Shown in pieces: positions 1 through 38,436 of a DNA stretch of 38,436 bases. The stretch comes from Bacteroidota bacterium (GTDB taxonomy: Bacteria; Bacteroidota; Rhodothermia; Rhodothermales; JAHQVL01), in assembly GCA_039111535.1 (NCBI GenBank), contig JBCCIM010000037.1:1-38436 (forward strand), in the 5' to 3' direction. A model generated the notes under the pieces. It was not told where the DNA came from and did not search any database. It saw only the letters and a program-made list of their open reading frames with translations. The position numbers were made by a program, and so were the translations under genes. Positions within the stretch are counted from its first letter, which is position 1. Each line of letters begins with the position of its first letter.

Positions 1-144
1 CGCTTGGCCTTTTTTTATTTAAATCTAATACCTCTAATTATTACGTTTTCTTACGATTATTTGATCTATTCTTGTTCATGAATGCAACGCGCACTATAAT
101 TCTTACGTAAAACTGCACAACTTGCTTAAAGACACAATAGATTG

Positions 145-744
145 ATGGAAACTGTATACCTTGTCAGCCTCCTCGTGGGCGGTTTTTTTGTATTGCTCTC
201 CGTTCTTGGAGGCGACTCAGAAGCCGACACAGATTTTGAGGCTGACATGGATGTCGACTTTGATGCTGAGTTAGATGTTGATCTGGACGTATCGTTAGAA
301 ACTGACCTGGGTGGCGACATAAGCGCCGGCCCTGGTTTCATCGACTTATTGTCTATCCGCGCCCTCTTCCTTTTTGCCGCGTTCTTCGGCCTCACAGGCT
401 ACGGCCTGACCTGGGTAGACACAAACAGCGTCTTCACGCTTGTCGCTGCAATTACTGTCGGACTCCTCGCCGGACTTGGTGGCAATTATGTCATCAAACG
501 GTTTGGCTATGCTGAAATATCGAGCGATGTTACGCTCAACGAATTAAAAGGCAAGACGGGTAAAGTGCTGCTGCCGTTCACTGCTGGTGAAAAAGGTAAA
601 ATTAGCGTTGTCGTAAAAGGCCATCAACTCCGCCTTGTTGCCAGGCCACTCGATGATAGCTCTGAAGAGTCGTTCCAGCAAGGCGAAGAGATAGTCGTTG
701 TGCGCACGAAGGACGGCGTTGTCGAAGTTGTAAAACCCACGTGA
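145..744 (+). CDS. NfeD-like membrane protein, partner of the downstream flotillin
   Basis: The product is a 199-aa membrane protein. A short hydrophobic N-terminus (about residues 1-22) is followed by a very acidic linker (about 25-58) of alternating Asp/Glu and hydrophobic residues. Two more hydrophobic segments follow (about 68-85 and 93-113). The soluble C-terminal part (about 125-199) is rich in Val, Lys and Gly, as expected of the OB-fold of NfeD proteins. NfeD proteins of the YuaF type are encoded beside flotillins and are thought to act with them in membrane microdomains; the next gene here is a flotillin. The start is taken as ATG 145; a TTG directly before it at 142 would add one residue. 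The acidic linker is not usual for the family. The family call rests on membrane topology, the C-terminal domain and gene context, so it is likely but not certain. Confidence 0.7.
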   Translation: METVYLVSLLVGGFFVLLSVLGGDSEADTDFEADMDVDFDAELDVDLDVSLETDLGGDISAGPGFIDLLSIRALFLFAAFFGLTGYGLTWVDTNSVFTLVAAITVGLLAGLGGNYVIKRFGYAEISSDVTLNELKGKTGKVLLPFTAGEKGKISVVVKGHQLRLVARPLDDSSEESFQQGEEIVVVRTKDGVVEVVKPT

Positions 745-748
745 CCTA

Positions 749-834
749 CGGGCCTACTGCCCGGTTTTAGATAAACGTGATTCCCTGACACCGGAGTATT
801 CCGGATACATGCGGGCCTGCTGCTGCTGTAGGCC
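749..834 (+). promoter_or_regulatory. Hairpin-rich spacer between the NfeD-like gene and the flotillin gene
   Basis: The 112-base gap contains three short perfect stems. CGGGC/GCCCG lies at 749-753 and 759-763 and is followed by GTTTTA. CCGGA/TCCGG lies at 791-795 and 800-804. GGCCT/AGGCC lies at 814-818 and 830-834. The first could be a weak terminator that lowers read-through, and the others could shape the flotillin leader. This is inferred from sequence symmetry only. Confidence 0.35.
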
Positions 835-842
835 ATAATCGT

Positions 843-850
843 AAGGAGGT
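843..850 (+). promoter_or_regulatory. Strong ribosome binding site of the flotillin gene
   Basis: AAGGAGGT is a nearly full match to the anti-Shine-Dalgarno sequence and ends 6 bases before ATG 857. It fixes the flotillin start and is much stronger than most starts in this window. Confidence 0.85.
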
Positions 851-856
851 CCATCT

Positions 857-2128
857 ATGGAAGCTGCATTTATTATTGCCGGCGCCATCATCTTCATCTT
901 CATGACTATTTTTGGCATTTTCAGGGCCAATCTGAAAATCTGTCAACCCAACGAAGTCCTCATTTTCAGTGGGCGCAATCGTCAACTAAGCGACGGCAGT
1001 ACCCTGGGCTACCGTGTTATCCGCGGCGGAAGAAGCTTCCGTTGGCCTATCATTGAACAGGTAGATCGGTTGGAATTGAATACCATCCCAATCGACCTGT
1101 CCGTTACCAATGCTTACTCAAAAGGGGGCATTCCACTAACAGTTCGCGCAATTGCCAACGTGAAAGTTGCCTCCAACGAGCCTGAGCTCAACAACGCGGT
1201 GGAACGCTTACTCGGTAAACCGCTTGGTGATATCCAGGTCATCGCCAAAGAAACCCTCGAAGGTAACCTGCGCGGCGTTTTGGCAACCCTTACACCCGAA
1301 GAGGTTAATGAGGACCGACTCAAATTTGCCCGCACCCTGCTTGATGAAGCTGATAACGACTTGAGTGCACTCGGCCTGCAGCTCGACACGCTTAAAATCC
1401 AGAGTGTCGAAGACGACCGGGGCTATCTCGATGCTATTGGTCGGCAAAGAACAGCACAAATTATCTCTGCTGCCGAAGTAACAGAAGCCCAGCAGAAGCA
1501 GCATGCCCGTCTGGCTGAAGCAACAGCAGACAAATCTATCGCAGAAGCGGAAAACGAAGTGCGTATTGTGAAAGCACAGTTAGCTGCAGAAGCCGAGGCA
1601 GAAGAAGCCAAAGTTAGTATTGCCGCAAAAGTTGCAGAGGCGCGCGCCGAGCAAGAGCTTGCTGAGCAGGAAATTACGCTGGCAGAGAAAAGGCAGCGCT
1701 CTTCGGTCATTGTGGCTGCAGAAGCAGAACGCATGGCCAAAGAAGAGATTGCCAAAGGTAATGCCGCGCGCATCCTCGAAGACGGCCAGGCAGAAGTGGA
1801 AGTGCTGCGCCGCAAACTTGAGCTATGGAACCAGGCCGGCCCAGATGCAGAGCGCCTCTTCCTGATTCAAATGTTGCCAGAAATCATCCAACAGGTTGTG
1901 AATACCGTTGATAACCTGCAGATTGACAAAATCACCGTGGTCGATAGCGGCACGGGCGGTAGTGGGGTGCCTGCCGTCTTCAATCAGATTGCGGGCGCTA
2001 CGCCTGCCCTGCTTGAAAGCCTTAAAGCATCCACCGGTGTGGATATTGCCGGCATGCTCAGTCAGGCCTCTCAAAACCAAACAGGGCCCTCCAATTCTAG
2101 CGGGGACCCTACAGGAAATGGTGATTGA
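857..2128 (+). CDS. Flotillin-like SPFH-domain protein
   Basis: The 423-aa product begins with a single membrane segment (about residues 3-22). An SPFH/band-7 domain (about 27-200) follows, then a long Ala/Glu-rich helical region (about 200-330) with the EAE-type heptads typical of flotillins. The tail is short and low in complexity, rich in Gly, Ser and Asn. Flotillins oligomerise on the inner face of the membrane and organise microdomains that hold signalling and transport proteins. The helical region contains runs such as AEAEAEEAKV. Start ATG 857 is fixed by a strong Shine-Dalgarno site. The preceding NfeD-like gene makes this a YuaF/FloT-type pair; at 423 aa it is shorter than FloT (about 509 aa, from memory). 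A strong terminator follows. Family assignment is secure; which flotillin subtype it is cannot be decided here. Confidence 0.9.
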   Translation: MEAAFIIAGAIIFIFMTIFGIFRANLKICQPNEVLIFSGRNRQLSDGSTLGYRVIRGGRSFRWPIIEQVDRLELNTIPIDLSVTNAYSKGGIPLTVRAIANVKVASNEPELNNAVERLLGKPLGDIQVIAKETLEGNLRGVLATLTPEEVNEDRLKFARTLLDEADNDLSALGLQLDTLKIQSVEDDRGYLDAIGRQRTAQIISAAEVTEAQQKQHARLAEATADKSIAEAENEVRIVKAQLAAEAEAEEAKVSIAAKVAEARAEQELAEQEITLAEKRQRSSVIVAAEAERMAKEEIAKGNAARILEDGQAEVEVLRRKLELWNQAGPDAERLFLIQMLPEIIQQVVNTVDNLQIDKITVVDSGTGGSGVPAVFNQIAGATPALLESLKASTGVDIAGMLSQASQNQTGPSNSSGDPTGNGD

Positions 2129-2153
2129 TGGCATAGCCAACGTTTAATGTGTG

Positions 2154-2214
2154 ACGTGCCGGACAGCCGCAGGCCCCTAACACGGGGCATAACAGCTTGT
2201 CCGGCACGTTTTTT
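2154..2214 (+). terminator. Rho-independent terminator after the flotillin gene
   Basis: A 12-base perfect stem pairs ACGTGCCGGACA (2154-2165) with TGTCCGGCACGT (2198-2209), followed by a T run ending at 2214. The long loop holds a second stem, GCCCC (2173-2177) with GGGGC (2184-2188). The T run is on the + side only, so it serves the flotillin operon rather than the convergent gene, whose stop codon lies at the edge of the T run. Confidence 0.85.
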
Positions 2215-3052
2215 AATATGACGTCCGTATCACGCGCGATTGCGCTACGCGTCCTACACCCGTCATGTCAACAGTAAACGATGCGCCAAAAATGTTGTCA
2301 TCGCCGGCATCAACCACCACCTGGGCTTCGTAGACAGCCGGGCGCACATGGGCGATATCTGCAACAATACGGTCAAAGCCACCCGGGAATACCCAATCAG
2401 CTTTGCCTTCAACGCGTTCTTTCAGGTTGCCGCCTGCATCATACAGTTCAAACCATACCTGCGGCTTCACAAGCATGTCTCCTGTATTTACCATCACAGC
2501 TTCCAACTGCTTGCTATTACGCTCCCCTTTCACTTTCACCACATTGATAGCTAAACCTGCGTCACCGGTGCCTTTAATTTCCGTTGCAATATCTGTCAAA
2601 CGGTGCCGGCTGTAAGGGCGCACAAATTCTGAGGCACCCAGCGCAACAACATCAACGGTGAGCGTGCTCCAGTAGGTGCCGGCGGGAGGCTCGGTGTCCA
2701 TGCGCAGGGGCACCACTACCTCATAAGGCACTCTAGTTACTTCACCAGCGCGAATCGTCATGCGCTGCACTTCATGCGTTACCCATCCGGCATTGGAGCG
2801 GTTTATGGTCTCAATTTTATTCCCCCGATCAACAGACGTCAGGGCAGATACCTCATCCTGGTAGATTTTGAGGGTTAGTACAGAATCTGTTTCATTGTGA
2901 ATCATCACAAAGCCGGTATACTGTTCACCGGGCAGCGCTTCTGCGCGCTGCATGGTTTCTCCTACCAGCGTAATTTGCGCAACCGCATAACCGGGAGCAA
3001 TGACAAGTGCACAAACCAGCAACATCAGCACAAATACCAATCGATGCTTCAT
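2213..3052 (-). CDS. Secreted protein of unknown function with an Ig-like N-terminal domain
   Basis: The 279-aa product has a clear signal peptide (residues 1-26, cleavage after AVAQ) and no other membrane segment. The mature protein is beta-rich. Its first domain (about 30-150) reads like the immunoglobulin-like fold of DUF916-type or chaperone-like surface proteins: a conserved-looking start (ETMQRAEALPGEQ), a central PPAGTYWSTLTV strand pair, and many short polar turns. A second beta domain fills the C-terminal half. Start ATG 3052 is preferred over an in-frame ATG 24 bases upstream because AAAGG (minus strand, 3065-3061) sits 8 bases before it and the signal peptide begins there. It stands alone, convergent with the flotillin operon. 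I do not recognise a specific function; a periplasmic or surface adhesin-assembly role is only a guess. Confidence 0.65.
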   Translation of the reverse strand: MKHRLVFVLMLLVCALVIAPGYAVAQITLVGETMQRAEALPGEQYTGFVMIHNETDSVLTLKIYQDEVSALTSVDRGNKIETINRSNAGWVTHEVQRMTIRAGEVTRVPYEVVVPLRMDTEPPAGTYWSTLTVDVVALGASEFVRPYSRHRLTDIATEIKGTGDAGLAINVVKVKGERNSKQLEAVMVNTGDMLVKPQVWFELYDAGGNLKERVEGKADWVFPGGFDRIVADIAHVRPAVYEAQVVVDAGDDNIFGASFTVDMTGVGRVAQSRVIRTSY

Positions 3053-3076
3053 CTTTTTTACCTTTTGGTAAGACAA

Positions 3077-3600
3077 TCGAAAGCAGGCTGTTTATATCCG
3101 ACACATAGAGGAGGCCTGGAGCTGTCTGCTTAGTTGCGCTGTGGGGATTCGCGCTTCAGTGGGGTCAAAACAGAGTCAGCTACTTACGTAATCGGCAAGA
3201 ATTGGCGTTTTGTAAGCCCCGACATGCACACAACCCGACTCGTTACACAATCGTTACACAATCATCAAAACCCACGCTCTTGTAAATTAGGGTCGCTTTA
3301 ATGCCGATTTTCGAGTGCCGAATGCCGAGTGGTTTTCCTTTTCTGCAAAAGACTCGCTATCTGTGCCGTAGTAGTGCAAAACAGAAGCACGGAAATACGA
3401 AAACACACAAAAGCTCGATCATGCTTCAAAACCTAAATTCGCCTCACCCCAAACTCCGCTCTCCAAACTCCGCTCTCCAAACTCCGCTGTAACACCTGCC
3501 CAACTCACAAACAAAAAAGAATCCATCCCCGTTTTTTCACGTAGACAGGGTTTATGTGTAACACACTGGACGCGGCTTGTATTTTTGCCCATGCATCACA
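3077..3600. other. Non-coding region with decayed short repeats
   Basis: This stretch of more than 500 bases carries promoters for the two divergent genes that flank it, but I see no convincing gene or RNA. It contains repetitive fragments: overlapping copies of GTGCCGAATGCCGAGTG-like words around 3315-3333, and three tandem 14-base units near 3449-3490. Short reading frames here have atypical composition and follow the repeats, so they are not called. Confidence 0.6.
3449..3490 (+). repeat. Three tandem 14-base repeats
   Basis: The unit CCAAACTCCGCTCT occurs at 3449-3462 and 3463-3476, with a third copy at 3477-3490 that differs by one base near its end. It lies about 125 bases before the likely start of the next gene and has no coding sense. 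Confidence 0.9.
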
Positions 3601-3615
3601 GAGTCTGAGGTCGTA

Positions 3616-6564
3616 TTGGAAACAGCACGTATACAACTAAACCACCGTATTTTCTTTTTGCTGTGCACTTTCCTGGTTGGTTTAAGCATCCAATCAGCGC
3701 AAGCACAGGGGTTCTCTTCATTCAACGGACGTAACCACCCTGAACTGGACTGGCAACAGGCTGAAACCGAGCACTTCAAAATCATGTATCCGGCACACCT
3801 CGCCGGCATCGAAATGCAGGCCGGCGTAATTGCAGAGACGACATACACGGCCCTCTCACAAAATCTGGACGTCACCTTTGACGAAAAAATCAGGATATAC
3901 CTGTCTGATGAAGACGAAATCCTGAACGGATTTGCGGTCTCGTTACTCGGATACACCAACATCTGGGTACACGTGAATGACGTTGCAGCTTCCTGGTCCG
4001 GTAATACCAAGTGGCTAAGAACCGTAATCTCTCATGAGCTGGCCCACCTGTTTCATGGCAAAGCTGTAAAAAGCCGGCTGGGACTTGCTGCTTATTTCCT
4101 CGGAGACCCAATGCCCAGCTTCTGGGCAGAAGGGCTGGCGCAATATGAAACTGAAAAATGGGATGCCAACCGCGGAGACAGGTGGCTGAGAACGGCTGTT
4201 CTCGACGACAAACTATCATACGAAGACGGACGATCAATCTGGAATGGCCGGCTGCTCTATGCATCAGGAAACTCACAACTGCGCTTCCTCGCCTCTCAAT
4301 ACGGCGATTCTACCATCACAAAAATCCTCAAACACAGGAAATACGCTGCATTCGGACGGTTTGCGCACCACGACTTTTTCACAGCATTTGAGGATGTAAC
4401 AGGCCAAGGCTATCGCACCTTTTACGAGGAATGGCGCCGGCACATGAATGTCTACTACAACACACTGGCTGGCCAAATGGAGTTGCCTGACTCCCTCGAT
4501 GCCAAACCCCTCAAACTGGGAGGCCAATACGTCTACGATATCAAATACAGTCCGGACACAACCCACGCAGCCGTATTGTCGCTCGCTTCAATTAGCCGGC
4601 CTGTTGTAAGGCTGCAAGTGATTCATCGGGAAACAGGCACCGCAAAAACGGTTGCTGATGGTAGCATTCGTGCCCCTATCGCCTGGCACCCGGAAGGCCG
4701 GCAGTTGGCCTTTACCCGCCGAACCCGTCAGAAAAACGGTGCGCTGATCAACGATCTGTTTGTGACCTCCCGAAATGGCAAGAACACAAAACGCCTGACC
4801 CGTGCGCGCCGCGCAAGTGCACCTGCCTTTTCACCAGACGGTACCCAACTGGCTTTTATTGGATCTGCAGGCGGTACCGCAAACGTATTCCTGTACAACC
4901 TGTCGACAGGCGAAGAAACGCCACTAACCACATTTACAGGCGATGTGCAGTTGGCATCACTCGACTGGCACCACGCGGCTAATATGCTTGTGGTAGGCAG
5001 ATTTGATGCAGATGGCGACCGCGACATCCTGCTCCTGAATCCGAAAACGGGCGAAGTAGCCACCATCTCACCAACAGGCACAGATGACCAGTATCCTGTT
5101 TGGAGTCCGGATGGCAAACAGATTGCCGTTACTTCGCTTAGTGATCGGGTGCCCAATGTGTTTATCTGGGACCTCGAAACGCGCACTCGCCGGCGGGCAA
5201 CCAATCTAATCACTGGCGCACAGGCCTTTGACTGGCTGCCGGCAGATTCTTTACATGCAAAGGGCACCCTCATCGTAACAACGAGCGCATCCAAACAACG
5301 AGATCGTGCTTACCGTATCGACGCAGCGCGCGTACCTTTTGAGACAGAAATTACTATACCTGCTTCCTATTCACGATGGACAACCCATACGCCAGGTGTA
5401 ACTATTCCGGCCACCGTCGATGCAGATGAATCGGTTATCACCAAAAGGAGTCCCTACAAGTCAATCAAGAACCTCGTCCACCTGTTTTCTTTTGGGCTAC
5501 CCTACTACAACAATGCCGACGATTGGGGCGTCATTGGCGCCACCTCGTGGACAGAGCCGCTCGGGCACCACACCTTCGGGGCCACAGCTTCACTTGCGCT
5601 CAAAAACACACGAGAAAACAGCTTCCTGCTGGCTACCTACGTAAACAACCAGTTGCGCCCAACCAGTACCTTAAGCGCGTACTCGTTATTGCCAACCGCA
5701 CGCGCCTATGGCAACAATTATTTGCTTGATGAAGTCTCTGGCGCAGACGTGACGTTTGACTGGCCACTCGACATCGCCGTGAAGCCTTACACAGGTACCC
5801 GGCTGGATTTACGGTTGCAATATGCGGCCATCGATCAGTTGAATCCGGAAGATTATGAATCGCTGCCGGCCGGCTTACTGCCCCCGCAGCAAGGAGAAAA
5901 GGCGGAATTACGACTAGGGTTCATCCGTAAAAAGCTGCGCCCCTACAGTGGCAATGTTGTCCATCCCCTTGATGGCCGGGGCATCAAGCTCCAGGTTGCA
6001 GTGAGTGACAAAATCTTTGGCGGTGATACCCGCTACTTACGGGCAGATGCTGCAGCTTATGCTGTACTGCCAACAATTCTGGCAAACAGGCTGTTTGTCT
6101 ATGGAAAGGCCACACTACTTAGTGGCAACACCTTTAATCAGGAACGCCCCGGGTTTGCTCGTTTTGATGATATTCAGATAACGGCGCCACAGTTTGGCAT
6201 CATGGCTTTTTCGGATGCGACTCGCGTACGTGGATACCGGGAATTTGCGTACGGCGATCGCGTGCTCTTTGGCACCGCCGAATACCGCATGCCTGTATTG
6301 CCCAGCTTGCAAACCACAATCCTGGGCCTCATTTCATTGCGTCAAACCACCCTCTCCGCATTTATAGATGCTGGCGCTGTCTGGGAAGATGGTGTGCGTA
6401 TCACGCGGCGTACAGGTGCCGGGATTGAAGCGAAAAATGCCCTTGTGATAGGCGGTGTATTGCAACTTATGCACGCGGTCGGGATTGCACAGCCCACATC
6501 CCAATTGGGAACGACTGACGATTATGAGGTTTATTACCGTGTGCGGGCGTCCTTGCCATTTTAG
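3616..6564 (+). CDS. Outer-membrane fusion: HExxH peptidase-like domain, TolB-type propeller, Omp85-like barrel
   Basis: A protein of about 982 aa with three parts. After a signal peptide ending in QSAQAQ comes a domain with the zinc-peptidase motif HELAH (cat codon at 4033) and a candidate third ligand in AEGLAQY (Glu codon at 4129), the arrangement of gluzincin-type peptidases. The middle part has repeated WD40/PD40 blades of the TolB kind, with motifs such as AWHPEGRQLAF, FSPDGTQLAF and VWSPDGKQIAV. The last third is beta-rich, carries an Omp85-like VRGY segment (near 6220), and ends in Phe like outer-membrane barrels. TTG 3616 is chosen because GAGG lies 5 bases upstream and the signal peptide follows; an upstream TTG at 3577 is possible. 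It stands alone. A surface or periplasmic protease tied to a barrel is inferred; the substrate is unknown. Confidence 0.8.
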   Translation: METARIQLNHRIFFLLCTFLVGLSIQSAQAQGFSSFNGRNHPELDWQQAETEHFKIMYPAHLAGIEMQAGVIAETTYTALSQNLDVTFDEKIRIYLSDEDEILNGFAVSLLGYTNIWVHVNDVAASWSGNTKWLRTVISHELAHLFHGKAVKSRLGLAAYFLGDPMPSFWAEGLAQYETEKWDANRGDRWLRTAVLDDKLSYEDGRSIWNGRLLYASGNSQLRFLASQYGDSTITKILKHRKYAAFGRFAHHDFFTAFEDVTGQGYRTFYEEWRRHMNVYYNTLAGQMELPDSLDAKPLKLGGQYVYDIKYSPDTTHAAVLSLASISRPVVRLQVIHRETGTAKTVADGSIRAPIAWHPEGRQLAFTRRTRQKNGALINDLFVTSRNGKNTKRLTRARRASAPAFSPDGTQLAFIGSAGGTANVFLYNLSTGEETPLTTFTGDVQLASLDWHHAANMLVVGRFDADGDRDILLLNPKTGEVATISPTGTDDQYPVWSPDGKQIAVTSLSDRVPNVFIWDLETRTRRRATNLITGAQAFDWLPADSLHAKGTLIVTTSASKQRDRAYRIDAARVPFETEITIPASYSRWTTHTPGVTIPATVDADESVITKRSPYKSIKNLVHLFSFGLPYYNNADDWGVIGATSWTEPLGHHTFGATASLALKNTRENSFLLATYVNNQLRPTSTLSAYSLLPTARAYGNNYLLDEVSGADVTFDWPLDIAVKPYTGTRLDLRLQYAAIDQLNPEDYESLPAGLLPPQQGEKAELRLGFIRKKLRPYSGNVVHPLDGRGIKLQVAVSDKIFGGDTRYLRADAAAYAVLPTILANRLFVYGKATLLSGNTFNQERPGFARFDDIQITAPQFGIMAFSDATRVRGYREFAYGDRVLFGTAEYRMPVLPSLQTTILGLISLRQTTLSAFIDAGAVWEDGVRITRRTGAGIEAKNALVIGGVLQLMHAVGIAQPTSQLGTTDDYEVYYRVRASLPF

Positions 6565-6689
6565 CCCAACTGGCTTGCGATGCGCTACAAACCGCCAGAA
6601 ATGCACAGTGCCCATCTGTAAAACACGCATTTTTTGCGCTTGGGAGCCGTTTACGGTACCTTGGCTATGATTAATTGATCTTCTTTACC

Positions 6690-7925
6690 ATGCGTTTGAC
6701 TCATCGCTTTTTGCTAGCGATCCGGGGGGCACTTTTTGTTTTTGTGCTACTTGTAGCCATTGGCTGCGAGTTTATCCAAAACCAATCTACCAGTGGTGCA
6801 GATTCCCTCGCCGTAGCTGACTCCAGTCTGGGGGTTGTTATTGACTCCCTTGAAAAGATGGTGCCGGCTCCGCTAGACTCCCTTGTCGCCGAGAACGCAC
6901 AGGCACAAAACAATGCTCAGGAGACGCCGCCAACACCTGCAGCACTTCCCGATACGCAAACAGTTGCTGTTTCAGCCACACTCCTCGACAGCCTCCTCCA
7001 CGAAGTATCTGCCCTCAGGTCTGCCGTACAACCAGATACAGCGGGCATAGCCGTCGACCCTGACCTGCAAGACCAACTCACCAATGCTGTAGGCGGCATC
7101 CAGAATCTCGGGCGCAACATCTTGCTCTCTATTCTAACGATTCTGCTGTTCTTCTATGTGATCCGCAGCATCTCCTGGACACTGGAACGCTTCTCAGAGC
7201 AAAGTGCCACGCGCCGGCTCTTCTTCAAACGACTAGTCCCGATTGTCCGCATATTGATGTGGACCCTCGCAATCTACATTATTCTGATTCACGTTTTCGC
7301 ACTGAAAGAGAGCCAGCTTATTTCAGCATGGACCGCCATTGGCCTCGCTGTTGGATTTGCCTCACAGGATATCCTGAAAAATATATTTGGTGGCATCATT
7401 ATCATCATCGACCAACCTTTTCAGGTTGGAGATAAAATAAATATCGGAGGCACGTACGGAGAAGTGACCTCCATTGGCCTCCGCTCGACACGTATTGTTA
7501 CGCCCGATGACAACCTGGTATCTGTACCAAACGCACAGGTGGTTGAAAGCCAGGTTGCCAATGCCAATGCCGGCGCACTCGATTGTCAGGTTGTAATAGA
7601 TCTCTATCTGCCCGGCTGGGTTGATGTGATCAAAGCAAAAAACATTGCTTACAATGCTGCGGCAAACTCAAACTACGTGTACCTCGAAAAGCCTATTGTG
7701 GTGAACGTGAAAGATGTCTTTAAAGAGACCTTCCTGACCCACCTTGCCGTGAAGGCATATGTTATCGACACACGCTATGAATTTGCATTCGCCAGTGATG
7801 TAACGGAGACAGCCAAAGCAGAATTCCAGCGCAACAACATGTTGATTCCGCTAACGAATATGCTGGCTGTAGGGCAGAAAGAATCTGAGAATGGTTCAGT
7901 GGACAGCGAGGTTGAGCCCCAATGA
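6690..7925 (+). CDS. MscS-family mechanosensitive channel
   Basis: The 411-aa product has an N-terminal hydrophobic segment ending in VAIGC, a polar low-complexity periplasmic stretch (about 28-140), two membrane helices, and then the MscS core. The pore helix region is clear (AVGFASQDILKNIFGG), followed by the beta domain signature FQVGDKI and the conserved SVPNAQV. MscS channels open under membrane tension and release solutes during hypo-osmotic shock. ATG 6690 is preferred to a TTG 15 bases upstream. The stop overlaps the next start by 4 bases (ATGA), so the two proteins are translationally coupled. The N-terminal Cys resembles a weak lipobox; if processed, the channel would be lipid-anchored, which is unusual. 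Confidence 0.9.
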   Translation: MRLTHRFLLAIRGALFVFVLLVAIGCEFIQNQSTSGADSLAVADSSLGVVIDSLEKMVPAPLDSLVAENAQAQNNAQETPPTPAALPDTQTVAVSATLLDSLLHEVSALRSAVQPDTAGIAVDPDLQDQLTNAVGGIQNLGRNILLSILTILLFFYVIRSISWTLERFSEQSATRRLFFKRLVPIVRILMWTLAIYIILIHVFALKESQLISAWTAIGLAVGFASQDILKNIFGGIIIIIDQPFQVGDKINIGGTYGEVTSIGLRSTRIVTPDDNLVSVPNAQVVESQVANANAGALDCQVVIDLYLPGWVDVIKAKNIAYNAAANSNYVYLEKPIVVNVKDVFKETFLTHLAVKAYVIDTRYEFAFASDVTETAKAEFQRNNMLIPLTNMLAVGQKESENGSVDSEVEPQ

Positions 7926-10900
7926 GTAACACGGACACGATAGCAGAACCAACATCTCAGACCAACGGGGCAGCGCCAGAAAACTATTGGACTGAGACGC
8001 GAGATCAACTGAAGCGTGTTGTCGCCGATGTGCACAATACAACCGTTGATGGTGCTGAAAAACTCGAAAAAAGCATCAGCGATGACCACCTCTCCCCCAT
8101 ACTGGAAGCCTTTGGGAAAGCTGCCGCTGTACACAACACCTTGCAACAGGAAATCAAAACCGCACTGGAGCAAGGGGAAGGGGTCACATGGGAGCAGGTA
8201 CTGAAATATCGCCGTGGCGCGATGGAGCAAGTACTCAAACCCCTGAACGCCCGGCTCGGCGTCCAGGTATCGGAGCAGGTTTACAAGAGTTTTCTCAAGC
8301 TGTTTACCGACCTGCGTAGCAGCATCGCAAACATGCCGGCAACGCAACAAATTCCGGAGCCGCCCAACCTCTTCGCACCAAGTCCTTCAGATGCAGCCTG
8401 GACACGCCTGAGGAAAATGCAGGTCCGTAGTGGCAAACACATGCGAGCCGCGCGGTATGGCATTGGCAACGGCTTTCGCAAGCTCGTTGGCCGACCTGCA
8501 ATCAATACGCCAATCCCTCAACAGGAAGTCAAGCTGCAAGAGTTGCTGCGTTACCATGTAAAGGTACGCGTGCCTAATGTGTTTACAGAGACCTTCAATG
8601 CCATTCACGGCTTCCTGACAAAACATATCGCGGCATTTGAACGCGCCCAAACACAATGGACGTACCTTATGCTTGACCTGGAGCTAGAGGTCGCCGAGCC
8701 AGATCATCAACTGGATGCACTTGATGCCTGGTTAAGCCTTGAAAAGGCAGCGCAACGGTACAATGACCCCAACTGGGCCAAAAGCCTTTTAAACGCGATT
8801 ACCGGACTGCACTCGTGTATTGAAGAAATTGCGGCACTCGAAGTCCCGACACTACAGGTAGACACTGGTCTCCTCGAAACTTGCGCGCAAAACCTGTACG
8901 TAGATTTCAAGCACAGCGGTACCTTTCTGCTACGCGATCGGGCCATACCTGAATCCAGTGACCAGGTGGTCTCCCAACTTGGGCATGCGACCGGTTTCTG
9001 GAAGACCTGGTACCGAGAAGCCAGCAACAGGCTCAATCTGAACACCAAGCTGCACGAATTGCGGGACTTTCTACTCCGCCGGCAAAAAGGATTGCTCGGG
9101 TCTATTGCAAAAGCATCCGTTATCCCCATTCTAAAGTCTTTTGACCAACTGCGCGATACGTTTTTGCGGGTACAAGAAGAGGTCATTCAGATTTGCAGTG
9201 GCCCTGCCGGTGAACAGGACGAAGCCAAAATCCGTGCTGAATTGGAAGTGCGGCACCAGCAAATCACCGGGCAATTCAAGCGCATTTTAAACGACGTTAC
9301 CAATTTACTCCGCGCCGGCCAGGCGCTGGAAGAACCCGGCACCGTCTTCTGGAATGACCTGCATCGCTTCATCGAAGGGTTGCCTGAACAGGTAGAAGTA
9401 CACGAAACCTCGCAGTATCCGATTTCAGAACAGGAATCCATTCACCATCAGTATCAGATAGAGCTTCGGGAAATTGTGCAGTCTGCGCTCCTCAAGTCCT
9501 TCCCTGAGCAGCTAACAAAATGCGCCAAAGCTTTGCAAAAAGCGGTAATCCATACCTGGGAAGAGACCCAGCAAGTGGAATACATGGTTGATTATAACAT
9601 CAAGGCAGCTTTTGCCGAAATGTTGGATGAACAGGAAAAGCAAGACATTACAGATGCCACGCAACCTGCACTTACAGCAGAACCCGACGACCCTGTCGCG
9701 CTTGCACAGGAATTGATCACAGCCGGCCTCGGCCGATCCACAGAAAAACTTACGGAGCTTGCAAAAGGCCTGCATGGGCCGTGGATCAACCTGGCCGATA
9801 AAGCTTCTGCTGCCATCAAGGTGTACTCTGTTGACATCCTCCATAACGTGCTGGAGGAAGATCACATGAACAACCGGTGGACCAACTTCAAAATGAAGGT
9901 CACCAGGTCGTTCAAAAAAATGATACAGTCGGGCGAAAATCAACTATCCCGCTTCCAACAAACCCTTGCCGACGTAGTCAAACGGGGCCGGCGGCGCACC
10001 CGGCAGTTAATAAAAAAAGGGCAGACTGCCGTTGGTGTTGTAGACCAAAGCGAAGACCAGTGGCTGTCCACGCTTGATCTGGCATCAGACATTGATACGT
10101 TGCACAAACGCCTGCCCCTTGTTTATCGCCGGCTCTTCTCTCTCAAACCCCTGGCTGACCTCGACCTCCTCGAAGGGCGCAAACTTGACGTAGCATTTGT
10201 AAAGAAGCATTACGCCCAGTGGCAGAAAAGCCAGACCGGCCCGCTCTTGCTCTCCATGCCCGATGGCAGTGGAAGAACCAGTTTCATGAATGTACTGATA
10301 CGGTCTATTTTCGAGGGCGCCAACGTTCAACCCATATCCCTGAGCCGGCGTGTACCTGACGACACCGCGTTTGCACACCAGGTGGCCGAAGCCCTCGGCA
10401 TCCCCGTCTCAGAAGACCTGACCCTCGCATCGCTCGAAGCCCACATTATAGCTACACCGCGCAAACAAGAGCCCCTTGTCCTGGTCATTGATCGCTTTGA
10501 GCACTTGTTGCTTTGCTCACCCGGCGGTCACTCGCTGATCGAGCGCGTGCTCATTTTTATGTCGCGTACAGACAACCTGATTTACTGGGTGATCAATGTC
10601 AGCGCGCATGCCTGGCATTTCCTGGAAAAAACCATGAGCCCTTCATCCGGCTTCATCTCTGCTTATCGGGTTACCAATTTGCAGCGCCAGGCGCTTGAAG
10701 ACATTATCCTGAAGCGGCACCACAGAAGCGGAATGAACCTGCAGTTCAGGCCAACCATTGCATCAAAAACGTGGTTGGACTTTGCCAGTCGCGGCTCTGA
10801 ACAAAGCCAGCAGGACGCTCACAGGGCTGCATTTTTCGACAAGCTTTACCGCCTCTCCGGGCAAAACATTTTGCTGGCCCTCTTGTACTGGCTTCGCGCT

Positions 10901-11245
10901 GTTGAATTTGACGCTGAAGAAGACACGCTTTTTGTCAACGGCATTCAACCCATCAACTTTTCTTTCCTCGAAACACTTGACCTTCCCCGCGCCTTCACGC
11001 TCAAGTCTTTCCTGACACACGGCACCCTAACGCTTACTGAGCACATGCGGGTCTTCAAGCTGAGCGAAACCGATAGTACATTTATCCTGGAATCGCTGCT
11101 CAACCTGCGCATCATCGAGCCATCAGGCGCCGGCCTCGAAGACGGCATTCATTTCAGAATCGAAAAAGACCAACCGTACCGCCTGCACCCTCTCATTGTC
11201 CACCCTGTACTGGAATTCCTCACCAAGAAGCACATTGTTTATTAG
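7922..11245 (+). CDS. Large P-loop ATPase-like protein of unknown function, coupled to the MscS channel
   Basis: The 1107-aa product has no signal peptide or obvious membrane segment. The first 750 residues are long, largely helical and unlike any family I recognise. The C-terminal third looks like a STAND/AAA-type NTPase: a Walker-A-like PDGSGRTS (residues 780-787, Arg where Lys is usual), a Walker-B-like VLVIDRFEH (Asp 857), and a helical C-terminal domain with a winged-helix feel. It starts at ATG 7922 inside the end of the MscS gene, with GAGG at 7908-7911 as a possible Shine-Dalgarno site. Coupling to a mechanosensitive channel suggests a cytoplasmic partner, perhaps sensing or regulating the channel, but that is inference. 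The P-loop Arg may mean weak or no ATP hydrolysis. Confidence 0.75.
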   Translation: MSNTDTIAEPTSQTNGAAPENYWTETRDQLKRVVADVHNTTVDGAEKLEKSISDDHLSPILEAFGKAAAVHNTLQQEIKTALEQGEGVTWEQVLKYRRGAMEQVLKPLNARLGVQVSEQVYKSFLKLFTDLRSSIANMPATQQIPEPPNLFAPSPSDAAWTRLRKMQVRSGKHMRAARYGIGNGFRKLVGRPAINTPIPQQEVKLQELLRYHVKVRVPNVFTETFNAIHGFLTKHIAAFERAQTQWTYLMLDLELEVAEPDHQLDALDAWLSLEKAAQRYNDPNWAKSLLNAITGLHSCIEEIAALEVPTLQVDTGLLETCAQNLYVDFKHSGTFLLRDRAIPESSDQVVSQLGHATGFWKTWYREASNRLNLNTKLHELRDFLLRRQKGLLGSIAKASVIPILKSFDQLRDTFLRVQEEVIQICSGPAGEQDEAKIRAELEVRHQQITGQFKRILNDVTNLLRAGQALEEPGTVFWNDLHRFIEGLPEQVEVHETSQYPISEQESIHHQYQIELREIVQSALLKSFPEQLTKCAKALQKAVIHTWEETQQVEYMVDYNIKAAFAEMLDEQEKQDITDATQPALTAEPDDPVALAQELITAGLGRSTEKLTELAKGLHGPWINLADKASAAIKVYSVDILHNVLEEDHMNNRWTNFKMKVTRSFKKMIQSGENQLSRFQQTLADVVKRGRRRTRQLIKKGQTAVGVVDQSEDQWLSTLDLASDIDTLHKRLPLVYRRLFSLKPLADLDLLEGRKLDVAFVKKHYAQWQKSQTGPLLLSMPDGSGRTSFMNVLIRSIFEGANVQPISLSRRVPDDTAFAHQVAEALGIPVSEDLTLASLEAHIIATPRKQEPLVLVIDRFEHLLLCSPGGHSLIERVLIFMSRTDNLIYWVINVSAHAWHFLEKTMSPSSGFISAYRVTNLQRQALEDIILKRHHRSGMNLQFRPTIASKTWLDFASRGSEQSQQDAHRAAFFDKLYRLSGQNILLALLYWLRAVEFDAEEDTLFVNGIQPINFSFLETLDLPRAFTLKSFLTHGTLTLTEHMRVFKLSETDSTFILESLLNLRIIEPSGAGLEDGIHFRIEKDQPYRLHPLIVHPVLEFLTKKHIVY

Positions 11246-11285
11246 TTTAAGGTTTCGGGAAGGACACCTCCAGCTTACCTTAAAC
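11245..11285 (+). repeat. Inverted repeat of the GTTTAAGGT motif just after the stop codon
   Basis: GTTTAAGGT at 11245-11253 pairs with ACCTTAAAC at 11277-11285 around a 23-base loop. A further ACCTTAAAC follows at 11291-11299. The same motif recurs in front of deoB and of the ATP-grasp gene. Confidence 0.7.
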
Positions 11286-11299
11286 TTTCAACCTTAAAC

Positions 11300-11332
11300 A
11301 AAAAAAGCGCAGCCAAAGGCTACGCTTTTTTT
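11300..11332. terminator. Bidirectional terminator between the P-loop gene and rpoD
   Basis: An A run, the stem AGCG-c-AGCC (11306-11314) paired with GGCT-a-CGCT (11318-11326) around an AAA loop, then a T run to 11332. It is flanked by A and T runs, so it can end transcription from both convergent units. A second perfect 9-base inverted repeat without a T run (TTCAATCCG/CGGATTGAA, 11337-11355) lies between it and the rpoD stop codon. Confidence 0.85.
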
Positions 11333-11355
11333 AAATTTCAATCCGTCGGATTGAA

Positions 11356-12195
11356 TTACCCAATATGCATCTGGAGTTCTTCCCGACGGTGTTTCTGGCG
11401 CAGTTTGCGCAATGCTTTTTCTTTAATCTGACGAACACGCTCACGTGTAAGACCAAAACGCTGGCCGATTTCTTCGAGTGTGAGGGGATGCTCGCGGCCA
11501 ATTCCGAAGTAGAGGCGTGTAATTTCAGCTTCTCTCGGGTGCAGCAGGCTCAGGGCGCGCTCAATGTCGATTTTGAGTGACTCATCCATCAGCGTATCGT
11601 CTGGCGCTGTGTCTTCGTCATCAGGCAGCACATCGAGGAGGCTGTTGTCATCATCCTCATTAAATGGCGCATCCATGGAAAGATGCCGGCCTGTGTGCTG
11701 CATGGCCTCGCGAACCTTTTCTACGTCAACTTCGAGTTCTTTTGCAAGCTCTTCGATATTGGGCTGACGTTCATGGGTTTGGGCAAGGCGTGCGCTGGTT
11801 TTGCGAATTTTGGAGATGGTGCCGATCCGGTTCAACGGAAGGCGTACCACACGACTCTGCTCAGCGAGGGCCTGAAGAATAGCCTGGCGAATCCACCATA
11901 CAGCGTAAGAGATGAATTTGAATCCACGGGTTTCATCAAAGCGTTGTGCAGCCTTGATCAATCCATAATTCCCTTCATTGATCAGGTCTGCGAGTGTCAG
12001 GCCTTGGCCTTGATACTTTTTCGCAACTGATACGACAAAGCGGAGATTCGCACGCGTTAACTTGTGAAGCGCCTCCTGGTCACCCTGTTTGATGAGACGC
12101 GCAAGCTTCACTTCCTCCTCAGGAACTAGCAGCGGGATTTGCCCGATTTCCTGAAGATACTGGTCCAGCATGCGTTGCTGGCGAGGAACGTACAT
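11356..12195 (-). CDS. rpoD: Principal RNA polymerase sigma factor (RpoD/SigA, short type)
   Basis: The 279-aa product directs core RNA polymerase to housekeeping promoters. Region 1.2 is at the start ([12 protein letters not shown]). Region 2 includes the core-binding and melting segment ([13 protein letters not shown], then [13 protein letters not shown]). Region 3 follows, and region 4 ends with a helix-turn-helix ([19 protein letters not shown]). Region 1.1 and the long non-conserved insert of E. coli sigma-70 are absent, which is the normal form in Bacteroidota and relatives. An acidic insert (DDEDTAPDD) separates regions 3 and 4. It is a single-gene unit with its own terminator. The start ATG is clear and the N-terminus matches the family. 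Confidence 0.95.
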
Positions 12196-12580
12196 AGGCT
12201 TCTAGCGATTAGGTTGTAGCAGTTGTCTGGGGAGTCTATCTCTGTTTTGGATATGTGGCAGGGCCAAAACAAACAGCGCTCAAACCGTAAGCATCTTGGC
12301 TTCCACACGCCCGACTTGCTACGATTGTTTCGGCTAGTTGTATATTCTTAGCGACTTTATACGAAAAGGTCGGTATTGGTTCCGCTGATTGTAGCACAAA
12401 CGCCTGGGTATCCGGGGCGTTCCTTAAACAACTGGTTTAAAAGTGCTTTGGCCAGCGTAGTGGGTATCGTAGCTTTTCCAAGCATCGGCAGAAAGCGGCA
12501 CGGATTTAAACCGGATCGAAAAATTTATCCCTGCCGGCATACCCGCGCAACACCCGATTGAAAACCAGGAGGACTGGCTA
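12196..12580. other. Divergent intergenic region between rpoD and folP
   Basis: This gap of 385 bases must hold promoters for rpoD (leftward) and folP (rightward). I see no gene, tRNA or strong hairpin. The only clear signal is the folP Shine-Dalgarno site at its right end. Short frames in it have no family resemblance. Confidence 0.6.
12567..12572 (+). promoter_or_regulatory. Ribosome binding site that supports the GTG start of folP
   Basis: AGGAGG ends 8 bases before GTG 12581, which settles the start on a non-ATG codon. Confidence 0.85.
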
Positions 12581-13483
12581 GTGGAATCCACTTCAAACAA
12601 TAATTTTGCGCTTAATTGCCGGGGGCAGGTGCTCGATTGCAGGCCCGGCCAGTCCCATGGGGCCCATGTTATGGGGATATTGAACGTGACCCCCGACTCA
12701 TTTTCAGATGGTGGGGCTTACACCGGCACAGATGCAGCCCTCGTCCGTGCAGAACAGATGATCAGTGAGGGTGCCGCGATCATTGATATCGGTGGGGAGT
12801 CTACCCGGCCCCGCGGTGCTACGTATGGTGCCGGCGCAGCCATCGTGGATGCCACGGAGGAGCAGCAACGGGTACTTCCCGTCATTGAGGCCATCCGCCG
12901 TCGTTTCCCGGAAACCCTGTTATCTATCGACACCTATAAACCGGAAGTCGCCCAGGCGGCACTGGACGCTGGCGCCCACATCATCAACGATGTAACCGGC
13001 CTCCGCATTCACCCCGAAATGGCCAATGTCGCAAAAACCTACAACGCACCACTCATCCTCATGCATGCCCTCGGCGCCCCCGGAGAAATGCCCCACAACC
13101 ATACCTACACAGATGTGGTAAGCGAGGTAAAAGATTCCCTGAGCCATGCGCTTGACATCGGAAGAGCCGCCGGCGTCACACAAATGGTTACCGATCCCGG
13201 CTTTGGGTTTGGAAAAAACCCGGAAGAAAACCTGCACCTGCTCAACCACGTTGACGACTTCCTCATGCTGGGCTACCCGGTGCTGGTTGGCGTTTCTCGC
13301 AAAAGTACCATTGGTGTTGTGCTAGGCAGCAAAGAAACGCCGGCCCCTGTAGCTGGCAGGCTCTTCGGCACCCTGGGTGCCACCGCCATCGCCGTACTGC
13401 GTGGCGCCACCCTTGTGCGTACCCACGACGTGCAACCAACAGTAGAATTCCTTAAAACACTCGCAGAAACCGCTAATGCATGA
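12581..13483 (+). CDS. folP: Dihydropteroate synthase
   Basis: The 300-aa enzyme joins p-aminobenzoate to the pterin diphosphate to give dihydropteroate in folate synthesis. The diagnostic motifs are intact: GILNVTPDSFSDGG (32-45), GGESTRPR, LLSIDTYKPEVA, NDVTG, DPGFGFGKN (Asp 205) and the phosphate-binding SRKS (239-242). These cover the pterin and substrate sites, so the enzyme should be active. Start GTG 12581 has AGGAGG 8 bases upstream. It is first in a run of same-strand genes, followed after 15 bases (or about 90 if a later cdaA start is used) by cdaA. The folP-cdaA order is common in Bacteroidota-like genomes (from memory). Sulfonamides target this enzyme family. Confidence 0.95.
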   Translation: MESTSNNNFALNCRGQVLDCRPGQSHGAHVMGILNVTPDSFSDGGAYTGTDAALVRAEQMISEGAAIIDIGGESTRPRGATYGAGAAIVDATEEQQRVLPVIEAIRRRFPETLLSIDTYKPEVAQAALDAGAHIINDVTGLRIHPEMANVAKTYNAPLILMHALGAPGEMPHNHTYTDVVSEVKDSLSHALDIGRAAGVTQMVTDPGFGFGKNPEENLHLLNHVDDFLMLGYPVLVGVSRKSTIGVVLGSKETPAPVAGRLFGTLGATAIAVLRGATLVRTHDVQPTVEFLKTLAETANA

Positions 13484-13498
13484 AACAGCACCTCAGGT

Positions 13499-14377
13499 GT
13501 GCGGTTTACTTTCCCAATCCATTTCAAGACTTACAGTCCGACTCAAATCGAGGTTCATACCTCCCCAGCATCCTTGACGATATTTGATTGGGTCATACCG
13601 ATTCGCGTAGTCGATCTCATCGAGATTGCCATCGTCTCTTTTGTCCTCTACAAACTGTATTTACTGATGCGCGGTACCATTGCCGTGCAGTTGTTCATTG
13701 GTGTGCTTGCGCTATTCCTCGTAAAAATCCTCGTGGAATCTGCCAACATGACCATGCTGCGTGTTCTCTTCAGGCAGTTCAATGAAGTATTTGTATTGGC
13801 TGTAATTATCCTTTTCCAGCCAGAAATTCGCCGTGTCCTGTTTATTCTGGGGAAGAACAATCCGCTCATGCAGCGCTTTGTTGTGACGCCGGCGCAGGAA
13901 GGCATGATTACAGAAGTCCTTTCAGCAATTAGCGAAATGTCGCAGCGGTGCATTGGCGCCCTGATTGTTTTTGAACGATCCACCGGATTGCGCAACTACA
14001 TCGAAACGGGCACCCTCCTGCAATCAAAAATTAGCCGCGACCTGCTCGTCACCATTTTTTACGCACAGAATCCGCTACACGACGGTGCCCTCATCATCCG
14101 CAATCAACGCGTAGAAGCTGCACGCTGTATCCTCCCGGTATCCAACAGCATGCGCATGAGCCCATTGCACGGCTTGCGGCACCGCGCCGCTGTGGGGTTA
14201 ACCGAGCAAACAGATGCGTTTGTAATTGTGGTTTCGGAAGAAACGGGGCAAATTTCCATTTCAAAAAACGGCGAACTCATTTCTAATTTGACCGTCGAGG
14301 AGCTGCGTACGTACCTTACAGAAGCGTTAACTATACTCCCACAGGCAGAAGAAACCCCTAGCACCCCCGAAGCCTGA
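13499..14377 (+). CDS. cdaA: Membrane diadenylate cyclase (CdaA)
   Basis: The product makes cyclic di-AMP from two ATP. It has three N-terminal membrane helices (about residues 35-105, depending on the start) and a DAC catalytic domain with the signature DGA (195-197, in LHDGALII) and RHR (227-229, in GLRHRAAVG). Both are required for catalysis, so the enzyme is probably active. Length (292 aa or less) is normal. The start is uncertain: GTG 13499 gives a hydrophilic leader before the first helix, whereas TTG 13574 gives an N-terminus (TIFDWVIPIRVVDLIEI) more like relatives. Neither has a good ribosome binding site. c-di-AMP controls K+ uptake and osmolyte balance in many bacteria, which fits the channels in this window. 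No cdaR regulator gene is adjacent. Confidence 0.93.
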   Translation: MRFTFPIHFKTYSPTQIEVHTSPASLTIFDWVIPIRVVDLIEIAIVSFVLYKLYLLMRGTIAVQLFIGVLALFLVKILVESANMTMLRVLFRQFNEVFVLAVIILFQPEIRRVLFILGKNNPLMQRFVVTPAQEGMITEVLSAISEMSQRCIGALIVFERSTGLRNYIETGTLLQSKISRDLLVTIFYAQNPLHDGALIIRNQRVEAARCILPVSNSMRMSPLHGLRHRAAVGLTEQTDAFVIVVSEETGQISISKNGELISNLTVEELRTYLTEALTILPQAEETPSTPEA

Positions 14378-14382
14378 CCCCT

Positions 14383-14399
14383 GGAGCGGCTAACGCTCC
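14383..14399 (+). other. Short hairpin between cdaA and pcm
   Basis: GGAGCG (14383-14388) pairs perfectly with CGCTCC (14394-14399) around GCTAA. There is no T run after it, so it is not a classical terminator; it may stabilise the cdaA end or modulate read-through into pcm. Confidence 0.4.
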
Positions 14400-14430
14400 G
14401 TTACCCCGAGCCGCACAAACCCGCGTACCG

Positions 14431-15093
14431 TTGCAAAAAGAAGATCGTAAGTACTCCCGCCTCAAGGCCCGCCTGGTCGATGAATTGCGGGAAAAAGGTA
14501 TTGAGCATGAAGGTGTCCTGAAAGCGATAGGTGCCGTCCCCCGGCATGCGTTTGTCGAGCAAGCATTCCAGCAACGCGCCTATGAGGACGAGGCCTTGCC
14601 CATAGGTTTACAGCAAACCATTTCTCAGCCATTTACGGTGGCGTATCAAACCGCCATGCTGGATCCTAAGAAAAATGAACGCGTCCTCGAAATCGGCACA
14701 GGCAGTGGATATCAGGCAGCCGTGTTATGCGAGATGGGTGCACAGGTCTACTCGATCGAGCGGCATGAGGCCCTGTACCAGCGCGCCAAAAAGCTCCTGT
14801 CTTCGCTGCGATACCGCGTGGTCTCCAAATGCGGCGATGGCACCCTTGGCTGGCCAGCCTTTGCACCTTTCGATAAAATCCTGGTTACGGCAGGAGCGCT
14901 CGGCGTACCTGAAGATGTACTCAAACAACTCGCTGATCCGGGTGGCAAACTGATCATCCCCGTTGGCAACAGAGATGGCCAGGTGATGAAACAGGTTGTT
15001 CGTACGGGCCCCGAGACCTACCAAGAAGAAGATACACGCGCGTTCCGATTTGTACCGCTGATTGGCGAAGGAAAATTACGCAACAGCAGATAA
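14431..15093 (+). CDS. pcm: Protein-L-isoaspartate O-methyltransferase
   Basis: The 220-aa enzyme methylates abnormal L-isoaspartyl residues with S-adenosylmethionine and so starts repair of aged proteins. The family motifs are present: PRHAFV, the substrate loop QTISQP (62-67), the AdoMet-binding EIGTGSGYQ (87-95), and DKILVTAG further on. Length is typical. The start must be TTG 14431, the first start codon in the frame; the next Met (after QTA) would remove the substrate loop. It lies 53 bases after cdaA on the same strand. Confidence 0.93.
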   Translation: MQKEDRKYSRLKARLVDELREKGIEHEGVLKAIGAVPRHAFVEQAFQQRAYEDEALPIGLQQTISQPFTVAYQTAMLDPKKNERVLEIGTGSGYQAAVLCEMGAQVYSIERHEALYQRAKKLLSSLRYRVVSKCGDGTLGWPAFAPFDKILVTAGALGVPEDVLKQLADPGGKLIIPVGNRDGQVMKQVVRTGPETYQEEDTRAFRFVPLIGEGKLRNSR

Positions 15094-15150
15094 CGTTTCA
15101 CCGTCACCCCACCGGTGCCGGCAAGCATTTATACCTCCTGGAATAAACAC

Positions 15151-16131
15151 ATGGAATATACAAGACTGGGCAAAACGGGCCTTACCGTTTCTCGTATCTG
15201 TTTGGGATGTATGACGTTTGGCATCCCCGATCGCGGCCAACATCCGTGGACGCTTGATGAAGCAGCAAGCCGGCCCATCATCAAGCGCGCACTCGACCTC
15301 GGCATCAACTTCTTTGATACGGCAAATGCGTACTCAGATGGCACCAGCGAAGAAATTGTCGGCCGTGCCCTCAAAGACTTCGCCCGGCGTGAAGAAGTGG
15401 TGATAGCTACCAAAGTTTTCTTCCCGTTAACAGACAAACCCAATGTCGGCGGACTCTCTCGCAAATCGATCATGTACAACATCGATGCAAGCCTGAAACG
15501 CCTGGGTACAGATTACGTGGACCTCTACCAGATTCATCGCTGGGACTACGAGACGCCCATCGAAGAGACCATGGAAACGCTACACGACCTCGTAAAGGCC
15601 GGCAAAGTGCGCTACATCGGCGCCTCTTCCATGTATGCATGGCAGTTTGCCAAAGCGTTGCACACGGCTGACCTGCATGGTTGGACGCGCTTTGTATCCA
15701 TGCAAAACTATCTTAACCTGATCTACAGAGAAGAAGAACGCGAAATGCTGCCGCTCTGTGAAGCAGAAGGCATCGGGGTAATCCCCTGGAGCCCACTTGC
15801 CAGAGGGAAGCTAACACGGGATTGGGATGCCACCACCAATCGACAGGAATCTGATGAGATCGCCAAAAAACTATACGCTGATGTTAGCCAGGCTGATCAG
15901 GATATTGTAACCAGGGTAAAAACCATCGCCAACAAACATGAGGTATCGCGCGCGCAAGTTGCACTTGCGTGGGTATTGCAGCAAAACGGGGTAACGTCGC
16001 CCATCATTGGAACGTCAAAAATCAGCCACCTGGATGATGCCGCGGCTGCGCTGTCACTGACATTGGATGCTGAAGAACTGGCATACCTCGAAGCACTGTA
16101 CTTGCCTCACCCTATCGCCGGCCACTCATAA
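15151..16131 (+). CDS. Aldo/keto reductase
   Basis: The 326-aa NAD(P)H-dependent oxidoreductase has the TIM-barrel family pattern. The catalytic tetrad is complete: Asp 56 and Tyr 61 (in FFDTANAYSDG), Lys 88 (ATK) and His 129 (QIHRWD). The cofactor-binding C-terminal part (PIIGTSKISHL) is also present. ATG 15151 is chosen because the N-terminus MEYTRLGKTGLTVSRI is standard; a GTG 36 bases upstream only adds a non-conserved leader. The stop codon overlaps the end of the convergent deoB by 6 bases. The substrate cannot be told; the closest resemblance is to the YajO/general stress group. Confidence 0.92.
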   Translation: MEYTRLGKTGLTVSRICLGCMTFGIPDRGQHPWTLDEAASRPIIKRALDLGINFFDTANAYSDGTSEEIVGRALKDFARREEVVIATKVFFPLTDKPNVGGLSRKSIMYNIDASLKRLGTDYVDLYQIHRWDYETPIEETMETLHDLVKAGKVRYIGASSMYAWQFAKALHTADLHGWTRFVSMQNYLNLIYREEEREMLPLCEAEGIGVIPWSPLARGKLTRDWDATTNRQESDEIAKKLYADVSQADQDIVTRVKTIANKHEVSRAQVALAWVLQQNGVTSPIIGTSKISHLDDAAAALSLTLDAEELAYLEALYLPHPIAGHS

Positions 16132-17313
16132 TCCTGCCACCTTATCCTTGAAAGATTTCCCAGGCCCCACGTAAGGAGCCTGGAAATACGCAGCAACCGT
16201 TGCTGCATGGTCAGCAAAAGTAGCCATCAAGCCAAGATCAACACCTTCGCTACCAGCCTGATAACAAAGCGCAGGGACGTATTCCCGGCTATGGTCGGTA
16301 CCTGGTGTTGTAGGGTCGTTGCCGTGATCTGCTGTTATAAACAACACACTGTCATTATCTGGCAAAGCAGCGCATAGCGTTGGCAAAGCCGCATCAAAAG
16401 CTTCCAGGGCACGAGCAAAGCCATCCGGATTATTTCGATGGCCGTACTCCTGGTCAAAATCAACCAGGTTTACCCAAACAAATGTGGGCACATCCGGGTC
16501 CGCCTCTGCCAAAATTTGTAACGTGCGCTGAATACCTTCAGCATTGGACTTTGTCTTGTAGCTTACATCAAATCCGATAGCACCAAACAAGTCCGCTACT
16601 TTGCCAATGGAGATGGTCAGCACGCCATGCTCCTGCAAAACCGATTGCAGCGGCGGTGCCGGCGGCAGCATCGAATAGTCTTTGCGTTCTGCAGAAACCC
16701 GCTGGTAGGCGCCGGCAGTGCCGACAAAGGGCCGAGCAATCACGCGCCCAACCCCAAAGGGCCCCACGCAAATCTGATCGCGCGCAATGTCGCATATCCG
16801 ATACAGTTCATCAAGCGCAATTACGTCTTTGTGGGCCGCGATCTGGAATACACTGTCTGCTGATGTGTATACAATAGGCTGTCCGGAGGCTTCATGGGCA
16901 GGGCCAAATTCATCAATAATCGCCGTCCCGGATGCGGCACAATTCCCCAGCACTTCATCGTATCCGGTAGCAGCAAGAAACGGCTTGATCAGTTCATCAG
17001 GGAAGCCATCAGGAAAAGTAGGAAAAGGCGACATTAGCTTAATACCAGCGAGCTCCCAGTGTCCCGTGGTACTGTCTTTCCCAGCTGAGACTTCCTGCAT
17101 TTTCCCATAAGATCCTAACGGGGCAGTTACCGCCACCACGCCGGCAAGTGGCGCAATATTGCCGAGTCCCATGTTTGCAAGATGTGGTAAATGTGGATGT
17201 GCAACTGCGCACACGTGTCCCAGGGTATGGCTGTCTTCGTCGCCGTATCGGTCAGCATCTGGTTGTGCCCCAATACCAACGCCATCCAGCACAATGGTTA
17301 GAAACACGGGCAT
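16126..17313 (-). CDS. deoB: Phosphopentomutase
   Basis: The 395-aa enzyme interconverts (deoxy)ribose 1-phosphate and 5-phosphate in nucleoside salvage. It belongs to the alkaline-phosphatase-like metalloenzymes: the N-terminal metal-binding LDGVGIGAQPDA (Asp 10), the phosphorylated-threonine motif DSTTGHWE (80-87) and the second metal cluster ADHGNDPT...TDHSREY are all present. Length is normal. Start ATG 17313 has no Shine-Dalgarno site; two AACCTT repeats lie directly in front of it instead. The 3' end overlaps the convergent aldo/keto reductase by 6 bases. The upstream gene on the same strand lies 135 bases away. Confidence 0.95.
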   Translation of the reverse strand: MPVFLTIVLDGVGIGAQPDADRYGDEDSHTLGHVCAVAHPHLPHLANMGLGNIAPLAGVVAVTAPLGSYGKMQEVSAGKDSTTGHWELAGIKLMSPFPTFPDGFPDELIKPFLAATGYDEVLGNCAASGTAIIDEFGPAHEASGQPIVYTSADSVFQIAAHKDVIALDELYRICDIARDQICVGPFGVGRVIARPFVGTAGAYQRVSAERKDYSMLPPAPPLQSVLQEHGVLTISIGKVADLFGAIGFDVSYKTKSNAEGIQRTLQILAEADPDVPTFVWVNLVDFDQEYGHRNNPDGFARALEAFDAALPTLCAALPDNDSVLFITADHGNDPTTPGTDHSREYVPALCYQAGSEGVDLGLMATFADHAATVAAYFQAPYVGPGKSFKDKVAGL

Positions 17314-17314
17314 G

Positions 17315-17375
17315 AAGGTTTAAGGTTTAAGGTGAATGTATACTTCGACATTCGAAATTCCTTGTTGGGTGTTCG
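17315..17375. repeat. AAGGTTT tandem repeats and decayed repeat ahead of deoB
   Basis: AAGGTTT occurs twice in tandem followed by AAGGTG (17315-17332), immediately upstream of the deoB start on the other strand. It continues into a low-complexity stretch (17343-17375) with words such as TTCGACATTCGAAATTCC and GGGTGTTCGTTAG. The composition resembles decayed interspersed repeats. Confidence 0.6.
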
Positions 17376-17448
17376 TTAGTACCAATTGCCAACCCTTTGG
17401 CAGCGGATGGTGCCTGATGGTACAGCGTGCTATAGCAGCGTCTTGCTG

Positions 17449-18771
17449 TTATTCAATAATGGTGGTTGCGCCGGTTTCAAATGCTTCGCGGAGGGCTTCT
17501 GTGGCATCTGCGCGAAACTCATCAGCGTCTTTGTGCCGGTCCTGCAGCAGGGCGATGCCTATGCTAACGCCGCCTTCAAAGTGGTCACTCTCTCGCACAA
17601 GCTCTTCCTGGAGTTGCAGCGCCCAGGCTTCTACTTCGCTCACCCCTTCATCCTGAAAGATGCCGTAGGTTAGCTCACCAAATCGTTCAAGCCGGCCGCC
17701 ATTGACCGACAACTCAAGCCGGGTGGCCATCGCACGCTCTGCGTCACTAATGGCTTTGCCCCCTTCGTCTGCTACCTGCTCAGCACGATTGAGATAGATC
17801 AATGCCAACGCAAGGGGATGCTTTTTTGTACGGGCGCGGTCGATCTCTTCAGCAATAATTTCTCTCCGGGGCCGGACACGTGGTTTGATAAATTCGCCAG
17901 AGTCGCCTTCCAGGACAGGGGTAGACATAAACGTCCCCAGCAAGTTTGCAAACTGGCCAATCATGAGGCGCTGCCAGGGGTCGTCCAGATCCTGCCAGCC
18001 AAGTGCATCAACGAGCAGATAGTATGATGCTTCATCACCTGGGGCCTTTATTGGAGCAATCGCAACCTGCCGGATGGAAACGGGTGTTGCATAGTACCCC
18101 AATTCCTCCATCGCGGCTTTGTTCGGGTCGAGGTCTTTGACAACAACGGCGGTACCGGCCGGCGCCTGATCGTCAAGCAAGTGATCAAGCTGCAGGCTCT
18201 TTGATCCGAGTGCCTGTGGATTCTGACTCACAATCGCTTCGACACTGCACCGTCCGTCGTTTTCCCGCTTGATCAGGCATGCTGTGTACCCATCAACTGA
18301 GGCCTGCACGGCGTTCAACATTCTGAAGAGGGCTTCCCGGCGCGAGACGCCGCTTTTTCGGTTCCCCGCTGTTGCTGTTACGTCTTGATCTGCGACTTCT
18401 GTCTCGTCTGATACAGGCTCCAGGTCTGTGTCTATGACTTCTTCCGGGTCCTCCTCGACTGCCTCCTCTGCCTCATCTGCTAGCGCTTCATCCACTACTA
18501 CGTCTGCCTCTTCAAGCTCTTCCGACTCCACATCAATGATCTCAACGTCGCCGGCGTCTTCTGTTTCGTCGCGGGCGCCAACAGCCCGTGGCTTAATTTC
18601 CAGAATACCGAGAGCACTCAACTCTTCTTCAGGCGTCCGATTTAGCGCGGTTGGTTTGTAGGCCTGCGCGGCTGCGCCAGTGTTGCGCCGGTTGTTCAAA
18701 AAAACAAGAACGCCCAGCACGATCAAAATGCAGGCGATAATCAATAGTATTGTTGCTAAAGTGCCGCTCAT
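17449..18771 (-). CDS. Membrane-anchored protein with GAF-like and degenerate GGDEF domains
   Basis: The 440-aa product has one N-terminal membrane helix (about 5-25), a long acidic linker (about 70-135, mostly Glu, Asp, Val and Ala), a GAF-like middle domain (about 145-290) and a C-terminal domain laid out like GGDEF (about 300-440). The order in the last domain fits GGDEF: RREIIAEEIDRA, then ALALIYLNRAE, then RLERFGELTYGIFQ where the R-x-GGDEF loop should be, then GGVSIGIAL. The catalytic GGDEF residues are replaced by FGELT, so it should not make c-di-GMP. It may be a structural or nucleotide-sensing remnant. It lies on the same strand as deoB, 135 bases away. The domain call is by pattern and should be confirmed by profile search. 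Confidence 0.7.
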   Translation of the reverse strand: MSGTLATILLIIACILIVLGVLVFLNNRRNTGAAAQAYKPTALNRTPEEELSALGILEIKPRAVGARDETEDAGDVEIIDVESEELEEADVVVDEALADEAEEAVEEDPEEVIDTDLEPVSDETEVADQDVTATAGNRKSGVSRREALFRMLNAVQASVDGYTACLIKRENDGRCSVEAIVSQNPQALGSKSLQLDHLLDDQAPAGTAVVVKDLDPNKAAMEELGYYATPVSIRQVAIAPIKAPGDEASYYLLVDALGWQDLDDPWQRLMIGQFANLLGTFMSTPVLEGDSGEFIKPRVRPRREIIAEEIDRARTKKHPLALALIYLNRAEQVADEGGKAISDAERAMATRLELSVNGGRLERFGELTYGIFQDEGVSEVEAWALQLQEELVRESDHFEGGVSIGIALLQDRHKDADEFRADATEALREAFETGATTIIE

Positions 18772-19310
18772 AAGGGAGAGGAGTAGGTAGAGATGCCATT
18801 TATCAGGCGCAAGCGCCTGCCCATCGTATTAATAATATTGCGTGGCACCGGGATACCCGATAGGTTCTGGTTTGCAGACATCATCTCGCAAGATAAAGCT
18901 AAAATCTACTAGCCGCTGCGTGCGAAGTCAACCGGATGCATGATCGAACAGTTGCCATTAAAGTCGGCAACCTGCTGTTCTGATCCATCCCCGGCATATT
19001 TTTAGATTTATAAGCAGAGACACTTAAATCCCACTGAATTGCGACAAAAAACAGAAATCTTTTACAATCGACGCTGGTATACAATCTACAATACACGTAT
19101 TTTTTGTCATCTGAATCTATAACGCCGCAAGAAACGCAGGCTTTTCAAGTTTTTTGTGGTCTGGTATTTGAAAGTATAAGGATTCTCTACAACAAGACGA
19201 TCTTTATACAAGACACCACCTTTTCTTCAATAGCGATATCCGTTAGCATCCTAAAATTATACAAATCTTGCAAATAACAGCCTTCTGCTGCATCTATTTC
19301 AGATTTGTCG
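18772..19310. other. AT-rich intergenic region upstream of the T9SS-tail protein
   Basis: This gap of about 540 bases separates two divergent genes. I see no gene or RNA. A sigma-70-like pair TTGCGA (19039-19044) and TACAAT (19063-19068), 18 bases apart, is possible but lies 240 bases before the rightward gene. The region is clearly richer in A and T than its neighbours. Confidence 0.5.
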
Positions 19311-22217
19311 ATGTTTTTTCACAAGACCATGCCCCTCAATCTCAGCCTATTTAGAACCTGTTTACTGGCCCTGCTTCTCACATTCATGGCCATTGGTGCC
19401 CAAGGCGTTGTTGCACAGACACAGGTTATCGATTTTGAGCAATACGAAACGGGAGAAATCCTCACCTATGTCGCCGGCTCTGAAGGGTACAGTGGCATTG
19501 CAGTTTCTGCCACACATCCCGCGTGCCCTACGCGCAATGCTGCCATAATTTTCGATTCGTCGTGCCCGGGTGGCTGTTCGGGTGACGATGACGACCTCGG
19601 CACACCCAATGCATCTTTTGGCGGCCCGGGTACTGGCACAGGCGGTGCTGCCGGCAGTGGTTACGAAAACGATACTGCCCTGGGCAACCTGCTCGTTGTA
19701 CACCAATTCTGTAGTGACTTGAATAGCAGCCCGGTTGCGAACCCACAGGATTTTGGCGGCAATGCAACCGTCCACTTGACATTCCCAACAGATGTGACCA
19801 TTACTGAGTTGACAACACTCGACGTTGAAGGCTCGGAAACCCTGCAAATTGACTTTTTTGACGAAGCCGGCAATGCCGTTGGCTTCGCCAATCCGATTGT
19901 AACTGGCGACAATGGCAAAGCAATACTCGCAGCCATGCCACTCGGCGGCAACGCTACGGTATCCGCGGTTCGCACCATGAGCATCACCCGTCAGGGCTCA
20001 GGCGCACTGGACAACATTGTATTTACACCGGACGCAGTAGCTGACCTTGAGATCACCAAGTTGGTCGACAACCCGGCACCCGACAGCGGTGCAACGGTAG
20101 TCTTTACACTCGATCTTGTGAATCAGGGCCCGGATACGGCCGCTAATGTAACGGTTGACGATCGCGTACCGGTCGGCCTCAACTATGTATCGCACACGTG
20201 CGACACCGGGATCACAAACCTGGATGTAAGCAGTTTTGTAAATGATGCCGGCGAAACGCAACAACTTATTCGCGCAACACTGGACAACATCGCTGCAGGC
20301 GCTTCAGCTTCCTGTACTGTCAGCACGACAGTTGACACTGGAGTTGCTGTTGAAAATGTGGTCGAGATCATGACTAGTGATGCTTACGACCCTGATTCAA
20401 CACCTGGCAACAACGTACCCGATGAAGACGACCAGGACAGCGCGGCCATCACACCGGGTGAAAGCTCAGGGGGTGGAGATGGCGGCATAGAAAGTGAAGG
20501 GACGATGGCCATACAACTGGCCCAGCGGCTTTTCAACAGACGGGTGGATACCCAGCACAAAGCAGCCTTGCTCGCGGCACCCGCACCGCAGGTGTTTTTG
20601 CCAACCAGCGAAAACGCCATCCGGCTTGCCAAAGCCGGCAGCGGGTTGGATGACCTGCGCAATGCAATTCCGTCGGAAGGTCCACATACCTCTCTGGCTT
20701 ATGAAGTTACGCCGCGTGACCTCCTGGGCATCACCAATGCAACCGGCGTATTGGCTGTAGATTATCTGCAAGTCAACGGACGCCGGCTCGGCGCCATATT
20801 TAGTACATCTTCACCTACCGGCGAGTTGTATGATCACACAAAAGTATCCTGTGACCGACTCGGAGGCGGCAAGTTGGAAGACGTTCGGCTCGTCCAGATT
20901 AACGGGCAGGACTTTGTACTTTCGAAATTGCGCCATGCTACGGGCGACATTGACTATGCCATCAGTTTTGTGGCTTACCGCAGTGGTAGCGCCTATACGA
21001 TCGACAGCCGCTTCTCGCCAGCCGAATACACCGTGCCCGCCGGCAGTGAAGTGATTAATGTGCAAGTATGGGGCGTAACGCCTGAATTCTCCGCCGGCGT
21101 TATTGCAGATCTGCTCAACACACTCAGCGAACGCAATGCGCTCACGTATCAAAACAATGCTACGCGTGCACCACAGATTTTTGTTGCTGACGGTGAATAC
21201 ACCCAGGGCAAAATCAATCTCCGGCTGGTCAACCGCGCAGGAGCCGCGCAGGTCATCATCCGTGGTACCCTGGCTGCAACAGAAGCCGATGCCGCCCGTG
21301 GCATCAGAATTCCTTTTGCGCAAACGGTTGACCTCAACAAACCTACAGCAGATTTCCCCTACGCTGAGATCACGCTGGACGTAGGATCGATCTTCGACGC
21401 AATCCTGACTGTTGAGCACAAAGCATCTAACAGCCTCGACCAGCTGTATCACGCGGATGGCACATGGAGCTATGCCTCCGGCGACGAATCTGAAGTGAAC
21501 AATTTCTTTACAGCATCCAACAAACAGCTTTACACCGTTGATCGCTATATCGTCGAGCGCTCCGGATCTATCGAAGGCCACGTCAAAAATTGGGTGAGTT
21601 TATTTCGGTACCTCCAGCCAAACGGCAAGGCTGTAGATCTTTCTGCGTACAACTACGTGTCGTTCACGGCGTCTGGTACAGGACAGGTTCGCCTCATTGC
21701 TGAGAAGGCTAGCATCGAGACATGGGATCAGTACGGGTTTACGTTTGAACTTACAGAGGAGCCCAAGCGCCACAGCATTAGCTTCAGCGAAATGCGCAAA
21801 GAAGGCCGATTCGATGGCCGGTTTGAAGCAAACGACATCACGCTTCTGGCCTTTTATGCACTCGGAGATGGACAACAATTGCAGCCATTCTCCATGGACA
21901 TAAATAACATCACATTTGGTGGTGCAGCGCAGGTAGCCGGCGAAGCATTGCCAACCCTTTACACGCTTGAGCAAAATTTCCCGAATCCGTTTAATCCGGT
22001 CACACAAATCAACTTCAGCTTACTCGAATCTATGCGCGTACGCCTGGCCGTGTATGATGTACTCGGACGAGAAGTCGCTGTGCTTGTAGATGGCTTGCAG
22101 GCAGCCGGCACACACCAGGTGCCCTTCGAAGCCGGCGATTTACCCAGCGGACTCTACATGTACCGCATTGAAACACCCCAAGGCAGCACTTCAAAAATGA
22201 TGAGCTTGCTCAAATAG
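19311..22217 (+). CDS. Secreted multidomain protein with DUF11 domain and type IX secretion tail
   Basis: A product of about 968 aa. A signal peptide (ending VVAQ) leads to a beta-rich domain (about 35-245) with a Cys/Gly-rich loop. A DUF11-type repeat follows (starting DLEITKLVDNPAPDSG, with NQGPDTAANVTV). Then come an Asp/Gly linker, a middle region of unknown type, a jelly-roll-like region (about 720-880), and a C-terminal sorting domain starting LEQNFPNPFNPVTQINFS and ending SGLYMYRIE...MMSLLK. That tail is the hallmark of cargo exported and anchored by the type IX system. ATG 19311 is preferred over a TTG 6 bases earlier; ATG 19329 is a third option. It is monocistronic. A surface or adhesive role is inferred; no catalytic motif is seen. 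Confidence 0.85.
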   Translation: MFFHKTMPLNLSLFRTCLLALLLTFMAIGAQGVVAQTQVIDFEQYETGEILTYVAGSEGYSGIAVSATHPACPTRNAAIIFDSSCPGGCSGDDDDLGTPNASFGGPGTGTGGAAGSGYENDTALGNLLVVHQFCSDLNSSPVANPQDFGGNATVHLTFPTDVTITELTTLDVEGSETLQIDFFDEAGNAVGFANPIVTGDNGKAILAAMPLGGNATVSAVRTMSITRQGSGALDNIVFTPDAVADLEITKLVDNPAPDSGATVVFTLDLVNQGPDTAANVTVDDRVPVGLNYVSHTCDTGITNLDVSSFVNDAGETQQLIRATLDNIAAGASASCTVSTTVDTGVAVENVVEIMTSDAYDPDSTPGNNVPDEDDQDSAAITPGESSGGGDGGIESEGTMAIQLAQRLFNRRVDTQHKAALLAAPAPQVFLPTSENAIRLAKAGSGLDDLRNAIPSEGPHTSLAYEVTPRDLLGITNATGVLAVDYLQVNGRRLGAIFSTSSPTGELYDHTKVSCDRLGGGKLEDVRLVQINGQDFVLSKLRHATGDIDYAISFVAYRSGSAYTIDSRFSPAEYTVPAGSEVINVQVWGVTPEFSAGVIADLLNTLSERNALTYQNNATRAPQIFVADGEYTQGKINLRLVNRAGAAQVIIRGTLAATEADAARGIRIPFAQTVDLNKPTADFPYAEITLDVGSIFDAILTVEHKASNSLDQLYHADGTWSYASGDESEVNNFFTASNKQLYTVDRYIVERSGSIEGHVKNWVSLFRYLQPNGKAVDLSAYNYVSFTASGTGQVRLIAEKASIETWDQYGFTFELTEEPKRHSISFSEMRKEGRFDGRFEANDITLLAFYALGDGQQLQPFSMDINNITFGGAAQVAGEALPTLYTLEQNFPNPFNPVTQINFSLLESMRVRLAVYDVLGREVAVLVDGLQAAGTHQVPFEAGDLPSGLYMYRIETPQGSTSKMMSLLK

Positions 22218-22235
22218 CCTGCGTTATACTTCCCG

Positions 22236-23441
22236 CTAAACAACTGGCAGCGGGACAAACGTTGCTGCGCCCGTTGGGATGGTTTTTGTCCCTTCAGGCA
22301 TTTCTATTTCTGGCAGTGCGTATGTGGTCGACTCGCCGGCCGACAGAGGATTTGGCTCAGCCCACAAAGGTCCCTGATACGATCGCATCACCACATGATC
22401 ACCTGAGCGCCCAAGGATATACGACCTATCAAGTGGCACTTTGCCATAAGGCGTGTCCAAGACATATTTCGGAATTGCAAAGCCTGTCAACCGTCCCTGC
22501 AACGCCTGCATAATTTCCAGTCCCTTTTCAATGGAGGTGCGAAAGGAGGCGGTGCCGCCAATTAACTGCGCTTGATAGAGGTAGTACGGCCGCACGCGCA
22601 TCTTCACGAGGCCTTCGAGCAATGCCTGCATGACTTGCACGTTGTCATTGATCCCGCGCAAGAGGACGGTCTGGTTACCAACCGGCACACCAGCACGTAA
22701 TAACCGGTCGATGGCGTCGGCAGCCGGCTGCGTCAACTCCTTGGGATGGTTAAAATGGGTATTAACCCAAATTGGATGATATCGGGACAGCATTTCACAA
22801 AGCGCATCGGTCACGCGGTAGGGCAACGTCACTGGTAGCCGCGACCCAAGTCGGATCACTCCAACATGCGGGATCGCCCGAAGCCTTGAAATAATCCATT
22901 CCAGGTTTTTCTCATTGAACGTCAGCGGATCTCCGCCTGTGAGCAGTACATCTTTGATTTCCGGATGTGCTGCAATATAGTCAATGGCTTCCTGCAGCTC
23001 GGCTTTATTCATGAACTGCTCAGCGTCTCCTACCATGCGCTTGCGCAAGCAATACCGACAATAGATTGCACACTCAGCTGTTACGCAAAATGCTACACGA
23101 TCCGTATAGTTGTGAATCAGATTTTTTACCGGTGAATGGGCAACCTCTTCCAGCGGATCAACAACCCCAACAATGTCGGGCTGCATCTCAGACATCTGCG
23201 GCACCACCTGCCGGCGGATGGGGCACGTTGTATCGTCAGCATCCATTAGCGAAGCATAATATGGTGTAATATTCCACCGAAAGATGCCTTGTGTTGCCTC
23301 AATCGCGGCCATTTCATCCGCAGTAGGATTAATGTACTGTTGGAGGCTCTCCAGGCTATGCACCCGGTGCCGCATCTGCCAGGTCCACTTTTGCCAATCA
23401 GGGGTTTGCCAATCAGGGGTTTGGATGCCGTTCATATTCAT
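22236..23441 (-). CDS. KamA-family radical SAM aminomutase with altered substrate pocket
   Basis: The 401-aa product aligns along its length with lysine 2,3-aminomutase, which moves an amino group from C2 to C3 using AdoMet, an iron-sulfur cluster and PLP. The cluster motif is intact (Cys 124, 128 and 131 in CAIYCRYC), Arg 133 matches the carboxylate-binding Arg, and Lys 334 (TPYGK) matches the PLP lysine. Of the two aspartates that hold the lysine side-chain amine (Asp 293 and Asp 330 in the clostridial enzyme), the second is kept (Asp 329) but the first is Gln 292 (in YLYQAQLIGG). The substrate may therefore not be lysine. The start lies 8 bases after the ATP-grasp gene, so the two form one operon. 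EpmB is less likely given the full length and the absence of epmA or efp. Confidence 0.85.
   Translation of the reverse strand: MNMNGIQTPDWQTPDWQKWTWQMRHRVHSLESLQQYINPTADEMAAIEATQGIFRWNITPYYASLMDADDTTCPIRRQVVPQMSEMQPDIVGVVDPLEEVAHSPVKNLIHNYTDRVAFCVTAECAIYCRYCLRKRMVGDAEQFMNKAELQEAIDYIAAHPEIKDVLLTGGDPLTFNEKNLEWIISRLRAIPHVGVIRLGSRLPVTLPYRVTDALCEMLSRYHPIWVNTHFNHPKELTQPAADAIDRLLRAGVPVGNQTVLLRGINDNVQVMQALLEGLVKMRVRPYYLYQAQLIGGTASFRTSIEKGLEIMQALQGRLTGFAIPKYVLDTPYGKVPLDRSYILGRSGDHVVMRSYQGPLWAEPNPLSAGESTTYALPEIEMPEGTKTIPTGAATFVPLPVV
23390..23419 (-). repeat. 15-base in-frame tandem duplication in the KamA-family gene
   Basis: TTTGCCAATCAGGGG occurs twice in tandem (23390-23404, 23405-23419 on the + strand). 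Translated, it doubles a five-residue unit near the N-terminus (TPDWQ TPDWQ). It keeps the frame and lies before the conserved core. Confidence 0.9.
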
Positions 23442-23449
23442 TTCTACTA

Positions 23450-24439
23450 TTACATACCGAGTCGTTTTAATCCCCTCTCTAGTACATTTGCGAGAAAGGT
23501 GGGATAAGACTGCCCCATCAATTCTGCAAGAATCGCAAAGGTACCATCCGGGGCAAATGTTGGCAAGGGATTGATTTCAAGAAACCAGGGTTTGCCGGCA
23601 GCATCTACCCTAAAATCCAGGCGTGCAAAGTCTTTACATTCCAGCTTGTTGTACACGGCAAGTGCATCATGCTGCAGACGAGCCTCCAATTCAGGATCGA
23701 GCGCCCCCCCCAGTTTGTATGCCAATTCAGGATTTTCAAAGCCCCGCCTGTCCAGTGCATGGAGGCCAATTTCAGTCTCCTTTTCTACAGCACGTTGTAA
23801 AGCCGGCAGCACTTCTGGCGGATCGTTTCCAACAACGGCCACTGTAAATTCTCCGCCCCCTGACACAAAAGCTTCAACCAGTACATCCTGCTTGTATTGT
23901 GCGCAGGTACGTTGCACCTGAATTTTCAGCGCATCGAGGGTTTCTACTTTGCTCGCAGGCGTAATGCCTTTGGAAGATCCTTCATAGCGAGGTTTCACAA
24001 AAAGTGGAAAAGGGGCCGGCGGCGCTTCCAACGCAGCTACGTCTGCCGCTGTGTATACGGCATACGCAGGGGTTCGGACGCCGGCTGCTATCGCCAGATC
24101 TTTTGTCCATGCTTTGTCCAGACTAAGCGATAACGTAAGGGCGTCTGAGCCCAAAAACGGAACACCTGCCATTTCAAGCAATATAGGAGCATAGGCTTCC
24201 CTGTTCCTGCTGTGCACATCTTCTGCAATGTTTACTGCTGCGTCGACTTTAAGATGGGGCAGTTGCCTGAGCAGTTCTCTCGCCGTACCTATCCTTATCG
24301 GTATATGCCCCAGTGATGTCAGTGCCGCGGCTATTGCTTCTACAGTAGCTTCGGGCTCAAACTCTGCATCCGCGTCTGTCGGGTCATTTGTTTGCCATGG
24401 ATAAGACGCAAAAACGTCGTAAACAATGCCTATCTGCAT
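23450..24439 (-). CDS. ATP-grasp ligase related to D-Ala-D-Ala ligase
   Basis: The 329-aa product has the Ddl-type ATP-grasp fold: LDKAWTK, the ATP-binding FVKPRYEGSSKGI, the EAFVSGGGEFTV segment, ARLDFRVD, and the metal-binding LEINPLPT near the end. Such enzymes activate a carboxylate as acyl phosphate and join it to an amine. The N-terminal domain (IVYDVFASYPWQ..., then VNIAEDVHSRNREA) lacks the usual Ddl start with GGxSxE, so this is probably not the cell-wall ligase but a relative that accepts another amino acid. It is followed 8 bases later by the KamA-family gene on the same strand, so ligating the aminomutase product is an obvious hypothesis. No Shine-Dalgarno site is visible; a CCTTAAACCTCC stretch precedes the start. 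Confidence 0.8.
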   Translation of the reverse strand: MQIGIVYDVFASYPWQTNDPTDADAEFEPEATVEAIAAALTSLGHIPIRIGTARELLRQLPHLKVDAAVNIAEDVHSRNREAYAPILLEMAGVPFLGSDALTLSLSLDKAWTKDLAIAAGVRTPAYAVYTAADVAALEAPPAPFPLFVKPRYEGSSKGITPASKVETLDALKIQVQRTCAQYKQDVLVEAFVSGGGEFTVAVVGNDPPEVLPALQRAVEKETEIGLHALDRRGFENPELAYKLGGALDPELEARLQHDALAVYNKLECKDFARLDFRVDAAGKPWFLEINPLPTFAPDGTFAILAELMGQSYPTFLANVLERGLKRLGM

Positions 24440-24448
24440 AAAAGAGGA

Positions 24449-24459
24449 GGTTTAAGGAG
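24449..24459. repeat. Single copy of the GTTTAAGG motif ahead of the ATP-grasp gene
   Basis: GGTTTAAGGAG sits 10 bases upstream of the ATP-grasp start (minus strand reading CTCCTTAAACC). It matches the motif found ahead of deoB and after the large P-loop gene. Confidence 0.55.
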
Positions 24460-24537
24460 CCAGCGTGATATGCGCTAAACTACTATTGCGCCAGTTATGG
24501 TTCATGGTTATCCTATATAACAACATTTCCTCTTAGT

Positions 24538-24616
24538 GCGTGGGTCTTCTCCCACGCTAGCAACTTCAATAGCTTGCTGTTCTCCAGGCAGCAAAAGTGA
24601 TTCTCTCGTTGAGAGA
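24538..24616 (+). promoter_or_regulatory. Hairpin leader ahead of the sensor kinase gene
   Basis: Two good stems lie in the leader: GCGTGGG/CCCACGC (24538-24544 and 24551-24557, 6-base loop) and TCTCTC/GAGAGA (24602-24607 and 24611-24616, 3-base loop). The second ends 16 bases before the start codon. A weaker AGCAA/TTGCT stem (24559-24578) sits between them. No T run follows the first, so it is not a clear terminator. A role in translation control is inferred. Confidence 0.4.
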
Positions 24617-24632
24617 CTAAATACCCAAGCCG

Positions 24633-27600
24633 ATGTCTTTAGTCTTTATGCTTACCGGCCTTCTGCTGCGCGTGATAGCTTTTTTCAAAGCCATCAATAT
24701 GTTGCGCAAAAAAAGGGACTGGCGCCTGATTACATTGTCCGTAATCATTCTAATCACTGTAATAAATATGGTGATTCACCGTGGGGCAACGCTTTCAAAC
24801 TATGATGCTATCCCAGTAGGATTCAGCTTCTCCAGCTTTCTTTATGGCGTGGCATTTCTGGTTGCGGTAAACCTACATGAACGCGTATTGAAGGCCTACA
24901 GTCAACAAAAACGCAAACTTTCAGACCATGTAAATCTGTTCGAGCAGTTTGCCTACTCAGCACCGCTGGCTTGCTTCATATTTCAGGACCAGAAAATTGT
25001 CTTCGCCAATCACGCTGCAACTACACTAACAGGATTTACCCACAAAGAACTCCTGGCACTGGAGCCCCACCTGATAGCTGCGCCAGATTCGCAGGACTAC
25101 CTGGTCAATTTGAACACCAACGATGATGAGATCACCTCGATTGAAATAAGCCTGGAGCTGGCCCACAAAATGGGCGATACGCGGTGGGGACTCGCTTCGT
25201 TTGGCTCTGCAGCCTATAACGGCAAGCCGGCCACCGTGGGCACCATTCTCGATGTGACCAAACAGAAAACTGCAGAACAGGAAATCCAAAAAGCCGAGGA
25301 ACGTATTCGTATTGCTACCAATGCGTCCAACACGGTTGTCTGGGATGTAGATTTAACAACAGAGACTTCGTCACTTGTTGTGCCCGTTAGCCTCGAAAAC
25401 GAATACGACTTTATTGAGGGTATAAGCCGGGAAGAAATTCTACGTTGCGTATATGAGCCCGATCTTCCGGGCATGGAAAAAATTATTGAGGCAAGTTATC
25501 ACGAAAAAACTGGCTTCAATATTGACTACCGCCGGTACAACAAAGCAGGTGAATTACGCTGGTGGCATCTCCAGGGTAAAGCCCAGTTTAACAACGAAGG
25601 CAAACCCGTTCGTCTCTCTGGTACCAGCCGATGTATCCACGAACAAAAGATTGCCGAAGAAGCCGTACAGGAAAACGAAGCCCGGCTGCGCATAGCCACG
25701 GAGATTGCCGGCATTCAGGTATGGGAATGGGAAATTGGCAGCGAAGAAGTCAACCATATTGAAAACGGCGACGACAATGCTTGTAAACAAGTCACAGGCT
25801 ATGCTGACTTTGTTGAACGCTTACACCCAGATCACCGAGAACGCGTAATTGCCAGCGTGACCAATGCCATTACCAATGGGGTTCGATACGAAGAAGAGTT
25901 TTTACTAAGAGACAACAATGGAGAATATTTCTGGCAGTTATCGGTCGGCCAGATTCTCTACAATGAAAACGGCGAACCGGCGCAGATGATTGGCGCTGCG
26001 CTCGATACAACAGAACGCAGACAAAAAGAAGAACTGATCCGTTTCCAGGCTGACTTGCTGGATAAAATTGGACAAAACATTGTCTCGCAAAACAAAAAAG
26101 GCGAGCTCACCTACCTCAATAAGGCCGCACAAAAAGCATTTGGCATTGATCAAACGGGTGGTGGCAACGTGGATATTTCCAATCTCTTGCCAGACAACAA
26201 GCGCATAAAAGGCCATCCGGGCGTAATCGACACCCTACAGCAAGGCGAACAGTGGATTGGTGAAATAACCGCCCATACCCTCTATGGCACCTCGTTTCCT
26301 ATTTTTCTGAGCGCATCCCCATTGTTCGATGAACAAGGCGAATACGACGGCTTTGTAGCGATTTCAACCGACATGAGCGCCTACAAAGAAATTCAGGTGG
26401 CGCTGCAGGATAGCGAAGAACGCCTCCGGCTCGCCCTCGATGCCGCAAGCCTGGTTGTTTGGGATGTTGACCTGACATCCGGCAATGTGGTACACAGCAT
26501 TCCTTCGTCCATTAATGCAATAGAGGCTAAAAAATTCAACTCGATGCAAACCATTCTGAGCAGTTTTCATCCGGGAGACCAGGAGAAAGCTTCTTTTCAG
26601 GTGATGCAATGCATCGAGAAAAACAAACCGCTCTACATTGAGCACCGCTTCATTGATGAACACGGCGCCTTCGATTGGTGGCAAACCAGCGGCAAAATGT
26701 ACAACGACCATGATGGCAATCCTACCCGCATGATCGGTACATCCCAGATGATCACCATCAGAAAAGAAGCTGAACTACAACTGCAACAACGCATGAATCA
26801 GTTGCAGGCGATTTACAACATCGCAGATGCAGTCAACAAAGGAGAATCTCTCGACTCTATTTATCTGACGGCAGCTGACGGCACTAAAAAAGCAATAGGC
26901 GCCAACAGAATAGCCATCTTAATCCTCAATCCAGAAACAGAAGAAATAGAATTTGCTTTCCATGATGGCCTCTCGGCTACCTACAGAGAAGCCATGATGG
27001 ACCATTGCCCCTGGAATGGCACCGAGAAAGAACGTCTGACAGTTTGTGTTTCAGAAGGCGATTTGAATTCTGAACTAGGACCCCTGGCACCATATGCAGC
27101 GGAAGAAGGAATCCTGAGTCTCGGCGCATTCCCCTTGATGCATAAAGACAACTTGCTGGGCAAGTTTATGATATTCTTTGACGACACAGCGGAGGTCCCA
27201 CTTACAGATAGACAGTTTGTATCCCGGATGGCCAACCACGTGACGCTGGCAATTGTCAAATACCGGAATGAAGAAACCCTGAAAGCGCGAACCATTGAGT
27301 TGCAAACCATTGCAGATACCATCCCCGATGCTATTTTCCGGATTGGTGATGACCTCAATATGAAATTCGCCAATAAAACAGTGCTTCAATCTTCCAACAT
27401 GACCATGGAAGAGTTTACAAGGCTCGATGCTTACTCCTTTGGCTGTCCGCCTGATCTCAACAAGGAATGGATTAGCACAATTAAAAAGGTAATCAAAGAA
27501 AAGCGGGCCTATGAACTGGACTTCCAGATCGAGGACCCTGCTGACGGCACCAAACACTTTCAAGCATTGCTGGCCCCAGAGTCTACAACAGAAACGCAGG

Positions 27601-28295
27601 TAGGCTCAGCATTGGCCGTTATCCGAGATATTACAGAAGAGCGGCAGCTACAGCAAACCATCATCGATATCAGTGCGCGCCAGCAACGCAACATTGGCCA
27701 GGACCTTCATGATGAACTCGGACAGTTACTCACCGGTATAGGGTTTAAAATTGCCGGCCTGCAGCGCGACCTTGATGAACTCAACGACGACTGCGCAGAA
27801 CAAAACCGGGACATTAGCCAGCTTGTAGAAAAAGCGATCAGTCAAACGCGTATGCTTGCGGAAGGGCTTAACCCCGTGACGCTCGAAGTGCATGGCATCA
27901 GGGCCGGCCTCGAAAAACTCGCGCTCAATACAGAAAATACGTTCGGCGTCTCCTGCCCGTTTACCTGTGATGAAGACTTTAATATAGAAGACGAAGAAAC
28001 TGCTGTACAGCTGTACCGGATTGGGCAAGAGGCAATCAACAATGCCGTAAAACACGCGAGCCCAACCCAGATAGAAATATCCCTCAAACAAACCAACGGC
28101 AAAGCAGAACTCGTTGTCGAAGACGATGGCAATGGATTTACCCATGCATTGTCGGAGTCTGACGGACATGGACTACGCATTATGAACTACCGCGCACGCG
28201 TTATTGGCGCTGTATTTAGCATCGACACAGTCCCCAAAAAGGGCACTACCGTGCGTTGCACCTTTAAAAATAACACTATAGTGCAGCAGAAATAA
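24633..28295 (+). CDS. Membrane sensor histidine kinase with six PAS and one GAF domain (NarX-type catalytic part)
   Basis: The 1220-aa product begins with about three membrane segments (residues 1-90). Six PAS-like domains follow (roughly 105-220, 225-345, 350-465, 470-590, 600-715 and 890-1010). A GAF domain interrupts them (about 725-885). The catalytic part is of the HisKA_3 class: the phospho-acceptor His 1026 in QDLHDELGQ, then an ATPase domain with QEAINNAVKHA and EDDGNGF. Several PAS domains carry the W-D-V-D or WEWE type start and the DIT/TERR ending. The kinase passes phosphate to the NarL-type regulator encoded 83 bases downstream. The many PAS/GAF modules suggest redox, light or small-ligand sensing, but the signal cannot be read from sequence. 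Confidence 0.92.
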   Translation: MSLVFMLTGLLLRVIAFFKAINMLRKKRDWRLITLSVIILITVINMVIHRGATLSNYDAIPVGFSFSSFLYGVAFLVAVNLHERVLKAYSQQKRKLSDHVNLFEQFAYSAPLACFIFQDQKIVFANHAATTLTGFTHKELLALEPHLIAAPDSQDYLVNLNTNDDEITSIEISLELAHKMGDTRWGLASFGSAAYNGKPATVGTILDVTKQKTAEQEIQKAEERIRIATNASNTVVWDVDLTTETSSLVVPVSLENEYDFIEGISREEILRCVYEPDLPGMEKIIEASYHEKTGFNIDYRRYNKAGELRWWHLQGKAQFNNEGKPVRLSGTSRCIHEQKIAEEAVQENEARLRIATEIAGIQVWEWEIGSEEVNHIENGDDNACKQVTGYADFVERLHPDHRERVIASVTNAITNGVRYEEEFLLRDNNGEYFWQLSVGQILYNENGEPAQMIGAALDTTERRQKEELIRFQADLLDKIGQNIVSQNKKGELTYLNKAAQKAFGIDQTGGGNVDISNLLPDNKRIKGHPGVIDTLQQGEQWIGEITAHTLYGTSFPIFLSASPLFDEQGEYDGFVAISTDMSAYKEIQVALQDSEERLRLALDAASLVVWDVDLTSGNVVHSIPSSINAIEAKKFNSMQTILSSFHPGDQEKASFQVMQCIEKNKPLYIEHRFIDEHGAFDWWQTSGKMYNDHDGNPTRMIGTSQMITIRKEAELQLQQRMNQLQAIYNIADAVNKGESLDSIYLTAADGTKKAIGANRIAILILNPETEEIEFAFHDGLSATYREAMMDHCPWNGTEKERLTVCVSEGDLNSELGPLAPYAAEEGILSLGAFPLMHKDNLLGKFMIFFDDTAEVPLTDRQFVSRMANHVTLAIVKYRNEETLKARTIELQTIADTIPDAIFRIGDDLNMKFANKTVLQSSNMTMEEFTRLDAYSFGCPPDLNKEWISTIKKVIKEKRAYELDFQIEDPADGTKHFQALLAPESTTETQVGSALAVIRDITEERQLQQTIIDISARQQRNIGQDLHDELGQLLTGIGFKIAGLQRDLDELNDDCAEQNRDISQLVEKAISQTRMLAEGLNPVTLEVHGIRAGLEKLALNTENTFGVSCPFTCDEDFNIEDEETAVQLYRIGQEAINNAVKHASPTQIEISLKQTNGKAELVVEDDGNGFTHALSESDGHGLRIMNYRARVIGAVFSIDTVPKKGTTVRCTFKNNTIVQQK

Positions 28296-28378
28296 AAAAA
28301 ATATAGCTACTTTACGCTATAGATTTCACTGATGCCCAACCTTATTTTATTGAGCTAGAACTTAGACCCCAGATCGCA

Positions 28379-29035
28379 ATGGCAATTCGAATTTTTCTTA
28401 TCGATGACCATCCAATTGTGCGCGAAGGCATGGAACGGATGATTGATCGGGAAGCCGACATGGAAGTTTGCGGCGAGAGTGATGGTGGCGATACGACGCT
28501 GGACAAACTTTTGGAGAGCAACCCTGAAGTTGTAGTACTAGACCTTTCACTCAACCAGACGAGTGGCTTTGACCTGATTCACATCATTCAGAATCACTTG
28601 CCCAAAGCTGCTATCATTGTGCTATCGATGCATGATGAGAACCTGTACGCTGAACGTACGCTGCGTGCCGGTGCATCGGGTTACATCATGAAGCAGGAAG
28701 CGCCGGCAAAGGTGCTCAATGCAATTCGCAAAGTAGCCGCCGGCCATGTTTACGTAAGCGAGCAGATTTCCAAACGGTTGCTACAGGGTCTCGTAAAACC
28801 AACCAAGGATAGTCCTGTCGCTACGCTAAGCGACCGCGAGTTTCAGGTATTCCAGTACATCGGCGAAGGCCTGTCACATCAGGAAATTGCCGACCGGTTG
28901 AACCTTAGCATCAAAACTATCGAGTCGCACGTCGAGCGGATCAAGAACAAGCTGGGGCTAAAAAGCGGGCGCGAGTTGCTTCGCCACGCCATGGAGTGGG
29001 TAATCAGAAACCAGGGACCTGTGGGTGTATCCTGA
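28379..29035 (+). CDS. NarL/LuxR-family response regulator
   Basis: The 218-aa product has a receiver domain (acidic pair in LIDDHPIVREG, phosphorylation site Asp 55 in VVLDLSLN, then LSMHDE and the conserved Lys in YIMKQE). The C-terminal LuxR helix-turn-helix (about 150-205) includes LSDREFQVFQYIGEGLSHQE and LNLSIKTIESHV. Phosphorylation by the preceding HisKA_3 kinase should control DNA binding. The pair is convergent with ftsX. No Shine-Dalgarno site is seen before ATG 28379. Targets are unknown. Confidence 0.95.
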   Translation: MAIRIFLIDDHPIVREGMERMIDREADMEVCGESDGGDTTLDKLLESNPEVVVLDLSLNQTSGFDLIHIIQNHLPKAAIIVLSMHDENLYAERTLRAGASGYIMKQEAPAKVLNAIRKVAAGHVYVSEQISKRLLQGLVKPTKDSPVATLSDREFQVFQYIGEGLSHQEIADRLNLSIKTIESHVERIKNKLGLKSGRELLRHAMEWVIRNQGPVGVS

Positions 29036-29053
29036 CTGCAGGATGGCGGGGAC

Positions 29054-29935
29054 CTAGTGTAGCTGTACGTTTCGGATAAACCTGCGGACAGCAAAAGCCG
29101 ACCCTATCCAACCCAGCGCCACGCCGGCAAGGGTTACGCCAACCACAAGCACAATCGTAAGCACCCGGGAGAGCGCCAGTTGTGGCAGATAGGCGGATAA
29201 AAGCGAATAGACTCCTATTACGAGTATACTCGCCAGCATACCTGCAATTAAGCCCTGGAGCACCCCTTCCACAATAAACGGCCGGCGAATAAAAGTATCC
29301 GTTGCCCCTACAAGCTTCATCGTTCTTATCAGGAGCCGGCGGGCATAAATGGTTAAGCGAATCGTATTGGCTACCAGGAAAATTGCCGCCAGAATCACTA
29401 TCGACCCAAGTACAAGGCCAGTGGAATTGAGCATATTCAGGTTCTGATGCACCTTCGCCAGCACAGGCTCGTTAAAAACAACCTCCCCTACCCGATTCCA
29501 GCTCTCAAACTCGGCAATCAGTGCGTTCAAACTGTCTGGATTTGTGTATCGCGATTCAACCTGCACCCGAATAGACGAAGGCAAAAACGGCTCGTCGAAA
29601 AACAATTCAGCCCCTTCACCAAATTCTTCCTGAAAGATCTGGGTTGCCTGATCCGGAGAAATGTAGTCGGCTTTCAGCACCCCAAAGGTGGCTGAAGCAC
29701 GCTCATGCAAAGCGCGAGCACGCGCAACTTCGATGTTGTCATCGAGATACACTTCAAGTTCACCGGCACGTTCTCGCAACCACTCGGATACCTGCCCTGC
29801 CTGGTAGCTGAGAATGGCAAACAATCCGATCAGGACCAGGGCGACGGCCATGGCGCTTGTGGAGGTAAACGTAGCAAACTTTGCCCTGCGAAAGCCGGCA
29901 AGGCCTTCACGCAAACTATAAGGGAGAAAAGACAC
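29054..29935 (-). CDS. ftsX: Cell division protein FtsX
   Basis: The 293-aa product has the FtsX topology: an N-terminal cytoplasmic stretch, membrane helix one (about 25-47), a periplasmic domain (about 50-170) with the usual EVYLDD and SSIRVQVE segments, and three further helices (about 175-200, 225-250, 260-285). The last part contains LVGATDTFIRRPF, typical of the permease. With FtsE it forms a complex that activates cell-wall hydrolases at the septum. No ftsE lies next to it, as is common in Bacteroidota-like genomes (from memory). It is the last gene of a leftward set with pheA and argS, separated from pheA by 179 bases. Confidence 0.93.
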   Translation of the reverse strand: MSFLPYSLREGLAGFRRAKFATFTSTSAMAVALVLIGLFAILSYQAGQVSEWLRERAGELEVYLDDNIEVARARALHERASATFGVLKADYISPDQATQIFQEEFGEGAELFFDEPFLPSSIRVQVESRYTNPDSLNALIAEFESWNRVGEVVFNEPVLAKVHQNLNMLNSTGLVLGSIVILAAIFLVANTIRLTIYARRLLIRTMKLVGATDTFIRRPFIVEGVLQGLIAGMLASILVIGVYSLLSAYLPQLALSRVLTIVLVVGVTLAGVALGWIGSAFAVRRFIRNVQLH

Positions 29936-30114
29936 GATCAGAAAATGCTAATGGTTGATCAGGCGATGTAGCAAACATGCATATACATTCACGCACATAC
30001 AATGCCTAATTTGCTCAGAAGTGCCCAGAAATCCAAATTTATTGGACATGGCGACCAGAATGGTCAGATAACCAGCAGTCGTTGCGAACGACACCGGGTA
30101 AAGAGTTGCAGCAC

Positions 30115-30966
30115 CTACTGGCCAATTTCTGCTCTGGGATAAGAACCCAACACTTTAACATCTGCAGCGATCTCCCCAAGATGACCAAGCGCACGTTTCA
30201 CGCGTTCCTCTTCAACGTTGCCCTGAAGATCGATATAGAACACATACTTCCCCGGGCTCCCGACAAGGGGCCGGCTCTCAATTTTAAACAAGTCCAGGTC
30301 TCTCAAGGCAAACACAGCCAGACTTTTGAATAATGCACCCGGCACATTCTCTTGTACAGCGTACATGACCGATGTCTTCATCGCTTCAGCTGGCAGCCCG
30401 GCAGGTACCGCGTGGGCAGCGCGATCCTGGGTTTGGAGCGCGAGGAACCGGGTGTAATTCTGGTGATCACTTTCAATACCACTGGCGAGAAAGTCGAGCC
30501 CGTATTTTTCGCCGGCGCGGTTGCTTGCAATAGCTGCATGGCCACGAATCTGCTGTTCGGCAACCATTTTGGCTGCACCTGCAGTATCGTAAGCAGGGAC
30601 CACCTCGGCAGCCGAAAGATGCTCACGGATAAAATCCTGACACTGACCGAGCGCCTGGGGATGAGAATAGACGTGCGTAACTTCATCCAGTTTTACGCCT
30701 TTGTTTACAAGCAAATGATGCTGTATACGCAGGTGCCACTCGCCAGTAATCATCAGGTCGTGCCGGCGAAGCAGGTCGTAATTGACATGCACACTGCCAA
30801 AGAGTGAGTTCTCAATCGGGATCACACCACTGTCAACCTCACCGCTTTCGACGCTCCTAAACACGTCATCAAAAGAAACTTTCGGATGCACACCTGCACC
30901 GGGAAATAGCGCATGTACAGCCTCCTCGCTGTAAGCACCCAATTCGCCCTGAAAAGCCACTTTCAT
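30115..30966 (-). CDS. pheA: Prephenate dehydratase
   Basis: The 283-aa enzyme turns prephenate into phenylpyruvate for phenylalanine synthesis. The catalytic domain (about 1-180) starts VAFQGELGAYSEEA and contains the catalytic NYTRFLAL. A C-terminal ACT domain (about 195-275) has the Phe-binding GALFKSLAVF and ESRPLVGSPGKY, so feedback control by phenylalanine is expected. There is no fused chorismate mutase. Start ATG 30966 is supported by GGAGGGG (30974-30980) 7 bases upstream; the longer frame upstream overlaps argS and is not conserved. The gene lies 23 bases after argS. Confidence 0.95.
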   Translation of the reverse strand: MKVAFQGELGAYSEEAVHALFPGAGVHPKVSFDDVFRSVESGEVDSGVIPIENSLFGSVHVNYDLLRRHDLMITGEWHLRIQHHLLVNKGVKLDEVTHVYSHPQALGQCQDFIREHLSAAEVVPAYDTAGAAKMVAEQQIRGHAAIASNRAGEKYGLDFLASGIESDHQNYTRFLALQTQDRAAHAVPAGLPAEAMKTSVMYAVQENVPGALFKSLAVFALRDLDLFKIESRPLVGSPGKYVFYIDLQGNVEEERVKRALGHLGEIAADVKVLGSYPRAEIGQ

Positions 30967-30973
30967 GTTAACA

Positions 30974-30980
30974 CCCCTCC
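30974..30980 (-). promoter_or_regulatory. Ribosome binding site fixing the pheA start
   Basis: Read on the minus strand, GGAGGGG sits 7 bases before ATG 30966. It decides between this start and longer alternatives that reach into argS. Confidence 0.8.
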
Positions 30981-30989
30981 ATCTGAAAC

Positions 30990-32684
30990 TTACATTTTTT
31001 CGGGGGCAGAAATCCCAAGCATGGTCAGGCCATTGCGCAATACAATACGCGTGGCATCTGCCAGCTTCATGCGCGCTGAGGCCAAGGCCGGCTCTTCTCC
31101 AACGATGCGGCATGCATCATAAAAACGCGTAAAGTAGGTGGCCACCTCATTTAGGTAATTGATCAGCCGGTGCGGCTCTTTTGACAATGCTGCGCTCTCA
31201 AGCACGCGCGGCAGTTCCAATAAAGCCTTGATCAACGTTTCTTCAGCTTCATGCCCAAGCAGGGTCAGGTCGGCATCATCCGTAAAATCAAACCCTACCT
31301 CCGAAGCCTTGCGAATAATAGAGCAAATCCGGGCATGTGCATATTGCAGGTAAAAAACCGGATTCTTTTCGCGCGCCTGCTTGGCCAGATCCAGGTCAAA
31401 CTCCAGGTGCGTGTTGGGGGAGCGCATGAGAAAAAAGAAACGCGTTACGTCTTCCCCCACTTCATCCATCAAATCATCCAGGGTTTCGTACGTGGCCTTG
31501 CGGGTGCTCATTTTAACCTGTACACCTCCCCGTACCAGCGTGACAAACTGGTAAATGACCACTTCCACTTTAGACTTATCGTGCCCCAGCACCTCAACGC
31601 CGCTCAACACATCGGGATAGGTCGCGATATGATCCGCACCAAAAACGTCTATGATTTTTGAAAACCCGCGATCAAACTTGTTGGCGTGATAAGCTATATC
31701 AGGCAAACGGTATGTAGGCTCACCACTGCTTTTAATCAGTACTGTGTCTTTGTCTTTTCCGAAAGCCGTTGTTTTAAACCAGGTCGCTCCTTCAGCCTCA
31801 TATGCCAGTTCTTTTTGTTTGAACTGCTTAACCACATCCCAAACAGCGCCCGAATCGTACAGCGTATTCTCGTTAAAGAAAGTGTCCATCTGAATGTTAA
31901 GCCGGCGCAAGGTCGACTCAATTTCCTTGAAAATGGCTTTTTCGGCAGCCTCTTTGAAAACCGACTCACCTTCCTCTTTGAGCAAGGCATCACCATGTGC
32001 TTCAGCCAGTTCACTGGCAATCTCGGTGATGTACGCGCCAAGGTACCCATCGTCGGGAAAAGAGGCCGGGACTTCAACTTCTTCGCCTTCGTTAACTTCG
32101 ATTTGCTTAACCGGCTCGTCTTTGTTGACCAATGCGCGGTATCGGCCCCGTACCGACTGGCCAAGCACGCGCATCTGCCGCCCGGCGTTGTTGAAATAAT
32201 ATTCGCGTGTAACGTCGTACCCCATCCAATCCAACAGGTTGGCAATGGTATCTCCAAGCACAGCATTACGGCCATGCCCAACCGTAAGTGGCCCCGTCGG
32301 GTTGGCACTTACATATTCAACGATGGCGGTCTGGCCGGTACCGTAGTTGGTCCGCCCATATGCATCGCCAGCGGCTAGCAATGCAGCCAATTCATCGGTC
32401 AGGTAGGTACTGGCAAACCTGAAATTCAAAAAGCCGGGGCCCGCAACCTCAATCCCGCTGATGCGGGTTGTGTCTATGGGCTTCTGGCGCAGGCGCTCTG
32501 CCAGGTCTTCTGCGATGGCGCGCGGTGGCTTTCGCAAAAAACGGGCAAGCTTCATTGCTGCATTGCACGACAGATCACCATGCTCGGGATTCTGCGGCGT
32601 CTCCAGCTCTATTTCAAAATCAGCCGGCACGTCGTCGAACGCGCGCAGCACACTTTTCAGTTCGCTTGTAATGTATGCCTTCAT
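30990..32684 (-). CDS. argS: Arginyl-tRNA synthetase
   Basis: The 564-aa class I synthetase charges tRNA-Arg. The N-terminal Arg-tRNA-synthetase domain (about 1-90) is followed by the catalytic core with SANPTGPLTVGHGRNAVLGD (121-145 region). The HIGH signature reads TVGH. The KMSKS region reads KMSTRKATYETL, and a helical anticodon-binding domain completes the C-terminus. ATG 32684 is used; a TTG directly upstream would add one residue. It is followed by pheA on the same strand with a short gap, so the two are likely cotranscribed. Confidence 0.95.
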   Translation of the reverse strand: MKAYITSELKSVLRAFDDVPADFEIELETPQNPEHGDLSCNAAMKLARFLRKPPRAIAEDLAERLRQKPIDTTRISGIEVAGPGFLNFRFASTYLTDELAALLAAGDAYGRTNYGTGQTAIVEYVSANPTGPLTVGHGRNAVLGDTIANLLDWMGYDVTREYYFNNAGRQMRVLGQSVRGRYRALVNKDEPVKQIEVNEGEEVEVPASFPDDGYLGAYITEIASELAEAHGDALLKEEGESVFKEAAEKAIFKEIESTLRRLNIQMDTFFNENTLYDSGAVWDVVKQFKQKELAYEAEGATWFKTTAFGKDKDTVLIKSSGEPTYRLPDIAYHANKFDRGFSKIIDVFGADHIATYPDVLSGVEVLGHDKSKVEVVIYQFVTLVRGGVQVKMSTRKATYETLDDLMDEVGEDVTRFFFLMRSPNTHLEFDLDLAKQAREKNPVFYLQYAHARICSIIRKASEVGFDFTDDADLTLLGHEAEETLIKALLELPRVLESAALSKEPHRLINYLNEVATYFTRFYDACRIVGEEPALASARMKLADATRIVLRNGLTMLGISAPEKM

Positions 32685-32963
32685 CAATCTACCTAAGTGT
32701 CCTTGGGCTCAACACGTCCTGGTTCTGTGTTTGAACCATTCAGGGAAGAAAATCTCCCTGATAACGTACTGCAAAGCGGAAAATCCCTGTCGGTTTCTGC
32801 CTCACGGTATTTTAGAAAATGCACCCGACCATCCTATCCCACCAAATCAGGATTAAAGGGCGATGCGAAGCAAACTATTTACCAATACGCAGAACTCGTC
32901 GGCACCAAATCTCGTACACTCGGCGCACGCACTGACCACGCCTCCAGAACTCGCCCGACATCT

Positions 32964-34229
32964 GTGTCCGATAAGCTACACATAAAGCCTCCTGCACAGG
33001 CCATCAACAGGATCCTTTTCCTGCTTGCAACCTGTGCACTCGGATATATCAGTATGGTTATTTCGGGTGACATACCGATGGAAACTCGGATCATAATTGT
33101 TGCCTATTGTAACTTGTTTGCCATTTGCGTTTTTGCCGCGGCGTTACCGGGTGCACTCATTCCTGACGAAAAACTCTCCTTTCACCAACTGGTAAACACC
33201 TCACCACAACGCCTCTTCAACGACAGATTAGGACAGTGGCAGCCGGTTATCTTGTGCTTACTGATCCCCCCGGTGATTGCTTCGTTTTACGAACCGAGCA
33301 ACCTCGGCGGAGATCTCTTCCAAAAGGCTTTGCTTGTTGCGTTTTCCTGGTTGATTATCGTTGCAACGGGGCTCTACAGTTTTCAGTATTACCTCACGAT
33401 TGGCGCCAAGTCGCAGGCATGGCAAGAGGGGAAAGAGGGCGGATGGTGGGATAACGCCGTAGAATTCAATCCAAAACTGCAGCTTAACCTGCCCCGTGGC
33501 ATGCTGCCGGCGTTGTTTGCTACGGCGCGGGTTTTTGTTGTGGGTATAATACCGCTGGTCGTTGGCCTCAAATTACGCCAGTTTGGTCCCTTGGCGCTTG
33601 TGCTCATACCTGCGGGCCTGGCGCTTGTCTGGACCGTTTTTCGCGCATCAAAACTTCGGCAGTCATTTGACCGCTACTATTACCACACCAACGCATTTTA
33701 TACGGAGTTATTTAAACGCGGCAGCATCAGCATAACCGACCGGGCTCCTGTTTCTTATGACGCTGTATACTGGGTGCCAGCAAAATGGCGTGCCCACACA
33801 TGGGCCAGCTTACTGCAATTTGACCGTGTGCTCCCCGTTGGAAGGTTTATGACCATAGGCGTTGTTGTTTATTGGATTCTCTCCACACAGAACCCACCTG
33901 GGACGCCTGTCAACTCCGCATTTTTACTACTGATGCTCGTCACAAAAAACCTGACGGTGGTTACCCTAACCAAACCTCGACTGGCACCAAACCTGATTGA
34001 AGCGACGTTTCAATCAAAACCTGGCTGGAGTATGACAAGGTTTTTTGTAAACCTGCGCTGGACGATGCCCGCGGGACTCGCCCTCCTCTCGGTTGCCTTT
34101 TTTTCAAGCCAGCTATCTTACCTGACTGTTGGCCTGTGGGTGGCCGTTGATGTGATACTCGCTTTCCTTGCAGCATGGGGCATTACCTACTTCAACCATA
34201 AATTTCAGAGAACCCGCCTTGCAGCCTGA
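32964..34229 (+). CDS. Polytopic membrane protein, likely permease of an ABC transporter
   Basis: A product of about 421 aa (from the start used here) with roughly ten membrane helices and few charged residues. No family was recognised. The next gene encodes an ABC ATPase whose start overlaps this stop codon, so the protein is probably its membrane subunit, as in two-gene ABC exporters. The reading frame is open for about 90 codons further upstream, but that part is rich in Ser, Thr, Arg and Lys and looks non-coding. GTG 32964, just before the first hydrophobic helix, is the likely start, though no Shine-Dalgarno site confirms it. The substrate is unknown. Confidence 0.65.
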   Translation: MSDKLHIKPPAQAINRILFLLATCALGYISMVISGDIPMETRIIIVAYCNLFAICVFAAALPGALIPDEKLSFHQLVNTSPQRLFNDRLGQWQPVILCLLIPPVIASFYEPSNLGGDLFQKALLVAFSWLIIVATGLYSFQYYLTIGAKSQAWQEGKEGGWWDNAVEFNPKLQLNLPRGMLPALFATARVFVVGIIPLVVGLKLRQFGPLALVLIPAGLALVWTVFRASKLRQSFDRYYYHTNAFYTELFKRGSISITDRAPVSYDAVYWVPAKWRAHTWASLLQFDRVLPVGRFMTIGVVVYWILSTQNPPGTPVNSAFLLLMLVTKNLTVVTLTKPRLAPNLIEATFQSKPGWSMTRFFVNLRWTMPAGLALLSVAFFSSQLSYLTVGLWVAVDVILAFLAAWGITYFNHKFQRTRLAA

Positions 34230-34899
34230 ATCACGACATAACCTTACGTTGTCAAACGTATCCAAGCAATACGGTCGGGGTGTGCCTGTAATTGATAGTT
34301 TCTCGCACGACTTTGAAGCCGGCACAGCAACAGCCCTTACCGGGCCTAATGGATCAGGGAAAACAACTTTGTTGCGATTGCTCGCTGTAACATCGTTCCC
34401 GAGTAGCGGTGTTATTTCATTTGCCGGCAAATCTATCCACGAGGCACCGTATACCTATTTGCAACACGTCGGTATTGTACACGACGAATCTGCACTACCA
34501 GAGTATATGAGCGCCGTTGAGTTGCTCGAATATGCACTGCGCTCGCGCAACAAATGGACGTCCAATAGTCCTGCTGAAATTGACCAACTGCTCGACAGTC
34601 TGTTACTGGATGAGCGCCGACAAAACCTTATTGGCACCTATTCAAGCGGCATGCTCAAAAAAACCCAGATTGGGATGGCGCTCGTGGCCGCGCCGGCTGT
34701 CTTGCTGATGGATGAGCCCTTCCGGGGCTTGGATAGCGAGAGCCTCGAAGCTGCCACGACACGTTTTGAAGCGCTAAAGAAAAAAGGGAGCCTGATGGTT
34801 ATTGCCAGTCATCGTAAAGACATGTTGTCCTTGCTTTGTGACAGCTATATTGATCTGGCCTCCCACCAAACCCAACAACCCTCCAATACCACCGCATGA
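34219..34899 (+). CDS. ABC transporter ATP-binding protein
   Basis: The product of about 226 aa powers the membrane protein encoded before it. Motifs are Walker A GPNGSGKTT (42-50), signature YSSGMLKKTQ (141-150, SSGM in place of LSGGQ), Walker B VLLMDEP (161-167), and the switch His 198 in IASHRKD. TTG 34219 overlaps the permease stop by 11 bases and starts close to the first conserved strand (LTLSNVSKQYG); TTG 34168 or TTG 34249 are alternatives. The general look is that of CcmA/ABC-2 exporter ATPases. The stop overlaps the Nudix start by 4 bases. Confidence 0.9.
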   Translation: MQPESRHNLTLSNVSKQYGRGVPVIDSFSHDFEAGTATALTGPNGSGKTTLLRLLAVTSFPSSGVISFAGKSIHEAPYTYLQHVGIVHDESALPEYMSAVELLEYALRSRNKWTSNSPAEIDQLLDSLLLDERRQNLIGTYSSGMLKKTQIGMALVAAPAVLLMDEPFRGLDSESLEAATTRFEALKKKGSLMVIASHRKDMLSLLCDSYIDLASHQTQQPSNTTA

Positions 34900-35414
34900 A
34901 TCCTCCTGCGTCTCTTTCGGACATCGACTGGTCTACCTGGCAAGCCAAAGACACCGCTACCCTTGCGTTTGTCATCAAAGAAGGGCAGATTTTGCTCATC
35001 AGAAAAAAACGTGGTCTGGGCGCCGGCAAAATCAATGGCCCCGGGGGCCGGCTGGAGGCCAATGAAACCATCGTGGCGTGTGCCATTCGCGAAGCGCAGG
35101 AAGAGCTCGGTATCACACCGATCAATCCGGTAAAGCGGGGAGAATTGAAGTTTCAGTTTGCTGACGGATACTCGATTCACGTCCATGTTTTTCGTGCAGA
35201 AGACCTGGAAGGAACGCCCATAGAAACAGATGAGGCCATTCCTATTTGGGCCGGCCTCGATGCTGTTCCTTATGATGAAATGTGGGAAGATGACGAGATT
35301 TGGATACCACACCTGATTGCCGGCCGTACCTTTGCCGGCCGCTTCATTTTTGACGATGACAAAATGCTCGACCACGTCCTTGATGCATTTGAAAACGACG
35401 CGCCGATGCCATGA
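34896..35414 (+). CDS. Nudix hydrolase of the MutT/MTH1 type
   Basis: The 172-aa product has a perfect Nudix box (51-73: G-x5-E-x7-REAQEELGI) preceded by LIRKKRGLGAGKINGPGG, the arrangement of 8-oxo-dGTP diphosphatases of the MTH1 group. These remove oxidised nucleotides from the dNTP pool. The start ATGA overlaps the ABC ATPase stop, and its own stop overlaps the small zinc-ribbon gene in the same way, so all are translated together. The exact substrate cannot be settled from sequence. Confidence 0.92.
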   Translation: MNPPASLSDIDWSTWQAKDTATLAFVIKEGQILLIRKKRGLGAGKINGPGGRLEANETIVACAIREAQEELGITPINPVKRGELKFQFADGYSIHVHVFRAEDLEGTPIETDEAIPIWAGLDAVPYDEMWEDDEIWIPHLIAGRTFAGRFIFDDDKMLDHVLDAFENDAPMP

Positions 35415-35581
35415 TCGAATGTCCGTCTTGTGCACTTGACATCGAACGCAACACAGAAACTTGCCCATACTGCGGGTATGAGATTCCAGTACAAAAAGCT
35501 GGGTTGAATTACATTGCTGTTCTGGCTGTGCTTCTACTGTTGTGGCCGCTTTTCAAACTCATCACGTACCTTCTAGCCTAA
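35411..35581 (+). CDS. Small zinc-ribbon membrane protein (56 aa)
   Basis: The product begins MIECPSCALDIERN, continues with TCPYCGYEIP, and ends in one membrane helix of about 20 hydrophobic residues (NYIAVLAVLLLLWPLF...). Two CxxC pairs (Cys 4 and 7, Cys 18 and 21) form a minimal zinc ribbon, so the soluble head is N-terminal and the helix is at the C-terminus. ATG 35411 overlaps the Nudix stop by 4 bases (ATGA), which strongly supports translation although the gene is short. The function is unknown; such proteins can be metal-dependent scaffolds or regulators in the membrane. The K+ channel further downstream ends in a similar ribbon. Confidence 0.75.
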   Translation: MIECPSCALDIERNTETCPYCGYEIPVQKAGLNYIAVLAVLLLLWPLFKLITYLLA

Positions 35582-35670
35582 CCGTCTGATTTACTGCTGG
35601 ATCTTTCGCTTGCAATTGGCACCTGCCTTTTTGCATTTTTCTGATACCCTAAAGCAATTTTAATACTACC

Positions 35671-36846
35671 GTGCGCACATTGCCCATCCCGGATACGCTG
35701 CTCGGCGGCCTGAGCATCGAAGCCTTTCTCGAAGAGTACTGGCAGAAAAAACCACTGTTGATCAGGGGCGCGTTGTCTGCGTATACGTCGCCCATCAACA
35801 AAGAAGACCTGATGCAAATTGCTTGCGAAGATGACGCTGTCGCACGCATTATTCTGGAAAAAGATGGCGATTATCCATGGCAGTTGCTTTACGGCCCGTT
35901 TGAGGAAGACTTTCATGACATGCCCGTATCGCACTGGACCTTGCTCGTCCAGGAAGTAAACCGCTATGTGCCGGAAATAGCACAGCTGCTGGACGCATTC
36001 AGGTTTATCCCGTCTTGGCGCGTTGATGATGTGATGGTCAGTTACGCACCAGAGCATGGCGGTGTTGGCGCGCACGTTGACAACTACGATGTATTTCTCC
36101 TCCAGGCGATGGGCCATCGTCGCTGGCAGATCATGAATGATCCCATCAAGGAAGAAATCCTTGTGCCAGATCTTGATGTGAGCATGCTGCAAAACTTTCG
36201 CCCGGAAGAAGACTGGGTATTGGCACCTGGCGACATGTTATACCTCCCCCCCCGCGTTGCGCATAAAGGGGTCGCGCTGAATGAATGTATGACGTACTCG
36301 GTTGGCTTCAGGGCGCCTTCGCACAGCGACATCCTGTCGAATTACCTTGGGTACGTTGCTGAGCAAATCGATCCGCTACTGCGCTACAGCGATCCGGATC
36401 TCCAAATGCCGGCCCATCCCAGTGAAATTGATGCCCAGGCACTGGCCCGAATCAGAAAAGTAATCCAGTCGGCACTACACGAAGACCGGCTCATTGACGA
36501 GTGGTTCGGGCAATTTGTAACGGAGCCAAAGCGTGATGTGTATGCATTCCCGCTAGACGAACCGGTGCAAGCTGATGCGATCAGGCAATACCTTGAAGGC
36601 GGCGGCCAACTCAAGCGATTCTCGGGCGCGACCTTTGCCTTTATCACAGAAGAAAGTGGAGACGCCCAATTGTTTGTCAGCGGCATGTCCTTGCTATTCC
36701 CGGCCCCCATTGCGGCAAGTGCGCCCATGCTTTGCGAAGCACCAGAGCTCTCCCAAAAATCGATGGCTGTGTTTCTGGAAAGCGAGACCTTCCTCGAATT
36801 GGTGGTAGATCTAGTCAATGAAGGGTTTCTGGAAATGGCCGCTTAA
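35671..36846 (+). CDS. RoxA/YcfD-like cupin (JmjC-type) ribosomal oxygenase
   Basis: The 391-aa product resembles the bacterial ribosomal protein oxygenases that hydroxylate an arginine of L16 using Fe(II) and 2-oxoglutarate. The metal triad fits: His 135 and Asp 137 (GAHVDNYDVF) and His 198 (RVAHKG). The N-terminal EEYWQKKPLLIRGA and the LAPGDMLYLPP strand are typical. A C-terminal winged-helix-like dimerisation and tail region follows. Length matches E. coli YcfD (373 aa). The start must be GTG 35671; the next Met is too far inside. Family assignment is good; the L16 target is assumed from relatives. Confidence 0.88.
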   Translation: MRTLPIPDTLLGGLSIEAFLEEYWQKKPLLIRGALSAYTSPINKEDLMQIACEDDAVARIILEKDGDYPWQLLYGPFEEDFHDMPVSHWTLLVQEVNRYVPEIAQLLDAFRFIPSWRVDDVMVSYAPEHGGVGAHVDNYDVFLLQAMGHRRWQIMNDPIKEEILVPDLDVSMLQNFRPEEDWVLAPGDMLYLPPRVAHKGVALNECMTYSVGFRAPSHSDILSNYLGYVAEQIDPLLRYSDPDLQMPAHPSEIDAQALARIRKVIQSALHEDRLIDEWFGQFVTEPKRDVYAFPLDEPVQADAIRQYLEGGGQLKRFSGATFAFITEESGDAQLFVSGMSLLFPAPIAASAPMLCEAPELSQKSMAVFLESETFLELVVDLVNEGFLEMAA

Positions 36847-36864
36847 ACAGACTACACAAGAGTT

Positions 36865-37695
36865 TTGAACAAAAATCCGTCAAAATCCAGACAAAGGGCT
36901 CCCTGGCGAGACAAGATCCATGAGGTGATCTTCGAAGCGGATACACCGTCAGGCAAGTTCTTTGACATGCTGCTGATCACGTTGATCTTGCTGAGCGTGC
37001 TGGCTGTAATGCTGGAAAGTGTTGCCTCGATTGAATCCGAGTACGGCGAAATTATCCGGATTGCGGAGTGGTTCTTCACCATCGCATTCACCATTGAGTA
37101 CGTCCTGCGATTGGTTAGCGTTGATTACCCAAGCAAATATGCACGCAGTTTCTTTGGCCTTGTGGATTTGCTTGCCATTATCCCTACCTATTTGAGTGTC
37201 CTTATCCCTGGCACGCAGTTTCTGCTTGTCATCCGGTTGCTGCGTATCTTGCGCGTATTCCGGGTGCTCAAACTGGCCAAGTACATGGCAGAATCGCAGG
37301 TACTCACGCAAGCGCTCTGGGCCAGCAGGCGTAAAATTACTGTCTTTCTGTTCACCGTCCTGACGCTGATTGTTATCCTCGGCTCCCTGATGTACTTCAT
37401 CGAAAGCGATGAAAATGGCTTCACCAGTATTCCGCGCAGTATTTATTGGGCCATTGTAACCATGACGACCGTCGGGTATGGCGACATATCGCCCCAAACC
37501 CCTCTCGGCCAGGCCCTTGCGTCGGTGGTCATGATTATGGGGTACGCAATTCTTGCGGTCCCTACGGGTATTGTGAGTGTGGAAATTGCGCGTGCAGATG
37601 CAGACCTGACCTCAACCAAATCCTGCCACGCCTGTAGCCTCGAAGGCCACGATCAAGATGCTGTATTCTGTAAGTATTGCGGAGAAGCGCTCTAG
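36865..37695 (+). CDS. Voltage-gated potassium channel with C-terminal zinc ribbon
   Basis: The 276-aa product has six membrane helices (S1-S6), a classic S4 with Arg every third residue (RLLRILRVFRVLKL, 124-137), and the K+ selectivity filter TVGYGD (202-207). After S6 the tail ends in a zinc ribbon: Cys 254, Cys 257, Cys 269 and Cys 272 (CHAC...CKYC). Kv channels move K+ in response to voltage. The tail could bind metal or help assembly. The start is TTG 36865, 18 bases after roxA; the next Met (MLLITL) would cut off S1's lead-in. It probably shares a transcript with the gene before it. Confidence 0.92.
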   Translation: MNKNPSKSRQRAPWRDKIHEVIFEADTPSGKFFDMLLITLILLSVLAVMLESVASIESEYGEIIRIAEWFFTIAFTIEYVLRLVSVDYPSKYARSFFGLVDLLAIIPTYLSVLIPGTQFLLVIRLLRILRVFRVLKLAKYMAESQVLTQALWASRRKITVFLFTVLTLIVILGSLMYFIESDENGFTSIPRSIYWAIVTMTTVGYGDISPQTPLGQALASVVMIMGYAILAVPTGIVSVEIARADADLTSTKSCHACSLEGHDQDAVFCKYCGEAL

Positions 37696-37788
37696 CAGTT
37701 AAACTAGCAACACGCTAAACGGGTTTGCTGTCTGCTTGGGCATAGCAGCATACAAGCAACAGCACCCAACACCAGAACTCCCAACCAG

Positions 37789-38427
37789 ATGGCAGCAACG
37801 CTGGAAAATCGCGTAGTGCTGATTACGGGCAGCACCACGGGCCTGGGCAAAGCCATGGCCATGGCCTTTGCAAACCAAGGGGCCAGGGTGGTTATGAACT
37901 ACCACAACAACCGGGCACGTGCAGAGGCAGCTTATACATCCCTCAAAGAAACCGGTACAGACACCCTCCTGTTACAGGCGGATGTAACCGACGCAGCCAG
38001 TGTTGGCCGGATGTACGATGAAATTGCGCAGAAACTCGGGCCTGTAGATATTCTGATTCCCAACGCAACACCAGATCAACCCCAGCGCCCAATAGAAGCA
38101 TACGACTGGGCCCTCTACCAGTCGATGATCGACTTTTTCTTGAAAAGCCCGTTTTTGCTTACACGCGCATGTTTACCGCATATGAAGCAGCAAAAATGGG
38201 GGCGGATTATCAATATTACCAGCGAAGTATTCTCATTGGGCGTCACCCCATTTACCGCCTATGTTGCTGCCAAAGGTAGTCAGGTTGGATTTTCAAGGAG
38301 CCTTTCCAATGAATTGGCCCCACACGGTATTACCGTTAATATGATCTCTCCGGGATGGATTCCTGTTGAAAGACAGCCTACCTGGGCATTCATATTTGCC
38401 CCGTCCATATACACCTGCCCACCATGA
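37789..38427 (+). CDS. Short-chain dehydrogenase/reductase with missing C-terminal part
   Basis: The 212-aa product is a Rossmann-fold SDR. It has TGSTTGLG (13-20, cofactor binding), the catalytic Ser 145 (NITSEVF) and YxxxK at Tyr 158/Lys 162 (AYVAAKG). It keeps SPGWIPVER up to residue 195. After that, where relatives carry about 50 further residues with the substrate lid and the last strand, it reads a short unrelated tail and stops at 38427. I do not see the usual C-terminal motifs in the other frames within the remaining bases. It may be truncated, or disturbed near the window edge. The substrate is unknown; FabG or glucose dehydrogenase-like. Confidence 0.75.
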
Positions 38428-38436
38428 TCGTGAATC

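Follow-up and report, generated by a model that had tools for sequence, protein, structure and literature searches.

The window, that is, the whole stretch of DNA that was analysed (38,436 nt), carries a gene for an MscS-family channel followed by the gene of a long partner protein, denoted here as BP (Table 1). The two genes share an ATGA, as the earlier note had read: the start codon of BP (ATG at 7922) lies inside the stop region of mscS, where TGA occupies 7923-7925. From this overlap we infer that the two genes are translationally coupled and that their products are made in step. Taking whichever in-frame start is closest to the upstream stop, a choice that favours short distances, and removing near-identical copies, we found an overlap of exactly -4 (ATGA) in 41 of the 55 pairs with mscS first, and a BP start at most 20 nt from the mscS stop in 50 of them; with BP first, the spacing was at most 20 nt in 81 of 85 pairs and exactly -4 in 31. 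The 41 exact and 50 close spacings place the ATGA overlap beyond chance.

Table 1. Coordinates of the features discussed; positions refer to the window unless a locus is named.
Feature	Position	Strand	Details
mscS gene, MscS-family channel	6690..7925	+	411 aa from ATG 6690
Signal-peptide-like start of MscS with lipobox-like Cys26 (VAIGC)	6690..6767	+	Sequence
MscS beta-domain	7368..7568	+	PF00924 match, residues 227-293
ATGA stop/start overlap of mscS and BP	7922..7925	+	Sequence
BP (partner protein) gene	7922..11245	+	1107 aa/codons; stop ends at 11245
BP predicted helical repeat 1 (about residues 20-257)	7979..8692	+	Structure models; hhalign
BP predicted helical repeat 2 (about residues 344-576)	8951..9649	+	Structure model; hhalign
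BP predicted very long helix (about residues 591-704, ~110 residues)	9692..10033	+	Structure models
BP predicted AAA+-like and winged-helix part (residues 729-1107)	10106..11242	+	ORC/Cdc6/TnsC-like fold, structure comparison
BP P-loop, Arg785 (AGA, 10274-10276) for the Walker A Lys	10253..10282	+	G782-S-G-R-T-S
Walker B-like Asp857 (GAT), end of Walker B strand	10490..10492	+	Sequence, alignment
RHxxSG family motif (BP residues 932-937)	10715..10732	+	BP sequence alignments
cdaA, diadenylate cyclase	13499..14377	+	TIGR00159 225 bits (cut-off 188.8); DAC and CdaA_N domains
SLC12-like-BP fusions	L050:170-5416; L051:7083-12143; L138:5986-11079		Followed by an MscS-type protein of ~245 aa, very short

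The product of the first gene belongs to the MscS superfamily (MscS, MscK, bCNG), with which it shares the beta-domain and conserved residues of the pore helix. The Pfam family MS_channel_2nd (PF00924) scores 76.1 bits against a cut-off of 20.2 and is the sole Pfam match at E <= 1, with no cyclic-nucleotide-binding domain found on the protein; a profile of the partner-type MscS proteins matches at E 3.7e-166. In the pore-lining helix TM3, residues A224, Q226, N231 and G235 are invariant in 17 aligned partner MscS proteins (17 of 19 rows, as L036 and L045 were left out for unclear starts), and we take these residues to be equivalent to pore positions of E. coli MscS. At its N-terminus, the protein has a signal-peptide-like stretch whose last residue is a presumably lipobox-like cysteine, and such a cysteine is present in 12 of the 17 aligned partners, counted by eye. 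A lipid-anchored N-terminus would be unusual for a channel. In the partner MscS proteins, a long variable stretch, presumably periplasmic, follows this cysteine.

The earlier note had described BP as a long helical region followed by a C-terminal P-loop module, and the predicted structure agrees. AlphaFold modelled the whole protein with pLDDT 82.2 and pTM 0.51, and residues 1-712 separately with pLDDT 84.4 and pTM 0.74. In these models, BP is mostly helical over about residues 20-704 and an alpha/beta AAA+-like domain begins at about residue 729. The helical part is an internal duplication, its two repeats aligning in hhalign at E 3e-7 over 182 columns. The very long helix that follows has a one-residue break at 617 in the model of residues 1-712. 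Stretches rich in Arg and Lys occur near residues 164-195, within the first repeat, and 690-705. The earlier note had asked whether the helical part matches a known unrelated family; Pfam, NCBIfam and the fold searches gave no clear match, with nothing at E <= 0.001 for residues 1-712 against solved folds in Foldseek.

The fold of the C-terminal part was recognised from structure. Compared with solved structures, the model of residues 729-1107 gave a best Foldseek E of 8.2e-8, and the closest chains were 7jgr_G (Z 16.3, 3.5 Å over 249 residues), 1w5t_C (Z 15.4, 5.9 Å over 322 residues) and 2qen (Z 14.7), the last an ORC/STAND-like fold. The predicted model thus has an AAA+ core with lid and winged helix, at Z 15-16 to ORC/Cdc6 chains. 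Searches with the sequence gave less. All Pfam matches of BP were below their cut-offs (AAA_22 with 16.7 bits where 27 are needed, TniB with 17.3 where 22.4 are needed), TrkA_N was absent at E <= 1, NCBIfam gave no match, and a PDB sequence search with BP alone gave nothing at E <= 10. With a BP profile, the first AAA+ match in the PDB was 7jgr_G at E 0.0028, ranked under two designed helical proteins.

The residues that the earlier note had picked out are in place: Arg785 stands where the Walker A lysine would be, and Asp857 in Walker B. BP of the window therefore departs from the Walker A pattern GxxxxGK[ST] at the lysine, and the residue that follows the Walker B aspartate is not acidic. 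The rest of the P-loop is kept, as G784, T786 and S787 are invariant in 18 aligned BP proteins (18 of 19 rows, the truncated L040 having been left out). The lysine was found in none of the 62 scored BP rows with mscS upstream and in 79 of the 88 labelled as having mscS downstream. In these counts a gene may appear in two rows, and 5 of the 79 rows come from hand-labelled loci in which no mscS was seen. In place of the lost lysine, the 62 rows of the mscS-first order carry Arg (28), Val (13), Ile (10) and other residues. The lysine changes six times in all on the BP tree, with independent losses outside the clade of the window too. In P-loop proteins, loss of the Walker A lysine usually abolishes hydrolysis. 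Since the lysine is lost and the rest of the P-loop is kept, a binding or structural role appears likelier than catalysis, and BP in the window's clade is probably a binding switch or pseudo-NTPase that does not hydrolyse, or a scaffold. The NTPase module of the earlier note is thus supported as an AAA+/P-loop fold, whereas catalytic activity in the clade of the window is not supported. The loss of the lysine accompanies the reversal of gene order, which lets NTP-dependent and NTP-independent forms be compared as they occur in nature.

We then consider how the pair is distributed. BP is present in 23 of 60 genomes of the window's own order, its own genome included, and a profile search found the partner-type MscS in the same 23 (hits at E 8.7e-131 or better, the next best at 1.4e-34). 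The pair is absent from the other 37 of 60 and is therefore dispensable. In 18 sufficiently long relative loci and in the window, mscS lies directly before BP on the same strand. In a wider set of 150 distinct BP genes (159 minus near-copies), 137 have an adjacent mscS on the same strand, 52 upstream and 85 downstream. The linkage, on which the earlier note had made its reading depend, is thus kept in relatives, and the conserved adjacency and co-occurrence support a dedicated P-loop-fold protein paired with an MscS channel. Of the 13 BP genes with no adjacent mscS, 11 are at contig ends, and one is a 122-aa fragment, the second hit in L173. In L214, one of these, the contig continues for 1430 nt, in which an open frame runs past the end and MscS gives no match. 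The flank of L201 is open sequence with no recognised mscS, which counts against the regulatory reading that we prefer below.

At phylum level, the BP profile had matches in 72 of 394 genomes, including two weak ones, G056 and G410 (L141 and L142, E 9.4e-5 and 4.7e-4), which we rejected as BP carriers. Among named GTDB contigs, one peptide pattern found at least 78 BP loci. These come from Rhodothermales and other Bacteroidota/Rhodothermota, from Balneolales and Myxococcota/Deltaproteobacteria, from many Gemmatimonadota and from a handful of MAGs that carry other labels. One cultured carrier is Roseithermus sacchariphilus (L143). Sister lineages have the opposite order, with the partner before mscS, and usually a canonical P-loop; the Balneolales-type BP of L189, for example, has the lysine. 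Within one genus, the pair is in G018 and missing at the same site in six of seven genomes (G004 and five more), and in genomes without it the two flanking genes are 21-80 nt apart. Gain or loss affects both genes at once, and G018 and its six close relatives form a natural experiment on its presence and absence. In L035, L036, L047, L048, L049 and L140, the pair has as neighbour a further, divergently oriented mscS of a different subtype, with which it forms a small MscS cluster.

The descent of both genes was followed on quick trees with SH-aLRT support only, for which thinning of near-copies left 123 of 170 rows for MscS and 118 of 155 for BP. In the MscS tree, in which several branches are long, all 33 upstream partners fall in a single clade (SH-aLRT 99), and together with 37 downstream partners they group as 70 rows (SH-aLRT 97). 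For this tree, eight loci initially scored as non-partner were relabelled 'down' by hand because the MscS ORF directly follows BP and the matched domain is further off. A separate group (SH-aLRT 95) is formed by 28 non-partner MscS proteins, some of them from the same genomes; the second MscS proteins of L156 and L158 fall there and were rejected as partners. In the BP tree, the gene order switches once (SH-aLRT 100), with 15 loci labelled 'down' by hand, of which L194, L201, L212, L214, L215 and L217 have no recognised adjacent mscS. The group with mscS first is thus one clade on both trees. Chance adjacency of mscS and BP is ruled out by these trees and by the adjacency in 137 of 150 genes. 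The MscS proteins of loci in which BP is fused to an exchanger or an SLC12-like domain lie outside the 70-row group, several on long branches, so the trees stop short of a single origin for all pairings.

These fusions connect BP to ion transport. In 31 proteins, counted with near-identical copies removed, a BP module is fused behind a Na+/H+-exchanger domain with about 10-13 predicted transmembrane segments. Pfam names the domain PF00999 (Na_H_Exchanger) in L116, L196 and L213, and the other fusions were assigned by similarity; L124, for which Pfam named no exchanger, matches the exchanger part of L116 at E 7.7e-62. In four other loci, BP stands behind an AA_permease/SLC12-like domain, recognised by Pfam in L050 and L051 and by similarity to L050 in L138 and L191. 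L050 scores 384.7 bits with the K-Cl cotransporter model TIGR00930, under its cut-off of 953.4. In all transporter-BP fusions except L201, an MscS-type gene comes next wherever the sequence continues. In L128 (5065-9462), the BP module follows a membrane domain of 11 segments; trkH lies on one side of this gene and an MscS-type gene on the other. We rejected L128 as an exchanger fusion, as its N-terminus matches no other exchanger query, L196 or Pfam family. A TrkH fusion in L194 and L220 was also rejected, since in both loci trkH is an overlapping ORF of its own, and TrkH matches nothing in the long BP frames.

The K+-uptake genes trkH and trkA lie on the same strand beside 24 of the 31 exchanger fusions, and also beside L128, against 1 of 123 BP loci with no recognised transporter part, where rows may hold a gene fetched twice and the 123 include proteins cut at the contig start that are possibly fusions (L208, L211, L214, L218). 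Of the seven exchanger loci with no trk genes, five start at a contig end, and L210 and L213 have upstream sequence with no match. Pfam confirmed trkH in L124, L116, L196, L192 and L128, and trkA in the four of these loci that were scanned for it, L124, L196, L192 and L128. The operon typically reads trkA-trkH-[exchanger-BP]-mscS in Myxococcota records and, the domain family of L128 aside, around L128 in the window's phylum; it typically reads [exchanger-BP]-mscS-trkH-trkA in other genomes of that phylum. Two observations count against extending this to the window. None of the 12 flanking ORFs of the window that were scanned belongs to the trk family, and the sequences place the transporter-fused relatives at a distance from the window's clade. 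The helical profile of that clade, with L128 set apart and in row counts that may hold a gene fetched twice, matches 102 of 111 long unfused, 23 of 31 exchanger-fused, none of 4 SLC12-fused and 1 of 12 short BP proteins.

Membrane tension alone is the usual account of how MscS channels are gated, a few domain-fused variants apart. Accessory control has precedents in K+ (MscK) and cyclic nucleotides (bCNG). In contrast to MscK and bCNG, the accessory part here has its own gene, of about 1000 codons, which encodes an AAA+-like domain, and, unlike in bCNG, neither the window's MscS nor BP has a cyclic-nucleotide domain. BP residues 729-1107 appear to share the fold of the ORC/Cdc6, TnsC and STAND-like AAA+ proteins, including lid and winged helix. 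However, identity is about 8-16% in the structural alignments listed, BP of the window's clade has no Walker A lysine, and its gene is coupled to a channel gene. An analogy may also be drawn to the RCK/KTN K+ transporters (TrkA-TrkH, Kef), where a nucleotide-binding-type module controls ion flux, given that relatives of BP are fused to a Na+/H+-exchanger-type domain or lie beside trkH; but BP has an AAA+-like domain and helical repeats in place of TrkA_N, and its constant partner is MscS. The N-terminal parts of L050 and L051, and through similarity to L050 those of L138 and L191, are like SLC12 cation-chloride cotransporters, yet they are fused to a BP module with an MscS-type gene following; none occurs in the window. 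Among the titles and abstracts listed by full-text literature searches, whose coverage took in few subscription papers and preprints, none described a pair of mscS and an AAA+-like partner. The parts thus belong to known superfamilies, and the arrangement and the partner family were found undescribed in the literature searched. What these searches did not turn up is an MscS channel whose AAA+-like partner has its own gene, is kept in several phyla and is shared with transporters.

We consider it fairly probable that BP is a dedicated cytosolic regulatory partner of the adjacent MscS, the two forming one unit of ion and osmotic homeostasis. That MscS is the constant partner, with exchangers, cotransporters and K+ uptake as variable additions, is what points to a regulatory module of this kind. 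BP would reside in the cytosol, bind a ligand and contact MscS at the cytoplasmic side of the channel, where it would shift the opening threshold. Its C-terminal ORC/STAND-like AAA+ fold would serve as a nucleotide-binding switch. The cytosolic state (ionic strength, crowding or nucleotide) could be read by the duplicated helical rod and its basic stretches, acting as a sensor or lever. BP may be a nucleotide switch in sister lineages that keep the P-loop intact, and a binding switch or scaffold in the clade of the window. Where an exchanger-BP fusion, mscS and K+-uptake genes stand together, uptake or exchange and emergency release could be under one regulator. More tentatively, and with somewhat less than even confidence, we propose a widespread, undescribed module, made of helical repeats and an AAA+-like switch, that couples a mechanosensitive channel to ion transporters, nucleotide-dependent where the P-loop is intact and non-hydrolysing in the window's clade. 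If true, BP would be the first regulatory subunit of the NTPase type for a mechanosensitive channel of bacteria, and one control unit would join uptake through Trk, exchange by Na+/H+ and SLC12-like domains, and release through MscS. The proposal makes testable a threshold of the bacterial safety valve that is set by the cytosol and coupled to ion uptake.

It seems doubtful that BP is an assembly, localisation or membrane-organising factor, such as a chaperone or scaffold built of long helical arrays, and not a gating regulator. The very long helices and duplicated repeats would fit such a factor, and loss of the P-loop lysine in the window's clade suits a structural role. Dynamin-like, BAR-type and pore-former chains are among the fold matches of the helical part, and bacterial dynamin-like and BAR-type ones would suit a scaffold. 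However, these matches are weak and decide nothing: in VIA, residues 1-712 reached a Z of at most 12.9, within the stated helical-bundle noise (Z under 13). Moreover, a reduced BP of about 450 aa that consists of the AAA+-like part only is followed by mscS in L106, L108, L109, L111, L112, L114, L115 and L117. This group belongs to the window's class and makes up eight of the 12 short proteins. As it is still paired with mscS, the helical lever is not always needed, and these proteins are natural evidence on which part is essential. The C-terminal position of BP in the transporter fusions would also be more typical of a regulatory domain.

Compared with a regulatory partner of the channel, it is improbable that BP is a soluble transcriptional or signalling regulator encoded with mscS by happenstance. 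ORC/TnsC-like AAA+ proteins with a winged helix have a DNA-binding fold in known members, and the same fold in BP could mean DNA binding. But relatives of BP are fused behind about 10-13 predicted transmembrane segments, and adjacency and tight spacing are kept even after the reversal of gene order, tighter than a general regulator would predict. A defence role, which the earlier note had also suggested, is unlikely, and highly so in the form of a STAND-like sensor that opens the MscS pore to kill or arrest an infected cell: the ORC/STAND-like fold (as in 2qen) resembles sensors of conflict systems, weak, sub-threshold nSTAND matches occur in relatives, and the pair is in one of the seven genomes of the genus above, but neither the mscS product nor BP gave a match in PADLOC-DB at E <= 1, the pair is of old descent (one deep clade with mscS first on both trees), neighbours recur in part of the relatives, with the same sigma-factor gene after the pair in 8 of the 19 larger loci, and the lysine loss, the ion-exchanger fusions and the K+-uptake (trk) neighbours in relatives are against it.

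The neighbours that recur in part of the relatives are genes for a sigma-70 factor, folP and cdaA, and others vary. Among the 19 larger loci (L031-L049), the sigma-factor gene lies directly after the pair in the eight counted above, and a cdaA-type gene is present in 7. In the window, cdaA sits beyond the sigma-factor and folP genes. As c-di-AMP is a known regulator of K+ and osmolytes, the nearby cdaA makes it a candidate ligand of the regulatory partner proposed here. On the forward strand upstream of the pair (3577-6564), a large protein has, in one chain, weak matches to an M48/MA-type peptidase, a PD40 beta-propeller and a C-terminal Omp85-like part, and some of the relatives also have a protein of this kind before the pair. 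Not far upstream, at 857-2128 (+), a flotillin-like SPFH/Band 7 protein is encoded, and a membrane-organising protein of this type near a mechanosensitive channel may merit a look.
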